From assembly GCF_003323715.1 (NCBI RefSeq), contig NZ_QOIN01000043.1, forward strand, positions 124,001 through 188,000: a stretch of DNA of 64,000 nt. Reading direction: 5' to 3'. This DNA comes from Streptomyces diacarni. Lineage in GTDB: Bacteria; Actinomycetota; Actinomycetes; Streptomycetales; Streptomycetaceae. The translations under genes were made by a program, and so were the position numbers. The notes below the pieces were generated by a model. That model had not been told where the DNA came from and did no database searches. It was given only the letters and a program-made list of their open reading frames with translations. Below, piece by piece: positions 1 to 64,000 of the stretch. Numbering within the stretch: the first letter of the stretch is position 1; each line of letters opens with the position of its first letter.

Positions 1-2
1 CG

Positions 3-131
3 GTGGTGGGCCTCTTCCCCCGCCGGTACGAGAGCCGGTCCTGGGACGAGGACGACCCCGACTACGTGCCCGACACGCCACCGGCGTGGGCACGAGTGGT
101 GGACATCGGGTCGGCTCCCCCGGACGCCTGA
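3..131 (+). CDS. C-terminal end of an unidentified protein (cut by window edge)
   Basis: An open frame enters from the left edge and ends at a TGA at 129-131, leaving 42 codons. The visible tail is acidic and rich in Asp, Pro, Arg and Trp. It has no domain I recognise, so no function is offered. It faces the methylisoborneol genes tail to tail across a gap of about 190 bases. Codon third positions are GC-rich in this frame, which favours a real gene end over chance, but 42 codons is weak evidence. Confidence 0.4.
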   Translation: MVGLFPRRYESRSWDEDDPDYVPDTPPAWARVVDIGSAPPDA

Positions 132-319
132 GTGAACGGCGGCCGACCCGCCACGCCACGGCCACACCCGGCCACACGAGCGACCGACGCTGCCAGGAGC
201 CCGCCCCTCGGCGTCCCGGAAGCCCCGGCGTTCCGCGAACGTTCCCCAAATCGCGGACTTCCGGAAGTCCCGGGCCGGTCGGATGGGTGAAGGGCCCGGG
301 ACTTCCGGCCGCCTGCGGA

Positions 320-1204
320 TCAGACGCGGTCGGCGGCGATCAGAAGATACTGGAAGGAACCGTCCTTGTAAGAGTTGATGAACGCCTCCTCGATGCCGGT
401 GACGAGCGAGGACGTGGCCCGCAGCTCCCAGTACGGCAAGGTCGCGGGCGTCAGGTCGATGACGGCCTGCGGCACGAGACGGTTGTCGGCCATGGCACGC
501 AGATACTCGCGGCGGGAATGGATGTTGCACTCGAAATGCGCGTTGATCTGCGAGACCCACTTCGAGGGCTGGCCGTAACGCGGGTTCCAGCAGCCGGTGA
601 TGGTCACATAGCGGCCGCCGACCGCGAGGATGCGGGCGTGCTCGGCGAAGAGGTCGTGCAGGTCGACGTACATGCTCGACTCGTTGTTCCACGAGGCCGC
701 GGCCTGCCCCGTGTCGAAGGGCGTCTCCAGCATGTTGCACACACGGGCGCGCACATGGTCCTCGATGCCGAGTTCACGGGCGCGCTGGTTGGCGAAATCG
801 GCCTGCTTGGCCGACAGCGTGACGCCACGGACCTCACATCCGAAGCGCTGATGGGCCAGGACCATCGAACCGCCCCGGCCGCAGCCGGCGTCCACGAGCA
901 TGTCGTCACGCCCGACGCGGCCGAGGTGGTCCAAGAGGACCTCGGCCTGCGCCGACTCCAGACGGTGGAGTTCGGCGATCAACCGCTTCTCGTACTCGCT
1001 GTCGCCGGCGTCGCCGAGGGCGGCGTGGTCGACGTCGCCGACGCCGTAATGGTGGTGGTAGAGCCCGTCGACCTCGCCGAGGCGCAGGTTCACGGGCCTG
1101 GCCTCCTGGTCCCAGTAACGGGCGATGTCGCCCTGGTAGGGCGACGCCGGGGCGGGCACGAAAGCGCGGGCACCCTGTGCGGTGGTGAGCTCGGTGCTGG
1201 TCAC
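320..1204 (-). CDS. mtf: Geranyl diphosphate 2-C-methyltransferase (2-methylisoborneol biosynthesis)
   Basis: 294 aa. It transfers a methyl group from SAM to C2 of geranyl diphosphate, giving 2-methyl-GPP, the substrate of the cyclase encoded just upstream. The SAM-binding motif VDAGCGRGGSM and the family-specific stretches GLYHHHYGVG, WNNESSMYVDLHDL and GCWNPRYGQPSKWVSQINAH are all present, and the protein closely resembles S. coelicolor SCO7701 as I remember it. I chose the GTG at 1204 because AAGGA lies about 10 bases upstream. The longer open frame to 1288 runs into the cyclase gene. Only 14 bases separate it from the cyclase stop, so the two genes should be co-transcribed. The product is the earthy odorant of streptomycetes. 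Confidence 0.95.
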   Translation of the reverse strand: MTSTELTTAQGARAFVPAPASPYQGDIARYWDQEARPVNLRLGEVDGLYHHHYGVGDVDHAALGDAGDSEYEKRLIAELHRLESAQAEVLLDHLGRVGRDDMLVDAGCGRGGSMVLAHQRFGCEVRGVTLSAKQADFANQRARELGIEDHVRARVCNMLETPFDTGQAAASWNNESSMYVDLHDLFAEHARILAVGGRYVTITGCWNPRYGQPSKWVSQINAHFECNIHSRREYLRAMADNRLVPQAVIDLTPATLPYWELRATSSLVTGIEEAFINSYKDGSFQYLLIAADRV

Positions 1205-1218
1205 AGAAAAATCCGTCC

Positions 1219-2781
1219 TTACCAAAAATCGGGCAGGCTGTACCGGTAGGTGTTGGTCTGGTGCCAGTAGTGGTTGCCGTCCACCCACGCGGCCACGCCC
1301 CGCAGGAAGCGCAGCACGCTCGGGACGGGGCAGGCGGCGGCCAGGGCGGCGGCCTCGGTTTCGAAGGTGTGCATGAGGTCGTTGTGGACCTCGACCGCCT
1401 TCAGGTAGGCGTCCCTTTCGGAGAGGCCCTCACGTTCGGCGATCACGACAGGCAGATTGAGGTGCGTGCCCGGGCTCTTGAGTTCCTTGGTGTACGAGTA
1501 GAGGTCGTTGACGAGAGTGGTGGCATTGCCGGCGAGCGCGATGACCCGCTGCATGGCGGGCCTGGCGTGCAGATCGGCCGGCAACTCGTAGCCGCCGACG
1601 GTGTCGGTGATCGTGGGGCACGGGCGGAAGTTGTTGAACTGGCGCATTGCCAGGTATTCCCACACCTCGGGCATGTGTTCCGTCTGCGCCCACGCGGCCT
1701 CCGCGAGGTACCCCAGGTGCAGACGGGACATGTCGTGCCGGTACCTGTCGGCCTGGGAGTCAGACGCCTTCCGCACGAAGTACTCCATCGCCGAGCGATA
1801 GGCGCGCCGAGGAGCATCCGACTGGAGCGACTCCACCCACGCAGACTCGTACTCCCCCGTCGTGTGCAGCGGGTCGAGAGCCGTGTGCGCGAGCAGGAGA
1901 CGGCTGCCGAGGCCGATGGGCGAGCCGCCGTGGTCCTCGCAGTAGCAGTCGTCGACCGCGTTCTCCGCGACCATCAGCCGCGTGGCGACCATCAGATGTT
2001 CGATGGTGGGAGCGTCCGGATGACAGGCGACCATGTAGCGGCCGACGGAGAAGCCGTCGAACTCCTCCTCCCACTCCGGCGGGTAGGCCTGGACCTCGTC
2101 CACCGCCCACCTCTTGATCCTGCGGCTGACCTCCCCCACCCGCGCCGGGTCGGGCTCGGGCACCGGGTGGTAGTAGAGCCCGGGGATCGGCTCGCCCTGC
2201 GCCGGGGGCTGGGATGTCCCGAACGCTGGGGGCGCCTGGGACGCCTGGGACACTGGGGGCGCCGGGGGCGCCTGGGACACTGGGGGCGCCGGGGGCGCCG
2301 GGGGCGCCGGGGGCGCCGGGGAGACGACGTCACGCCCGCCAGGGCGCAGGCTCGACGTGCCCGGCCCGCTGGGGCCGCACAGGATCCGTTCCAGGACCGA
2401 GCTCGCCTGCCCCGCCTGCGTCGCCGGGGCAGCGTTCTCCTCCGTACACCGGGGGGTCGGTTCACCACCCGTGCCGTCGTCGCACCCGGGCGCGGGCTCG
2501 GACACCGCCTCGGACACCGCTTCCGGAGCGGGCTGGGGCTCGGGCATGTGCGCGGGCGCGGACTCGGCCACGGGTGCGGACTCACGCTCCTCGCGAAGGG
2601 CCTCCCCTGCGGCAGGGGCCTCCCCTACGGCAGGAAAAGGGAAGGGGAACGCAGGGGGGCCTGGCAGAGTGAGCAGAGCGTCTTCCCCGGCTTCGGCCTC
2701 GTCAGCGGAGGCGGCGGCAGGGGCCCGGGCCGCAGCCGCAGGCGTGCTCGACTGCTGAGGGGAAGACCCAGGATCGGGCAT
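1219..2781 (-). CDS. tpc: 2-Methylisoborneol synthase (terpene cyclase)
   Basis: 520 aa. It cyclises 2-methyl-GPP to 2-methylisoborneol. The class I terpene synthase Mg-binding motifs are visible: the Asp-rich motif in DDCYCEDH and the NSE/DTE-type motif in NDLYSYTKE. The catalytic part is the C-terminal ~330 residues. The N-terminal ~190 residues are Ala/Pro/Glu-rich and disordered-looking, and include an APPAPP/VSQ repeat encoded by short tandem DNA repeats. The S. coelicolor homologue is about 440 aa, so this one has an extended head. The start at 2781 has GAAGGAG 8 bases upstream; an in-frame ATG 45 bases further out lacks this. In many streptomycetes a cyclic-nucleotide-binding gene (cnb) precedes this pair. 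None is present here. Confidence 0.95.
   Translation of the reverse strand: MPDPGSSPQQSSTPAAAARAPAAASADEAEAGEDALLTLPGPPAFPFPFPAVGEAPAAGEALREERESAPVAESAPAHMPEPQPAPEAVSEAVSEPAPGCDDGTGGEPTPRCTEENAAPATQAGQASSVLERILCGPSGPGTSSLRPGGRDVVSPAPPAPPAPPAPPVSQAPPAPPVSQASQAPPAFGTSQPPAQGEPIPGLYYHPVPEPDPARVGEVSRRIKRWAVDEVQAYPPEWEEEFDGFSVGRYMVACHPDAPTIEHLMVATRLMVAENAVDDCYCEDHGGSPIGLGSRLLLAHTALDPLHTTGEYESAWVESLQSDAPRRAYRSAMEYFVRKASDSQADRYRHDMSRLHLGYLAEAAWAQTEHMPEVWEYLAMRQFNNFRPCPTITDTVGGYELPADLHARPAMQRVIALAGNATTLVNDLYSYTKELKSPGTHLNLPVVIAEREGLSERDAYLKAVEVHNDLMHTFETEAAALAAACPVPSVLRFLRGVAAWVDGNHYWHQTNTYRYSLPDFW
2244..2321. repeat. GC-rich tandem repeats inside the cyclase gene
   Basis: A 27-base unit is repeated perfectly at 2244-2270 and 2271-2297. 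It is followed by a 9-base unit (CGCCGGGGG) repeated to about 2321. In the protein this gives alternating APP and VSQ blocks in the disordered N-terminal head. Copy number should vary readily by slippage without breaking the frame, since both units are multiples of three. Confidence 0.85.
2598..2633. repeat. 18-bp tandem duplication in the cyclase head
   Basis: Two adjacent 18-base copies, 2598-2615 and 2616-2633, differ at a single base. The unit is in frame and duplicates an Ala-Gly-Glu-Ala segment of the cyclase N-terminal extension. Confidence 0.75.
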
Positions 2782-3111
2782 CCGTAACTCCTTCGCGACG
2801 GTGGTGATCGGCGTACGCGGCGGCAACCGAGCAAGAACGGAAGAGTGGTGAACATCGGGAAATCCGCTCAGCTCCCCGAGAACCAGTTAACGTCCGGCCC
2901 GCCCGGCTCGTCCCACGAGCCCGGTGGAGTTACTCCGATGCAGTGATCTCGCGCCGCGCCGGGTTTATCCAGGCGACGAGCAACACCCGGAGGACGTGCT
3001 CGGCAACGTGTTCGACGGCATGCCATGGTCGAAGGCACGCATGGTCACCCACGCCCGCCCTGCCTCACCCCGATCCCTGCCCCGTGACGCGCCATGGACC
3101 GGACGCGTCCG
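2782..3111. other. Intergenic, promoter region of the methylisoborneol pair
   Basis: 330 bases between the cyclase start and the stop of the endonuclease V-like gene. The cyclase promoter should lie near 2800-2950, on the minus strand. I could not place convincing -35 and -10 boxes, and no cnb gene or remnant of one is visible in any frame. Confidence 0.5.
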
Positions 3112-3588
3112 TCACCCGCCGCGCGTGCGGTCCGATGCCGGCCAGACGTAGGGAAGACCCTCGGGGACATCGGAGAAGTGCGAACCGTAGAAAGCCGGAT
3201 CCTTGGTGACCAGGGCTGACTGGTGGCTGCGGTGGAAGGCGGGATCGCCCAGCCAGTTGGGCAGCTCGTCGGCGGCCGCCAGCTCCGGGTACACACGGGG
3301 CGGGTCAGCGAAGTCCTCGAGCGCCGCGAAGTCCTGCATCATGGTTCCCGCACAGGTGTCCGCCCTGCCGCTGTCGGTCCAGACGTGGCACATCTCAAGG
3401 CCGTACCGGACCAGGGCCTCCTCGTAACCGGCCCACATCCGTACGGCGGGATGGTTCCGCCAGCCGTAGCCCGGCACGGTCAGACCGCGCAGCACCTGGA
3501 GCGTCTCCACCCGCTGCTTGCCCAGCCTGCGCATGTCGAGCACGGCGGCGCTGGCGGCGAACTCCGGATAGGGGAGAAACGTCTGCAT
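3112..3588 (-). CDS. MSMEG_6728-type protein, related to pyrimidine-dimer endonuclease V
   Basis: 158 aa from the ATG at 3588. The opening MQTFLPYPEF, followed by VLDMRRLGKQRVE and later WRNHPAVRMWAGYEEAL, is the signature of the actinobacterial MSMEG_6728 family. This family is grouped with phage T4 endonuclease V-like proteins (Pyr_excise), which cut DNA at pyrimidine dimers. The family link is firm; a repair role is only inferred from it. A longer open frame to 3636 is less likely because family members begin at MQTFLPYP. The ribosome site is weak. Two inverted repeats at 3691-3730 lie 100-140 bases upstream and may be operators. Confidence 0.75.
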   Translation of the reverse strand: MQTFLPYPEFAASAAVLDMRRLGKQRVETLQVLRGLTVPGYGWRNHPAVRMWAGYEEALVRYGLEMCHVWTDSGRADTCAGTMMQDFAALEDFADPPRVYPELAAADELPNWLGDPAFHRSHQSALVTKDPAFYGSHFSDVPEGLPYVWPASDRTRGG

Positions 3589-4083
3589 GCTCGCTGCCGA
3601 GCCCTTCACGCTGAGGGGCGCCCCGTGTCCGCGCACTGGGGGGCCACACCGGAGTCACCGGATCGCCGACGTCCGTGCTCGCCGGCCTCCGATGGAACAA
3701 CCATCAAGGTACTGATCACCGACCAGTACCACCATCACCGACACTTGTCGGGCCAGCGGTCCCGTTCGGCGTCGTGACTCCCTGACTCAGCTGCCGAGCA
3801 GACACCGCACGACGCACGCCATGTGCTGGACGTTACCCACCCCAGAGCCATTCCGTCGGCCCACCCGTGCCCCCACCGGACGTAGCGGGCCCGTCCGCGC
3901 AAACACGCAGCGATGTGAGAGAGCGAAGTTCGGCGCTCATGCTGTCATCGCCTCTGGCCCGAAGCCGGCCAACCTCTCATTTGGTGCGGCAGGACGTTGC
4001 TCCTCCTACCGTGGTGGATCTTTTTCTGCGCTGCGTCTTCGCAGCCAGAAGGCAGCACCTCGGGCCACCCCCTGCTTGCGTGT
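3589..4083. other. Gene-free stretch with paired inverted repeats
   Basis: About 495 bases with no credible gene. The open frames here have no recognisable product and poor start sites. The notable content is the pair of inverted repeats at 3691-3730 upstream of the endonuclease V-like gene. The part near 3930-4050 is less GC-rich than its surroundings. I see no tRNA fold or transposon end. Confidence 0.5.
3691..3730. promoter_or_regulatory. Two adjacent inverted repeats, candidate operator
   Basis: GATGG-AACAA-CCATC (3691-3705) is followed after two bases by GGTACTG-N9-CAGTACC (3708-3730). Both have perfect arms. They sit upstream of the minus-strand gene starting at 3588, where a repressor or activator could act. 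No regulator gene is adjacent, so the binding protein is unknown. Confidence 0.4.
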
Positions 4084-4509
4084 CTAGCCCCCCAGGAAGC
4101 TGAGCCGTACCTTCCGCTCTGGATTGTCCCCGTTCGTATCGACCAAGCAGATCGACTGCCACGTGCCCAGTTCCAGGGAGCCGCCGAGGACGGGGAGGGT
4201 GGCGTGGGGAGGGACGAGGGCGGGGAGGACGTGGTCGCGGCCGTGGCCGGGGCTGCCGTGCCGGTGGCGCCAGCGGTCGTCGGGCGGCAGCAGATCCCGC
4301 AGCGCGGCGAGCAGGTCGTCGTCGCTGCCGGCTCCGGTTTCCAGGATGGCGATGCCCGCGGTGGCGTGCGGGACGAACACGTTGAGCAGACCGTCGCGGC
4401 CACGTGCGGCCTCGGCGAGGAAGGCCTCGCAGTCGCGGGTGAGGTCGTGGACGGTCTCGGACGAGCCGGTGGAGACTCGCAGGACGTGGGTGCGGAGTGC
4501 GTCGGTCAT
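4084..4509 (-). CDS. yjbQ: YjbQ/UPF0047 family protein
   Basis: 141 aa, the usual size for this small single-domain family. The motifs FVPHATAGIAILE and the metal-binding-like DDRWRHRHG...HVLPALVPPHATLPVLGG...LGTWQSICLVD are characteristic. Members form small trimers. They have been annotated as secondary thiamine-phosphate synthase from weak complementation activity, but the physiological role is unsettled. It is divergent from the flavin monooxygenase at 4581, with about 70 bases between the starts. Confidence 0.85.
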   Translation of the reverse strand: MTDALRTHVLRVSTGSSETVHDLTRDCEAFLAEAARGRDGLLNVFVPHATAGIAILETGAGSDDDLLAALRDLLPPDDRWRHRHGSPGHGRDHVLPALVPPHATLPVLGGSLELGTWQSICLVDTNGDNPERKVRLSFLGG

Positions 4510-4580
4510 GCTCCCATTCTGGGGCCGGGTGCTGCCGGGGTCGCGGGAAGGTTCCGGGGCCGTGTGTGGTTGGCGCAGGC

Positions 4581-5690
4581 ATGGAGACTGTGGAGGTCGT
4601 GGTCATCGGTGCCGGGCAGGCGGGCCTGTCCAGCGCCTACCACCTGCGGCGTACGGGTCTTGTGCCCGGTACGGACTTCGTCGTCCTGGATCACTCGCCC
4701 GCGCCCGGCGGTGCGTGGCAGTTCCGGTGGCCGACCCTGACCTACGGCCGGGTCCACGGTATGCACGCGCTGCCCGGCATGGAGCTGACCGGAGCCGATG
4801 CCGGCCGCCCCTCGGCGGAGGTGATCGGCGAATACTTCCGCACGTACGAACACGTCTTCGACCTGCGGGTCCGGCGGCCCGTTGACGTGCGCGAGGTCCG
4901 GGAGGCCGGCCACGGCGATCGTCTCCTGGTGCGAACCTCGGAAGGTGACTGGTCGACACGGACAGTGATCAACGCGACGGGGACGTGGGACCGCCCGTTC
5001 TGGCCGCGCGTACAGGGGCAGGAGCTCTTCCGGGGCCGGCAACTGCACACCGCGCAGTACCCGGGCCCCTCCGCGGACGCCTTCGTGGACAAAGGGGTGG
5101 TGGTCGTCGGTGGCGGCACCTCAGCAGTGCAGCATCTGATGGAGATCGCCGAGGTCGCGCGGGAGACCGTGTGGGTGACGCGGCGGCCGCCGCTCTTCCG
5201 CACGGGCGGGTTCGGGCCGCAGGAGGGCCGTGCGGCCGTGGCGCTGGTGGAGGAACGGGTGCGCCGGGGGCTGCCTCCGCAGAGCGTGGTTTCGGTGACG
5301 GGACTGCCCATGACGGAGGAGCTGCGGCACGCCCGGGAGCGCGGGGTTCTGGAGCGGCGGCCGATGTTCTCCTCGGTGACCGCCGACGGGGTCCAGTGGG
5401 CTGACGGGAGCCGGGCAGCCGCCGACACGATCCTGTGGGCGACGGGGTTCCGCCCCGCCATCGACCATCTGGCACCGCTGCGACTGCGCGAGTCCGGCGG
5501 CGGCATCCGGCTGGACGGCACGCGGGCGGCACGCGACCCGCGCGTCCACCTGGTCGGTTACGGACCGTCGGCCAGCACCATCGGCGCCAACCGTGCGGGG
5601 AGAGCCGCCGTGCGGGACGTACGGGACCTGCTGGCGACGGCTGCCGGTACCTCGGACAGCGACGCGTCGGCGGCTCAGTCGGCCGCCTGA
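4581..5690 (+). CDS. FAD-dependent, NAD(P)-binding monooxygenase (flavin-containing monooxygenase type)
   Basis: 369 aa. An N-terminal FAD Rossmann motif (VIGAGQAGLSSAYHLRR, about residues 8-24) and a second dinucleotide motif (VVVGGGTSAVQHL, near residue 175) identify a two-dinucleotide flavoprotein. The C-terminal ILWATGFRP is the ATG-type motif of this superfamily. Such enzymes hydroxylate or oxidise small nucleophilic or ketone substrates with NADPH and oxygen. The substrate cannot be read from the sequence. The ATG at 4581 places the FAD motif at the expected distance from the N-terminus; an in-frame start 84 bases earlier would overlap the divergent gene. Confidence 0.8.
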   Translation: METVEVVVIGAGQAGLSSAYHLRRTGLVPGTDFVVLDHSPAPGGAWQFRWPTLTYGRVHGMHALPGMELTGADAGRPSAEVIGEYFRTYEHVFDLRVRRPVDVREVREAGHGDRLLVRTSEGDWSTRTVINATGTWDRPFWPRVQGQELFRGRQLHTAQYPGPSADAFVDKGVVVVGGGTSAVQHLMEIAEVARETVWVTRRPPLFRTGGFGPQEGRAAVALVEERVRRGLPPQSVVSVTGLPMTEELRHARERGVLERRPMFSSVTADGVQWADGSRAAADTILWATGFRPAIDHLAPLRLRESGGGIRLDGTRAARDPRVHLVGYGPSASTIGANRAGRAAVRDVRDLLATAAGTSDSDASAAQSAA

Positions 5691-5849
5691 GCTGTCGGCC
5701 CACTGACGCGGACGGTGGTGCTCTGAGGAACTTCTCTGGGTTCCCTCTCGGCTCATGCAGGTGAACGGCCGGGTCATGCGCGCCGTCCGTGGTCCGGATC
5801 TGGTGCGTGGTGGGGTACTGCTGCGACAGTAGGCCCCGACGGTGATCAT

Positions 5850-5872
5850 CCCCGCGGTCTGCTGCCGCGGGG
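5850..5872. terminator. Strong GC hairpin downstream of the monooxygenase
   Basis: CCCCGCGG and CCGCGGGG flank a 7-base loop, a perfect 8-bp stem. It lies about 160 bases past the monooxygenase stop and about 90 before lutA. It has no T-run, which is common for Streptomyces terminators. It could also be a regulatory hairpin in the lut leader. Confidence 0.4.
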
Positions 5873-5896
5873 CGGTATCCAGTGGGTCGCAGGCTC

Positions 5897-5931
5897 GGGT
5901 CGGCACGAAGCCGGTGAGGGTCGGCACGAAG
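5897..5931. promoter_or_regulatory. Direct repeats upstream of lutA, candidate operator
   Basis: GGGTCGGCACGAAG occurs at 5897-5910 and again at 5918-5931, a 21-base spacing or two helical turns. The second copy ends 29 bases before the lutA GTG. Direct repeats on the same helix face suit a dimeric regulator. lut operons elsewhere are controlled by GntR-type LutR/LldR proteins, but no such gene is nearby. Confidence 0.4.
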
Positions 5932-5960
5932 GCTGACAGGTGAGGACGGAAGGAGGCGTC

Positions 5961-6713
5961 GTGCGCGTAGCGCTCTTCGTCACCTGTATCAACGACGCGC
6001 TCTATCCGCGTACGGGGCAGGCCGTGGTGACGCTGCTGGAGCGGCTCGGCGTGGAAGTGGATTTTCCCGACGCGCAGTCGTGCTGTGGGCAGCCGCAGTT
6101 CAACACCGGCTACCGGCACGCGACCGAGCCGTTGGTGGAGCGCTATGCCGACGCCTTCGAGGGGTACGACCACATCGTCGTGCCGTCCGGGTCGTGCGCG
6201 GCGATGGTGCGGGACAACTACCCGCGCATCGGCGCGAAGGCCGCTGCCGAGGGGCGGGGCCGGGTGCTGTCCGCGGCGGCGGAGCGAGTGGTGCCCCGCA
6301 CCTACGAGCTCACGGAGTTTCTGGTCGACGTGCTGGGCGTCACGGACGTGGGGGCGTACTACCCGCACACCGTCACCTATCACCCGACCTGCCACGGGCT
6401 GCGCATGCTCACTCTCGGCGAGCGTCCCAGGCAGCTGCTGGAGCAGGTGGAGGGACTCCAGTTGAGGGAGCTGGAGGGCGCGGAGGAGTGCTGTGGTTTC
6501 GGAGGGACGTTCGCCGTGAAGAACGCGGCCGTCTCCTCCGCGATGGGCGCGGACAAGGCGCGCCACATCGAGGCGAGCGGCGCGGGGTCGGTCTGCGCGG
6601 TGGACAACTCCTGTCTGATGCACATCGGCGGCGTTCTCTCCCGCTCGGGTTCGCAGGTGCGCCCCCTGCACTTGGCGGAGATCCTGGCAAGTACCAGGAA
6701 TGCGCCGCTGTGA
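5961..6713 (+). CDS. lutA: L-lactate oxidation complex subunit LutA
   Basis: 250 aa. LutABC together oxidise L-lactate to pyruvate. LutA carries two cysteine-rich CCG domains, visible as SCCGQPQ (Cys41-Cys42) and, later, CHGL...ECCGFGGTF, which bind Fe-S or heterodisulfide-type centres. I chose the GTG at 5961 because AAGGAGG ends five bases before it. The longer frame's GTG at 5940 lies upstream of that ribosome site. lutB follows after a 56-base gap. Confidence 0.92.
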   Translation: MRVALFVTCINDALYPRTGQAVVTLLERLGVEVDFPDAQSCCGQPQFNTGYRHATEPLVERYADAFEGYDHIVVPSGSCAAMVRDNYPRIGAKAAAEGRGRVLSAAAERVVPRTYELTEFLVDVLGVTDVGAYYPHTVTYHPTCHGLRMLTLGERPRQLLEQVEGLQLRELEGAEECCGFGGTFAVKNAAVSSAMGADKARHIEASGAGSVCAVDNSCLMHIGGVLSRSGSQVRPLHLAEILASTRNAPL

Positions 6714-6769
6714 GGTCTCAGCGGAGGACAGGAAGCCCCCGAGGCGAGCGTGACGAGCAGGGAGGCACG

Positions 6770-8332
6770 GTGAGCGTCACCTATCTGGGCATGCCGCCCT
6801 TCCCGCAGGCGGCACAGGACTCCACCCGGGACACCCGGCTGCGCAGCAACCTGCGGCACGCCACCCACACGATCCGCGACAAGCGGGCGGGCGCGGTGGC
6901 CGAGCTGCCGGACTGGGCGGCGCTTCGCACGGCTGGTGCACAGATCAAGGACCGCACGCTGCGCCATCTGGACACCTATCTGGAGCAGTTGGAGGCCGCC
7001 GTCACCGCGGCCGGCGGCACCGTGCACTGGGCGGTGGACGCGGCGGAGGCGAACGAGATCGTCACCCGGCTCGTACGGGAGACCGGCGAGCGCGAGGTCG
7101 TCAAGGTCAAGTCGATGGCGACCCAGGAGATCGGCCTCAACGAGGCGCTGGAGGACTCCGGGATCGCGGCCTACGAGACCGACCTGGCGGAGCTGATCGT
7201 GCAGCTCGGAGACGACCGGCCCTCGCACATTCTGGTGCCCGCCATCCACCGCAACCGCGGCGAGATCCGCGACATCTTCGCCGAGAAGATGGGCCGGTGG
7301 GGGCGGCCCGCGCCGGACGGGCTCGGCGACAGCCCCGCTCAGTTGGCTGAGGCCGCACGGCTGCACCTGCGGGAGAAGTTCCTGAACGCCAAGGTGGGCA
7401 TCTCCGGAGCGAACTTCATGGTCGCGGAGAGCGGGACGCTCGTCGTCGTCGAGTCCGAGGGCAACGGCCGGATGTGTCTGACTCTTCCCGAGACGCTGAT
7501 CTCGGTGGTCGGCATCGAGAAGGTCGTCCCCACGTGGCAGGACCTGGAGGTCTTCCTCCAACTGCTGCCGCGTTCCTCGACGGCCGAGCGGATGAACCCC
7601 TACACCTCGACCTGGGCGGGCAGCACCGAGAGCGACGGCCCCCGTGGTTTCCATCTCGTGCTGCTGGACAACGGCCGTACGGACACACTGGCCGACCAGG
7701 TGGGCCGGCAGACGCTGCGGTGCATCCGCTGCTCGGCGTGTCTCAACGTCTGTCCCGTCTACGAACGTGCGGGCGGGCACGCCTACGGATCGCCCTACCC
7801 GGGGCCCATCGGCGCGATCCTCACCCCGCAGCTCGACAGTGTGGAGACGGGCCTGGACGCCTCTTTGCCCTACGCCTCGTCGCTCTGCGGTGCCTGCTAT
7901 GAGGTCTGCCCTGTGGCCATCGACATCCCCGAGGTGCTGGTGCACCTGAGGGAGCGTGTCGTGCAGGGCGGGACTGTCACGGTCCGCGGGCAGCGTACGA
8001 CTGTGCGGCCTGCCAAGGGGCACGCGGCCGAACGAGCCGCCATGCGGGCGGCCTCCTGGACCTTCGATCACCCGCGCGCCCTGCGCGCAGGGGAGCGCCT
8101 TGCCGTGCGGGCCCGCCGGCTGGTGCCGAACAGGCTGCCGAGACCGGGCAGCGCCTGGACGGACACCAGGGACACGCCTCGGGTGCCGCCCGAGTCCTTC
8201 CGCGACTGGTGGCGCCGCACGCGCACACCCGCGGAGGCCACGGAGGCCGCAGGGAAGGGCGGAGAGGGAAAGGTCCGCCAGGAGAGGGCCGGAAGCGCCC
8301 GGAGGGAAGGACCGACAGGAGGGGTCCGATGA
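6770..8332 (+). CDS. lutB: L-lactate oxidation iron-sulfur protein LutB
   Basis: 520 aa. The N-terminal half is the LutB/LutC (DUF162) fold. Two [4Fe-4S] ferredoxin motifs follow: CIRCSACLNVCPVY near residue 318 and CGACYEVCPVAI near residue 373. They carry electrons from lactate towards the quinone pool. A basic, Arg-rich C-terminal tail of about 110 residues follows. The GTG start at 6770 has GGGAGG just upstream, and the reading frame before it belongs to shadow translation of lutA. The stop overlaps the lutC start as ATGA, typical of coupled translation. Confidence 0.92.
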   Translation: MSVTYLGMPPFPQAAQDSTRDTRLRSNLRHATHTIRDKRAGAVAELPDWAALRTAGAQIKDRTLRHLDTYLEQLEAAVTAAGGTVHWAVDAAEANEIVTRLVRETGEREVVKVKSMATQEIGLNEALEDSGIAAYETDLAELIVQLGDDRPSHILVPAIHRNRGEIRDIFAEKMGRWGRPAPDGLGDSPAQLAEAARLHLREKFLNAKVGISGANFMVAESGTLVVVESEGNGRMCLTLPETLISVVGIEKVVPTWQDLEVFLQLLPRSSTAERMNPYTSTWAGSTESDGPRGFHLVLLDNGRTDTLADQVGRQTLRCIRCSACLNVCPVYERAGGHAYGSPYPGPIGAILTPQLDSVETGLDASLPYASSLCGACYEVCPVAIDIPEVLVHLRERVVQGGTVTVRGQRTTVRPAKGHAAERAAMRAASWTFDHPRALRAGERLAVRARRLVPNRLPRPGSAWTDTRDTPRVPPESFRDWWRRTRTPAEATEAAGKGGEGKVRQERAGSARREGPTGGVR

Positions 8333-8985
8333 GCAGCCGTGAGACCGTGCTGGGCCGGGTGCGGCGCGCTTTGGCCGACGTGCCGCGCGGGGAGCGGCCC
8401 GACGAGGCGCCGGTCGGCCGCGACTATCTGCGGGTGCACGGGGAACGCAGCCCGCGGGAGACCGTTCGGCTGCTGACGGAGCATCTGACCGACTACCGGG
8501 CCAGGGTGCACCACTGCTCTCCCGCCGGGCTGCCGGAGGTGGTAGCCGAGCTGCTGTCACGACAGGGGTCGCGCAGTGTGGTGGCTCCCGCGGGGGTCCC
8601 GGACGCGTGGCTGCCGCGGGACGTCGAGCACGTCGCGGACTCGCCGACGTTGACTGCGCGCGATCTGGACGCGGTCGGCAGTGTGGTGACCGGCTGCGCG
8701 GTCGCCGTGGCCGAGACGGGCACGCTGGTGCTGGACGCCTCACGGGATCAGGGGCGGCGGAGCATCACGCTCGTGCCCGACCACCACGTCTGCGTGGTAC
8801 GGGTGCCCGATCAGGTCGTCGGCTCGGTTCCGCAGGCGCTGGAGCGGCTGGATCCCGCCCGCCCCCAGACGTGGATCTCCGGCCCCTCGGCCACCAGCGA
8901 CATCGAGCTGAACCGGGTGGAGGGCGTACACGGGCCGCGCACCCTCGATGTCGTGCTCGTCGGTGAGGATTCCTCGATGTTGTGA
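8329..8985 (+). CDS. lutC: L-lactate oxidation subunit LutC
   Basis: 218 aa, DUF162/LUD domain. The family stretch SVVTGCAVAVAETGTLVLD and the C-terminal SDIELNRVEGVHGPRTLDVVL are diagnostic. Its ATG overlaps the lutB stop by four bases and has AGGAGGGG upstream, so lutABC form one translationally coupled unit. No lactate permease or regulator gene is attached to the operon in this window. Confidence 0.92.
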   Translation: MSSRETVLGRVRRALADVPRGERPDEAPVGRDYLRVHGERSPRETVRLLTEHLTDYRARVHHCSPAGLPEVVAELLSRQGSRSVVAPAGVPDAWLPRDVEHVADSPTLTARDLDAVGSVVTGCAVAVAETGTLVLDASRDQGRRSITLVPDHHVCVVRVPDQVVGSVPQALERLDPARPQTWISGPSATSDIELNRVEGVHGPRTLDVVLVGEDSSML

Positions 8986-9139
8986 CCGCTCGGCACCCCG
9001 GCTTGCGTGGCTCACGGGGACGCCAGTGGAAGATGTTCTTCAAGTTACTTACCGGAACCGGTGGTTCGGGGCGCGCGTGCGTGCAAAAGTTCGACGCGAT
9101 CATCTTCCCCCAGTGCTTCCCACAAGGAGACACGCGCAC

Positions 9140-9733
9140 GTGAGCCACTCCCCCATCTCCGCTCCCCACTTCGTGACGCCGGCCGGGCCCACGGAACCCG
9201 GCTTCAGACCCGACGCGCCGGTCAACAGACCGCTGCTGCTGGTCTTCATGTTCTCCGCCGCCGCACTGTCGGCCCTCTCCGGCATACTGAGCGCGTTGAT
9301 GGTGTACCTGGGAGGCAAGGACCTCGCCGACCAGAACGTCCGCAACGCGGTCGACAGCGACCCTGCCGCCGTCGGCCTCCCGGCGGACACCCGGTCCGCC
9401 GATCTGCAGCGGATGTCCCCCACGGCCTGGGACGATGTCGTCACCCACTGGCAGGACACCATGTCCGCGCGCGCGGCGTTCGCCGCCGCACTGGCCGTGC
9501 TGGTTCTGGTGTGTGCGCTGCTGGCCCGCAACGCCTCCCTGTGGTCCCGTGCGGCCCTCAGCGTCGCGGTGCTGCTGGGAGGCGCCTTTCCGCACGTTCT
9601 GGTGCTGCGGGACGCCCCGCCGACAGGGCTCTACATGACCAGCCTCGCCGCCCCCGCGCTGGCCGTGGTCACCGTGGTGCTGTGCTGGTTGCCGACGGTG
9701 GGACGGTACGCCAAGGCCCGCGGCCGGTCCTGA
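9140..9733 (+). CDS. Small four-helix membrane protein of unknown function
   Basis: 197 aa from a GTG preceded by AAGGAG. Four hydrophobic segments are visible: RPLLLVFMFSAAAL near residue 31, AAFAAALAVLVLVCALLA near 110, LSVAVLLGGAFPHVLVL near 135, and LAAPALAVVTVVLCWLP near 163. A soluble loop of about 40 residues lies between the first and second. I do not recognise the family. It starts 154 bases after lutC, beyond two short palindromes, so it probably has its own promoter. Confidence 0.7.
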   Translation: MSHSPISAPHFVTPAGPTEPGFRPDAPVNRPLLLVFMFSAAALSALSGILSALMVYLGGKDLADQNVRNAVDSDPAAVGLPADTRSADLQRMSPTAWDDVVTHWQDTMSARAAFAAALAVLVLVCALLARNASLWSRAALSVAVLLGGAFPHVLVLRDAPPTGLYMTSLAAPALAVVTVVLCWLPTVGRYAKARGRS

Positions 9734-9966
9734 CCTCTCCGGCAGCTGCTGCTTCCGCCACGGGCCCGCCCAGCGCCGCGGACGAGGCGCAGCCTGGCGC
9801 CGGGGCGATGGGGACTCCCGTTCGGACCCGGCGCACCGCCGCCGCGTACCGGCGGTGAGACAGCCGAGCAGGCTGCTGCAGCGTACAGCTAGTCTGGTCG
9901 TCCGCACGGCAGCCGGAATCGAGCCTTCCGGGTGCCGCGACCGCCCGAACTCACCGGAGGCCCGCC

Positions 9967-10773
9967 ATGAACCAGCCCGCGCCCCGCCAGGTCGCCTCGA
10001 TCGAGGGGGTCGGTGTCCGCCGTGTGACCTCGGACCAGGTCATCCTCGACGGGATCGACTGGTCGGTGCGAGCCGGTGAGCACTGGGCGCTCCTGGGAGC
10101 CAACGGGGCGGGCAAGACGACCCTGCTCAAGCTGATCGGCGCCGTCATGCACCCCACCTCCGGCACCGTCGAGGTGCTGGGCAACCGCCTCGGCCGGGTG
10201 GACGTGCGGGAGCTGCGCGCCCACATCGGGCACGTGTCCACCTCCCAGCGCGTCCCCCAGGACGCGACGGCGCACACCGTCGTGCTGACCGGCGCGACGG
10301 GTACCGTGCAGCCACTGTGGCGCAAGTACGACGACGAGACCCGCCAGCTGGCCCACGACCTGCTGTCCGAGCTGGAGTGCAAGGAGCTCGCGGATCGGCC
10401 CTTCGGGGTGTGCTCCGGCGGGCAGCGGGCCCGCATCCTGATCGCCAGGGCGCTGATGCCCGCGCCGTCCCTGCTGCTGCTGGACGAACCGTTCAACGCC
10501 CTGGACCTGCCCTCTCGCGAGGACCTGATCGACGCGCTGCGCCGGCTGGCCGCGGACCGTCCGGCTCTGGCGACGGTCACGGTCACCCACCACCTGGAGG
10601 AGCTGCCGCCCACGACCAGTCACGCGCTGCTGCTGCGCGAGGGCCGGGTCGGCGCGTGCGGCCCTGTCGGCGAGGTGCTGACCGGAGAGCTGATGACCCG
10701 GTGCTTCGGCCGCCCCATCGACGTCACTCACCAGGACGGCCGGTGGCTGGCACGCTCGGGGCACCGCGGCTGA
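9967..10773 (+). CDS. Stand-alone ABC transporter ATP-binding protein
   Basis: 268 aa with a complete ATPase set: Walker A GANGAGKTT (near residue 45), signature CSGGQRARILIARAL, Walker B LLLLDEPFNALD and an H-loop THH. The pattern resembles single-domain ATPases of the ModF/molybdate-like type. No permease or binding protein is encoded next to it, so its partner, if any, lies elsewhere or it acts without a transporter. The ATG at 9967 has GGAGG 7 bases upstream. Confidence 0.85.
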   Translation: MNQPAPRQVASIEGVGVRRVTSDQVILDGIDWSVRAGEHWALLGANGAGKTTLLKLIGAVMHPTSGTVEVLGNRLGRVDVRELRAHIGHVSTSQRVPQDATAHTVVLTGATGTVQPLWRKYDDETRQLAHDLLSELECKELADRPFGVCSGGQRARILIARALMPAPSLLLLDEPFNALDLPSREDLIDALRRLAADRPALATVTVTHHLEELPPTTSHALLLREGRVGACGPVGEVLTGELMTRCFGRPIDVTHQDGRWLARSGHRG

Positions 10774-10840
10774 GAGGGCCGTTCCGGGGCCGGTCGGGTT
10801 CCGTCTCCGACAACTGCGGCGGTGCGAACAGGTCATCCCA

Positions 10841-10913
10841 GCCCCCGAGTCGACCCTTTGGTCGGTTCCTGGGCCGGAAGTCGGCCCCAGGCCCCCGAGT
10901 CGGTCCTAGGACC
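10841..10913. repeat. Direct repeat with hairpin and palindrome
   Basis: GCCCCCGAGTCG occurs at 10841-10852 and 10891-10902, exactly 50 bases apart. Between them is an imperfect hairpin (10868-10891, CCTGGGCCG with CGGCCCCAGG), which could terminate the ABC ATPase transcript. Directly after the second repeat is the perfect 12-bp palindrome GGTCCTAGGACC (10902-10913). The cluster ends about 65 bases before the next gene. Confidence 0.55.
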
Positions 10914-10979
10914 CGAGGCAGACCGCGTTCGGTCCCGCGCCCGTTCCGACGCGGCGTGGCCCGCCGTAGCGTCCCCGGC

Positions 10980-12107
10980 ATGAACTCCACGACGACACGC
11001 AGCGGACACGGCGACCCCACAGGAACGCTGGACGAAGCCCTCGAACGCCTCCACTCCACCGGCCCCGAGTTCGAGGGCTGGCTCAGCAATCATGCTCCCA
11101 TGGCGGTCGAGGCACTGGTGCGGCACGGAGAGACCCGCACGGTGCACCGTTGGCTCGACGGTTACGCGGAGAGGCTGGACGACCCGCCGAGCAGTCGCGC
11201 GCCCGTCACGGACTCCAACTGGCGTGCGGCGCTGGGCGACTCGGCCCGCCTCACGGACTGGACGCGTTTCTTCACCCACACGATGGAAGAGCGGCCCTGG
11301 CGCGATGTCCTCGCCCACTGGTGGCCGCTGCTGCTGCCCGGTATCGCCGGAGGCGCCACCCATCCGGTGATCAGGACGGGCCACGCGGTGCGCACTCTGC
11401 TCGCCGAGGACGGCGACACCGTACCGCGCCGTACGGAGCTCGCCCACGCGCTCGGTTACTGGGCGGCACGGCACAGCACTCTGGCAGAGACCGAGCCGCT
11501 TCCCGGCGCGGGTTCCGCCGACGAGGGCTACGAGGCCGCACCGCTGATCGCCGAACAGAGCGGCGGCATCCGCGAACGGCTCGCCCGGATCGCCGCGCTC
11601 CCCCTGCGGCCGCGTACGGCAGAGGCCGAAAACCAGGCGGAGCGAGAAGGGGGGAAGGCCGGTCCGCACGGAGGGAGCACCGATCCGGAGGGTGCTCGCG
11701 CCGACCTGGAGGAGATCGTGCGCGCCGCCACCCACCGGTACGCCACCCACGCGCACGGCTCACCCGTCATGCTGGTGCACGCGGCGACAGCTCCCAACGC
11801 CGTACTGCGCGTCCTGCCCGCGCTGCCCCGCGAGCTGTGGGCCGCGAGTGTCGACGCCGCCTGGGCGGCGAGCGCGGCCGTCACCGCCGTCTACGGGCCC
11901 TCGCAGGGCATGCCCGTTTCCGCGGGCGGCGGACTCACCCCGCGGGAGGCGTTCGCCGAGGCGGCCGCACACGGGGACGAGCACGCCATCAAGTTCGCGG
12001 ACACCGCCCTCGACGTCGCCGCGCGGCGGAACGGCGACGATCCGCTCGCGGTGGCCGCCGTGCTGCGGACGACCGAGCTGATCGAACCCGCCCGCCGACC
12101 ACGGTGA
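10980..12107 (+). CDS. Questin oxidase-like protein (DUF4243)
   Basis: 375 aa. The opening LDEALERLHSTGPEFEGWLSNH and later WWPLLLPGIAGGATHPVIRTGHAVR, with a His-rich H-P-x-I-x-x-x-H-A arrangement, match the questin-oxidase-like family (PF14027). Fungal members cleave the anthraquinone questin by a Baeyer-Villiger-like oxidation, but bacterial members are uncharacterised and appear near no anthraquinone cluster here. A charged linker near residues 215-240 looks disordered. The ATG at 10980 is the first start consistent with the family N-terminus. Confidence 0.75.
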   Translation: MNSTTTRSGHGDPTGTLDEALERLHSTGPEFEGWLSNHAPMAVEALVRHGETRTVHRWLDGYAERLDDPPSSRAPVTDSNWRAALGDSARLTDWTRFFTHTMEERPWRDVLAHWWPLLLPGIAGGATHPVIRTGHAVRTLLAEDGDTVPRRTELAHALGYWAARHSTLAETEPLPGAGSADEGYEAAPLIAEQSGGIRERLARIAALPLRPRTAEAENQAEREGGKAGPHGGSTDPEGARADLEEIVRAATHRYATHAHGSPVMLVHAATAPNAVLRVLPALPRELWAASVDAAWAASAAVTAVYGPSQGMPVSAGGGLTPREAFAEAAAHGDEHAIKFADTALDVAARRNGDDPLAVAAVLRTTELIEPARRPR

Positions 12108-12142
12108 TTCCACGTCCCCACGGCGCGGTCGCAGGCTCCCCC

Positions 12143-13057
12143 TCAAGGCTGCGGAAGCAGTTGGGCCGCTGTCGCGGTGATGGTGGCCACGGCATGGGTG
12201 AGGGTAGGGATCTCCCGGGCGCCGAGGCGGGTGACGGCCACGATGCGGCGGGCCGGTGCCGGTTCTCCGTGCAGCGGGATGCGTTCCACCGGCGAGTCCT
12301 CGCGCAGCCGTGCCAGGCGCGGTACGAGGATCACTCCGAAACCGTGGGCGACCAGCGCGGTTCCGGTGTCCCACTCGTCGGCGTAGTGGGCAATGTGGGG
12401 TGTGAATCCGGCGCTCATGCAGGCGGCGAGTACCAGCCGCTGATAGGTCGTTCCCGGGTTGCCCACGATCCACGCCTCCCTCGCGGCGTCGGCGAGCGTG
12501 ACCTGTTGTCGCTGGGCCAGCGGATGGCCCTGCGGGACGACCAGGTCCAGCGGGTCGTCCAGAAGCGGCCGCTGGTCGAAGCGGTGGTCCGTCATGGGTG
12601 GCGAGTCCGCGGTGACGACCAGCAGCGCGAGGTCGGCCTCTTCGGAGAGCAGAAGGTCGAAGCAGCGGTCGGGTTCGGCCTCGATGATGCGGACCGTCAG
12701 GTGGGGGTAAGCGTCGCGCAGGCCGGCGGCGGCCGGTGGCAGCAGGCGGCTGGCGGCGGTGGAGAAGCCGCACAGCGTGACCTGTCCCGTGGGCTCCGTC
12801 CCGACGGCGGCCAGTTCGGCGCGGGCGAGTTCCCACTGCTCCTTGAGGCGTTCCGTGTGGCGCAGCAGGACGCGGGCCGCGTTCGTCAGCCGGATGCCGC
12901 GGCCCTGCTGGACCACCAGTTCCACCCCGACCTCGCCGGCGAGCTGCCGCAGTTGGTAGGAGACGGCAGAGGGTGTGTAGTGCAGTGCCTGTGCGGCGGC
13001 GGTCACCGTACCGTGCTCGGCGACCATCTGCAGGATGCGGAGCCGGGGGTCAATCAT
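12143..13057 (-). CDS. LysR-family transcriptional regulator
   Basis: 304 aa. The N-terminal winged helix-turn-helix begins MIDPRLRILQMVAEHGTVTAAAQ and contains the LysR-typical SAVSYQLRQLAGEVG. The C-terminal part is a periplasmic-binding-like effector domain. It is the last of four minus-strand genes after the demethylase, Rieske oxygenase and reductase, and is the natural candidate to control them with a quaternary amine or its breakdown product as effector. A LysR-type T-N11-A box at 18087-18103 upstream of the demethylase fits this. The start at 13057 fits the family N-terminus. Confidence 0.88.
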   Translation of the reverse strand: MIDPRLRILQMVAEHGTVTAAAQALHYTPSAVSYQLRQLAGEVGVELVVQQGRGIRLTNAARVLLRHTERLKEQWELARAELAAVGTEPTGQVTLCGFSTAASRLLPPAAAGLRDAYPHLTVRIIEAEPDRCFDLLLSEEADLALLVVTADSPPMTDHRFDQRPLLDDPLDLVVPQGHPLAQRQQVTLADAAREAWIVGNPGTTYQRLVLAACMSAGFTPHIAHYADEWDTGTALVAHGFGVILVPRLARLREDSPVERIPLHGEPAPARRIVAVTRLGAREIPTLTHAVATITATAAQLLPQP

Positions 13058-13216
13058 GCGAACAGGTTGCACGATCGGCCCGGCGATCGTTCGTCTCCGT
13101 TCGCCCCTTTTTGAGGTCACTGCCGAGACACGCGACGGTGTGCCCGGCGTCGTGGTGGTGCTGGGCGGGCGCCCTAAGAGCGTTCCCGCCCGTTCCAGGC
13201 AGCGGCTTCCCTCCGG

Positions 13217-14386
13217 TCAGGCGTCTATCACCAGGTCTTCCAGGGGTGTTGAGCAGCACAGCAGTATCTTGTTGCGGGCTGTGTCGCGAGGGCGGATGCC
13301 GCCGTTGTGGCGCATGTCGACGGATCCCTTCTCCAGCGTGGTCATGCAGGAGCCGCAGACGCCCTCACCGCACGAGGACGGAAGGGTGACGCCCGCCCGT
13401 GCCGCGGCTTCCAGTACGGGGGTTCCCGCGTCGCAAGCCAGGGTCGTCCCACTGCGGGCGAGCTTCACGGTGAACGTCGCGGCGCCCGCGGGCGCGGCCC
13501 CCGGGTCGGCCCCGGTCGTCCGCCCCCTGGTGGTCTCGAAGCGCTCCTGCGCGGTCCGGAAGCTCTCCTGCGCCGCCCCGAAGCCCTCCTGTGCGGCATC
13601 GAAGCTCTCCTGGTGGTAGTGCTCCCTGGGGAAGTCCGCTGCCGAGAGCATCCGACGCACAGCGCGCATGTAGCCGGGGGGTCCGCAGGTGAACACCTCG
13701 CGTTCGGGGAAGTCGGGCGCGATCCGCCGCAACAGGTCGGGCGTGAGGCGACCGCGGTGGCCAAGCCACGGTGGTGGTGCCGGCCCGTCGTCCTCGCACA
13801 CGTGGACGACGCGCACATGCGGTGCGGTCCGGGCGATCAGCTCCAGTTCCTGCCGGAAGGGAACGTCCTCCAGGGTGCGGGCGCTGTGCACGAAAACCAC
13901 ATCGGCAGGCGAGGCGAGGTCGTAGAGGGTCCTGGTCATGGACATCAGGGGTGTGATCCCGCTGCCGCCGGAGAGGAAGAGGTAGGAGGGAGCCGGGTAC
14001 CGGGCCGTTGAGAAGTGTCCGAGGGGCCCGCGGGCCCGCACGAGGTCGCCCGGGGCGAGCTGATCGTGCAGCCAGTTCGACACCAGCCCTCCGGGGACCC
14101 TCTTCACGGTGATCGCGACGACGTGCGGGCGAGTCGGCGCGGAGGAGAGCGTGTAGCACCGATCGACCTCCCGACCGTCGATGCGGAAGGTGAACGCGAG
14201 GTACTGTCCCGGCTCGTACCGGAAGAGTCCGGGCGTGGCCGGCTCGAAGACGAACGTCTTCATCTCGGCGGTGACGGTCTGGATGTGCGTGCACACCAGC
14301 CGCTGGTCCTGTGCACCGTCACCCTCGCGGTACGGGGCCCCTGGCTCGGAGCACTCGGCACCGGGCGGAGCGAGCAGGTCGTTCAT
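13217..14386 (-). CDS. Ferredoxin-NAD(P)H reductase component for the Rieske oxygenase
   Basis: 389 aa. Order: FAD-binding barrel with RCYTLSSAP (near residue 80), NAD-binding domain with SGGSGITPLMSM and FTCGPPGYM, then a C-terminal plant-type [2Fe-2S] domain with CGEGVCGSCMTT...CC. It passes electrons from NAD(P)H to the Rieske oxygenase encoded upstream, like GbcB for glycine betaine or the stachydrine reductases. Between the NAD and ferredoxin domains is an unusual linker of four tandem 7-residue repeats with an E-x-F-x-x-x-Q pattern, about residues 256-284. The ATG overlaps the oxygenase stop as ATGA. Confidence 0.88.
   Translation of the reverse strand: MNDLLAPPGAECSEPGAPYREGDGAQDQRLVCTHIQTVTAEMKTFVFEPATPGLFRYEPGQYLAFTFRIDGREVDRCYTLSSAPTRPHVVAITVKRVPGGLVSNWLHDQLAPGDLVRARGPLGHFSTARYPAPSYLFLSGGSGITPLMSMTRTLYDLASPADVVFVHSARTLEDVPFRQELELIARTAPHVRVVHVCEDDGPAPPPWLGHRGRLTPDLLRRIAPDFPEREVFTCGPPGYMRAVRRMLSAADFPREHYHQESFDAAQEGFGAAQESFRTAQERFETTRGRTTGADPGAAPAGAATFTVKLARSGTTLACDAGTPVLEAAARAGVTLPSSCGEGVCGSCMTTLEKGSVDMRHNGGIRPRDTARNKILLCCSTPLEDLVIDA
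13536..13619. repeat. Four 21-bp tandem repeats coding a heptad linker
   Basis: Four consecutive 21-base units (13536-13556, 13557-13577, 13578-13598, 13599-13619) share a core like GAAGCNCTCCTG. On the coding strand they specify four heptads of the form E-x-F-x-(A/T)-(A/T)-(Q/R) that join the NAD-binding and [2Fe-2S] domains of the reductase. Confidence 0.85.
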
Positions 14387-15651
14387 GGCCGCAGCTCCTC
14401 TCGCAGGCGGGCGAGGTACCAGGTGCAGAACGCCTCGACCTGGTACTCCGTCGGTGCGTAGGGGCCGGGCTCGTAGGCCGGGTTCGCGACCCCCTGCTGG
14501 GCGCGGGCGACGAGGCGTGCGTCCTGCTCGTTCGTCGCGGTCCACACCTTCGTCAGCGTGCCCGGGTCGTAGTCCTCGCCCTCCACGGCTTCCGGGTGGA
14601 CGAGCCAGGTGGTGCGCAGCAGGGTCTTGTCCGGGGCAAGCGGAAGGACGCTGAAGGTGACAGCGTGGTCGCCGAGGACGTGGAACCAGGAGTTGGGTTG
14701 CAGGTGCAGGGCCAGGTGTCCGAGGCGCGGCGTGGGCAGGTCGCCCAGCAGGCGGCGGCACGCCGCTGTCCCGTCCGGGGTGAAGGACTCGCCGGCGAGG
14801 TCGAGCGCGTCGCGCTGGATCCGGAACCCGGTGGTGCGCTCGTGGAGTTCCTCGATGAGCGCGTACGGCAGGCCGAGCCTCTCGTACGTGGCACGCATCT
14901 CGGCGTCGGCTCGCAGGTAGCGTTCGTGCGCCTGGCGCAGGTTCGCGGGGACGCTGTCGCGCGTGTAGCCGTACGTGGGAAAGAAGGTGCGCAGCAGTTC
15001 GGGGTGGCCGTCGCAGTGGTAGCACTCCCGGTTGTTCTCCATCACGAGTTTCCAGTTGCCGTTCTCGACGAGGTCGCAGCGCGCCGCCACCTTCGCGCGG
15101 CGTAGCTCGTGGGGCGCCAGGTAGGGCTCGATGCGGGCCGCGACCTCGGGGAAGTCGGCGGGCGGCTCATCGGCGAGGCAGACGAACACGAGTCCGCCGA
15201 CGCTGCGTACGTGCACGGTTTTCAAAGCGAAGCAGTCGCGGTCGAAGTCCGGTGGCTGGGCGGGAGCGTGCCGGAGCGCGCCGTCGGTTCCGTAGGTCCA
15301 CTTGTGGTAGCCGCACACGAGGTTGCCGACCGATCCGCGCCCCTCGTCCAGCATGCGGGCGCCGCGGTGCCTGCAGACGTTGTGGAACGCCCGGAGGCCG
15401 CCTTCGTCGTCGCGCAGGACGATGACCGAGTAGGGGCCGATCTCCACCGTGGAGCAGTCGCCGGGCTCGGGCACTTCGGCGTCCACGGCGACGAAGAGCC
15501 ACTGGCGGGTGAAGATCGCCGTGATGTCGAGGTCGAAGAACGTGCGGTCGGTGTAGTACGGCCCTTCCAGGCTGTGGCCGGCGACCCGCCGCGCCACCGC
15601 GTCCAAGAGCCGGCTTTTCCCGGGTTCCATGGTGCCTGCCAGTGGTGTCAC
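14383..15651 (-). CDS. Rieske-type aromatic-ring-hydroxylase family oxygenase, quaternary amine demethylase type (GbcA/Stc2-like)
   Basis: 422 aa. The Rieske [2Fe-2S] ligands are CRHRGARM and CGYHKW (near residues 95-120). The mononuclear iron site is in NNRECYHCDGHPE, with two His ligands. The acid next to the first His is Glu rather than the Asp of ring dioxygenases, as in carnitine and stachydrine oxygenases. This supports N-demethylation of a quaternary ammonium such as glycine betaine or proline betaine; the exact substrate is not decidable. The GTG at 15651 has GAGGAG 9 bases upstream, and an upstream in-frame ATG lacks one. Confidence 0.85.
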   Translation of the reverse strand: MTPLAGTMEPGKSRLLDAVARRVAGHSLEGPYYTDRTFFDLDITAIFTRQWLFVAVDAEVPEPGDCSTVEIGPYSVIVLRDDEGGLRAFHNVCRHRGARMLDEGRGSVGNLVCGYHKWTYGTDGALRHAPAQPPDFDRDCFALKTVHVRSVGGLVFVCLADEPPADFPEVAARIEPYLAPHELRRAKVAARCDLVENGNWKLVMENNRECYHCDGHPELLRTFFPTYGYTRDSVPANLRQAHERYLRADAEMRATYERLGLPYALIEELHERTTGFRIQRDALDLAGESFTPDGTAACRRLLGDLPTPRLGHLALHLQPNSWFHVLGDHAVTFSVLPLAPDKTLLRTTWLVHPEAVEGEDYDPGTLTKVWTATNEQDARLVARAQQGVANPAYEPGPYAPTEYQVEAFCTWYLARLREELRP

Positions 15652-15801
15652 GCTGTGCTCCTCTCGGTGCTGTACGAGTGGTAGCGCCCTCCGCACTGTC
15701 GGTCCGTACATGCAGGGCCCGGGCCGGTGCCAGGGGGCGCACGTCGGGTCTCCGAGCGCCGTCTCTTCACGGAGAGGGAGGCGGAGGGCGGATTCGGGGC
15801 T

Positions 15802-17847
15802 TCACATCGGCAGACACAGCCGCAGTGCGTCCAGGACCGCGGCATGGATGTTGCGGCTGGTGACGGCGTCGCCGATCCGGAACAGCTGGTAGTGGCCCTC
15901 GGGGTTCGCGACGTCGTGCTGCGGTTCGCCTGCCAGCAGTTCGCGGTGGCCGACCCGGCCGAGGTTGCTCGACGCGGGCAGCAGTTCGCGGTAGAGGTCC
16001 GTGTGGGGCAGCGTGCCGTGCTCCACCACCACGTGCTCCACCGTCCGCTCGATCTGCCGTGCCGCGTACTCACTGCGCAGGGTCGCGACGAGGCGCCCTT
16101 CCTCCGCTCGCCGTACCGACACCAGCCGGTGCGCCGGCGTGGTGGTCACCGCGTACTCGGCGAACGCTTGCAGATACGCGGGTGCGTTCATGCTGCCGAC
16201 GTCAGGGGCGAGCGTTCGCTCGGGTGTCACGTATTCGAGCGGCACGCCCTGCCGGGCCAGCACCTCCACGGCGTCCAGTGCCGGGTAGGCCCCGTTGTCG
16301 TCGTAGACCAGCACGCGTCCCCGGGGGCGGAGGGAGCCGCTGAGCACGTCCCAGGTGTCGGCCACGGTGTCGGCGCCCTGCGTCAGGAACGTGGTGTTGG
16401 GCAGGCCGCCCGTGGCGATGAGGACGATGTCGGGGCGTTCGGTGCGCACGTCCTCCGCTTCCGCCAGAACTCCGAGCCTGAGGTCGACGCCCAGCAGGGC
16501 GCACTCGTCGACGCGCCAGTCGACGATGCCGAGGAGCTCTCGCCTGCGCGGGTTGGCGGCGGCGATGCGGACCTGGCCGCCGGGCAGCGCGCCTGCCTCG
16601 AAGAGCACGACGTCGTGTCCGCGTTCGCCCAGCACACGGGCCGCTTCAAGGCCGGCGGGACCGCCGCCGACGATCACGGCCTTCTTCCGCTCGACCGCAC
16701 GCGTCACCGTGTGCGGCAGCTGGAGCTCCCGCCCGGTGGCGGGGTTGTGGACGCACTTGGTGTCGCCGGAGTCGTAGATCGCGTCCAGGCAGTAACTCGC
16801 GCCCACACAGGGCCGGATACGGTCCTCGTTCCCGGCGGCCACCTTGGCCACCAGGTGCGGGTCCGCGATCTGGGCCCTGGTCATGCCGACGAGGTCGAGC
16901 ATGCCCTCCCGCACGGCGTGCCGCGCGGTGGCGACATCGGCGATACGTCCCGCGTGCATCACCGGGACGTCGAGCCGCCGCCTGACCTCCGCGGTGAACT
17001 CCAGGAACGGTGCCGAGGGCGTGCCCATGGACGGGATCGCCCGCGCCAGGGTGGCGTCGCTCTCGATCGAGCCCCGGATGGTACTGAGGAAGTCGATACC
17101 GTCCGCGATGTACGCCCCGGCCGCCTCCAGCGCCTCCTCCAGCATGAGCCCGTCCGGCCTGTCCTCCTCCATCATCATGCGGATACCGACGACGAAATCG
17201 GGGCCGACCGCGGACCGGATCGCGCGGATCACCCGGCGGGGGAATGCCATGCGCCGGGTCAGACTGCCGCCGAGTTCGTCGCTGCGCTGATTCGTCGTAG
17301 GCGACAGGAAACCGTCCAGGAAGTGGCCGTACGACTGGATCTCTATGCCGTCCAGGCCACCCTCCCGGCAGCGCGCGGCCGCGTCGGCGTAGTCCCGCAC
17401 GACGCGGTCCAGGTCCCACGGCTCGGCCTCCTTGGGAAAGGCACGGTGTGCGGGTTCGCGCAGGGGCGAGGCGGAAAGGACCGGCAACCAGTCGCCCGCG
17501 TAATTGCTGGTACGCCGCCCCAGGTGAGTGACCTGGCACATCACAGCGGCGCCTTCGGCGTGGACGTCGTCGGCCAGCCGGCGCAGCCAGGGGACCACTT
17601 CGTCGCGGTAGAGCAGCAGATTGCCGAAGGAGGGCGGGCTGTCGGGTGATACGACGGCCGAGCCGCCGATCATCGTCAGACCGACCCCGCCCCGGGCCTT
17701 TTCCACGTGGTACCTGCGGTAACGGTCCCGTGGCAGTCCCTCCTGCCCGAACGCCGGTTCGTGCGAGGTGCTGACCACCCTGTTGCGCAGGGTGAGGTTC
17801 TTGAGCGTGTAGGGCTGGAGCAGAGGATCCGTCATTCGTGTACGCAT
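15802..17847 (-). CDS. Old Yellow Enzyme/trimethylamine dehydrogenase-type N-demethylase (DgcA/StcD-like)
   Basis: 681 aa, the normal family length. An N-terminal FMN TIM barrel (YTLKNLTLRNRVV near residue 12; EIQSYGHFLDGFLSPTTNQRSDELGGS near 180) is followed by Cys residues for a [4Fe-4S] cluster (CVGASYC...CVHNP). The C-terminal NAD/FAD domains include VIVGGGPAGLEAARVLGERG. Relatives demethylate dimethylglycine or N-methylproline after a Rieske enzyme has removed the first methyl, which fits the next two genes downstream. The ATG at 17847 has GAGGAG upstream; a second ATG 12 bases in is possible. A 150-base gap separates it from the oxygenase gene. Confidence 0.85.
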   Translation of the reverse strand: MRTRMTDPLLQPYTLKNLTLRNRVVSTSHEPAFGQEGLPRDRYRRYHVEKARGGVGLTMIGGSAVVSPDSPPSFGNLLLYRDEVVPWLRRLADDVHAEGAAVMCQVTHLGRRTSNYAGDWLPVLSASPLREPAHRAFPKEAEPWDLDRVVRDYADAAARCREGGLDGIEIQSYGHFLDGFLSPTTNQRSDELGGSLTRRMAFPRRVIRAIRSAVGPDFVVGIRMMMEEDRPDGLMLEEALEAAGAYIADGIDFLSTIRGSIESDATLARAIPSMGTPSAPFLEFTAEVRRRLDVPVMHAGRIADVATARHAVREGMLDLVGMTRAQIADPHLVAKVAAGNEDRIRPCVGASYCLDAIYDSGDTKCVHNPATGRELQLPHTVTRAVERKKAVIVGGGPAGLEAARVLGERGHDVVLFEAGALPGGQVRIAAANPRRRELLGIVDWRVDECALLGVDLRLGVLAEAEDVRTERPDIVLIATGGLPNTTFLTQGADTVADTWDVLSGSLRPRGRVLVYDDNGAYPALDAVEVLARQGVPLEYVTPERTLAPDVGSMNAPAYLQAFAEYAVTTTPAHRLVSVRRAEEGRLVATLRSEYAARQIERTVEHVVVEHGTLPHTDLYRELLPASSNLGRVGHRELLAGEPQHDVANPEGHYQLFRIGDAVTSRNIHAAVLDALRLCLPM

Positions 17848-18086
17848 GGCACTCCTCGTGAACCGTCCGGGACCCGGAGGACGTTGCCCCGTCTCCGGCG
17901 CCGTCGTGACCGCCGCGGCACCACGCCACAGCGGTGACGGGATGACAGGGCCGACCGACGCCGCACCGGATGCGGAGCCGGTCGGGTCGGTGCGTGCGCC
18001 GAAGCGAGCCCCACACACCGGACCCGGCCGTCGAGACGGGGAGGGGACGCACTTCAGCGCCGCACTCCCAGCGTGGAGCCGGCCGC

Positions 18087-18103
18087 CTTGACGGACAATC
18101 AAG
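18087..18103. promoter_or_regulatory. LysR-type T-N11-A box upstream of the demethylase
   Basis: CTTGA-N7-TCAAG is a perfect inverted repeat that contains the T-N11-A pattern typical of LysR regulator sites. It lies about 240 bases upstream of the demethylase start. The LysR gene at the end of the same gene series is the likely binder. A promoter between this site and 17847 would fit, but I could not place one firmly. Confidence 0.45.
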
Positions 18104-18140
18104 CGCTCTGACAGGAAACCGTGCGAACCCACTGCAAGAT

Positions 18141-18152
18141 CGACATATGTCG
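18141..18152. promoter_or_regulatory. Perfect 12-bp palindrome upstream of the demethylase
   Basis: CGACATATGTCG is fully self-complementary. It is embedded in a wider GTGCGA...TCGCAC inverted repeat (18121-18126 with 18150-18155). Its centre is about 51 bases from the LysR-type box at 18087. It may be a second operator or belong to another regulator. Confidence 0.4.
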
Positions 18153-18313
18153 CACCGCTTCCCTCCGCGGCCCACGCCTGCTACCGAGGGAAGCCGCGCG
18201 GCGCCCCCGTACGTCCTTCGGGCGGCGCGCTACCCGAGACGTCCCTCGCTCGCCGCAGGGAGCCCCGACAGCGCTACTGCCGGGAAGACGGCGGAGGACC
18301 GGTATCGCCCGCG

Positions 18314-18826
18314 TCAGCCGATCTGGGCGGCGAATGCCGCGTACGCCCCCTCGTCGAAGAGCACGAACCTGACCTCCTCGACCGCCGTGTCCGTCCCGCG
18401 CACCGCCGCCACCGCGATCCGCGCGGCGTCCGCCACCGGCCAGCCATAAGCCCCGGTGGAGATGGCGGGAAACGCGACCGTTCGCGCACCGAGTTCGTCC
18501 GCGACGCGCAGACACTCCACAAAGCAGGAGGAGAGCAGCGCGGAATCGCCGCCGGAATCCCGGTACACCGGGCCGACCGTGTGGATGACCCAGCGGGCCG
18601 CGAGCCGTCCCGCCGTCGTGGCGACGGCCTGGCCGGTGGGAAGGCCGCGCCCGTAGTGTCCCGCGCGCAGTGTGCGGCACTCGGCGAGAATGGCGGGGCC
18701 ACCCTTGCGGTGGATCGCACCGTCCACGCCTCCCCCGCCCAGCAGCGAGGAGTTGGCGGCGTTGACGACGGCGTCGGCGTCCTGCTCGGTGATGTCGCCC
18801 CGCACCAGGGTGATGTTCGTCGGCAT
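18314..18826 (-). CDS. Macro-domain protein (YmdB-like O-acetyl-ADP-ribose deacetylase)
   Basis: 170 aa, essentially one macro domain. DITEQDADAVVNAANSSLLGGGGVDGAIH near the N-terminus holds the ADP-ribose-binding Asp, Asn and Gly loop, and AFPAISTGAYGWP is the second conserved loop. Such enzymes remove acetyl or ADP-ribose groups from ADP-ribosylated or O-acetyl-ADP-ribose substrates in the cytoplasm. I chose the ATG at 18826, which has AGGATGG upstream; an ATG nine bases earlier is possible. It is transcribed away from the NamZ-like gene. Confidence 0.88.
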   Translation of the reverse strand: MPTNITLVRGDITEQDADAVVNAANSSLLGGGGVDGAIHRKGGPAILAECRTLRAGHYGRGLPTGQAVATTAGRLAARWVIHTVGPVYRDSGGDSALLSSCFVECLRVADELGARTVAFPAISTGAYGWPVADAARIAVAAVRGTDTAVEEVRFVLFDEGAYAAFAAQIG

Positions 18827-18981
18827 GTGCACCATCCTGGCGCGGCGGGCGGCTGGACGCACACGGGTTGTCCGCTGCGCGCCCCCTGGTGGGCGTGCGC
18901 GCGTTCGTATTAGCTTGCCCCACCGCTTCTTGGCCCGCTCACCGCTTCGCTGCACCCTTCTCGCTGGAAGGACGGTTCCTG

Positions 18982-20283
18982 ATGACCCGTACTCCCTCTC
19001 GTCGTTTCCTGATGGCCGGCGGCACGGCCGCCGCCTTCGCCACCCCGTTGCTGGGGCACACGGCTATCGCGGCACCGCCGGACCGGTCGGGGGGCGGACA
19101 CGGCGGGCGGCGGGTGACGCCGGGCGCCGACGTGGCGGCGGCCGAAGGGTGGCGCGTACTGCGGGGCCGGAAGGTCGGTGTCGTCAGCAATCCGACGGGA
19201 GTGCTGAGGGACGCCCGGCACGTGGTCGACTCGATGGCCGAAAGGGACGAGTTGCACATCGTCGGTGTCTTCGGCCCCGAACACGGCTTCCGGGGCAGCG
19301 CGCAGGCGGGCGATTCCGAACCCGAGTTCGAAGACCCCCGCACCGGTCTGACGGTCTACGACGCGTACGGCGCGGACGCGGCGAAGATGGCCGCTCTCTT
19401 CCGCAAGGCCGGAGTCGACACGGTCGTCTTCGACATCCAGGACGTGGGGGTGCGCTTCTACACCTACATCTGGACGATGTACCACGCGATGGTCGCCGCC
19501 CGGGACATCGGAGCGGCCTTCGTCGTCCTGGACCGGCCGAACCCGATCGGGCGCAGAGCCGACGGCCCGCTGCTGACACCGGAGTACGCCTCCGGTGTCG
19601 GCCTCAAGCCGATCATCCAGCAGCACGGCATGACCGTGGGCGAGCTGGCTCGCTACTTCAACGGCGAGCTGCTGCCCGTCGATGGCGACGGCGGCGCAGT
19701 CGAGCTGGAGGTCGTACAGGTGCGCGGCTGGTCTCCCCGTACGACAGCACAGCACACGGGGCTGCCCTGGGTGCCGCCGTCCCCGAACATGCCGACGCCC
19801 GACACCGCCACCGCCTACGCGGGCACCGGCTACTTCGAGGGAACGAACCTGTCCGAGGGGCGGGGCACCACCCAGCCGTTCCAGTTCGTCGGAGCGCCCT
19901 ATCTGGACTACCACTACAGCGACCGCCTCAACGCCCTGCGCCTGCCGGGTGTGCGTTTTCGTGAGGGCTATTTCGTGCCCACCTTCAGCAAGCACGAGGG
20001 CAAGACCTGCGCGGGTGTCCAGCTCCTGGTGACCGACCCGGAACGGTACGAGGCGGTGCCGACCGCTGTCGCCATGCTGCGGGAGGCCATGCGGTACGAC
20101 GACTTCGCCTGGCGCAAGGATCCCGACACGAAGCGGCCGTACTGGATCGACAAACTGTCGGGCTCTCCGCGGCTGCGGAAGATGCTCGACGCGGGCGCGT
20201 CCCTGGACGAGGTCACCGGATCCTGGCGCCGTGAAGTCCGCGACTTCGAGCGGACCAGGCGGCGGTACCTGCTCTACCGGTGA
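18982..20283 (+). CDS. namZ: Exported exo-beta-N-acetylmuramidase, NamZ family (DUF1343)
   Basis: 433 aa. A Tat-type signal (SRRFLMAGGTAAAFATP) exports it folded. The mature part shows the DUF1343 stretches VGVVSNPTGVLRD, GVFGPEHGFRG, DIQDVGVRFYTYIWTM and LDRPNPIG. NamZ of Bacteroidetes and Bacillus removes MurNAc from the non-reducing end of wall fragments, so this enzyme probably works in wall turnover outside the cell. GGAAGGA stands 9 bases before the ATG. No uptake or MurNAc-processing genes are adjacent. Confidence 0.85.
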   Translation: MTRTPSRRFLMAGGTAAAFATPLLGHTAIAAPPDRSGGGHGGRRVTPGADVAAAEGWRVLRGRKVGVVSNPTGVLRDARHVVDSMAERDELHIVGVFGPEHGFRGSAQAGDSEPEFEDPRTGLTVYDAYGADAAKMAALFRKAGVDTVVFDIQDVGVRFYTYIWTMYHAMVAARDIGAAFVVLDRPNPIGRRADGPLLTPEYASGVGLKPIIQQHGMTVGELARYFNGELLPVDGDGGAVELEVVQVRGWSPRTTAQHTGLPWVPPSPNMPTPDTATAYAGTGYFEGTNLSEGRGTTQPFQFVGAPYLDYHYSDRLNALRLPGVRFREGYFVPTFSKHEGKTCAGVQLLVTDPERYEAVPTAVAMLREAMRYDDFAWRKDPDTKRPYWIDKLSGSPRLRKMLDAGASLDEVTGSWRREVRDFERTRRRYLLYR

Positions 20284-20347
20284 AGAGCCCCGCGGACCAG
20301 CGGCCCACTCCTGCCGGTGGGCCGCCGGCCGACCGTCCTGGACGCTG

Positions 20348-22258
20348 TCAGCCGGCTACCACGTCGGCCGGCTCGCGGTCGTCCGGCGCCCCGTCCGTGC
20401 CGGTCGTCTCCCCGTCACGGCGCACCAGGGCCGCGTACTTGCCGTTCGCCGCGAGAAGCTCCTCGTGGGAGCCCCGCTCCGCGATGCGGCCGCCGTCCAG
20501 GACGACGATCTGGTCGGCGCCGCGGATGGTGGAGAGGCGGTGCGCGATGGTGAGGGTGGTACGCCCCGCCGACAGCGCGTCGATGGCCTCCTGCACGGCG
20601 CGTTCGGTACGGGTGTCGAGCGCACTGGTGGCCTCGTCGAGGATCAGCACAGGCGGGTCCCTGAGAATGGTGCGCGCGAGCGCGAGGCGCTGTTTCTCGC
20701 CGCCGGAGAAGCGGTAGCCGCGCTCTCCGACGAGGGTGTCGTAGCCGTCCGGCAGGGCGGCGATCTGGTCGTGGATCTGAGCGGCCCTGGCAGCGGCGCG
20801 CAGTTCCTCGTCGGAGGCCGCCGGTTTGGCGAAGCGCAGGTTCTCCGCGACGGTGGCGTGGAAGAGGTACGTCTCCTGGGACACGACACCCACCGCCTCG
20901 GAGAGCGTGGCGAAACCGAGGTCGCGGACGTCCACGCCGTCGAGAGTGACGCGGCCCGCGCTCACGTCGTAGAGCCGCGGCACCAGGTAGCTCAGGGTGC
21001 TCTTGCCCGACCCGGTGGCTCCCACGATGGCGAGGCTGCTGCCCGGAGGGACGCTCAGATCGACGCCGTTCAAAGTACGCGCCTGCGCGTCGACGGCGCT
21101 GCCGGCAGTGCCGGTGCCCGCGGGCATGCCGGTGTCACGGGAAGCGTCCTCATCGTAGGAGAAGTCGACACTCTCGAAGCGCACTTCGCCTCGCACCGAG
21201 GGGAGGACGACAGGGTGCTCGGGCTCGGTGATGGTGACGGGCAGATCGAGGTATTCGAAGATGCGCTGGAAGAGGGCCAGCGAGGTCTGCATCTCCACGC
21301 CCGTGGTCAGCAGCGAGACGGTCGGCCGCAGCAGCCCCTGCTGGAGGGTGACGAAAGCGACGAGGGTGCCGATGGAGAACGCCGGGCCGCCGAATTGGGT
21401 GAGCATGCCGGCCGTCCAGTAGAGCAGGGCGGGGATGGCGGCCATGACGATGCCGATGGTGGCCATCCGCCAGCGCCCCGCCATGTTGGAGCGCACCTCC
21501 AGGCCGACGAGGCGCTCGGACTCGTCCGCGAAGCCGCGGGTGAGCGAGTCGGACCTGCCCATGGTGCGTCCGAGCAGGATGCCGCTGACCGACAGTGACT
21601 CGGTGACCAGCGCGGAGAGCACGGCCATCTGTTTCTGCCTGTCGGTGGCGATGCGCTTGCGTTCCCGCCCCACGCGCCGGCTCACCCACACGAAGAAGGG
21701 CAGCAGCGCGAGGGAGGCGAGGGTGAGCCGCCAGTCGAGGGCGAGCATGGCGACGATGGTGGCGACCACGCTGGTCAGGTTGGAGACGAGCGAGGTGGCG
21801 GTCGAGGTGACCGTCGCCTGCATACCACCGATGTCGTTGGCGATGCGGGACTGGACCTCACCCGTCCGTGTGCGCGTGAAGAAGGCGAGCGGCATCCGCT
21901 GGAGCTTGGCGTAGACACCCGTGCGCAGATCGTGCATGACGCGCTGACCCACGGTGGTGCTGATCAGCGTCTGCAGCACGCCGAAGACACTGGTCATGAC
22001 GGCGGTGAGGATCATGCCGAGGGCCAGCAGCGAGAGCAGACCGGTGCGCTGCTCGGGAATGGCGACGTCCAGGATCTCGCGCAGCAGGAACGGCGACGCC
22101 ACGGAGACCAGCGAGGAGGCGGCCACCAGGAGACCGACCAGGGTCAGTCGGCCGCGGTAGGGGCGGAACAGGCGCAGGATGCGGCGCACCTGGGCGGGCT
22201 GCTCGGGCGTCGAAGGGTCCTTCGGTTCCGGCGTCCAGCCGGGCTCTGCATGGCGCAA
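20348..22258 (-). CDS. ABC-type multidrug exporter, fused membrane and ATPase domains
   Basis: 636 aa. A six-helix transmembrane domain (residues about 35-320) is followed by an ATPase domain with Walker A VGATGSGKST, signature FSGGEKQRLALAR, Walker B VLILDEATSALD and H-loop IAHRLS, all intact. As a half-transporter it should act as a homodimer. The best start is a TTG at 22258, with GAGGAG four bases upstream; no ATG in this frame lies near the N-terminus except one 147 bases further upstream, across the intergenic promoter. It is divergent from a MarR gene, suggesting MarR-controlled drug or metabolite export. Confidence 0.88.
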   Translation of the reverse strand: MRHAEPGWTPEPKDPSTPEQPAQVRRILRLFRPYRGRLTLVGLLVAASSLVSVASPFLLREILDVAIPEQRTGLLSLLALGMILTAVMTSVFGVLQTLISTTVGQRVMHDLRTGVYAKLQRMPLAFFTRTRTGEVQSRIANDIGGMQATVTSTATSLVSNLTSVVATIVAMLALDWRLTLASLALLPFFVWVSRRVGRERKRIATDRQKQMAVLSALVTESLSVSGILLGRTMGRSDSLTRGFADESERLVGLEVRSNMAGRWRMATIGIVMAAIPALLYWTAGMLTQFGGPAFSIGTLVAFVTLQQGLLRPTVSLLTTGVEMQTSLALFQRIFEYLDLPVTITEPEHPVVLPSVRGEVRFESVDFSYDEDASRDTGMPAGTGTAGSAVDAQARTLNGVDLSVPPGSSLAIVGATGSGKSTLSYLVPRLYDVSAGRVTLDGVDVRDLGFATLSEAVGVVSQETYLFHATVAENLRFAKPAASDEELRAAARAAQIHDQIAALPDGYDTLVGERGYRFSGGEKQRLALARTILRDPPVLILDEATSALDTRTERAVQEAIDALSAGRTTLTIAHRLSTIRGADQIVVLDGGRIAERGSHEELLAANGKYAALVRRDGETTGTDGAPDDREPADVVAG

Positions 22259-22371
22259 GGGTCTCCTCTGGGTCGGTGGTGCGGGGCCGGAGTGCGACGA
22301 GTGCGGCCCATCCGTGTGCCGTCCACCCGTCACACCCCGTGTGCCGTTCGCCGTCGGAATTCCGGAGCATA

Positions 22372-22400
22372 GTTCATGGTTACCTATACTCACAATGAAC
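22372..22400. promoter_or_regulatory. Inverted repeat between the ABC exporter and marR genes, candidate MarR operator
   Basis: GTTCAT-N17-ATGAAC, with the small palindrome GGTTACC and a TATACT element between the arms. The stretch is AT-rich in a GC-rich genome and lies directly upstream of the MarR ATG at 22423. A TGATAG at 22408-22413 could be a -10 for a nearly leaderless marR transcript. MarR autoregulation through such sites is usual. Confidence 0.5.
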
Positions 22401-22422
22401 ATCATCCTGATAGCTTGCGGTC

Positions 22423-22872
22423 ATGCCCCAGCACTCCGCCGACGAACACGCCTCCGACCTGGCTGACCAGCTCCTGCGCCTGACCAAGCGGATCAACCAC
22501 GCCCACCGGCAGAACTTCGCCCCGGTGGGAGTCACACCTGCGCAGGCCCGGATGCTGCGGACCGTCTCGCACAGTCCGCAGCCACCACGGATGGCGGACC
22601 TCGCCGAGCGGCTGGGCGTCGTGCCACGGCAGGTGACGAGCCTCATCGACGCCCTGGAGGAGCGCGGCCTGGTGCGCCGCTCCCCCGACGCCGCGAACCG
22701 CCGGGTGACCCGGATCGAGCTGACACAGGGCGGCTCCCACGCGCTGGAGGAGCTCAGGCAGGCCCGCCGGGCGGCGGCGCAAGAGCTGCTGGCCCCGCTG
22801 ACCTCCGCGCAGCGCGACGAGCTCAGCAGCCTGCTGGCGTTGCTGGACGGGCGGGGCCACAGTTCGGCGTAG
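22423..22872 (+). CDS. MarR-family transcriptional regulator
   Basis: 149 aa, standard size. The winged-helix region contains MADLAERLGVVPRQVTSLIDALEERGLVRRSPDAANRRVTRIELT, the recognition helix and wing of MarR proteins (residues about 65-110). It starts 165 bases from the divergent ABC exporter start and most likely represses that gene and itself. The N-terminal helix carries ADQLLRLTKRINHAH. A weak hairpin follows at 22893-22918. Confidence 0.9.
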   Translation: MPQHSADEHASDLADQLLRLTKRINHAHRQNFAPVGVTPAQARMLRTVSHSPQPPRMADLAERLGVVPRQVTSLIDALEERGLVRRSPDAANRRVTRIELTQGGSHALEELRQARRAAAQELLAPLTSAQRDELSSLLALLDGRGHSSA

Positions 22873-22892
22873 CCGGGCAGCACGAGCGTTGT

Positions 22893-22918
22893 CCGGCCGG
22901 TACGACCCCCACGGCCGG
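22893..22918. terminator. Hairpin after marR
   Basis: CCGGCCG and CGGCCGG flank a 12-base loop, 20 bases past the marR stop. A 7-bp all-GC stem is plausible as a weak terminator before the dehydrogenase gene. Confidence 0.35.
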
Positions 22919-23006
22919 TGTCGGAGGGTCGCTCTAGCATGAGACGCACATTCCAGCCCTGCCCTCACCCGAGCCACCTCGTCCCCTCGCGTGCCCAGGA
23001 GATGCC

Positions 23007-25976
23007 ATGCCGCTGCTCGACCCGAAGCCTGGAGCACTGCGCCCGCGCACCGAAGCCGATCACGCCCCCGCCGCCGACCGGGTGCCGCAGGAGCGGGCGC
23101 ACGGTACCCCGCAGCCGCTCCGGAGCGACCTGGAGAAGCTGCTGGGAACGGAGAAGGTGCTCACGAAGATCTCCGACCTGGTGCGCTACGCCTCCGACGC
23201 GAGCCCGTACCGCTTCATCCCTCAGGTGGTGGTGCTCGCCGAGGACGTGACGGACGTCGCCGCGGTGCTCTCCTACGCACACGAGCACGGCCGCGACGTC
23301 GTCTTCCGCGCCGCCGGCACGTCGCTGAACGGCCAGGCCCAGGGCGAGGACATCCTCATCGACGTGCGCCGCCACTGGGCGGGCGTCGAGGTGCTGGAGG
23401 AGGGCAGGCAGGCACGGATCAGGCCCGGCACCACCGTCTTCCGGACGAACGCCGCGCTGGCGCCGCACGGAAGGCTGCTGGGCCCCGACCCGGCCAGCGC
23501 CATCGCCTGCACCGTCGGCGGAGTGGTCGCCAACAACGCCTCCGGGATGACGGCGGGCACCACCCGCAACTCCTACCGCACCGTCGCCTCGCTCACCTTC
23601 GTCCTGGCGAGCGGCACGGTCGTGGATACGGCCGATCCGGCGGCGGACGAGAAGCTGGCGCGGGACGAGCCCGAGCTGTGCGAGGGCCTGATGGCGCTCA
23701 AGGCGGAGATCGAGGCCGACACGCGACTCGTCGACCGCATCCGTGCCAAGTACGAGTTGAAGAACACCAACGGCTACCGTCTCGACGCCTTTTTGGACGG
23801 CACCACGCCGGTCGAGATCCTGCGCGGGCTGATGGTCGGCTCCCAGGGCACACTCGGCTTCCTCGCCGAGTTCGTCTTCGACACCCTGCCGCTGCACCGG
23901 CGCACCTCGACGGGGCTGTTCTTCTTCCCCTCACTGTCGGCCGCGGCTGCCGCGGTGCCCCGTTTCAACGAGGCCGGGGCCATGTCGGTGGAGCTGATGG
24001 ACGGCAACACCCTGCGGGCCTCGGTGAGCGTCTCGGGAGTGCCGCAGGACTGGGCGGACCTGCCCAAGGAGACCACGGCCCTGCTGGTCGAGTTCCGCTC
24101 CCCCGGCGACGCCGTACGCGAGGAGCGCGAGCAAGCGGCACGCGCGGTGCTGGCCGACCTGGACCTGGTGGCCCCTGTCCCCTCGGTCACCAACGAGCTG
24201 ACACGCGATCCGGGGACGATCGCCTCGTACTGGAAGGCGCGCAAGGCGTTCGTCACAGCCGTAGGAGGCTCGCGCCCCTCGGGCACCACGTTGATCACCG
24301 AGGACTTCGCGGTACCGCCCTCCCGGCTGGCGGAGGCATGCGAGGCGCTGCTGGAACTCCAGGAAGGCCACGGCTTCGACGCCGCGGTGGCCGGGCACGC
24401 GGCGCACGGCAACCTGCACTTCCTGCTGGCCTTCGACGCGGCGAATTCCGAGGACGTGGCCCGCTATGCCGCGTTCATGGACGACTTCTGCCGGATGACC
24501 GTCGAGCGCTTCGACGGCTCCCTCAAGGCCGAGCACGCCACCGGCCGCAACATCGCCCCGTTCCTGGAGCTGGAATGGGGACCCGAGGCCACCGAGCTGA
24601 TGTGGCGCACGAAGCGGCTCCTGGACCCGGCCGGGGTGCTGGCGCCCGGCGTCCTGCTGGACCGCGACCCGAGAGCGCACCTGCGCGGCCTGAAATCCAT
24701 CCCCAGCGTGGAAGCCATCGCCGACCCGTGCATCGAGTGCGGCTTTTGTGAACCGACCTGCCCGAGCGAGGACCTGACCACCACACCACGTCAGCGCATC
24801 GTGCTCCGCCGCGAGATGCTGCGGCAGCGTCCCGGCTCCCTGGTGGGTGAGAACCTGCTCGCCAGCTACGGATACGACGCCGTGGACACCTGCGCGGGCG
24901 ACTCCACCTGCGCACTCGACTGCCCGGTCGGCATCGACACGGGCGCGATGATGAAGTCCTTCCGACACGCGCGGCACTCCCCTCGCGAGGAGCGCACCGC
25001 CGCACGCACGGCGCAGCACTTCGCCCGTGTGGAACGCTCGGCCCGGCTGGCCGTCGCGGCCGCCGACCAGCTGCGCAGGCGGCTGCCCGGACGCGACGGC
25101 ACGCTGGGCGACCGGATGCTCAAGGCGGTGACCGGCGCGGCGCGCAAGGCGGTGCGCCCGGATCTGGTCCCCGAGTGGCTGCCGGAGATCCCGGCTCCGG
25201 CCGCCGGCCGCCTTCCGGCGACCAGCAGGCAACTCGCCTCCGCGGTGTATTACCCGGCCTGTGTGAACCGCATCTTCGGTGACCCGGACGGCTACCAGGG
25301 AGCGTCGCTCCCCGAGGCCATGGTGACCGTCTCAGCGCGCGCGGGACGTCCGGTCTGGATACCGGAGGACGTGACGGGTACCTGCTGTGCCACCATCTGG
25401 CACTCCAAGGGCTACGAGGCCGGCAACACGCTGATGGCCAACCGCATGGTGGAAGCCGCCTGGCGGTGGACGGACGGCGGTGAACTCCCGCTCGTCGTGG
25501 ACGCCTCCTCCTGCACCTTGGGGATCGCCGAGGAGGTCGTGCCTTACCTCACCCCGGCCAACCGCAAACTCCACGAACGGCTGACGATCGTCGATTCCCT
25601 GGTCTGGGCCGCCCAGGAGCTGCTTCCCCGGCTCACCGTCGAGAGCCGCGTCGCCTCGGCCGTCCTCCACCCCACCTGCTCCATGCGGCACCTGGGTGAC
25701 GAGGCGGAACTGCGCCAGGTGGCGCAGGCGTGCGCCCACGAGGTCGTGGTGCCACTGGACGCCGGGTGCTGCGCCTTCGCCGGCGACCGGGGGCTGCTGC
25801 ACGAGGAGCTGACGGCCTCCGCTACGGCCCGCGAGGCCGCGGAGGTGGGCCGTCGCTCGTACGACGCGTACCTGTCGGCGAACCGGACCTGCGAGATCGG
25901 AATGGACCACGCCACGGGCGACCGCGGGTACCACTCGGTGATCCAGGAACTGGAGCGCGCCACCCGCCCTCGGTGA
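23007..25976 (+). CDS. FAD-binding and (4Fe-4S) D-lactate dehydrogenase type protein (Dld-II/GlcD-GlcF fusion)
   Basis: 989 aa. Order: FAD-binding PCMH domain (FRAAGTSLNGQAQGEDILID near residue 97; GGVVANNASGMTAGT near 172), FAD-oxidase C-terminal domain (GHAAHGNLHFLLAFD near 465), two ferredoxin-like motifs (CIECGFCEPTCPS near 575 and CAGDSTCALDCPVG near 629), then two CCG domains (YPACVNRIFG...TCCATIWHSKG and HPTCSMRHLG...GCCAFAGDRG). This matches the Fe-S D-lactate dehydrogenase family seen in Shewanella; D-2-hydroxyglutarate is an alternative substrate. AGGAG stands 5 bases before the ATG. With lutABC it would let both lactate isomers feed pyruvate. Confidence 0.85.
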   Translation: MPLLDPKPGALRPRTEADHAPAADRVPQERAHGTPQPLRSDLEKLLGTEKVLTKISDLVRYASDASPYRFIPQVVVLAEDVTDVAAVLSYAHEHGRDVVFRAAGTSLNGQAQGEDILIDVRRHWAGVEVLEEGRQARIRPGTTVFRTNAALAPHGRLLGPDPASAIACTVGGVVANNASGMTAGTTRNSYRTVASLTFVLASGTVVDTADPAADEKLARDEPELCEGLMALKAEIEADTRLVDRIRAKYELKNTNGYRLDAFLDGTTPVEILRGLMVGSQGTLGFLAEFVFDTLPLHRRTSTGLFFFPSLSAAAAAVPRFNEAGAMSVELMDGNTLRASVSVSGVPQDWADLPKETTALLVEFRSPGDAVREEREQAARAVLADLDLVAPVPSVTNELTRDPGTIASYWKARKAFVTAVGGSRPSGTTLITEDFAVPPSRLAEACEALLELQEGHGFDAAVAGHAAHGNLHFLLAFDAANSEDVARYAAFMDDFCRMTVERFDGSLKAEHATGRNIAPFLELEWGPEATELMWRTKRLLDPAGVLAPGVLLDRDPRAHLRGLKSIPSVEAIADPCIECGFCEPTCPSEDLTTTPRQRIVLRREMLRQRPGSLVGENLLASYGYDAVDTCAGDSTCALDCPVGIDTGAMMKSFRHARHSPREERTAARTAQHFARVERSARLAVAAADQLRRRLPGRDGTLGDRMLKAVTGAARKAVRPDLVPEWLPEIPAPAAGRLPATSRQLASAVYYPACVNRIFGDPDGYQGASLPEAMVTVSARAGRPVWIPEDVTGTCCATIWHSKGYEAGNTLMANRMVEAAWRWTDGGELPLVVDASSCTLGIAEEVVPYLTPANRKLHERLTIVDSLVWAAQELLPRLTVESRVASAVLHPTCSMRHLGDEAELRQVAQACAHEVVVPLDAGCCAFAGDRGLLHEELTASATAREAAEVGRRSYDAYLSANRTCEIGMDHATGDRGYHSVIQELERATRPR

Positions 25977-25995
25977 CGGCGACCGAGGCGGGGAG

Positions 25996-26022
25996 GGGGC
26001 GGGCCACTGTGCGGCCCGCCCC
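25996..26022. terminator. Bidirectional terminator between the dehydrogenase and amylase genes
   Basis: GGGGCGGGCC and GGCCCGCCCC form a perfect 10-bp stem with a 7-base loop. It sits exactly in the 51-base gap between the two convergent stop codons, so it can serve both transcripts. Confidence 0.8.
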
Positions 26023-26027
26023 GTGCG

Positions 26028-27419
26028 TCACTCTGTCGCGTCGACGTGCAGGGCGAGTGCGCTGCGGGCCGGCAGTGTCACCTGCGCGGTGCCGTCGGAG
26101 CCGACCTCCACCTTCTGTCCGCAGCCGCCCTGCTCGGAGGCCACGTTGCAGTAGGTGCCGGCAGGCAGCGAGGTCGTGAAGGTCCTGTCGATCTCGCTGT
26201 CGCCGTTGTTGAGCGCGACGAAGCCCCTGTCGCCGCGGCTGAAGGCGAGCGCCTGCCCCTCGGACCACCAGTCGGTGAGCTCCGCCGTGCCGACCGCGTT
26301 GCGGAAGCCGACCATCCCGGTGATTTCCGACTTGGCGTGGTTGCCGGTCCAGCCGGTTCCGCCGCTGGGCGGCCCGGCGTCGGCGTCGCTGAACTCGTAG
26401 CCCGAGTAGACGTTCGGCGAACCGTAGGGGTGGGCGAGCAGGAAGACGTTGGCGAGCGTGTAAGCCGCGCCGTCCTTGTAGGTCAGCGTCGAGCCGTTGC
26501 GTTCGGTGTCCCAGTTGTCGACGAACGTGCGTGCAAAACCGCCATCCAGCATGCCGTCGCCCAGGTTGTGGAGCGCGCCGAGGTCTCCGCCCTGGAACGC
26601 CCCCTTGAGCGCACGGCCGTAGCGGAACTCGTCGACGTCCCCCACTTCCGTGTACTCCTCCGGCTGCACCGCCTCGCCGTCGCCGTGTATCACCTCGCTG
26701 ACCCAGAAGCCGGGGTCCTCGGTCATCTTCGCCTTGATGGCGGCCACGTCGGCCGCCGCCATGTGCTTGGCCGCGTCGATCCGGAACCCGGCCACCCCCA
26801 GGGACCGCAGGTCGTCGAGGTAGCCGGCGATGGCGCCGCGCACCTTGTCGCTGCCGGTGTCGAGGTCGGCCAGGCCCACCAGTTCGCAGTTCTGCACGTC
26901 GTCACGGCTGGTGTAGTCCGCGATGTCGCGACGGCAGGCGTGGAAGTCGGCGTCCTCGTAGGTGCCCTCGTAGCCGTACTTGGAGTACGGGGTGCCACCG
27001 GTGCCCGTGCCCGATCCCGAGGTCATGTGGTTGACGACGGCGTCCGCGATCACCTTGACACCTGCCGACTCACACGCCTGCACCATGTTCGCGAAGTCGG
27101 CGCGGCTGCCGAGCCTGCCCGCGATCTTGTAGCTGACCGGCTGGTACGACGTCCACCAGGCGTCCCCCTGAATGTGCTCGCTGGCGGGCGAGACCTCGAC
27201 ATAGCCGTAGCCGGCGGGGCCGAGCGTGTCCGTGCACTCCTGGGCGACGGACGCGAAGGGACGCTCGAACAGCGTGGCGGTGACGGTCTTCTCGCCGGGA
27301 GGGGAGGCCTGCGCCGCGGTTGCGGAGGGGTCCGCCTGCGCGTGCCAGGGCGCCGTCGCGAGTAGACCGCCGGCCGCCAGTACTCCTGCCGTGCTCGCGC
27401 TGAGCAGACGCTTTCTCAT
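26028..27419 (-). CDS. Secreted alpha-amylase, GH13
   Basis: 463 aa. A Sec signal peptide ([18 protein letters not shown] through HAQA) leads to a GH13 catalytic barrel and a short C-terminal beta domain. The four GH13 regions are visible: [17 protein letters not shown] (nucleophile Asp215), WVSEVIH (acid/base Glu242) and [10 protein letters not shown]. In the last, a Trp (303) replaces the usual His next to the catalytic Asp304. There is no C-terminal starch-binding CBM20 domain. It hydrolyses alpha-1,4-glucans outside the cell. GAAGGAG lies 8 bases before the ATG at 27419. An upstream promoter with CTTGC/GCAAG elements suggests maltose- or glucose-responsive control. Confidence 0.92.
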
Positions 27420-27764
27420 GATGCGGCTCCTTCTGTGTGCGGGCACGCAGGTGCCCGGAAGGCAGCCAGGCGCCTGGGCCGCCGTGGGGGGACGTGGACA
27501 CGCGGGTTCGAGCGAGCCCGTGTGTCCACGAGGTTGACCGGGAGCCTGCCGCCAGGACGTGAGCACGTCAAGAGGCCACGCAAGTTTTGCCGTCTACTTG
27601 CAGCAAGAAATTACGAGAGTCGGAATCCCGTCCCCGCGCGCGGAAGTCCATCCACGAACGACGAGAGTCCAAGTCCGCGCTCTTGCGCACCACTGGTCTC
27701 AACCAGCAGGGTCCATAGCCGAGTTCACCCACCTGGACGACATGCGAAGACTGCGGGAGACCCG
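27420..27764. other. Divergent control region between the amylase and GH109-like genes
   Basis: 345 bases without a gene. The left part holds the probable amylase promoter and its CTTGC/GCAAG elements (27543-27607). In the part nearer the plus-strand gene I see no clear promoter. Confidence 0.5.
27543..27607 (-). promoter_or_regulatory. Amylase promoter with CTTGC/GCAAG operator half-sites
   Basis: On the minus strand, TTGACG (27571-27566) and CAGGCT (27548-27543) are spaced 17 bases apart, a fair -35/-10 pair. Just upstream lie GCAAG (27580-27584) and the palindrome CTTGCAGCAAG (27597-27607), giving three alternating half-sites. Similar TTGCAAG-type repeats precede other Streptomyces amylase genes and are targets of the LacI-type repressor MalR/Reg1. 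The assignment here is by resemblance only. Confidence 0.45.
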
Positions 27765-29180
27765 ATGAGTGACGACCAAGGATTCAGCCGCCGCTCCGTA
27801 CTGCGGACCGCCTCAGCCGCCGGAGCAGGGCTGGGCATCGGGGCAGCGGGCACCCCGGCGGCCGCGGCCGCGGCGCCCGGCACCGCTGCGGCCGCCGCGG
27901 CCACACAGGGCGAGTCCGCGACACCGCCCCGGCGGGGCCGCACCATGATCGGCGTACCGTTCGACGAGCGCCGCACCGTCCGGGTCGGCATCATCGGCCT
28001 GGGGCAGCGCGGCGGCAGCATGATCGACCTGTTCCTGGCCTTGGAGGGCGTGCGCGTGGTCGCGCTGTGCGACCCGGTGCGGGAGAAGACCGAACGCGCC
28101 GCCAAGAAGGTCACCGACGCCGGGCAGCCGGCACCCGCCCTCTACGCCAAGGGCGACCACGACTTCGAGAAGCTGTGCAGACGCGGGGACCTCGACTTCG
28201 TCTACGTCGCCACCCCCTGGGACTGGCACTTCGAGATGGCGAAGGCCGCTATGAAGGGCGGCAAGCACGTCGGCGTCGAGTGTCCGATCGCACTGGAGCT
28301 CAAGCAGCTGTGGGAGCTGGTCGACCTCTCGGAAAAGACCCGCAAGCACTGCATGCAGCTGGAGAACTGCGCCTACGGGCAGAACGAGATGCGGGTCCTG
28401 CGCATGGCCCACGAAGGTCTCTTCGGTGATCTGCTGCACGGCGCGGGCGCCTACCTCCACGACCTGCGCGGCCTGATGTTCGACCCCAACTATTACGAGG
28501 GCCCCTGGCGCCGCAAGTGGCACACCCGGCTCAAGGGCGACCTCTACCCGAACCACGGCTTCGGACCCGTCGCCAACTACATGGACGTCAACCGCGGCGA
28601 CCGCGCGGTCCGGATCAGCACCTTCGGATCCCCCTCCCTCGGCCTGGCCGCCTACCGCAAGGAACACGCGCCCAAGGGCGACGAGAGCTGGAAGGAGACC
28701 TACGTCAAGAGCGACATGGCGATCAGCCTCATCCAGACGGCCAAGGGCCGGGTCATCCGTCTGGAACAGGACGTCTCCAACCCCCACCCCTACTCCCGGC
28801 TCAACATCCTCGGCGGCACCAAGGGCGTCTTCGAGGACTACCCGCCCCGCATCTACCTCGAGCCGGACATGTCCGGTGACGAGTGGGGCGACTTCGACGG
28901 ATACAAGGAACACGACCACTGGCTGTGGAAGGAACACGCCAATCCCCCCGGCGGGCACGGCGGCATGGACTACATCATGCTGTTCCGCCTGACGCAGTGC
29001 ATGAGGCTGGGACTGGTACCCGACTTCGACGTCTACGACGCGGCCACCTGGACGGCACCCGTACCGCTCAGTCACGCCTCCATCAAGGCCAACGGCCTGC
29101 CGCAGGAGATCCCGGACTTCACCCGCGGCCTGTGGAAGAAGGAACGGCCGGGCGTCGACTCCGAGAAGCCCGAAGAGTGA
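27765..29180 (+). CDS. Exported Gfo/Idh/MocA-family protein, GH109 alpha-N-acetylgalactosaminidase-like
   Basis: 471 aa. A Tat signal ([19 protein letters not shown]) is followed by an Ala-rich spacer. The NAD-binding Rossmann motif [13 protein letters not shown] starts near residue 73, and [19 protein letters not shown] corresponds to the conserved E-x-P region. [14 protein letters not shown] and [12 protein letters not shown] fit the GH109 family. GH109 enzymes use tightly bound NAD to hydrolyse alpha-linked GalNAc by a redox mechanism, and Tat export would carry the cofactor with the folded protein. The activity on GalNAc is inferred. The ATG at 27765 is preceded by GGGAGA. Confidence 0.82.
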
Positions 29181-29245
29181 GGCGAGGCGTGACGGGGACC
29201 AAGCTCACCTCTCAAGGAGTGGCGGGCCTCGCCACTGCGAAGTGA

Positions 29246-29281
29246 GGGGCGCCCGGGCCCGGTTCGTGCGCCCGGCACCCC
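29246..29281. terminator. Imperfect bidirectional hairpin
   Basis: GGGGCGCCCGGGC pairs with GCCCGGCACCCC, apart from one mismatch and one bulge, around an 11-base loop. It lies between the convergent stops at 29180 and 29314. Confidence 0.5.
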
Positions 29282-29313
29282 GCTCGCTCCCCCAGACCCG
29301 GCTCGCCCCCCGC

Positions 29314-30156
29314 TCAGCTGTTGAGCGAGGCCTTGTCCCCCATCACGACCATGGGGTGCTTCTTCGGATCCAACGTCCGCAACAGCGTCTCCATGCCGGC
29401 CTTCGACAGGCTCACGCACCCCGATGTGCCGCTGCCGTGGTCCATGTGCAACCAGATGCTGCCCCCCTTGGCCTGGCCCTGCGGCCGGGTCGGGTCCAGG
29501 GGGGAGGTGCCCTTGACGCGGTTGTAGTCGATGGCGATCACGTGGTCGAAGTCGTGACGGGTCTTCTTCGGCCAGTACGAAGGCGGAGTGAACGCCGACG
29601 TGTGGGCATACGGCAGCCTGGCGTCGGGTTCAGGCAGCACCCCGCCCGCGTCCGAGAGCGAGAAGACACCGACCGGGCTGCGCTTGTCCCCCTGATGGTG
29701 GTCGCTCGTCCAGCCCTTCTTGCCGTTGTGCGCCTGCCAGCTGTGCTCCTCGTGCCACGCCTTGCCGTGCCGGGTGTAGAGACGGACCCTCGCGTCCGCC
29801 GAGTCCTTGCCCCTGCCCTCGACAGCCACGACCTGGGTGCTGTTGTCAGGGATCTTCGCCTGGAGACGGTCACCCACACGAGGGATTTCCGTGGGGTTCT
29901 TCGCCAGCTCGGCCTTCGGCGACGCCCCGGAGTCCTTCTCGGCCTTCGTGCTCCCCGAACCCTGCTGCCCGCCGTCGTCGGAACCGCAGCCCGCGAGAAG
30001 CACCGCCAGCACCGTGCCACCCGCTGCCGCCACCGCAGCGGCCCTGGCCTTGGCTCGCGCCCTCGCCCTGGCAGCCGACACGTCCCGGGCGCGGCCCGTG
30101 GTGGCCCCGCGCGCCGCTGCCCCGCCGCTTGTCCGTCCTGCCCCACGTATGCGCAT
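29314..30156 (-). CDS. L,D-transpeptidase-family lipoprotein
   Basis: 280 aa. After a basic N-terminal stretch unusually rich in Arg and Ala, a hydrophobic segment ends in the lipobox LAGC, so the protein is probably lipid-anchored outside the membrane. A disordered Ser/Lys linker leads to a YkuD-type domain with the catalytic motif HMDHGSGTSGCVSLS (Cys near residue 247). Such enzymes make 3-3 peptidoglycan cross-links or attach proteins to the wall. Two ATGs compete; 30156 has GAGG at a usable distance, while 30165 has it directly adjacent. It is divergent from the ABC exporter pair, with about 280 bases between them. Confidence 0.82.
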   Translation of the reverse strand: MRIRGAGRTSGGAAARGATTGRARDVSAARARARAKARAAAVAAAGGTVLAVLLAGCGSDDGGQQGSGSTKAEKDSGASPKAELAKNPTEIPRVGDRLQAKIPDNSTQVVAVEGRGKDSADARVRLYTRHGKAWHEEHSWQAHNGKKGWTSDHHQGDKRSPVGVFSLSDAGGVLPEPDARLPYAHTSAFTPPSYWPKKTRHDFDHVIAIDYNRVKGTSPLDPTRPQGQAKGGSIWLHMDHGSGTSGCVSLSKAGMETLLRTLDPKKHPMVVMGDKASLNS

Positions 30157-30435
30157 GTCCTCCATCCTCGCATTGGCCTGAACCGTGCCGCCGCCCGGGA
30201 AAACCCATTGCCATCGCGCGAGTGACCGGATGAGATCAGCGAACACCCACCGGGCTCCCGTCGCCCGGCCCGCACGGGTGCCTCCCGCATGCCCGCTCGC
30301 CGCATTCGCTCCGCACGTCTGAACGCGGGCCGACCACGGCCCTTCCTGATCCGGCTTCCCCGGACCCCGACACGTCGCAGCGCGCCTCGTCTCCCACACT
30401 CGGCCGAGCGCGCTTGCGCAACCGTTTGGAACGTC

Positions 30436-32652
30436 ATGCAGATTCGCGACCTCCCCTACTCCGACCCCGGCGACCCGGACGTCAGGTCGGGCTTCCGACT
30501 GCTCCTGTGGCTGGGCCGCCGCCAGCTCGGCGGCCAGCTCAAGGCGTTGGGCTGGGGCGTGCTGCACCTCGCCTCGATCGCGTCCTTCCCCGCCGTCGCC
30601 GGCCTGGCCGTGAACGCCGTCGTGGACCGCTCAGGCTCCGGGCTCACCCGGGCCGGCGCGGCGATGCTGGCCCTCACGCTGGCCGTGACAGTCGGCGACA
30701 CGATGCTGCACCGGGTCGCCGTCACCAACTGGATCACCGCCGCCGCCCGCATCCAGCAGCTGCTCGCCCGCCGTACCGCCGCTCTCGGCGCCACGCTCAC
30801 CCGCCGCGTCGCGGCCGGCGAAGTGGTCGCGGTCTCGACCGGGGACATCGAGCGCATCGGCTGGTGCGTCGAGGCGGTCTCCCGCTTCAGCGCCGCCCTG
30901 CTGACCACGCTGGGGGTCTGCGCAGCCCTGGTGGCCTACCAGCCACAACTGGGGCTCCTCGCCTGCGCCGGCATGGTCGCCCTGGCACTGACCGTGCTGC
31001 CGCTCCTCCCCCGGGCGACCCGGCGGGCCGACGCGCAGCGCGAGAAGGCCGGACGCGCCACCGAACTCGCCGCCGACACCGTCGCCGGCCTGCGCGTCCT
31101 GCGCGGCATCGGCGGTGAGGAACTCTTCCTCGCCCGCTACCGCCGAGCCTCCCAGGAGGTGCGGCGGGCCGCCGTGCGGACGGCACGCATGTGGTCGTTC
31201 ATCGAAGCACTCCAAGTCGCCCTTCCGGGGCTGCTGCTGATCGCGGTGGTGTGGTATGGCACCGGGCTGGCGGTGGACGGTCGTATCGCCGTAGGCGAGC
31301 TGGTCATGGTGTATGGAGCCATCAGCTTCCTGCTCATGCCGCTCCAGCTGTTCGGCGAGTTCGCGATGTCGTACTCCTTCTCGCGCCCCTCGGCCGCCCG
31401 CGCGGCACGCGTCCTGGCACTGCGGCGCTCGGACCACGAGGGCAATGAGGGCCACGAGCACCAGGAGGACAGCTCCGAGAGCCACCGGGACAAGCGCCGC
31501 CGCCACCGGAGCGACGCGTACGCGAGCTCCGCTCTCCGGGTCGACGGCACGGGCGGAACGGACCGCACGGTCGGTACGGACGGCTCGGAGGGGCTGTACG
31601 ACCCGGTCACCGGGCTGCACGCACCGCTCGGGATGCTCACCGCGGTGGTCTGCGGCGACCCGGACGCGGCCGGACACCTCGCGGAGCGGCTGGGCGGACA
31701 CCCGGCGTCCGCGGCCGGCGGCGGCAGCGACCGGAGTGAGGGAAAACAGCAGCCCGCCGGCACGTCCGTTCCACCCGGCTCCGTCCCGTCCGACCCCATC
31801 CCGCCCGGCTCAGTCCCTCTCGACTCCGTCCTGCTCGACGCTGCTCCGCTGGACCGCATGCCCCTGGAGCAGGCGCGCACCGCCGTACTCGTCCAGGACA
31901 AGGACCCGGTCCTGCTCTCGGGGAGTCTCACCGACCTCTTCGACGTACCTTCCTCGGGTGCGGTGACTCCCGCCAGTGCCCTGGCAGCCGCCCAGTGCGG
32001 CGACGTGCTGGATGCCCTGGTCCAGGGCAGCCCCGACGCGGAGGGCGACGCGATGCGGGCCCGGATCACCGAGCGAGGGCGTTCCCTGTCGGGCGGGCAG
32101 CGGCAGCGGCTCGCCCTCGCCCGCTCGCTGCTGAGCGACCCTCGCGTGCTGGTTCTCGACGAACCCACGTCGGCTGTCGACTCGCACACCGAGGCGCGGA
32201 TCGCCCGGGAGCTGGGGCGGCTCAGGTCCGGCCGGACGACCGTGGTCCTCTCCTCCAGCCCGCTGCTGCTCGACCGCGCCGACCGCGTCGTCTTCCTGCA
32301 CGACGACAAAGCCGTCGCGAGCGGAACGCACCGCGGCCTCCTGCGCACCCACGCCGCGTACCGGGCCGTCGTCAGTCGCGAACCTGATGCTCCCGGCGGG
32401 GAGGGAATCGAACCCCTCGGGGCGCCCACTCCGGCGGCAGACGGCGCTTCGCCGCGTAGCAGCGGAACGACCGAGGACGACACACCAGCCACAACCACCG
32501 CAACAGCCAGGAAGGCCGCGCCGGCGGCAACCACCGCGCCGGCGAGAACCCCCGCGCCGGCAGGCAACGCCGCCTCAGCGGGGAACAGCGCGTCAGCGAG
32601 GAGTAGCGCGTCAGGGGCGCGCGCCCACACCGAGGAGGTCGAGTCCGCGTGA
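30436..32652 (+). CDS. ABC exporter subunit A with degenerate nucleotide site
   Basis: 738 aa. A six-helix membrane domain occupies about residues 1-315. The ATPase domain keeps an intact signature LSGGQRQRLALARSLL (near 551) and Walker B VLVLDEPTSAVD. Its Walker A is ruined (VVCGDPDAAGHL near 405, with no GKS/T), and the H-loop His is Ser (VVLSSSP). A His/Glu/Arg-rich linker (about 330-365) and a Pro/Ser/Asp insertion (about 425-475) interrupt the normal fold. It must pair with subunit B, whose intact Walker A faces this signature. The C-terminal ~90 residues are Ala/Thr/Pro-rich and low complexity. The substrate is unknown. The stop overlaps the next start (GTGA). Confidence 0.85.
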   Translation: MQIRDLPYSDPGDPDVRSGFRLLLWLGRRQLGGQLKALGWGVLHLASIASFPAVAGLAVNAVVDRSGSGLTRAGAAMLALTLAVTVGDTMLHRVAVTNWITAAARIQQLLARRTAALGATLTRRVAAGEVVAVSTGDIERIGWCVEAVSRFSAALLTTLGVCAALVAYQPQLGLLACAGMVALALTVLPLLPRATRRADAQREKAGRATELAADTVAGLRVLRGIGGEELFLARYRRASQEVRRAAVRTARMWSFIEALQVALPGLLLIAVVWYGTGLAVDGRIAVGELVMVYGAISFLLMPLQLFGEFAMSYSFSRPSAARAARVLALRRSDHEGNEGHEHQEDSSESHRDKRRRHRSDAYASSALRVDGTGGTDRTVGTDGSEGLYDPVTGLHAPLGMLTAVVCGDPDAAGHLAERLGGHPASAAGGGSDRSEGKQQPAGTSVPPGSVPSDPIPPGSVPLDSVLLDAAPLDRMPLEQARTAVLVQDKDPVLLSGSLTDLFDVPSSGAVTPASALAAAQCGDVLDALVQGSPDAEGDAMRARITERGRSLSGGQRQRLALARSLLSDPRVLVLDEPTSAVDSHTEARIARELGRLRSGRTTVVLSSSPLLLDRADRVVFLHDDKAVASGTHRGLLRTHAAYRAVVSREPDAPGGEGIEPLGAPTPAADGASPRSSGTTEDDTPATTTATARKAAPAATTAPARTPAPAGNAASAGNSASARSSASGARAHTEEVESA

Positions 32653-34496
32653 GCGTCCGCAGCACCGCGACGGAGGGGGCAGCCGAGCCGGCCTCCGCAC
32701 CGCCGCACAGTCGACGGTTCGGTGTGCCCGCCCCCGCGTACGACCCGTCGGCACCCGAGGACGTCACCATCCTGCCTGTCGGGTCTCCCTCGACAGTGCG
32801 GTCCTATGTGCGCGCACTGCTGCGGCGTCACCGCCGCGCCTTCGTCCTGCTCGTCACGGTGAACAGCATCGCCGTCATCGCCTCGATGGCCGGGCCGCAG
32901 CTGCTCGGCGGAGTGGTCGATGACGTGGCCGCTGATGAGCGCGAACTGCACCTGGTGCGCGTCACCCTCCTGTTCGCCCTCGCGCTCGTGGTACAGACCG
33001 TCTTCACCCAGCAGGTACGGCTGCGAGGCGCGATGCTGGGCGAGGAGATGCTGGCGGACCTGCGAGAGGACTTCCTCGTACGCTCGGTGGCGCTGCCACC
33101 CAGCGTCCTGGAGCGGGCCGGGACGGGCGACCTCCTGTCCCGGATCACCACCGACATCGACCGGCTGGCCGACGCCATGCGCAAGGCAGTGCCCCAACTG
33201 GCCGTGGGGCTGGTATGGACGGTCCTGCTGGTCGGCGCCCTGTGTCTGACGGCGCCGCCCTTGGCTCTGGCCGTACTCATCGCGCTGCCCGTGCTCGTGG
33301 TCGGCTGCCGGTGGTACTTCCGCAGGGCGCCACACGCCTACCGGGCCGAAGCCGCAGGTTACGCGGCCGTCGCGGCGGCGCTGGCCGAAACCGTGGACGC
33401 GGGACGCACCGTGGAGGCGCACAGGCTGGGGGCGCGGCGGGTGGCCCTCTCCGAGCGGCGGGTCGGTCAGTGGACGGCCTGGGAACGCCGGACCATGTGG
33501 CTGCGCACCGTCCTCTTCCCCGTCGTCAACCTCAGCAACATGCTGATCCTCGGCGGCGTGCTGCTGCTCGGCGGGGCCTTCGTGATGGAGGGCTGGATCA
33601 GTGTGGGCGAGCTGACGACCGGCGCGCTGCTGGCACAGATGCTGGTCGAGCCGGTGAACATGATTCTGCGCTGGTACGACGAGCTCCAGGTCGCCCAGGT
33701 CTCGCTGGCACGGCTCGTCGGAGTCCGGGAGATCGAGCCGGACAGCGGCGTGGGCGGTCTCACGCCCCGGGGGAAGGACGTCTGCGCGCGTCAGGTGCGG
33801 TTCGGCTATCTGGCCGACGTGGACGTGCTGCACGGCATCACGCTCGAGGTGACCCCCGGCAGCCGTGTGGCGCTCGTCGGGCCTTCCGGAGCGGGCAAGT
33901 CCACGCTCGGAAGGCTGCTCGCGGGCATCTACGGGCCCCGTCGTGGAGAGGTCACTCTGGGCGGCGAGCGGCTGAGCGACATGCGCGCGGAGGACGTGCG
34001 TCGCCATGTGGCGCTCGTCAACCAGGAGCACCATGTCTTCGTCGGCACTCTGCGCGACAATCTGCTGTTGGCCTCCCCAAAGGCCGGTGATCACCAGTTG
34101 TGGTCCGCGCTGGCCGCCGTGGGGGCGGACGCCTGGGCCACCGCGTTGGCGGACGGGCTCGACAGTGAGGTGGGGTCCGGGGGCATGACGATCACTCCGG
34201 CGCAGGCCCAGCAGATCGCGCTGGCCCGCCTGGTACTGGCCGACCCGCACACCCTGGTGCTCGACGAGGCGACCTCCCTGCTGGACCCTCGTGCCGCACG
34301 ACACCTGGAACGTTCCTTGGGGCAGGTCCTCGCGGGTCGCACGGTGGTGGCGATCGCCCACCGTCTGCACACCGCCCACGATGCCGACGTCATCGCGGTG
34401 GTCGAGGACGGCCGCGTCAGCGAACTGGGCAGTCACGACGACCTGGTGGCGGCCGACGGCCCCTACGCGGCGCTCTGGCGCTCGTGGCACGGGTGA
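32649..34496 (+). CDS. ABC exporter subunit B with the intact ATP site
   Basis: 615 aa from a GTG that overlaps the previous stop. The membrane domain (about residues 60-345) is followed by an ATPase domain with intact Walker A VGPSGAGKST (near 410), Walker B TLVLDEATSLLD and H-loop AIAHRLH, but a degenerate signature (TITPAQAQQ near 514 in place of LSGGQ). This is the mirror image of subunit A. The heterodimer therefore has one complete composite ATP site (B Walker A with A signature) and one in which every element is broken, as in known heterodimeric exporters. Confidence 0.87.
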   Translation: MSVRSTATEGAAEPASAPPHSRRFGVPAPAYDPSAPEDVTILPVGSPSTVRSYVRALLRRHRRAFVLLVTVNSIAVIASMAGPQLLGGVVDDVAADERELHLVRVTLLFALALVVQTVFTQQVRLRGAMLGEEMLADLREDFLVRSVALPPSVLERAGTGDLLSRITTDIDRLADAMRKAVPQLAVGLVWTVLLVGALCLTAPPLALAVLIALPVLVVGCRWYFRRAPHAYRAEAAGYAAVAAALAETVDAGRTVEAHRLGARRVALSERRVGQWTAWERRTMWLRTVLFPVVNLSNMLILGGVLLLGGAFVMEGWISVGELTTGALLAQMLVEPVNMILRWYDELQVAQVSLARLVGVREIEPDSGVGGLTPRGKDVCARQVRFGYLADVDVLHGITLEVTPGSRVALVGPSGAGKSTLGRLLAGIYGPRRGEVTLGGERLSDMRAEDVRRHVALVNQEHHVFVGTLRDNLLLASPKAGDHQLWSALAAVGADAWATALADGLDSEVGSGGMTITPAQAQQIALARLVLADPHTLVLDEATSLLDPRAARHLERSLGQVLAGRTVVAIAHRLHTAHDADVIAVVEDGRVSELGSHDDLVAADGPYAALWRSWHG

Positions 34497-34833
34497 CGTG
34501 GCCCGGCACGGGCCCGGGTACGGGTGGGGGCACTCTCGCCACGGGAGCCGCTGTCTGGCGCGAACCCGGGACGGGCCGGGGCGCTCCCGGCGCGCATGGC
34601 CTCGTCACACTCGGGACCGTGGTGGATCGGGGCGCACGCGGCACAGCCGGTCTCGCCCGGGGGCGGGCCCGTGACGGATCGGGAAGCCCGCGGCACAGCC
34701 GGCCTCGCCGGGCGCGGGGCCACAGCGGGCCGGTCGCGGCCCAGAAGGCATGGGCCCCGGCGCCGGTCCGAGGTCGACCGGGGCGCTCGCGGCCCGGACC
34801 GGCTGGTCCGGCGCCGCCCCGCGGCGGGTCGTT
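34497..34833. other. Gene-free GC-rich stretch with a diverged tandem repeat
   Basis: 337 bases between the ABC pair and the membrane hydrolase. Open frames run through on both strands, but their translations are low complexity and unlike any protein I know. The recognisable content is a 51-base tandem repeat: its best-conserved 21 bases, 34638-34658 and 34689-34709, differ at one position. Confidence 0.5.
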
Positions 34834-35631
34834 TCAGGTGCCTATGAAGCCGAGGGCCACCAGACTGCCCGCTCCGCCGAGCACCATGAACACCGGCATG
34901 AGTACGGCGTTCTCGACCCAGGCCCCGGCGCGGAAACGCATGAACCGGGGGGTGCCCAGCGGATACCACCTCTTGCCCGCTATCGGGATCGGCCACAGGA
35001 CCGGGCAGCCCGAGACCGTCAGAGCATCGCCGATGTTGTGCACCAGCGCACCGAGCGCGATCGGCACGCCCATCCACAGGTACTCCTGGCCGTCGCCGGT
35101 GAACAGCCAGTCGGCTCCGTTCCCCGGCTCCTCCAGCAGGCCGGCCAGGATCCAGGCGCAGGCGGCTCCCAGAAGCCACACCAACACGTCGCTGGAGACC
35201 CGCGCCATCCGCCACAGCAGGCCTTCGACGGCGAGCACCGCATGGATGAAAAGGATGACCAGCACGGCCCAGCGGCCCCACAGGGCAGCTGCCGCAGAGA
35301 AGCCGGCGCCTATGAACAGCGCCCACGGCCACGTGTGGGTGAGGGTGCGATGTCCTCCTGCACGGTGACGCTCCCCACGGGAACGGGTGCCGTTGTAGAC
35401 GGCCGTGGACAGCTTGTCGATCACTCCGCACAGAAGATGGGAGACGGGTCCGAAGGCCCGGGAAATGGTCGCGGACTTCTGGTCGAGGTCCGGCGCCAGA
35501 GCAGCCCCGGCGCACAACAGGGTGCCGACGACCACCACCAGCCAGGGCATCGGGTGGTCGAGTGCGGCAGCAGCGGCTCCCACCCCCAGCCAGGCAGTTG
35601 CTCCCGACAGCGAGTGCGCCGGTCCCATCAT
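34834..35631 (-). CDS. Membrane-bound metal-dependent hydrolase family protein (YdjM-like)
   Basis: 265 aa. The HSLSG near the N-terminus, APDLDQKSATISR and HRAGGHRTLTHTW match the membrane-anchored YdjM/LexA-regulated hydrolase family, with His and Asp residues likely to bind metal. Several hydrophobic segments (ALDHPMPWLVVVVGTLLCAG, WAVLVILFIHAVLAV, VLVWLLGAACAWILAGLL and others) make it an integral membrane protein. The substrate is unknown. Two adjacent ATGs exist (35631, 35628); the ribosome site GCGGGGA is modest. It is divergent from the helicase gene. Confidence 0.78.
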   Translation of the reverse strand: MMGPAHSLSGATAWLGVGAAAAALDHPMPWLVVVVGTLLCAGAALAPDLDQKSATISRAFGPVSHLLCGVIDKLSTAVYNGTRSRGERHRAGGHRTLTHTWPWALFIGAGFSAAAALWGRWAVLVILFIHAVLAVEGLLWRMARVSSDVLVWLLGAACAWILAGLLEEPGNGADWLFTGDGQEYLWMGVPIALGALVHNIGDALTVSGCPVLWPIPIAGKRWYPLGTPRFMRFRAGAWVENAVLMPVFMVLGGAGSLVALGFIGT

Positions 35632-35830
35632 GCGTATCCCCGCCCTGTTCTGTGCGTCGTGTCCCTCGCGGCCCCGCGGCCGGGACTGGGCCCCGAGCCC
35701 CCGCGCTGTACTCCTCCGGACCTGGTGCCCGGCTCGTCTGCCGGTCTGACGCCCGGTCGGCCACACAGCGTAGCGCTCGATGATCACCTGGAACCCACCG
35801 GTTCCCTGATCGGCCGGGGCAGAGGGCAGT

Positions 35831-38359
35831 ATGGGGGGCGTGACAGCCACCCTTATCGACCAGATGCCGAGCGACGCCGACCCCGATGCCCTCTTCGAGT
35901 CCTTCTCCGGGTGGGCGGAAGAGCGGGGCATCTCGCTCTATCCCGCCCAGGAAGAAGCACTGATCGAGGTGGTCTCCGGGGCGAACGTGATCCTGTCGAC
36001 GCCGACCGGGTCCGGCAAGAGCCTGGTCGCGGCGGGGGCTCACTTCGCGGCGCTCGCGCACGACAAGGTGACTTTCTACACCGCACCGATCAAGGCGCTG
36101 GTCTCGGAGAAGTTCTTCGATCTGTGCAAGCTCTTCGGCACCGATAACGTCGGCATGCTCACCGGCGACGCCTCGGTCAACGCCGACGCCCCAGTGATCT
36201 GCTGCACGGCCGAGGTGCTCGCCTCCATCGCGCTCCGCGACGGCGCGGACGCCGACATCGGCCAGGTCGTGATGGACGAGTTCCACTTCTACGCGGAGCC
36301 CGACCGGGGGTGGGCCTGGCAGATTCCGTTGCTGGAGCTGCCACAGGCCCAGTTCGTCCTGATGTCGGCCACGCTGGGTGATGTCACACGATTCGAGAAG
36401 GATCTCGCCCGCCGTACAGGCCGCCCGACCGCTGTGGTGCGGTCCGCCACCCGGCCGGTACCGCTGAGCTACGACTACCGCACCACGTCCCTGACGGAGA
36501 CACTCACCGAGCTGCTCGAGACGCGTCAGGCGCCCGTCTACATCGTGCACTTCACTCAGGCGCAGGCGGTGGAGCGGGCGCAGGCACTGATGAGTATCAA
36601 CATGTCGACCCGGGCGGAGAAGGACGAGATCGCCAAGGTCATCGGCAATTTCCGCTTCACCACGAAGTTCGGCCGCAACCTGTCCCGCTACGTGCGGCAC
36701 GGCATCGGCGTCCACCACGCAGGAATGCTGCCCAAGTACCGCAGGCTGGTGGAGCGACTGGCGCAGGCGGGGCTGCTGAAGGTGATCTGCGGAACGGACA
36801 CCCTCGGGGTCGGCGTCAACGTGCCCATCAGGACGGTGCTGTTCACCGCGCTCAGCAAGTACGACGGCAGCCGGGTGCGCACGCTGCGCGCCCGCGAGTT
36901 CCACCAGATCGCCGGCCGGGCCGGGCGCGCCGGTTTCGACACCTCGGGCTATGTCGTCGCGCAGGCCCCTGAGCACGTGATCGAGAACGAGAAGGCGCTG
37001 GCGAAGGCAGGCGACGATCCGAAGAAACGTCGCAAGGTCGTCCGCAAGAAGGCCCCGGAGGGCTTCGTCAACTGGAGCCAGCAGACCTTCGAGAAGCTGA
37101 TCGCGTCCGACCCCGAGCCTCTCAACTCCCGCTTCCGAGTGACGCATGCGATGTTGCTGTCGGTGATCGCGCGCCCCGGCGACGCGTTCACGCAGATGCG
37201 CCGCCTTCTGGAGGACAACCACGAGGACCGCCGCTCCCAGCTGCGGCACATTCGGCGGGCCATCGCCATCTACCGTTCGCTGTTGGACGGCGGGATCGTC
37301 GAACGGCTGGACGAGCCGGACGCGGAAGGCAGGACCATCCGGCTGACCGTCGACCTCCAGCAGGACTTCGCCCTCAACCAGCCGCTCTCCACCTTCGCAC
37401 TCGCCGCGTTCGAGCTGCTCGATCCCGAGTCGCCCTCCTACGCGCTGGACATGGTCTCCGTCGTGGAGTCGACGCTGGACGATCCCCGCCAGATCCTCGC
37501 CGCCCAGATGAACAAGGCGAAGGGCGAGGCGGTGGCGCAGATGAAGGCCGACGGGATCGAGTACGAGGAGCGGATGGAGCGGCTGATGGAGATCGGCTAC
37601 CCGCAGCCGCTGGAAGAACTGCTCTTCCACGCCTACGGCCTCTACCGCAAGTCCCACCCCTGGGTCGGCGACCACCCGCTCTCCCCCAAGTCGGTCATCC
37701 GCGACATGTACGAGCGCGCGATGACCTTCAGCGAGTTCGTCTCCTTCTACGAACTCGCCCGCACCGAGGGCATCGTGCTGCGCTACCTGGCGAGCGCTTA
37801 CAAGGCCCTGGAGCACACCGTCCCGGACGACCTCAAGTCGGAGGATTTCCAGGACATCATCGAATGGCTCGGGGAGATGGTGCGACAGGTCGACTCCAGC
37901 CTGCTGGACGAGTGGGAGCAGCTGGCCAACCCGGAGGACGAGACGGCGGAGGAGGCCCAGGAACGGGCCGACCAGGTCAAGCCCGTCACGGCGAACCCAC
38001 GGGCCTTCCGCGTCCTGGTGCGCAACGCGATGTTCCGCAGGGTGGAGCTGGCGGCGCTCGACAAGTGCGCCGAACTCGGCGAGATGGACGCGGACGCCGG
38101 CTGGGACGAGGATGCCTGGGCGGAGGCGATGGACGCCTACTGGGACGAGTACGACGAGCTGGGCACGGGGCCCGACGCCCGGGGACCGCGGCTGCTGCGG
38201 ATCGAGGAAGTGCCCGAGGACCGGTTGTGGCGCGTGCGGCAGGCGTTCGCCGATCCCCGCGGGGATCACGACTGGGGTATCTCGGCCGAGGTCGATCTCG
38301 TCGCCTCCGACGAGGAGGGGCGTGCGGTGGTCAAGGTGACCGATGTCGGCCCGATGTGA
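35831..38359 (+). CDS. DEAD/DEAH-box (Ski2-like) helicase with DUF3516
   Basis: 842 aa. Helicase motifs in order: Walker A STPTGSGKS (near 57), TAPIKALVSEKF, DEFH (near 149), MSATLGD, and QIAGRAGRAGFD (motif VI, near 360). The long C-terminal half is DUF3516, a domain fused to this helicase type in actinobacteria. It probably unwinds RNA in decay or ribosome assembly; direct data for the family are scarce. The ATG at 35831 is used here. A GTG nine bases further in, preceded by a G-run, is an equally possible start. Confidence 0.88.
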   Translation: MGGVTATLIDQMPSDADPDALFESFSGWAEERGISLYPAQEEALIEVVSGANVILSTPTGSGKSLVAAGAHFAALAHDKVTFYTAPIKALVSEKFFDLCKLFGTDNVGMLTGDASVNADAPVICCTAEVLASIALRDGADADIGQVVMDEFHFYAEPDRGWAWQIPLLELPQAQFVLMSATLGDVTRFEKDLARRTGRPTAVVRSATRPVPLSYDYRTTSLTETLTELLETRQAPVYIVHFTQAQAVERAQALMSINMSTRAEKDEIAKVIGNFRFTTKFGRNLSRYVRHGIGVHHAGMLPKYRRLVERLAQAGLLKVICGTDTLGVGVNVPIRTVLFTALSKYDGSRVRTLRAREFHQIAGRAGRAGFDTSGYVVAQAPEHVIENEKALAKAGDDPKKRRKVVRKKAPEGFVNWSQQTFEKLIASDPEPLNSRFRVTHAMLLSVIARPGDAFTQMRRLLEDNHEDRRSQLRHIRRAIAIYRSLLDGGIVERLDEPDAEGRTIRLTVDLQQDFALNQPLSTFALAAFELLDPESPSYALDMVSVVESTLDDPRQILAAQMNKAKGEAVAQMKADGIEYEERMERLMEIGYPQPLEELLFHAYGLYRKSHPWVGDHPLSPKSVIRDMYERAMTFSEFVSFYELARTEGIVLRYLASAYKALEHTVPDDLKSEDFQDIIEWLGEMVRQVDSSLLDEWEQLANPEDETAEEAQERADQVKPVTANPRAFRVLVRNAMFRRVELAALDKCAELGEMDADAGWDEDAWAEAMDAYWDEYDELGTGPDARGPRLLRIEEVPEDRLWRVRQAFADPRGDHDWGISAEVDLVASDEEGRAVVKVTDVGPM

Positions 38360-38420
38360 GCACGGCGCGCACTGAGCCGATCGAGACGGCATCCTGGAAC
38401 GCCAGAAGGGAACGCACGAG

Positions 38421-39329
38421 ATGACCGGGCCGAGCCCAGCGGAACGCCTTGTCGACCTGCTCGACCTGGAGGAGATCGACCTCAACATCTTCCGGGGACA
38501 AAGCCCCCACGAGTCCCTGCAGCGGGTCTTCGGCGGGCAGGTGGCCGGGCAGGCGTTGGTGGCAGCAGGGCGCACGGTGGGCGACGAGCGGCCCGTGCAC
38601 TCGCTCCACGCGTACTTCCTGCGTCCCGGCATTCCGGGCGTGCCCATCGTGTACCAGGTGGAGCGGGTGCGGGACGGGCGCTCGTTCACCACCCGCCGCG
38701 TGGTCGCCGTGCAGCGGGGACGCACGATCTTCAATCTCACCGCCTCCTTTCATGTGCGGGAGCCCGGGTTCGAGCACCAGTTGCCGATGCCCGACGTGCC
38801 GGATCCTGAGAGCCTGCCGAGGCTCGCGGACGAGATCCAGGCGCACCTCGGCTCACTTCCCGTGCCGCTGGAGCGCATGGCGCGCCGTCAGGCGTTCGAC
38901 CTGCGCTATGTGGAACGGCTGCGCTGGACACCGTCCGAGTTGCAGGGCGTCGAGCCGCGTAGTGCCGTATGGATGCGGGCGATCGGGTCGCTGGGGGACG
39001 ACCCTCTCGTGCACACATGCGCGCTGACCTACGCCAGCGACATGACACTTCTGGACGCCGTGCGGCTGCCCGTCGAGCCGCTGTGGGGCGCCCGGAACTT
39101 CGACACGGCGTCTCTCGACCACGCCATGTGGTTCCACCGGCCGTTCCGCGCCGACGAGTGGTTCCTCTATGAGCAGGAGTCCCCCATCGCGACGGGAGCA
39201 CGAGGGCTCGCCCGAGGCCAGATCTACGATCGCGAGGGCAAGTTGATCGTCTCCGTCATGCAGGAGGGGCTGTTCCGCCCGCACCGCACCGACTCGGACG
39301 AAGCCGCCCCCGGCCGGGGCAGCTCGTAG
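38421..39329 (+). CDS. tesB: Acyl-CoA thioesterase II
   Basis: 302 aa, a double hot-dog enzyme. The N-terminal half includes NIFRGQSPHESLQRVFGGQVAGQAL and SLHAYFLRPG; the second half has LDHAMWFHRPFRADEW and ends SVMQEGLFR, all TesB signatures. It hydrolyses acyl-CoA to free fatty acid and CoA in the cytoplasm. It follows the helicase by 61 bases and may be co-transcribed with it. The ribosome site is weak. Confidence 0.92.
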   Translation: MTGPSPAERLVDLLDLEEIDLNIFRGQSPHESLQRVFGGQVAGQALVAAGRTVGDERPVHSLHAYFLRPGIPGVPIVYQVERVRDGRSFTTRRVVAVQRGRTIFNLTASFHVREPGFEHQLPMPDVPDPESLPRLADEIQAHLGSLPVPLERMARRQAFDLRYVERLRWTPSELQGVEPRSAVWMRAIGSLGDDPLVHTCALTYASDMTLLDAVRLPVEPLWGARNFDTASLDHAMWFHRPFRADEWFLYEQESPIATGARGLARGQIYDREGKLIVSVMQEGLFRPHRTDSDEAAPGRGSS

Positions 39330-39409
39330 CCCTCTTCCGGCGCGTTACCGCTTCTAACGCCCCGGCTCGCGCGGACTGGCCGGGCGTGCCCGCCCCGGCC
39401 AGTCGTGGG

Positions 39410-40453
39410 TCAGTGGGCCGGGCGGACGGAGGTCTTCGGTTTGCGCCGCCGCAACAGCGACCAGCGCTTTCGGGGCGGAGGCGCGGACGCCTCGGGCGTC
39501 GGCTTCAGTGGCCGCGGCGTGACCGGATCGGCCCGTCGCTCCCCGCCCGGGGCCGGCATGAAGGCGGTGGGCTCCGCCCGCCCGGGCACACCGGCAGGGG
39601 TTTCGTGGAACGCCGGGATACCTCCCGGGAAAGACGCGATCGCCCTGGCACTCTCCAGTTCCGCCTCCAGCATCAGCCGGTGCCAGCGCACCTCCGACTC
39701 CTCTTCGGCCAGACAGAGCTTCTCCAGCATGGCCTGCGTGGCCACTGACTCACTACGCACCTTCAGCAGGCCCGGCCGCAATCGCGCGAGCTCTTCCCGC
39801 TCGCGGGGGTCGGGCACGGCTTCGGCGAGCGCGTCCTCACCGAGAACACTCGACTTGGCGGCGGCCCGCTCCCACGGGGTGTCCGCCTGCCTGGACAGCT
39901 GTGCCACCCGCCGCGCTCGCCAGCCGGGAGCACGGTGGTCGGTTCCGGCGGCCAGCACGGCTCGCATGCCCGCCGGCAGACGTCCCGCCAGCAGTGACGG
40001 GCTGTTCTCCGCGAAATCCCGCAATTCGTCCGCTCGGTAGAGCCAGACCACTGCTCGGTAGCGATTCACGTAGAGGCCGACCGGCCTGAAACAGCCTGCC
40101 CTGGCGAGGCGAGCGAAGCGCGAGACACTGATGTCCAACAGCTCCGACGCCTCGTGCGCCCCCATGACGCGTAGCCTCTCCCGCAGCCCGCTGGGGAAGT
40201 CCGGAGCTTCTTTGATGCGTGCCAGCTCCTCCCGCGGCACCCTGCGTGCCCGGCCGGGCGGACCTGGCACGGTGCGGACTTCCTCGATCTGCACAGCGAG
40301 TTCGAACTCCCTCAACCGCAGGCCCAGCTCCTGGGCGGCCGTGCGTGCCGCCACCTCACCCGCGGGTGGCCTCCCCACACCCCTTTTCCCTGCCGCGCCG
40401 ACCGTGGGCGGAAACGGCGTCGCCGAGCGGCGTACGTCGGGCTTGTCTCGCAT
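39410..40453 (-). CDS. DUF6397-type protein with an HTH-like segment
   Basis: 347 aa. I recognise it as a streptomycete-restricted family (DUF6397) without known function. A segment near residues 95-145 (MGAHEASELLDISVSRFARLARAG, then YRADELRDFA) looks like an excisionase/MerR-type helix-turn-helix with a small C-terminal wing, so DNA binding is possible. A conserved Pro/Arg-rich tail ends in a basic cluster. GGGGG lies about 8 bases before the ATG. It stands 101 bases downstream of the roadblock gene on the same strand. A TGTGGATAA sequence lies in that gap. Confidence 0.6.
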   Translation of the reverse strand: MRDKPDVRRSATPFPPTVGAAGKRGVGRPPAGEVAARTAAQELGLRLREFELAVQIEEVRTVPGPPGRARRVPREELARIKEAPDFPSGLRERLRVMGAHEASELLDISVSRFARLARAGCFRPVGLYVNRYRAVVWLYRADELRDFAENSPSLLAGRLPAGMRAVLAAGTDHRAPGWRARRVAQLSRQADTPWERAAAKSSVLGEDALAEAVPDPREREELARLRPGLLKVRSESVATQAMLEKLCLAEEESEVRWHRLMLEAELESARAIASFPGGIPAFHETPAGVPGRAEPTAFMPAPGGERRADPVTPRPLKPTPEASAPPPRKRWSLLRRRKPKTSVRPAH

Positions 40454-40554
40454 GCGTCATCCCCCGTCGTTGCTCACGTTTCTTGCGTGGCAACGACGAT
40501 AGCCCGTCCGCGCCCTGGCCGCCCGGCCTGTGGATAACTTTGTAAAATGCCAGG

Positions 40555-40947
40555 TCAATGACTATTTCGGATCGCGAGCCCGAGGTGTTCGCCGACGCGG
40601 TTGACCAACAGCGTCATCTCGTAGGCGACCTGGCCGACGTCGGCCTCGGCGCCGGCGAGGACGCACAGACAGCTGCCGTCGCCCGCGGCCGTCACGAACA
40701 GCACGCCCTCGTCGAACTCGATCATCGTCTGGCGTACCCGCCCCGCCTTGAAGTGCTGGCCGCTTCCCTTGGCCAGGCTGTGCAACCCGGAGGAGACCGC
40801 GGCCAGATGCTCGGCGTCCTCCCGGTCGAGTTCCTGGCTGCTGCCCGTCACGAGCCCGTCCGTGGAGAGAACCAGCGCGTGCCGGACCGAGGAGATCCGC
40901 TTCGTCAGGTCGTCCAGCAACCAGTCAAGTCCCGTGTTCAGTGCCAC
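40555..40947 (-). CDS. Roadblock/LC7-domain protein, not in a conservon
   Basis: 130 aa, one roadblock domain (LDWLLDDLTKRISSVRHALVLSTDGLVTGSS through a C-terminal LLVNRVGEHLGLAIR). In streptomycetes such proteins normally sit in conservons with a histidine kinase-like protein, a DUF742 protein and a small GTPase, where they regulate GTPase cycling. None of these partners is adjacent here. The GTG at 40947 has AAGGGGG upstream; the longer frame to 41010 reads through upstream non-coding sequence. Confidence 0.85.
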   Translation of the reverse strand: MALNTGLDWLLDDLTKRISSVRHALVLSTDGLVTGSSQELDREDAEHLAAVSSGLHSLAKGSGQHFKAGRVRQTMIEFDEGVLFVTAAGDGSCLCVLAGAEADVGQVAYEMTLLVNRVGEHLGLAIRNSH

Positions 40948-41168
40948 CCCGCGCCCCCTTTTCCTCGGCATCCGCCGTGCCACCCTTACCCATGAGAGCA
41001 CCGTCAGCAACCATGAGGTTCGGTTTCGTCGCGCACAGTTACACCCCTGTCGCTCCTGTCACACAGGTATCACCGATCAGGGCGCTCTTCGCTGTCTTTT
41101 CGCCTTCGGACCCGGCGCAGAAGACCTCGCGCGGCCTGGAGGTGGGGGCGAGACGCGAAGATGTGGGG

Positions 41169-41786
41169 ATGAGACACGACTCGGCTGACGACCGTGCCGC
41201 GGTTCGGGAGTTCTTCACCGAACGCGCCGCACGCTGGGACACCCGGTTCCCCGACGACGGCCCCGCCTACGCCGCGGCAGTCGCCGAGATGGGGCTGCGA
41301 CCGGGCGATGCCGTCCTCGACGCGGGATGCGGTACCGGAAGGGCACTGCCGGAACTCCGTTCCCGGGCAGGGGCGTCGGGAACGGTACTCGGCGCCGACC
41401 TCACCCCGGCGATGCTGGACGAAGTAGCGCGCGCCGGTCGGCAGTCGGCGGCCACCGCCCTGCTGCTCGCGGACGTGGCCCGATTGCCCCTGCGGGACGG
41501 CTGCCTCGACGCGGTGTTCGGCGCCGGCCTCATCTCGCATCTCCCGGGTCCTGACAGCGGACTCAGCGAGCTGGCCCGCGTCGTACGTCCGCTCGGGCGC
41601 CTGGCGCTCTTCCACCCCTTGGGGCGCGCGGCGCTGGCAGCCCGGCAAGGACGGCAGATCACCCCGCAGGACATCCGGGCCGAGCCGCGCCTGCGACCCC
41701 TGCTGGCGGCCACCGGCTGGCGACTGCTCTCGTACGTGGACGAGGACGAGCGGTATCTCGTGCTGGCGGAAAGAGAGCCGGTGTGA
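41169..41786 (+). CDS. SAM-dependent methyltransferase (class I)
   Basis: 205 aa. The SAM motif VLDAGCGTGRALPELR (near residue 50), the acidic post-II motif GADLTPAML and the later LLLADVARLPLRDGCLDAVFGAGLISHLPG place it in the UbiE/Methyltransf_11 group. The substrate is not evident. It is divergent from the roadblock gene, about 220 bases away. Confidence 0.8.
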   Translation: MRHDSADDRAAVREFFTERAARWDTRFPDDGPAYAAAVAEMGLRPGDAVLDAGCGTGRALPELRSRAGASGTVLGADLTPAMLDEVARAGRQSAATALLLADVARLPLRDGCLDAVFGAGLISHLPGPDSGLSELARVVRPLGRLALFHPLGRAALAARQGRQITPQDIRAEPRLRPLLAATGWRLLSYVDEDERYLVLAEREPV

Positions 41787-41817
41787 TCAGCGGCGGCCCA
41801 GCACTCCCGCACCGCTT

Positions 41818-41857
41818 CGGCGTGACGGCGTGACGGCGTGACGGCGTGACGGCGTGA
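41818..41857. repeat. Five perfect 8-bp tandem repeats
   Basis: CGGCGTGA is repeated five times without a mismatch between two convergent genes. It is a simple slippage-prone microsatellite. Copy number may vary between strains. Confidence 0.9.
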
Positions 41858-41913
41858 CGGCGCACAGGATGCCGGGGGCTCCCCCTCCCCCGCCGCTGAC
41901 AAGGCCCGGAGCC

Positions 41914-42828
41914 TCAGCCCGGGAGTTCACCGTGGACGTGCGGGACAGGGCACACGACCGGGCCCGCTCCGCCCTTCACCGGAAAGGTACCGAGGCCGGC
42001 TGTCCGGTAGCCCTCGGGATAGCCGGGGTAACTCCTGATCTCCGGATTCTGCCGCGCGTAGTGGGGGCGGCGGCGTGGCGGCAGCAGTCGCACGCTGCGC
42101 GCGCGCAGGCGTAGGGCGGTGTGCACCAGGCCGCGGGTGGCCGGGCCCGGTCGTGAGTAACGGAAGACCCGCAGCAGGGAATCGTCCAGCAGGGCCCGGC
42201 TCGCGTTTCGCACCAGGGGGCCGAGTGGCCGCGGGTACCAGGAGGCCATCAGGTCGAGCGTGGCGTCGGAGACCCTGCGCCCTCCCTCGCTCCAGCCGAA
42301 GTGGGCGTCCTCGTACTCGTCCAGGCATCGCTCGAACTGCGCGTAGGTGCGCGGCACGTCCTTGATGCCCATGTGGCGTCCCAGCGTCCGGTAGTGCTGG
42401 GCGACCGCCCGCAGCTCGTGTGCGGTCAAGCGCCGCCAGCCGAAGCGGTCGAGCCAGCGTTTGGGCATCACCACGAAGGTGCACAGTACGTAGCGCATGT
42501 CGTCGTTGGAGATGTCGTAGGCACGGTGCATCTGGTTGATCCGCCGGATGGCGCCGCGCCCGTGGACGCTGTCGAAACCGTGCTCGACCACCGCGTCCAG
42601 CAGCAGCGCCGTGTCGTCGTAGCGCTTCTGAGACCGGTCGGTGAGCTCCGCTGTCCTGGCCAGCAGGCTGCCGATGCTGGGCACCGCGTAGGTGCGGTAC
42701 AGCGCGAGTTCGAGAGCGCGCGTCATGTCCCAGGGGAACTCGTAGGCTGCGATCAGCCGGTAGATCTCGTGTGCGTCGTGCTCCGGATCGAGCCGAAGAA
42801 TGTACCTGAGTCGGTCGTAACGCCGCAC
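41914..42828 (-). CDS. MpaB-type oxygenase (DUF2236 family)
   Basis: 304 aa from a GTG preceded by AGAGGGG. The family features DMTRALELALYRTYAVPSIGSLLARTAEL, RRINQMHRAYDISNDDMRYVLCTF and GWRRLTAHELRAVAQHYRTLGRHMGI fit the DUF2236/MpaB-like group. Relatives include the fungal oxygenase MpaB and latex-clearing protein-like haem proteins, with conserved His for cofactor binding. The substrate is unknown. No partner genes are attached. Confidence 0.75.
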   Translation of the reverse strand: MRRYDRLRYILRLDPEHDAHEIYRLIAAYEFPWDMTRALELALYRTYAVPSIGSLLARTAELTDRSQKRYDDTALLLDAVVEHGFDSVHGRGAIRRINQMHRAYDISNDDMRYVLCTFVVMPKRWLDRFGWRRLTAHELRAVAQHYRTLGRHMGIKDVPRTYAQFERCLDEYEDAHFGWSEGGRRVSDATLDLMASWYPRPLGPLVRNASRALLDDSLLRVFRYSRPGPATRGLVHTALRLRARSVRLLPPRRRPHYARQNPEIRSYPGYPEGYRTAGLGTFPVKGGAGPVVCPVPHVHGELPG

Positions 42829-42938
42829 GGCGTGCCCCTCTCTGGCGATCGTGGCGTCCGTCCGGCAAGGCCGAGTCTGTTGCGGACGCCCTCCGAAAGC
42901 TATGGTCACCGGGACTCGGTAGGAAGGGGAGGCCGTCG

Positions 42939-43721
42939 GTGGCTGAAGACGAGGATTCGCTCTATGTACTGACTGCCGTGCTGTTGACGCCGGCCCAGTT
43001 TCCGAGCGTACTGGGTGACGACTACCCCGCCGCCTGCGAAAGGCTGGGGCTGAAGCCGTTCGCCGAGGGGTACGGGCTCGTCCTGGGCCAGGACCGGGCG
43101 GGTGCACGCTGGACGGTGGTGTCCGAGGACGTCACGCAGGTGGCCTGCGCCGTCGCCGCGTGGGACTGCGGTATGGAGTTCGACCTCTCCCCCGAGGAGC
43201 GGTACGTCGTGGGCGTACTGCCGGGGTGGCCGCTGGCACTGTCCGTCTCGGCGCCGGGCGTGCCGGAGCCCCACGACCCGGACCAAGAACCGGCGGTAGA
43301 GGAAAACGGAACGGTTCTCTGTCCGCCCGACACCTCCGAGTGGGGCCCCGCTCAGCGCCGGCTCGGGGCGGACGAGATCGCGCTCCAGTGGGCGCAGTGG
43401 CGGGCTCAGGTCGAAGAGGACGTCGAATTCGTGGAGACGGGAGCAGATCCGGATCCCGAGGTGCGGCGCGTTCTGGAGGAGGTTCGCGCCTACGTGGACA
43501 CGCCACCGCCGCCCGGACGAATCCGGTCGGCGTTCGCCTCGGGCGAGGCGCGCACACTCCGCGCCGACGGGCCGGGATGGAGCGTCGTGGCGCGCACGGA
43601 CGACATCGCTTTCGTGCTGCTGGACGAGGCGCCCGGGGAAGTGCGCCCGGTCGGCCGCGGTGAGGAACTGCCGAACCTGCTGTCCGCCCTCGACGGCATC
43701 GCCGTACGGCCCGCCGCCTAA
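42939..43721 (+). CDS. Acidic hypothetical protein, probably streptomycete-specific
   Basis: 260 aa from a GTG with AAGGGGAGG just upstream, a strong ribosome site. The sequence is acidic and Trp-containing, with no signal peptide or membrane segment. Its visible stretches (LYVLTAVLLTPAQFPSVLGDDY, AACERLGLKPFAEGYGLV, ADEIALQWAQWRAQVEEDVE) match no domain I know. It is divergent from the MpaB-like gene. Codon bias and start context leave little doubt that it is translated. Confidence 0.7.
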   Translation: MAEDEDSLYVLTAVLLTPAQFPSVLGDDYPAACERLGLKPFAEGYGLVLGQDRAGARWTVVSEDVTQVACAVAAWDCGMEFDLSPEERYVVGVLPGWPLALSVSAPGVPEPHDPDQEPAVEENGTVLCPPDTSEWGPAQRRLGADEIALQWAQWRAQVEEDVEFVETGADPDPEVRRVLEEVRAYVDTPPPPGRIRSAFASGEARTLRADGPGWSVVARTDDIAFVLLDEAPGEVRPVGRGEELPNLLSALDGIAVRPAA

Positions 43722-43858
43722 GCAGACGGACACCGACCGCCGCCAGGCCTCGGCCCCGTGCATCGCAGCGGACGCGGACGCGCCGTTCACTGAGGACGCG
43801 GGCGCGCCACCGCTGAGACGCGGACGCCGCATGGCGGACCGCCCCTCGGCCGCGCGGA

Positions 43859-44041
43859 CTACCGTCCCAGTTCCTTACGGCTGACTCTGCGCAGCCTGCG
43901 CCGCTGCGAGGGGTCCAGCGCCAGGTAGGCGACAGCAGGTACGCCGATGATCACCAACAGCGCGATCCAGAACGACGTGAGCCACCACAGGAACAGCCCG
44001 ACGGCCACACCGCCCACGGCGATCTTGGCTCGGTTGGTCAT
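43859..44041 (-). CDS. Small membrane protein, 60 aa
   Basis: 60 aa from an ATG preceded by GGAGGAGGGA, an excellent ribosome site. One or two hydrophobic helices (AKIAVGGVAVGLFLWWLTSFWIALLVIIG) are followed by a basic tail ending RRRLRRVSRKELGR. It looks like a single hairpin or membrane anchor with a cytoplasmic basic end. Family unknown to me. A TTGACT-N17-AGAATA promoter-like pair lies about 180 bases upstream. Confidence 0.65.
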   Translation of the reverse strand: MTNRAKIAVGGVAVGLFLWWLTSFWIALLVIIGVPAVAYLALDPSQRRRLRRVSRKELGR

Positions 44042-44219
44042 TGCGATCCCTCCTCCGCACCGGCGGCGCTTCAGGTCGGTCGTGCGCACGATGCCGCCTC
44101 TCACCCCATTGAACGCCATTCGGGCCGAACAGGTTCCCTCTCGTCGCCACAGCCGCCTCGGGGATCGCCGCCACAGCCGCCCTTGGAGCAGCCGCTCCAT
44201 GGTCCGGCTCCGAGTGGGG

Positions 44220-44248
44220 TATTCTCAGTCACCCCCTTCACTAGTCAA
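44220..44248 (-). promoter_or_regulatory. Candidate vegetative promoter for the small membrane protein gene
   Basis: On the minus strand TTGACT (44248-44243) and AGAATA (44225-44220) are 17 bases apart in a locally AT-rich patch. It would give a leader of about 170 bases to the small gene at 44041. Confidence 0.4.
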
Positions 44249-44270
44249 ATTTGAAGAGTGCGTCAGCGCA

Positions 44271-44731
44271 GTGCCAGAGACCCTGGCAAGCCCGTCCTCA
44301 CCTCCTCGGTTCACCCACTGCGCGGCCGTGTTCACGCCCGCCGACCCACCCCGCCACTCCCGTGTGGCCTTCTGGCATCCGGAGGGCGTCCCGCCGCGCA
44401 GCCCGGCCGCTGGGCAAGACGGCGCTTCGAACCCCAGGAGGCCGCAAGCCTGACCGTGCCGACCCCGGAGGGTCTCGATGTCACCGCACCGGCCGTGCCC
44501 GCGCTCTTCCTGCCTGTGCACGAGCCCCTCCCCGTCCTGCGGTCCATGGGAGCACGTTGGAGCGCCGAAGGGGCGGACGCGCGGCTGCGTTTCGGGCCGG
44601 ACGGCCGGTGGTGGTCCTCTCGCAGGCAGCGGGGGCGGTGGTGGCCCGCAGGAGGGACGGAAAGGAGCCCGGCCGAAGCGCTGACAACGGCGCCGGCGCA
44701 GGAGGGAGAAGCGGCCGCGAGCGGGGTCTGA
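44271..44731 (+). pseudogene. Decayed N-terminal fragment of an SNF2-type helicase
   Basis: A GTG frame at 44271 reads PETLASPSSPPRFTHCAAVF and RVAFWHPEG before a stop at 44453. A second frame continues with LTVPTPEGLDVTAPAVPALF, LPVHEPLPVL and then loses similarity, stopping at 44731. Together they resemble the non-catalytic N-terminal region of streptomycete SNF2/DEAD-box helicases (AAxFxPxDxPRxxRxAFWxPDG ... VPALLLPVxEALPVL). At least one frameshift, near 44370-44450, and loss of the whole C-terminal helicase part (hundreds of residues) are implied. The similarity is from memory and should be confirmed by search. Confidence 0.5.
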
Positions 44732-44737
44732 ACACGC

Positions 44738-44775
44738 ATGTGCCGCCGCCTCGTCGTCGCGAGACGGCGGCACAT
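44738..44775. terminator. Perfect hairpin terminator, bidirectional
   Basis: ATGTGCCGCCG and CGGCGGCACAT form an 11-bp stem around a 16-base loop. It lies 16 bases past the SGNH stop (minus strand) and just after the helicase remnant (plus strand). Confidence 0.75.
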
Positions 44776-44790
44776 ACGTTGGGGGGTGTT

Positions 44791-45591
44791 TCAGGCCAGT
44801 CCTTCCAGCACCGGGAGGTATCCGCCGGACTGCCCGGCCGCGGTGGGGTGGTAGGACTCGTCCACGGGCAGCGTGACGCTGTGCAGCCACTCGTCGCCCG
44901 AGCAGATCTCGTGGCCCGTGAAGGCGGGCCGCACGTCACCGAAGCTGTAGCCGTGGTCGGCGGCGCGCTTGGCGGTGACGTCGTTCAGGTCGTCGGATGC
45001 CGCGTTGACGGCAGCACGGGACTTCTCGCTGATTCCCACGCTGCACTCGCCGTCGAGCTTGTACATGTGCGGGTACCCCAGCACCACGACCTTGGCCGAC
45101 GGCGCCTTGTCGCTGATGGCGTCGTAGACGGCGTCAAGCTTGCCGGGGAGCGTGCCGGCGATGTAGTCGCGGGCCTGCTGCACGCGGGTCAGACAGGCGC
45201 TCTCGCCCTGGGTGACACAAGTGGTCATGGCGTCGCCGAAGCCCGCGTCGTTGCCGCCGATGCTGATGCTCACCAGACCGGTGGAGGCGTTGAGGGGCGC
45301 GAGTTGACCGGCGAGCACGTCATCGGTGACCGCACCCGAACAGGCCGTGAAGTCGAAGGAGGAGGGGGAGTTGGCGGTGCGCCAGAGCTCGGGGTAGGAG
45401 TTGGCGCTCCGCTTGCAGTCGCTCCCGTCGTAGTCCCCGGCGCCCACTCCCGCGGAGTAGGAGTCACCGAGGGCCACATAACCGGTGGCGGCGTTCTCTT
45501 CGGCCGATGCGGAGGCCGCACCGGTAAGGGACGACAATCCAAGGAAGACGGCGGCGGCGGTTGCCGTGGACGCCCATCTGCGCAGCTTCAT
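44791..45591 (-). CDS. Secreted SGNH/GDSL-family esterase or lipase
   Basis: 266 aa. A Sec signal peptide (MKLRRWASTATAAAVFLGL through ASASA) precedes the catalytic domain. The SGNH blocks are YVALGDSYSAGVGAG (Ser nucleophile), a Gly block, SISIGGNDAGFG (Asn) and DESYHPTAAGQ (His). Six or more cysteines suggest disulfides, as in Streptomyces extracellular lipases of this type. It hydrolyses ester bonds outside the cell; the natural substrate is open. The ATG at 45591 has GAGAGG upstream. Confidence 0.88.
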   Translation of the reverse strand: MKLRRWASTATAAAVFLGLSSLTGAASASAEENAATGYVALGDSYSAGVGAGDYDGSDCKRSANSYPELWRTANSPSSFDFTACSGAVTDDVLAGQLAPLNASTGLVSISIGGNDAGFGDAMTTCVTQGESACLTRVQQARDYIAGTLPGKLDAVYDAISDKAPSAKVVVLGYPHMYKLDGECSVGISEKSRAAVNAASDDLNDVTAKRAADHGYSFGDVRPAFTGHEICSGDEWLHSVTLPVDESYHPTAAGQSGGYLPVLEGLA

Positions 45592-45741
45592 GGGACCTCT
45601 CATGGATGGCACGGAAGAAACAGCTGTCACATCAGACGCAGCGGTTTTACCCAGCGCCAGACGTGTCCATGCCACGTATGGAATCCCAACTGCCGCGCGC
45701 AGCGGTCGCGTTGATGCGCGAGGGGGCGCGCCACACCCCTT

Positions 45742-46509
45742 TCACACCAGCGGCTTGTCGAGCTTTTGGTCCTTGCCCGCCGTCAGACTGCAGGTCACGT
45801 AGTCGAATCCGTTGCCCACGTTCTCCGCCTTCGGGTACGAGATGAGCGTGCCGCCCACGGTGCCGCTAGGCTGCTCGGCCGCCTTGTCCCGCAGGGAGGA
45901 GCGGCAGAGCGAGTCGGCTTTCTGCCGCACCGCGCTGTCGGTGCCGTAGTCACCGGTGATCTTTTTGCGACTGACGACCTCCGCGTCGTGGGGGCTGTCG
46001 CAGTCCTTGGTCTCGACCGCTCCCTCACGCTCCTCGGAACGGTCGTAGCAGTCGCCTTCCTGAAGCAGGAAGGACGGCAGCGGCACGTCGCCGGCCCCTT
46101 CGTCCGGATCCTCGGACGGGTCGTCCCCTTCGCCCGGGTCCGGGAAGTCGGTGGCGTCGCCGTCGTCCGGGATCTCGGTCGGCTCCTGCGTCTCCGGCTC
46201 CGGCTCCGAGGGCGGGGGCGGCTGCGAAGCGGAGGGCTTGCCGTCGGCCGTCTCGTCCTTGTCCGAGTCGCCGCCCGTCAGGTAGATCACGGAAGCGGTG
46301 ATGAGCGCGAGCGCCACGACGGCCACCGCGACGATCGCGGCGACGGCTCGTCCCCTGTTGCGCCCCGGAGGTGGGGGCGGAGGCGGCCAGCCGCCCGGGG
46401 CGGGCGGGCCGAAACCACCGGATCCGGGCGGACCGAAACCGGCCGGCGGCTGCGCGGGAGGCGGTGGGCCGCCCGTCGGCGGCTGACTCGGTGGTGGCGG
46501 CATCATCAT
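45742..46509 (-). CDS. Pro-rich single-pass membrane protein, septum-formation-like
   Basis: 255 aa. The N-terminal ~55 residues are Pro/Gly-rich. One transmembrane helix (AVAAIVAVAVVALALITASVIYL) follows, then an acidic disordered linker (GDATDFPDPGEGDDPSEDPD region) and a small extracellular domain with four cysteines (GDCYD, KDCDSPHDAEVV, LCRSSL, VTCSL). This arrangement resembles actinobacterial DUF4190/septum-formation proteins whose outer domain has a C...H-x-x-E/A-V pattern. Role unknown. Three consecutive ATGs make the exact start uncertain. Confidence 0.7.
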   Translation of the reverse strand: MMMPPPPSQPPTGGPPPPAQPPAGFGPPGSGGFGPPAPGGWPPPPPPPGRNRGRAVAAIVAVAVVALALITASVIYLTGGDSDKDETADGKPSASQPPPPSEPEPETQEPTEIPDDGDATDFPDPGEGDDPSEDPDEGAGDVPLPSFLLQEGDCYDRSEEREGAVETKDCDSPHDAEVVSRKKITGDYGTDSAVRQKADSLCRSSLRDKAAEQPSGTVGGTLISYPKAENVGNGFDYVTCSLTAGKDQKLDKPLV

Positions 46510-46554
46510 GACACGCACTCTGTCATGAGGTGCTCACCGTAAGCGATCTGATGA

Positions 46555-49692
<3,138 letters not shown>

Positions 49693-49713
49693 CCGTGGCC
49701 GCTGTGCGGGCTG

Positions 49714-50571
49714 TCACTTGAGGCCGACGCCCGCGTAGGCCATGTACCGGGGCAGCGCGTCGGCGCCCGGCAACGCACCGTCCGGGCGCCACAGCGGTAC
49801 CTGAACCAGCCCCGGGTCGAGCAGGTCGAAGCCCGCGAAGAAGGGAAGCACTTCCTCGTAGCTGCGGATGCGGGCGCTGACCGTCGACTCGCTGTCGTAC
49901 ACGCCGGTGGCCTTGTTGACGGCCGAACCGCCTCCGAAGTCCGGGGAGCCATGGCTGAGGATCAGACAGCTGCCGGCGGGCAGCGACTCGGTCAGCGACG
50001 CGACGATGCCGGCGGGGTCCTCGTCGTCCCTGAGGAAGTGCAGGACGGCGAGGAGCATCAGCGCGACCGGCTGGTCGAAATCGATGAGCTGCCGGGTGAC
50101 GGGATGGTCCAGGATGCCCTTGGGGTCGCGGATGTCCGCCAGGACGAAACCGGCGTCGCCGGAGTGCGTCAGCTTCGCGTCGGCGTAGGTCGCGACGATC
50201 GGGTCGTTGTCCGCGTAGACCACCCGTACGTCGGAACGGACGTCGCGGGCGACCTCGTGGGTGTTGGGCGAAGTCGGGATGCCGGTGCCGATGTCGATGA
50301 TCTGCCGGATACCGTGCTCGGCCACGACGGTGCGCACAGCGCGGTGCATGAAGTCGCGGTTGCCCCGTGCGGTCTCCCGGATGCCGGGGAGGGCGTCCAG
50401 CACGCGCCGGGCCGCACGCTGGTCGGCCTCGTAGTTGTCCTTGCCTCCCAGGTAGTAGTCGTACATCCGGGCCGGATGCGGGGTGGTGGTGTCTATCAGC
50501 TCCGGGCTGAATCCGGCGTCGGACACGCTCTTCTCCGTCTCGTTCTGTTCTGTCGGCACGTGCTTCTTCAC
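49714..50571 (-). CDS. SAM-dependent methyltransferase, Methyltransf_19 (DUF574)
   Basis: 285 aa. The opening (HPARMYDYYLGGKDNYEADQ), the SAM motif IIDIGTGIPTSPNTHEVA and YADNDPIVATYADA define the streptomycete SAM-dependent methyltransferase family PF04672, which occurs in dozens of copies per genome next to XRE/DUF397 genes. The target is unknown. The GTG at 50571 has GAGG upstream; a second GTG shortly after is possible. It follows the DUF397 gene by 89 bases on the same strand, suggesting a shared transcript with the regulator genes. Confidence 0.85.
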   Translation of the reverse strand: MKKHVPTEQNETEKSVSDAGFSPELIDTTTPHPARMYDYYLGGKDNYEADQRAARRVLDALPGIRETARGNRDFMHRAVRTVVAEHGIRQIIDIGTGIPTSPNTHEVARDVRSDVRVVYADNDPIVATYADAKLTHSGDAGFVLADIRDPKGILDHPVTRQLIDFDQPVALMLLAVLHFLRDDEDPAGIVASLTESLPAGSCLILSHGSPDFGGGSAVNKATGVYDSESTVSARIRSYEEVLPFFAGFDLLDPGLVQVPLWRPDGALPGADALPRYMAYAGVGLK

Positions 50572-50660
50572 CGAGTGTCGACCTCGGTCACGGGCGGAGC
50601 CTGGGCCGGGCTCGCTTCTCGTCGCCGCCGGCCTGGGCCCTCCCGCGGGCCTGGCGGGGG

Positions 50661-50897
50661 TCAGGCCACCAGGAAGTCGGCTTCGCCCGCCTTCGCCGCC
50701 TGGATGAGCCCGGAGATGTCGCTGCGGCTGCAGATGAGTGCGGGGCCGTCGGGATCGGTGGACTGGCGCAGCGCCACCCGCCCGTCCGCGAGCTCCAGCG
50801 CTTCCACACAGCTGCCTCCGTTCCCTCCGCTCCAGGGCTTGCGCCAGCCCTCGCTGCCGAGGTGTGCCGCGGGCATCCCGTTGTAGATACGACCCAT
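50661..50897 (-). CDS. DUF397 small regulatory partner protein
   Basis: 78 aa. WRKPWSGGNGGSCVEALEL, VALRQSTDPDGPALICSRSD and a closing FL motif are the DUF397 hallmarks. In streptomycetes these small acidic proteins are encoded next to WhiJ-like XRE regulators and appear to antagonise or tune them. Its ATG at 50897 lies only three bases from the XRE stop, so the two are tightly coupled. Confidence 0.9.
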   Translation of the reverse strand: MGRIYNGMPAAHLGSEGWRKPWSGGNGGSCVEALELADGRVALRQSTDPDGPALICSRSDISGLIQAAKAGEADFLVA

Positions 50898-50900
50898 GGT

Positions 50901-51773
50901 TCAGATCTCCTTGCGCAGGGCACTCAGGACCGCCCGGGTCCGCGCCACCGGCACGGCCTGGGCACTCATCCGGTCCACCGCCTCGAGGAACATGCTGACG
51001 TCGTCCCGCTGGTCGAAGTAGACCGCGCCCACCAGGCTCTCGGCACACACCATGTCGGGCAGCTCGTCGAGGGGGAACCGGAAGAGGTGGAAGGGCCCGT
51101 ACATGGCCGGATGCGGTCCCGCGCTGAAGGGCATGATCTGCAGCGCGACGTTCGGCCTTTCGATGGCCCTCAGAAGGTGGTCGATCTGCTCGCGCATCAC
51201 CTCGGGCCCGCCGAGGTGGCGCCGCAGGACCGTCTCGTCGATCACACTCCACAGCAGCGGCGGATCCGTCTCGCGGGTCAGCACCGTCTGGCGCTCCATG
51301 CGCAGCGCCACGCCGCGCTTGATCTCGCCTTCCGGCGCGTGCGGCATACCGGCGCGCAGGACGGCTCTGGCGTAGCTCTCGGTCTGCAGGAGACCGGGTA
51401 CGTAGTGCGGCTCGTAGGAGCGGATGACTTCGGACTCGCTCTCCAGGCTCACGAAGACGCTGAACCACTCGGGCAGCACGTCGCGGTAGCGGTGCCACCA
51501 GCCGGGCTGGTTGGCCTCCCGGGCGAGCGAGACGAAGCCGTCTATCTCCTCCTGCTCGGTCACCCCGTAGGTGCGCAGCAGTTTCTCCACGTAGGGGACT
51601 TTGAGGCCGACCTCGGCCTTCTCCATCCGGCGGATGGTGGCGTGGGTGACGTCGAGGGCTCTTCCGGCCTGCTCGAAAGTCACTCCCGCGCGCTCCCGCA
51701 GGTGCTGCAGCCTCTTGCCCAGCACCACACGCAGCACGGTGGGCGCTCCGCCGCCCGTCCGTGAATCCGCCAC
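50901..51773 (-). CDS. WhiJ-like XRE regulator with DUF5753
   Basis: 290 aa from a GTG with GGAGGGGAG upstream. An N-terminal helix-turn-helix (LGKRLQHLRERAGVTFEQAGRALDVTHATIRRMEKAE, residues about 18-55) is followed by the DUF5753 domain (SYEPHYVPGLLQTESYARAVL, then RMERQ, PLLWSVIDETVLRR). WhiJ-type regulators repress development until relieved by a DUF397 partner or other signals. The next gene downstream is such a partner, and the divergent gene is an RsbW-like ATPase, giving the complete three-gene arrangement known from the whiJ and abaA loci. Confidence 0.9.
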   Translation of the reverse strand: MADSRTGGGAPTVLRVVLGKRLQHLRERAGVTFEQAGRALDVTHATIRRMEKAEVGLKVPYVEKLLRTYGVTEQEEIDGFVSLAREANQPGWWHRYRDVLPEWFSVFVSLESESEVIRSYEPHYVPGLLQTESYARAVLRAGMPHAPEGEIKRGVALRMERQTVLTRETDPPLLWSVIDETVLRRHLGGPEVMREQIDHLLRAIERPNVALQIMPFSAGPHPAMYGPFHLFRFPLDELPDMVCAESLVGAVYFDQRDDVSMFLEAVDRMSAQAVPVARTRAVLSALRKEI

Positions 51774-51789
51774 AGCCGCTCCCCTCCAA

Positions 51790-51802
51790 CTGACGTCGTC
51801 AG
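51790..51802. promoter_or_regulatory. Palindrome in the leader of the XRE gene
   Basis: CTGACGTCGTCAG is a perfect 13-base palindrome around one central base, 16 bases upstream of the XRE GTG. A second, imperfect one (TCTG-N7-CAGA, 51853-51867) lies in the same divergent region. Either could be an autoregulatory site. Confidence 0.4.
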
Positions 51803-51910
51803 GGGGAAGTTTGGCATGTGCCCGCCCGCATGCACACCCTGTCATCCACACTTCTGCAATTAACAGATTGATCCTTGCCATACGCGAGTGACGAACCGCA
51901 TAGTGGAGCC

Positions 51911-52408
51911 GTGGCTGCCCCCCATGACGCCCTGCCCTTAAACCACCGACCGAGCGGCTTGCCGACGACTCGTCCACTGCGCGACGCGTTCCACTTGCCG
52001 GCACGGGACACCTCCGTCGCCGTCGCCCGCGCCCGCGTACTGGAGAGACTCCGGGAGTGGTACGTCGACGATGAGTCGAGTGCCGACGCCCAGCTGTTGA
52101 TGTCGGAGCTGTTCACCAACGCGGTGCGCCACACGGACAGCGAGAAGGTCAGCTGCGAGCTGTGGGTGATCGGCGTGCGTCTGCGCCTCGAGGTCACGGA
52201 CGAGGGCGGAGCAGACTCGGCGGCGCGCGTCGAGCGCGCGGTCGTTCCCCGGCCGGGGGACGGCGAGGGCGAGAGCGGAAGAGGCCTGCTGCTGGTGAGC
52301 GTGCTCGCCGACGACTGGGGAATACGCAAGGCTCAGACGGGCGGCTCCGACCTGGTGACCGGGCACGCCGTGTGGGCCGAGCTGGAATGCAACAGGACAC
52401 AGAGCTGA
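51911..52408 (+). CDS. RsbW/anti-sigma-like ATP-binding protein with a TTA codon
   Basis: 165 aa. The GHKL-type ATPase domain shows the N box SELFTNAVRHT (near residue 70) and the Gly-rich lid ESGRGLLLVSVLADDWG. Such proteins in WhiJ/AbaA clusters are thought to act as anti-sigma-like or signalling partners. Codon 10 (51938-51940) is TTA, the leucine codon read by the bldA tRNA. The GTG at 51911 is favoured; a TTG 36 bases earlier would only lengthen the head and keep the TTA. It is divergent from the XRE gene. Confidence 0.82.
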   Translation: MAAPHDALPLNHRPSGLPTTRPLRDAFHLPARDTSVAVARARVLERLREWYVDDESSADAQLLMSELFTNAVRHTDSEKVSCELWVIGVRLRLEVTDEGGADSAARVERAVVPRPGDGEGESGRGLLLVSVLADDWGIRKAQTGGSDLVTGHAVWAELECNRTQS

Positions 52409-52554
52409 CCCCCCGAACGCCCGGACACTTTGCCGCACGGCACGTTTCCGCACCGCACGCACCACTGACACAGCCCGTGAGCGATGGCAGGATGCACGGC
52501 ACTTACCGGCCATGATCGGGCTCTATTGCCGACCTGTCCCCTCGTGGAGGCGCT

Positions 52555-53145
52555 GTGTCCGCACGATCCGTGCCAAGGCAACGGAACGGGATGTCCCGGC
52601 TATCCCTGACAGCGGCGCTGACAGCCGCCGTACTCGCGGCGGTCACCGCCTGCACCAGCACGAAGACCACCGCGGGCAACGGGGACGAGGTGGAACTCGT
52701 GCACTCGGGCAAGCTCACCACCTGCACGCACCTGCCCTACATGCCCTTCCAGTACAAGAAGGGCAAAGAGGTCGTCGGGTTCGACGTCGACCTGGTCGAT
52801 CTGATCGCCAAGGACCTCGACGTCGAGCAGGAGATCGTGGACACCCCCTTCGAGGGCATCCAGACCGGCGAGGACCTGAACGCGAGCAAGTGCGACCTGG
52901 CCGCCGCGGGCATGACCATCACGTCCGTACGCGAGAAGAACCTCGACTTCTCCCGCCCCTACTTCGAGGCGACACAGGCCCTTTTGGTCAAGAAGGGCGC
53001 GGAGTACGACTCTCTCGACGACCTCGAGGGCAAGAAGCTGGGTGTCCAGCAGTCCACCACGGGTGAGGAGTACGCCAAGAAGCACGCCGACGGCGCCAAG
53101 ACGGTCCAGTTCGAGGACCTCGGCCTGCTTCTGCCGACCGGGTGA
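52555..53145 (+). pseudogene. Truncated amino-acid ABC substrate-binding lipoprotein
   Basis: 196 codons from a GTG with GGAGG upstream. A lipoprotein signal (LTAALTAAVLAAVTAC) leads to a polar amino-acid-binding domain (PF00497; THLPYMPFQYKKGKEVVGFDVDLVDLIAKDL, DLAAAGMTITSVREKNLDFSRPYF). Family members are about 270-300 aa. Here the second lobe is lost just after TVQFEDLGLLL, where the frame runs into the tail of an ATPase gene and stops. It may still be made as a half protein but should not bind ligand normally. Confidence 0.8.
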
Positions 53146-53360
53146 TCTTCATGGACGGCGGTGTCGTCGTCGAGGAGGGACCACCGGAGCAGGTGGTGAC
53201 CGACCCGCGGCACGCGCGCACCCGCGCCTTCCTCGCCCGGGTTCTCGACCCCGCCGCCGCGGACGTGCTGGAGCACGAGTCGCACCCCTCCCCGCAGCAG
53301 CCGTCGACGCCCACGAACCTGGCGGCGGAACCGAAGGAGGGCCCCGGCGAGCCCCCGTGA
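53133..53360 (+). pseudogene. C-terminal remnant of the cognate ABC ATPase
   Basis: From 53133 the plus-strand frame reads ADRVIFMDGGVVVEEGPPEQ and then a tail of about 50 residues to a TGA at 53358-53360. This is the usual end of a GlnQ/HisP-type amino-acid ABC ATPase, directly after the H-loop. Everything before it (Walker A, signature, Walker B) is absent. Together with the truncated binding protein it marks an internal deletion that removed the permease. Confidence 0.75.
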
Positions 53361-53514
53361 GGCGAAGCTCCATGCCGCCATGGCGGGGAATGCCTCCGTC
53401 CGCTGCGTCTGGGAGGGCAGGCTGTCAGACCCTCCCTCTACATTCGTAAGCCACACCGACTTCGCGTGTTCACCGGTGCCCTCGGGCGACCGGAGCGGAC
53501 GAAAGGCATGGAAG

Positions 53515-54555
53515 ATGGCAGACAGCCCCCGCACAGCGGACGCTCCAGCGGACCGGCCGCTCGGCAGCGCCGAAGAACTGCTGGAGCAGGCGAAGCCGTA
53601 CCGCACCGAGCTGCTGGCACACTGCTACCGCATGCTGGGCTCGGTGCACGACGCCGAGGACCTGGTGCAGGACACCTACCTGCGCGCGTGGCGGGCAGGC
53701 GACCGCTTCGAGGGAAGGTCCTCGCTGCGCACGTGGCTCTACCGCATCGCCACCAACGCCTGCCTGACGGCGATCGAGCAGCGGGGACGCCGCCCGATGC
53801 CCTCCGGACTCGGTGCGCCCACCGACGATCCGGAACGTCCGGTGACCGAAGCGCCGGAAGTGCCCTGGCTGGAGCCGATCCCGGACGCGATGTTCACGGG
53901 TTCCTCGGGCCCCACGGACCCCGCCTCGGTCGTGGTGCACCGCTCTTCCATGCGGTTGGCGCTGGTGGCGGCTCTCCAGCATCTTCCGGCCAGGCAGCGT
54001 GCCGTCCTCCTGCTGCGGGACGTCCTCAAGTGGCGGGCCGCCGAGGTCGCCGAGCTGCTCGACACCACGACGGCGAGCGTGAACAGCGCGCTGCAGCGGG
54101 CCCGCGCCCACCTGGAGCAGGCCGCCCCCGTGGAGGAGGAGCTGTCCGAGCCCACGGATCCGGCCTCGCGTGAACTTCTGGACCGCTACGCGGCGGCGTT
54201 CGAGCGCTCCGACGTGACCGCCATCGTCGATCTGTTCAAGGAAGACGCCGTCTGGGAGATGCCTCCCTTCGCGCAGTGGTTCCGTGGCCGGGAGAACGTC
54301 GTCCGGCTCATCGGCGCCCAGTGCCCGATCCCCCGCGACGCGGGCCTCATGCTGCCGACCACGGCGAACGGCCAGCCCGCCTTCGGCCTCTACAGCCTGC
54401 ACGAGGACGGCAACTACCGGCCGTTCCACCTCCAGGTGCTCACCCTGCGGGACGGGCAGGTCGCCCATGTGGGGGCGTTCTTCGGCGACGGACTCTTCCC
54501 GCTCTTCGGTCTGCCGGAAACCGTGACCGCGCAGGAGGCCGCCGCCCGGCGCTGA
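53515..54555 (+). CDS. ECF sigma factor with C-terminal SnoaL-like domain
   Basis: 346 aa. Sigma region 2 (ELLAHCYRMLGSVHDAEDLVQDTYLRAWRA, near residue 30) and region 4 (ALQHLPARQRAVLLLRDVLKWRAAEVAELLDTTTASVNSALQRAR, near 155) are intact. The last ~120 residues form a SnoaL/NTF2-like domain (RYAAAFERSDVTAIVDLFKEDAVWEMPP, GLPETVT). Sigma factors of this SigG/SigX5-like type carry their own regulatory domain, and no anti-sigma gene is adjacent. The ATG at 53515 has AAAGG upstream; a longer frame begins in non-coding sequence. Confidence 0.87.
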   Translation: MADSPRTADAPADRPLGSAEELLEQAKPYRTELLAHCYRMLGSVHDAEDLVQDTYLRAWRAGDRFEGRSSLRTWLYRIATNACLTAIEQRGRRPMPSGLGAPTDDPERPVTEAPEVPWLEPIPDAMFTGSSGPTDPASVVVHRSSMRLALVAALQHLPARQRAVLLLRDVLKWRAAEVAELLDTTTASVNSALQRARAHLEQAAPVEEELSEPTDPASRELLDRYAAAFERSDVTAIVDLFKEDAVWEMPPFAQWFRGRENVVRLIGAQCPIPRDAGLMLPTTANGQPAFGLYSLHEDGNYRPFHLQVLTLRDGQVAHVGAFFGDGLFPLFGLPETVTAQEAAARR

Positions 54556-54557
54556 GG

Positions 54558-54615
54558 CGCCGGGCGGTGCCGCCCGTACCGAACCGTCCGAGTCGAGAAC
54601 GGGCGGCGCCCGGCG
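54558..54615. terminator. Long GC hairpin after the sigma factor gene
   Basis: CGCCGGGCG and CCGCCCG (54558-54576, with a 3-base interruption) pair with 54600-54615. This gives a 16-bp stem with one bulge, two bases past the sigma factor stop. The left arm can also fold on itself. It is a strong terminator candidate. Confidence 0.7.
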
Positions 54616-54761
54616 TGACCGAAAACGGACGACTCCCGGCGAGGCAGGGGCTCCTCAGCTCCGAAAGAGCGGCTCGTGCGCCCGGACGAGTGGCTCCTCG
54701 ATCCCGGGCGCGCGGCTCTCCGCCGGATGGTGCGGCGCTGCGTCAAGGAGGAAGGCGGGTG

Positions 54762-55928
54762 TCAGACGCCCAGCAGGTGGTCCATCGCGAGTTGGTCGAG
54801 GTGCTCGAAGGCCATGCCGCGGTCTGCCGCCGCGGTCACGTCGAAGTCCTCGAAGGCGGTACGGTCGGCCAGCAGCGCACCGGCCGTCTCGCCCGGTTCG
54901 AGCGTGGGCCGGGACAGCTCGTCCAGCCTGGACTGGCGCAACGCCTCCTGCACCGCGGGGTCGGCACGGAACGCCGCGGCACGCTCGCGCAGGATGAGGT
55001 AGTTGCGCATGCAACCGGCGGCCGAGGCCCACACTCCGGCGGTGTCCTCGGTGCGCGGCGGCTTGAAGTCGAAATGCCGCGGTCCTTCGTACCCGCCGCG
55101 CTCCAGCAGGTCCACGAGCCAGAAGGCGGCACGCAGATCGCCCGCTCCGAAACGCAGGTCCTGGTCGTACTTGATGCCTGACTGGCCGTTGAGGTCGAGG
55201 TGGAAGAGCTTGCCCGCCCACATGGCCTGCGCGATGGCGTGCGGGTAGTTGAGCCCGGCCATCTGTTCGTGTCCGACCTCGGGGTTGACGCCGAAGAGCT
55301 CGGGGCGGTCCAGCCGTTCGAGGAAGGCGAGGGCGTGGCCGACCGTGGGCAGCAGGATGTCACCGCGCGGCTCGTTGGGTTTCGGTTCGATCGCGAAGCG
55401 GAGGCCGTAGCCCTGTTCGGTGACGTACTGGGCCAGCAGGTCGAAGGCTTCCTTCATCCGGTCGAGAGCGGCCCTGATGTCCTTGGCGGCTCCCGACTCG
55501 GCGCCCTCCCTGCCGCCCCAGGCGACGTAGGTGCTCGCGCCGAGCTCCGCCGCCAGGTCGATGTTCCGCATGGTCTTACGCAGGGCGTAGCGCCGCACAT
55601 CGCGGTCGTTCGCGGTGAAGGCACCGTCCTTGAAGACCGGGTGGGTGAACAGGTTGGTCGTCGCCATGGGCACGGTCATGCCCGTCGTGTCGAGTGCCTG
55701 CCGGAACCGCTTGATGTGCGCGGCGCGTTCGGCCTGGGTCGCCTCGAAGGGGATGAGATCGTCGTCGTGGAAGGTCACGCCGTAGGCGCCGAGTTCGGCG
55801 AGGCGGTTCACCGCCTCGGCGGGGTCGAGCGGCGCGCGGGTGGCATCGCCGAACGGGTCGCGTCCCTGCCAGCCGACCGTCCACAGGCCGAAGCTGAACT
55901 TGTCCTCGGGTACGGGCTCGTAGCTCAT
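54762..55928 (-). CDS. xylA: Xylose isomerase
   Basis: 388 aa, the usual length of Streptomyces enzymes. Catalytic and metal residues are in place: VTFHDDDL (His/Asp pair), the metal-binding Glu in [21 protein letters not shown], and [19 protein letters not shown]. It converts D-xylose to D-xylulose (and glucose to fructose) with two Mg or Mn ions. GAGAGGA precedes the ATG at 55928. It is divergent from xylB across 203 bases that hold a likely XylR operator. Confidence 0.97.
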
Positions 55929-56076
55929 CTGCTGTCCTCTCCCGCGCCTTGTCAGGCCCGTGTACACGTGTGTCCGTCCGCGGCACGCCCCGCCCGGCGG
56001 GAGCGGCGTTCCACGACGGCCGTAACGAGGGGGTGACGGGTCTGAGCAGTGCCGCGCACGGCTATTCGTCATGGCT

Positions 56077-56094
56077 GCTTACAAATTAGTATGC
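56077..56094. promoter_or_regulatory. Xyl operator overlapping the xylB -10
   Basis: GCTTACAAATTAGTATGC is an 18-bp palindrome with one mismatched pair, in an AT-rich patch midway between xylA and xylB. The right half contains TAGTAT (56087-56092), a good -10 about 40 bases before the xylB ATG. A ROK repressor bound here would block xylB and probably xylA too. Confidence 0.6.
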
Positions 56095-56131
56095 GCACAG
56101 CACCGGCAGCGAGGGAAGGGATCAGCAGCCC

Positions 56132-57574
56132 ATGACCGCACCGGAAGGGCCGCTCGTCATCGGGGTCGACAGTTCGACCCAGTCCACCAAGGTCCTCGTG
56201 GTGGACGCCGCCACCGGCGAGGTCCTCGCCCGGGGCCAGGCGCCGCACACGGTCTCTCCCGGCGACCGCCGGGAATCGGACCCCGAGGAATGGTGGCAGG
56301 CACTGAGCACCGCGGTGGCGCGGTGCGGAAAGATCGCAGGGGAGGCCGCCGCCGTCTCGGTCGCGGGACAGCAGCACGGCCTGGTGACGCTGGACGCCGA
56401 CGGACGCCCGGTACGCCCTGCCCTGCTGTGGAACGACGTGCGCTCCGCGCCGCAGCGCGACCGTCTGCTGGCGGACCTCGGGGGCCCGCAGGCATGGGCC
56501 CGGCGGGTCGGCAGCGTACCGGCCCCGGCCTTCACCGTCACCAAGTGGGCCTGGCTGCGCGAGAACGAACCGGAGGCCGCGCGGGAGACAGCGGCCGTAC
56601 GCCTGCCGCACGACTTCCTCACCGAACGGCTGACGGGTCAGGCGGGTACGGACCGGGGCGACGCGTCAGGCACCGGCTGGTGGTCCTCACACACCGGGTC
56701 GTACGACGAGGAGATCTTGAGCCTGGCCGCGCTGGACCCCGCTCTTCTGCCGCCCGTTCACCGAGCGGGCGAGGCCGCGGGCACGGTGGCCAAGACGGAC
56801 GGCGGTTTCCTGACCCCCGGCACCCTGGTGGCCACAGGGACCGGCGACAACATGGCCGCCGCACTCGGCCTCGGGCTGCTGCCCGGACAGCCGGTGCTCA
56901 GCCTGGGCACCTCGGGCACCGTCTACGCCGTGTCCGACCGCAGCCCCGCCGACCCCAGCGGCACTGTGGCCGGCTTCGCCGACGCGGGAAGCGGCTGGCT
57001 GCCACTGGCCTGCACCCTCAACTGCACCCTGGCCGTCGACCGGCTGGCCGCGCTGCTCTCCCGCGACCGCGAGGACGTCGAAGCGGGGGGCCGCGTCACC
57101 GCCCTGCCCTTCCTCGACGGCGAGCGCACGCCCGACCTGCCGTACGCCACCGGGCTGCTGACCGGCCTCCAGCAGGCCACCACCGGCGGCCAGGTGCTCC
57201 AGGCCGCCTACGACGGCGCGGTCTTCGCTCTGCTGCGCGCTCTCGATCTCGTGCTGGGCCAGGCGGGGGACGACGCGAGTGAGGCTCCGCTGCTGCTGAT
57301 CGGCGGTGGCGCCAAAGGCGTCGCCTGGCGCGAGACGGTACGGCGGCTGTCCGGTCGAGCGGTGCAGGTGCCCCGGGCGGAGGAGTTGGTGGCACTGGGC
57401 GCGGCGGCGCAGGCCGCGGGGTTGCTGTTGGGAGAGGATCCGGCCGCGGTCGCCCGCCGCTGGAAGACCGCCGACGGCCCCGCCTACGAGCCGGTCGAGC
57501 GGGACGAGGCCGCGCTCACCCGCCTGTCCGCCACCCTCGAAGGCGCCAGGACACTGCTGGACATGCGGCACTGA
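56132..57574 (+). CDS. xylB: Xylulokinase
   Basis: 480 aa, FGGY-family kinase. The N-terminal GVDSSTQSTKVLVVD phosphate-binding loop, SVAGQQHGLV, and the catalytic region VATGTGDNMAAALG are present. It phosphorylates D-xylulose to xylulose 5-phosphate for the pentose phosphate pathway. xylR follows after 104 bases on the same strand. Confidence 0.96.
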   Translation: MTAPEGPLVIGVDSSTQSTKVLVVDAATGEVLARGQAPHTVSPGDRRESDPEEWWQALSTAVARCGKIAGEAAAVSVAGQQHGLVTLDADGRPVRPALLWNDVRSAPQRDRLLADLGGPQAWARRVGSVPAPAFTVTKWAWLRENEPEAARETAAVRLPHDFLTERLTGQAGTDRGDASGTGWWSSHTGSYDEEILSLAALDPALLPPVHRAGEAAGTVAKTDGGFLTPGTLVATGTGDNMAAALGLGLLPGQPVLSLGTSGTVYAVSDRSPADPSGTVAGFADAGSGWLPLACTLNCTLAVDRLAALLSRDREDVEAGGRVTALPFLDGERTPDLPYATGLLTGLQQATTGGQVLQAAYDGAVFALLRALDLVLGQAGDDASEAPLLLIGGGAKGVAWRETVRRLSGRAVQVPRAEELVALGAAAQAAGLLLGEDPAAVARRWKTADGPAYEPVERDEAALTRLSATLEGARTLLDMRH

Positions 57575-57678
57575 AATCGACCGCCCGCACCGATCGGGCC
57601 GCCCGCACCGACCGTACTCACTGCGACGACGGCAACAGGAGACCAAGACCTGTCGGCCGGAAGGAGTCCTCGGCCCCT

Positions 57679-58992
57679 ATGCCAGGTCATGGCGCCAGTC
57701 CGCAGCGGGAGATGCGCCGGCGCAACCTGTCACGTGTGCTGCACGCGGTGGCCGAGCAGGGGCCGTGCTCGCGCGCGGCCGTGGCGGCGCGGCTGGGACT
57801 CACCCGCACGGCGGTCTCCACGCTCGTCGAGGAGTTGCTGCGCGGCGGTCTGCTGACCGAACAGGGGACCACCCCGCCCGGCGGGGCGGGCGGAGGCCCG
57901 GGACGCCCCGGCACAGCCCTCGTCCTGACCGACGCAGGCCCGTGCGGGCTGGGTGCGGAGATCGGTGTCGACCACCTCGCCGTCTGCGCGGTCGATCCAC
58001 GCGGGCAGGTGCGCGCCCGCGCACGTCTGGAGTCCGACGGCCGGGACAGCGATCCAGGGGTGATCCTCACCCGTCTGCGCACGTTGGTGGACGAGGTGGC
58101 CCACCAGGCCCGCGCATTGGAGCTCCGTCCCGTCCGCCTGGCGGTGGCCGTCCCCGGGCTGGTCGCACGCGGGACGACCACCGTGGTGCGCGCGCCGAAC
58201 CTCGGCTGGTACGACACCGACATCGCGGGCGCCCTCGCCGGCGCCGGAACAGGGGATCGCCCCAGCGCGGGAGCGGAGGCTCACCGCACCGCAGGGGGGA
58301 AGGATTACCGCACCGTAGGAGCTCGAAAAGGCCTGACCGCTGGAGCTCTCTCCGCGGACGCGCTGCCTCTCCTCGTGGACAACGAGGCCAACCTCGGCGC
58401 CCTCGCCGAGCTCTGGCTGGACAGTGGCCGCGTCCCCCGCGACTTCGTGCACGTCTCGGCCGAGGTCGGCATCGGGGCGGCTGTCGTTCTCTCAGGCGAT
58501 CTCCTGCGTGGTACACGAGGCTTCGCCGGGGAGCTGGGACATGTTCCCGTCCGTCCGGACGGACCGCGCTGTGTCTGCGGCGGCAGGGGCTGCCTGGAGC
58601 AGTACGCGGGAGAGATCGCGCTACTGCGCGCGGCGGGCCTGCGTGCCGACGGCCCTCGCGACGCGGCTTTCACGGCTCTGGCGGAGCGGGCGGCAACGGG
58701 GGACACACGCACCCGTGACGCGCTGGAGGAGGCCGGGACGGCCCTGGGGATCGCGCTCGCCGGGACGGTCAATCTGCTCGACCCCCGTGCCGTGGTCCTG
58801 GGCGGTGCGCTGGCCCGGTTCGCGACCTGGCTCCTGCCCGCGCTGGAGCGGGAGTTGCGGGAGCGTACGGCGGCGCCCGGCGTTCCGCCCACGTTGGTGA
58901 TATCCGGGCTCGGCGCGGAGGGACCGCTCCTGGGAGCCGCGCATGCCGCCGTCCGCGTGGTGCTGGACGATCCGCTGTCCCACCTGGCGTGA
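57679..58992 (+). CDS. xylR: XylR, ROK-family xylose repressor
   Basis: 437 aa. The N-terminal helix-turn-helix (SRAAVAARLGLTRTAVSTLVEELLRGGLL, residues about 31-60) precedes a ROK sugar-kinase-like domain with the zinc motif CVCGGRGCLEQ and the DNEANLGALAE loop. ROK repressors of this type bind divergent xyl promoters and release on xylose. A Gly/Thr-rich insertion with repeated charged residues near 195-230 is longer than usual. It follows xylB and probably represses the xylA-xylB intergenic operator. Confidence 0.92.
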   Translation: MPGHGASPQREMRRRNLSRVLHAVAEQGPCSRAAVAARLGLTRTAVSTLVEELLRGGLLTEQGTTPPGGAGGGPGRPGTALVLTDAGPCGLGAEIGVDHLAVCAVDPRGQVRARARLESDGRDSDPGVILTRLRTLVDEVAHQARALELRPVRLAVAVPGLVARGTTTVVRAPNLGWYDTDIAGALAGAGTGDRPSAGAEAHRTAGGKDYRTVGARKGLTAGALSADALPLLVDNEANLGALAELWLDSGRVPRDFVHVSAEVGIGAAVVLSGDLLRGTRGFAGELGHVPVRPDGPRCVCGGRGCLEQYAGEIALLRAAGLRADGPRDAAFTALAERAATGDTRTRDALEEAGTALGIALAGTVNLLDPRAVVLGGALARFATWLLPALERELRERTAAPGVPPTLVISGLGAEGPLLGAAHAAVRVVLDDPLSHLA

Positions 58993-59013
58993 GTGCGGGG
59001 ATGTTGCCCGCAC
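58993..59013. terminator. Hairpin directly after xylR
   Basis: GTGCGGG and CCCGCAC with a 7-base loop start at the base after the xylR stop codon. A 7-bp GC stem ends the xyl unit plausibly. Confidence 0.55.
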
Positions 59014-59230
59014 GAAGAGCAGTCATGTGTCAGGGACGGTCGGCCGCTACTCGCCGCGTCCGCAACGCTCAGCTCGGGGCTCGCGGGTCGTCCAGAGGTC
59101 AGTCCAATGGCACAGTTGTGCGGCTCTTGGCAGCCTTCCCGGCGGCTGCCATCATCAACGCGCGTCAACTCCTCACGCACGTGCACCCATTGCTTCTCAC
59201 TCTCTCCTCTTCCCCCCACTGGGAGACACG

Positions 59231-59878
59231 ATGGACTCAGCACACCACCACACCTCCGCGTCGACCCGCCAGGCCTCCCGGCGCACGCTGCTGCGCGGCG
59301 GAACCGGCCTCGCCCTCGCCGCGGGCCTCACCGGCGCCTCGCTGCTGACCGGTGGCGCCGCGGCGGCACGCTCCAGAGAATCAGCCGGTGTCGACTATCC
59401 CGAAGCGGAGTGGATCCCCGCCTCCTCGTCCAACTACACGGTGGCCGACCGGCCGACGGAGTACCCGATCGAGTTCGTGGTCATCCACGTCACCCAGGAG
59501 TACTACGACGACGCGCTCGCCATCTTCCAGAACCCGGACAAGGCCGTCTCCCCGCACTACCTGGCCCGCTCAGCGGACGGCCATGTCGCCCAGGTCGTAC
59601 GGGAGAAGAACGTGGCCTGGCACGCGGGCAACTGGAACTACAACACCCGCAGCATCGGCATCGAACACGAGGGCTGGGTCGACGAGCCCGACACCTGGTT
59701 CACGGACGCCCTGTACGAGGCGTCGGCCGCGCTGACCGCCGACATCTGCCGTCGCCACGGCATCCCGGTGGACCGCCGGAACATCATCGGCCACAACGAG
59801 GTGCCGGGAGCGGACCACACCGACCCCGGGCCGTACTGGGACTGGGCGCGCTACATGGAGCTCGTCAAGGCGCAGTGA
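59231..59878 (+). CDS. Tat-exported N-acetylmuramoyl-L-alanine amidase
   Basis: 215 aa. A Tat signal (SRRTLLRGGTGLALAAG) precedes an Amidase_2 domain. FVVIHVTQEYYDDALAIFQNP, SPHYLARSADGHVAQVV, WHAGNWNYNTRSIGIEHEG and IGHNEVPGADHTDPGPYWDW hold the zinc His residues and the catalytic Glu. It cuts the bond between muramic acid and the stem peptide in peptidoglycan, outside the cell. GGGAG precedes the ATG. It lies 238 bases past xylR, and the context says nothing more about its role. Confidence 0.9.
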   Translation: MDSAHHHTSASTRQASRRTLLRGGTGLALAAGLTGASLLTGGAAAARSRESAGVDYPEAEWIPASSSNYTVADRPTEYPIEFVVIHVTQEYYDDALAIFQNPDKAVSPHYLARSADGHVAQVVREKNVAWHAGNWNYNTRSIGIEHEGWVDEPDTWFTDALYEASAALTADICRRHGIPVDRRNIIGHNEVPGADHTDPGPYWDWARYMELVKAQ

Positions 59879-60022
59879 CCGTCACCGGCCCCGGCCGGCC
59901 CCTCCCGTCCCGCTCCGGCGCACAGCTCTGGGTCGCCGGCCCGGGGCGGGTGGGCCGCCCGCGGTCACGGCACGCCGGGCAGTCCGCAACCTCGCGCCCA
60001 CGCACGTCAGTTCGGGCTCGCA

Positions 60023-60066
60023 GCACCCCTCGCGTGCGAGCGTTGCGGCACCCCTCACGTGCGAGC
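60023..60066. repeat. Direct repeat upstream of the Pro-rich exported protein
   Basis: A 19-base unit occurs at 60023-60041 and 60048-60066 with one difference, a 25-base period. The first copy also pairs with GCTCGCA at 60016-60022 (GCTCGCA...TGCGAGC). It could be a regulatory site or a decayed repeat. Confidence 0.55.
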
Positions 60067-60137
60067 ATTTCAGTCCATCGTGTGACTACTGACAAGAAGC
60101 CTTCTACGCGCCCCCTCACGCCCCCCATGCTCGGCGT

Positions 60138-61118
60138 GTGCAGCAACGGGACAGCGAGCGGGCCAACGGCCACACACGACGAAGGACACTGACGACGGCG
60201 TTCGTTGTCTGCGCCGCGCTCGGTACGGCAGGAGGGGCCTCGGCACTCGGTGCGTCCTCCCTCACGCCCCGACAAGCGGATGCCCCGAACGGTTCTTCCA
60301 TGGCCCCGGCGGCTGCCGTCTCACCCGCCGACACCGGCCCAGGCGGCGCGCCCGCGGTCTCACGGCACCCGTCAGCCTCACCGCATCCGTCGGCCTCACC
60401 GCATCCGCCGCCGGTCTCGGTGTCTCCGCCGACGACTCCGAGCACCTCCATCCCCCGGCCCAGCGCCTCGGCCGGGACCGCACAGTCGTTCGGCACCACG
60501 GCAGGTCCGCAGCCGGACGGCGGTTCCCAGCTCACCGTCCACACCGACGACTCGCAGGTGACCGCGACGACCGGGCGACCTCACGGCTGTCCAGGGTCCT
60601 CCCTGACCATCCAGACCGCGCAAGGCACCGTGCACCTGTCGACCGGACATCGGCCCTGCCACTCGGAACCGCCCACGCCGACACCCACACCGACGCCGAC
60701 ACCCACCCCGACGCCGCCTGAGCCGACACCGAGTTCCCCCGCACCCACTCCGCCGTCCTCGCCACCCGCCAGTCCGGCGCCCCCGGCCCAGAAACCTCCG
60801 TCTGCGGCTGCCTCCAGGTCGGCGGCGCCCGCCGCGCGCACACCGGCTCCGCCTCAGTCCCCCGAACGGCCCTCGCCGGCGCCCCCGGACGAACCCAGGC
60901 CCACCTCGCCCGAGCCGTCGCCATCGCGCAGCCTTGCCGCGGCCCCCCGCCACCTCTCCCCCGACCGGCAGCAGCCCGACGGCTCCATGTCGATGGTCAC
61001 CCGTACCTTGCTGGTCATCGCGCCGGCCGTGCTCGCGGCAGCTGCGCTGCGTCCTCGGACGAACAGCGCCCGACAGGCGGCTTCAGGGGCGTCCGGCGAC
61101 GCGACCAGCGGCGGTTGA
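60138..61118 (+). CDS. Pro/Ser/Thr-rich exported protein
   Basis: 326 aa from a GTG with no clear ribosome site. A signal peptide (RRRTLTTAFVVCAALGTAGGASA) is followed by long Pro/Ser/Thr-rich stretches, including a PT dipeptide run near residue 180. A small folded patch near 125-170 (LTVHTDDSQVTATTG, LTIQTAQGTVHLSTG) has two Cys. A C-terminal hydrophobic helix (TRTLLVIAPAVLAAAAL) would anchor it in the membrane. It looks like a surface stalk protein; function unknown. The start is not secure. Confidence 0.55.
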   Translation: MQQRDSERANGHTRRRTLTTAFVVCAALGTAGGASALGASSLTPRQADAPNGSSMAPAAAVSPADTGPGGAPAVSRHPSASPHPSASPHPPPVSVSPPTTPSTSIPRPSASAGTAQSFGTTAGPQPDGGSQLTVHTDDSQVTATTGRPHGCPGSSLTIQTAQGTVHLSTGHRPCHSEPPTPTPTPTPTPTPTPPEPTPSSPAPTPPSSPPASPAPPAQKPPSAAASRSAAPAARTPAPPQSPERPSPAPPDEPRPTSPEPSPSRSLAAAPRHLSPDRQQPDGSMSMVTRTLLVIAPAVLAAAALRPRTNSARQAASGASGDATSGG

Positions 61119-61259
61119 TCCCTCCCCCTCCGCCCCTCGGTCCGCGCGCAGGCGCCGACGCACACGTTCCGGAGCACACCGCCGCACCCGCTTCCGAGTC
61201 CACTGCCACAAGCTCCACCCCCCACCCACATACGTCTCTCCGCACACCTGGAGGCCCTG

Positions 61260-62024
61260 TTGTCCGACTGGCTCGTTCTGGTTCTCGGCCTGCTCGCCGC
61301 ATGTCTGGTGGTCGCCGCGGTCGTCCTCAGCAGACGCCGGCGCCCCAGCGGCGACCAGGACCCGACCGAGACGCCGGACGTCATCGAATACATGACCATG
61401 ATGATCGGCGTCGTCTACGCGATCGTGCTGGGTCTGGCCATCGCGGGTGTCTGGGAGGAACGCAACGCGGCCGAGGCGACCGTCACACAGGAGGCGCAGG
61501 CGCTGCACGAGGTCCACGAGCGGGTCAGCACGTACCCGACGGCCGAACGGGAACGTGTACGGGAAGACGTCGAGTCCTACGTGCGCTACGCCGTGAAGAC
61601 CGAGTGGTCGCACATGGTCGAGCACGGCGAACTCACCGACCGGGGCGACCGGATGCTCGGCCGGCTGCGCGCGGACGTCACCGACTACGAACCGAAGACC
61701 ATGCAGCAGGCCCAGTCGTACCAGGCTGTCGTCGATCAGGTCGCCGAGGCGGACACCGCGCGGAACGCCCGGGCGGACAGTGCCGAGCCGACGATGCCCG
61801 GGGTCGTGTGGATCGGTCTGTACGCCGGCGCCATCGTCTCCGTGGGCATGCTCTTCGCCCTCCAGATCCAGCGTTCCGGCAGGGAACTGGTACTGGCCGG
61901 CATCTTCAGCGCTCTGATCGCCTTCCTGCTCTTCCTGGTCTGGCACTTCGACGCACCGTTCGCCCGAGGGCTGGAGGAACCCACTCAAGCGTTCACCTCG
62001 CTCTTCCCGCACGCGACCGGATGA
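61260..62024 (+). CDS. DUF4239 (bestrophin-like) membrane protein
   Basis: 254 aa from a TTG with GGAGG five bases upstream. Helices: WLVLVLGLLAACLVVAAVVL near the N-terminus, MIGVVYAIVLGLAIAGVW near residue 45, then two near the C-terminus (GLYAGAIVSVGMLFAL, LVLAGIFSALIAFLLFLVWHF). The middle part is a long charged soluble region. This is the DUF4239 layout. The related bestrophins are anion channels, but a channel role here is unproven. Confidence 0.75.
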   Translation: MSDWLVLVLGLLAACLVVAAVVLSRRRRPSGDQDPTETPDVIEYMTMMIGVVYAIVLGLAIAGVWEERNAAEATVTQEAQALHEVHERVSTYPTAERERVREDVESYVRYAVKTEWSHMVEHGELTDRGDRMLGRLRADVTDYEPKTMQQAQSYQAVVDQVAEADTARNARADSAEPTMPGVVWIGLYAGAIVSVGMLFALQIQRSGRELVLAGIFSALIAFLLFLVWHFDAPFARGLEEPTQAFTSLFPHATG

Positions 62025-62194
62025 CGGGACGGGCCGGCGCGCGTGCGCCGGCCCACCGCTCCCCCACCCGTCGGCACTCCATCGGCGCCCCTTCGCAACC
62101 CCGTCGGCCGGACCGGACCCGGGCAGGCCGCGCGGCCGTGGGCGGGTGAGATGCTGGCCCTACTCAGAGGCGAGCGATCACGAAGGAGTCCCGG

Positions 62195-63652
62195 GTGTCC
62201 TTGCTCTTCCCCGCGCTGCACGCGGCGTCCTCACACACGGCGCTGCGCTTCGGCGAGCGAGCGCTCAGCTACCGGCAGCTCTCCGCCGCGGCGAGCGGCC
62301 TGGCGGTCCGCCTGGAGCCCGGCGCCCCGGTGGCCGTCTGGGCGACGCCCAGTATGGAGACGGCCGTCGCGGTGGTCGCCGGGCTGCTCGCCGGAGTGCC
62401 CGTCGTACCGGTGAACCCCAGGAGCGGCGAGAGCGAGCTGACGCACATCGTCACCGACAGCGCCCCGGGAATGGTGCTGGCCGAACCCGGAGCGGAGCTG
62501 CCGGATCCGCTCGGATCGCTGTTGCGCACCGATGTCGACCTGGGCGAGGAGGCGGTGGCGGCCAGCCCGATCCCGCCCACCGAGCCCAACGCGGAAGCGG
62601 CCGCGCTCATCGTCTACACCTCCGGCACGACCGGCCCGCCCAAGGGCGTCGTGCTCTCCCGGCGCGCGCTGGCCAGCACCCTGGACGCGCTGGAGGAGGC
62701 CTGGGAATGGACGGCGGACGACGTGCTGGTGCACGGTCTGCCGCTGTTCCACGTGCACGGTCTGATCCTCGGCGTACTCGGTCCGCTGCGCCGTGGCGGC
62801 ACCCTGCGCCACCTGGGGCGCTTCACCACCGAAGGAGTGGCTCGGGAGTTGGCCGGCGGCGGCACGATGCTGTTCGGTGTGCCGACGATGTACCACCGTC
62901 TCGCCGACGCCTGCGCGAGCGACACCGACCTGGTGCGGGCACTGGCAGGGGCGCGGCTGCTGGTGTCCGGGTCCGCCGCCCTGCCACTGCACGACCACGA
63001 GAGGCTGACGGCCGCCACAGGACAGCGGGTGATCGAGCGCTACGGGATGACCGAGACGCTGATGAACACCAGCGTGCGGCCCGGCGGCACCTCCCGGCCC
63101 GGCACCGTCGGCCTCCCCCTTCGCGACGTGGACATCCGCCTCATGGACGACTCGCAGGAGCGCATTCCGGCGGAGGACACCGAGACGGTGGGCGAGCTCC
63201 AGGTCCGTGGCCCGCACCTGTTCACCGAGTACCTGGGCCGTCCGGACGCCACGACGGAGGCCTTCGACGGCGGCTGGTTCCGTACCGGCGACATGGCGAC
63301 CCGGGACGCGGACGGCTCGGTGCGCCTCGTCGGCCGGAAGGCCACCGACCTGATCAAGAGCGGCGGATTCAAGATCGGGGCCGGAGAGATCGAGAACGTG
63401 CTGTTGGGCCACCCCGCCGTCGCAGAGGCCGCCGTCACCGGGGAGCCGGACGACGACCTCGGTGAGCGCATCGTCGCCTGGATCGTCCCGGCCTCGCCGC
63501 AGCAGCCCCCGCACCAGGGCGAGTTGGCAGACCTGGTGGCCGGTCAGCTGGCACCGCACAAGCGTCCCCGGGAGGTCCGCTTCCTGGATGCCCTGCCGCG
63601 CAACGACATGGGCAAAATCCTCAAGAGGGAGCTGCCGGGACAGCAGGGCTGA
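62195..63652 (+). CDS. matB: Malonyl-CoA synthetase, acyl-CoA ligase family
   Basis: 485 aa from a GTG with GAAGGAG upstream. Adenylate-forming motifs: VYTSGTTGPPKGVVLS (P-loop), ERYGMTETLMNTSVRPGG, WFRTGDMATRD, GRKATDLIKSGGFKIGAGEIE and NDMGKILKREL. The sequence closely resembles S. coelicolor MatB (SCO2444) as I remember it. MatB activates malonate (and methylmalonate) to the CoA ester, which can supply extender units for polyketides. No malonate decarboxylase or transporter genes are adjacent. Confidence 0.93.
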   Translation: MSLLFPALHAASSHTALRFGERALSYRQLSAAASGLAVRLEPGAPVAVWATPSMETAVAVVAGLLAGVPVVPVNPRSGESELTHIVTDSAPGMVLAEPGAELPDPLGSLLRTDVDLGEEAVAASPIPPTEPNAEAAALIVYTSGTTGPPKGVVLSRRALASTLDALEEAWEWTADDVLVHGLPLFHVHGLILGVLGPLRRGGTLRHLGRFTTEGVARELAGGGTMLFGVPTMYHRLADACASDTDLVRALAGARLLVSGSAALPLHDHERLTAATGQRVIERYGMTETLMNTSVRPGGTSRPGTVGLPLRDVDIRLMDDSQERIPAEDTETVGELQVRGPHLFTEYLGRPDATTEAFDGGWFRTGDMATRDADGSVRLVGRKATDLIKSGGFKIGAGEIENVLLGHPAVAEAAVTGEPDDDLGERIVAWIVPASPQQPPHQGELADLVAGQLAPHKRPREVRFLDALPRNDMGKILKRELPGQQG

Positions 63653-63729
63653 GGTCCGGCGCCGGGCACCTCCCGGGCGGGCCGGACCGGTGCCCGGCCG
63701 CGTGGACGAGGCGTCGCGGCGTCGCGACG

Positions 63730-64000
63730 TCAGCCGGGGCCTGCCGGCAGTCCGGCGGCCTCGGCCAGGCGGCGGTAGGAGTCCAGACGGTCGGCCGGTT
63801 CGTGGGTGTTGAGTGTCAACAGCACCTCGTCGGCGCCCGTCCGCCCGGCGAGCGCGGCCAAGGCGTCCGTCACCTCCGCGGCCGTGCCGCGCAGCTGCGC
63901 CTGCCGTGCCTCCTCGAAAGCGGCACGCTCCTTCGCGCTCATGGTGCGGCTGAGGACCTCACTGGCCGGGAGCAACGGGGCGAAGGTGCCCCGGGTGCGG
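63730..64000 (-). CDS. LLM-class (luciferase-like) flavin oxidoreductase, C-terminal part
   Basis: The gene is open to the right edge, so only the last 90 codons are visible. LLPASEVLSRTMSAKERAAF, and later EVTDALAALAGRTGADEVLL and PADRLDSYRRLAEAAGL, match the C-terminal end of MsnO8-type luciferase-like oxidoreductases, which use FMNH2 or F420. The start and catalytic barrel lie outside the window. It converges on matB. Confidence 0.8.
   Translation of the reverse strand, partial: RTRGTFAPLLPASEVLSRTMSAKERAAFEEARQAQLRGTAAEVTDALAALAGRTGADEVLLTLNTHEPADRLDSYRRLAEAAGLPAGPG

Follow-up and report, generated by a model that had tools for sequence, protein, structure and literature searches.

The DNA analysed here (the window, 64,000 nucleotides of Streptomyces diacarni, contig NZ_QOIN01000043.1) contains a gene cluster of the Sco1979 family that likely forms a developmental switch, in which a regulator acting at a palindrome would control a divergent ATPase gene with a leaderless, bldA-gated mRNA. 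The cluster and its control elements consist of the following features.

51911..52408, plus strand: AbaA-like ATPase gene with HATPase_c_2 domain and predicted RsbW/SpoIIAB fold; GTG start, 165 aa; Pfam PF13581, E 2.9e-14
51938..51940, plus strand: TTA, codon 10 of the ATPase gene, read from the sequence
51875..51904, plus strand: promoter TTGCCA-18-CATAGT, 6 bases 5' of the GTG; predicted leaderless start
51853..51867, no strand: palindrome TCTGCAATTAACAGA, candidate operator of the regulator; arms conserved, two places in its own genome
50901..51773, minus strand: WhiJ-like XRE-DUF5753 regulator of the Sco1979 family, 290 aa; Pfam HTH_31 and DUF5753, NCBIfam NF058600
50661..50897, minus strand: DUF397 (BldB-like) gene; PF04149, E 1.8e-12; adjacent in 67/69 loci
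49714..50571, minus strand: Methyltransf_19 gene; PF04672, E 2.5e-98; present in 54/69 loci

An earlier note on this DNA had described an ATPase gene divergent from an XRE-DUF5753 regulator gene, with DUF397 and Methyltransf_19 genes behind the latter; all four were found in place by reading frames and Pfam. The ATG of the DUF397 gene (50897) lies 3 bases beyond the regulator stop codon (50901-50903), and codon 10 of the ATPase gene is TTA as described, in frame with the GTG at 51911. That no other gene of the window carries a TTA codon, as also claimed, held within a crude gene call of 48 ORFs picked by codon-position GC. Two further TTA codons are located in 5' extensions before likelier ATG starts (1219-2826, minus strand, and 18868-20283, plus strand), and the remaining ones are in frames that show no coding bias or lie opposite a better gene. 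Beyond the cluster, 52555-53360 resembles the remnant of a deletion: a solute-binding gene of family 3, truncated to SBP_bac_3 positions 1-95 of 132, leads into a different frame that reads like the C-terminus of an ABC-transporter ATPase. Two genes further on from the ATPase gene, 53425-54555 encodes an ECF-type sigma factor with a C-terminal SnoaL_2 domain.

The regulator scored 452.7 bits against the Sco1979 equivalog model NF058600 (cut-off 350). It is therefore a member of the NCBI Sco1979 family, and the cluster is of the SCO1978-1980 type. DUF397 and HATPase genes adjoin the regulator gene, also in the orthologous loci, as is typical of whiJ/bldB/abaA-type clusters. The same genome encodes six Sco1979-family regulators over the NF058600 cut-off and contains 31 DUF397 matches, some of which are fragments of one gene. 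Regulators at least about 60% identical are present in 182 of 198 genomes of the genus, and the window's own group (at least 70% identical) in roughly 35 of them. A more widespread sister group, with about 60% identity to the window's group, scores higher on the Sco1979 model (470 bits for one of its regulators versus 453 for that of the window). Because the sister group is commoner and scores higher, the window's group is probably paralogous to SCO1979/1980; the higher score also suggests, as a lead and not a proof, that the sister group may be the true SCO1979/1980 group.

TTGCCA-18-CATAGT is the only sigma-70-like promoter detected in the region (1 found versus 0.1 expected in shuffled sequences). 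Given its position 6 bases ahead of the GTG, transcription would begin on this codon or directly beside it, and the ATPase mRNA is therefore predicted to be leaderless, starting at the GTG or within a base or so. Among 80 orthologous loci drawn from GTDB genomes, 69 have the same promoter-GTG arrangement and constitute the set counted below. In these, the start codon is always GTG, the -35 element is TTGCCA in 68/69, and the spacing is unchanged in nearly all. Some more of the 80 loci have a variant -10 element (CACACT) at equal distance, including L098 and L118, both of which were seen by eye to carry TTA at codon 10 too.

Conservation of the TTA codon in orthologues, by which the earlier note had proposed to judge its reading, was found in 38 of the 69 loci, always at codon 10, although these counts come from related sequences and are not independent events. 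Another leucine codon occupies the position in 16 loci and a non-leucine codon in 15. TTA is absent from the remaining approximately 10,628 ATPase codons of the 69 loci; none of the 1017 leucine codons from codon 16 onward is TTA, and leucine codon 8 is CTC, CTG or CTT. On a tree of the ATPase genes built without the first 15 codons, most of the major clades contain TTA genes, and the minimum number of changes is 8. In pairs of genes less than 55% identical in which both have leucine at this position, TTA is shared in 73%; apart from it, the preferred codon CTG attains this level. The leucine residue itself is unlikely to be the conserved feature, since residues 1-19 have very low AlphaFold confidence and residue 10 falls in this predicted disordered tail. 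From this sequence comparison we conclude that TTA at codon 10 is kept by selection across many species. The 31 loci without TTA include those of the rather close S. cacaoi (CTG) and S. boncukensis (TTC), and the putative gate is therefore common but dispensable. In the locus L044 (G043:C23), codon 10 of the ATPase gene is TCA and codon 4 is TTA, possibly a shifted position of the TTA signal.

In the same loci, TTA was found in none of 67 regulator genes, in one of 67 DUF397 genes and in three of 54 methyltransferase genes. The codon is thus nearly confined to the ATPase gene and marks the ATPase arm. One locus for tRNA-Leu(UAA), for which ARAGORN calls the anticodon TAA, was found in the genome with the bldA sequence of S. 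coelicolor as query. The earlier note had proposed that the ATPase arm is timed by bldA and the repressor arm is not. This proposal is supported in part. It gains from the TTA being under selection and nearly confined to the ATPase gene, from the presence of the tRNA-Leu(UAA) gene and from the conserved leaderless start, and is weakened by the 31 TTA-less orthologues. Comparative genomics gives good support to a bldA-gated ATPase arm, through the TTA at codon 10, the TTA-free regulator gene, the promoter and the sister group. TTA genes can be bldA-independent, with exceptions observed in S. clavuligerus (PMC5133688). In S. himastatinicus (L117), where the ATPase gene also contains TTA, TTA codons occupy positions 2, 7 and 12 in the extended frame of the methyltransferase gene, and some of them may precede the true start.

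The sister group was represented by 20 loci (L185-L204) chosen by the operator pattern and not by TTA. In 19 of these the arrangement TTGCCA...GATAGT-7-GTG is followed by TTA at codon 7, showing that the leaderless design is shared; in one of the 19 (L195) a codon is inserted and TTA is found at codon 8, still in frame. The following codons GGA ACA (codons 8 and 9) are invariant in 19/19 sister genes. This uncommon pair is kept beyond apparent protein need and points to a nucleotide constraint at that place. In another Sco1979-type group (L153-L163) the palindrome is longer, ACTCTGAAAWTTTCAGAGT, and the ATPase gene has no TTA; many members have a second palindrome-like sequence, GTGAACCAGTTCAC, near the expected transcription start. 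The chances are about even that a position-fixed UUA 7-10 codons into a leaderless mRNA acts with a family-specific operator as a two-input gate of ancient origin on the ATPase arm alone of Sco1979-family clusters, with the regulator and the bldA tRNA as inputs; two or more orthologous groups would share this gate, and some lineages would have lost it.

The palindrome TCTG-N7-CAGA is located just upstream of the -35 element, 57-59 bases 5' of the GTG. Its arms are exact in 54/69 loci and have at most one mismatch in 68/69. With one mismatch allowed, the pattern TCTGYAAWTNRCAGA occurs in its own genome only here and in a paralogous cluster on contig C33. A wide palindrome regulon was ruled out, with these two sites only in the genome. 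A longer pattern (palindrome, spacer and CTTGCCA, at most two mismatches) was found once in 112 of 198 genomes of the genus (twice in one of them), the reversed control of this pattern gave no match in the 198 genomes, and all 20 of 20 fetched places adjoin a homologue of the window's regulator. We infer that the regulator binds this palindrome as a candidate operator. The paralogous cluster (L071, G000:C33, about 536200-537000) has the same palindrome and promoter and no TTA, and its promoter is separated from the ATPase gene by a leaderless ORF of approximately 54 codons.

Three other explanations of the TTA codon were weighed against bldA gating. If translation began 3' of the TTA, the codon would be left unread, and it fits such a start that the ATPase domain begins only after about residue 22 and that a TTG is present at 51959 in the window. 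However, this TTG is not conserved among the orthologues, and 69 loci keep the GTG at an unchanged distance from the promoter. A search for a conserved downstream start in the orthologues found none, so that no start 3' of 51940, which the earlier note had named as fatal to its reading, is conserved; we regard this explanation as highly improbable. It is also conceivable that TTA is a chance codon without regulatory effect, inherited among relatives. Rare codons do arise by chance and 31/69 orthologues do without this one, but the codon has survived deep divergence as well as a preferred codon, and at a single position only, and the sister group has the same design, which makes mere inheritance improbable.

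A constraint on the DNA or RNA of the first codons, in the form of an AT-rich leaderless 5' end or of a site read as TTAGGG/TTAGGA, could keep TTA in place of bldA. The third positions of codons 2, 5, 7 and 10 have an AT content of 0.62-0.77, compared with mostly 0.03-0.35 for the other codons to 25, and TTA is followed by GGG in many loci and by GGA ACA in all 19 sister genes. On the other hand, codon 8 of this stretch, also a leucine codon, is never TTA, GAA, GAG, AGG or AAC are also seen after TTA, a conserved RNA fold around TTA was looked for and none was found, and in L195 the TTA stays in frame in spite of the inserted codon. Taken with this evidence, such a constraint is an unlikely reason for the conservation.

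Under bldA gating, the cluster would operate as follows. The regulator and its DUF397 partner probably bind the palindrome 5' of the -35 element, and the bound regulator probably controls the divergent ATPase promoter as well as its own gene. The ATPase mRNA, to judge from the conserved spacing, would be leaderless, starting from the GTG or about a base off. Late growth is the phase in which the bldA tRNA abounds, and only then are UUA codons read efficiently. Because codon 10 is TTA, the transcribed ATPase gene would yield protein efficiently only when this tRNA is abundant. The ATPase would then need promoter control and the bldA tRNA together, whereas the regulator and the DUF397 protein would need transcription alone. 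From its predicted fold, the ATPase probably serves as an RsbW-type anti-sigma factor or a similar developmental switch.

The best Foldseek matches of the ATPase are SpoIIAB and RsbW, and the N box ELFTNAVRH and the GRGL motif are largely or fully invariant among the orthologues. The protein thus resembles the RsbW/SpoIIAB anti-sigma kinases in predicted fold and ATP-binding boxes and differs from them in its equivalog score, 21.9 bits against the RsbW cut-off of 145, and is therefore only termed RsbW-like. It would likely act in an RsbW-like manner on a sigma factor or an antagonist. The Methyltransf_19 gene, which the earlier note had put forward as a possible output of the switch, is a conserved neighbour of the cluster (54/69 loci). 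The open-licence literature on this methyltransferase family, and that on leaderless mRNAs with TTA, yielded nothing on this cluster.

AbaA-like genes carrying TTA are already known, including the neighbour of SCO1979. The AbaA-like SCO1980 (9/14 Streptomyces), SCO3423 (12/14), SCO5460 and SCO6156 are frequent TTA carriers, and the TTA gene beside SCO1979 has been singled out (Chandra and Chater, 2013; PMC4255298). The exact position of the TTA, the leaderless start, the palindrome and the asymmetry of the two arms are added here. In the earlier literature that we found, TTA in AbaA-like genes appears as a per-gene tally. The present analysis links it to a single codon position, to a leaderless start and to a defined palindrome, and a possible role of bldA in WhiJ-type circuits therefore becomes directly testable. 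Moreover, a candidate operator is now at hand for a regulator family with few known targets. Paralogues of abaA are strongly up without BldB, and overexpression of abaA6 impairs sporulation (Avramova et al.; PMC10294661).

Like adpA and other bldA-dependent genes, the ATPase gene has an in-frame TTA conserved between species, here in 55% of orthologues and not in all, and with bldA control predicted from sequence. The SCO1978-SCO1979-SCO1980 cluster of S. coelicolor also combines a Sco1979-family regulator with DUF397 and ATPase neighbours and TTA in the ATPase gene only; the two were likened through the family model. The window's group differs from the more widespread sister group in carrying TTA at codon 10 and not at codon 7. 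The whiJ9-bldB9-iosA cluster of S. venezuelae shares a divergent leaderless target, a DUF397 partner and intergenic binding of the regulator, which is shown there and inferred here (PMC10294661). WhiJ9 is required to activate iosA, in contrast to the repressor role that the earlier note had assumed for the regulator of the window, and binds direct repeats 113 bp upstream (PMC10294661). Unlike the product of the divergent gene in the window, IosA is not an ATPase, and TTA is not mentioned for that cluster (PMC10294661), whereas it is present in the ATPase gene of the window.
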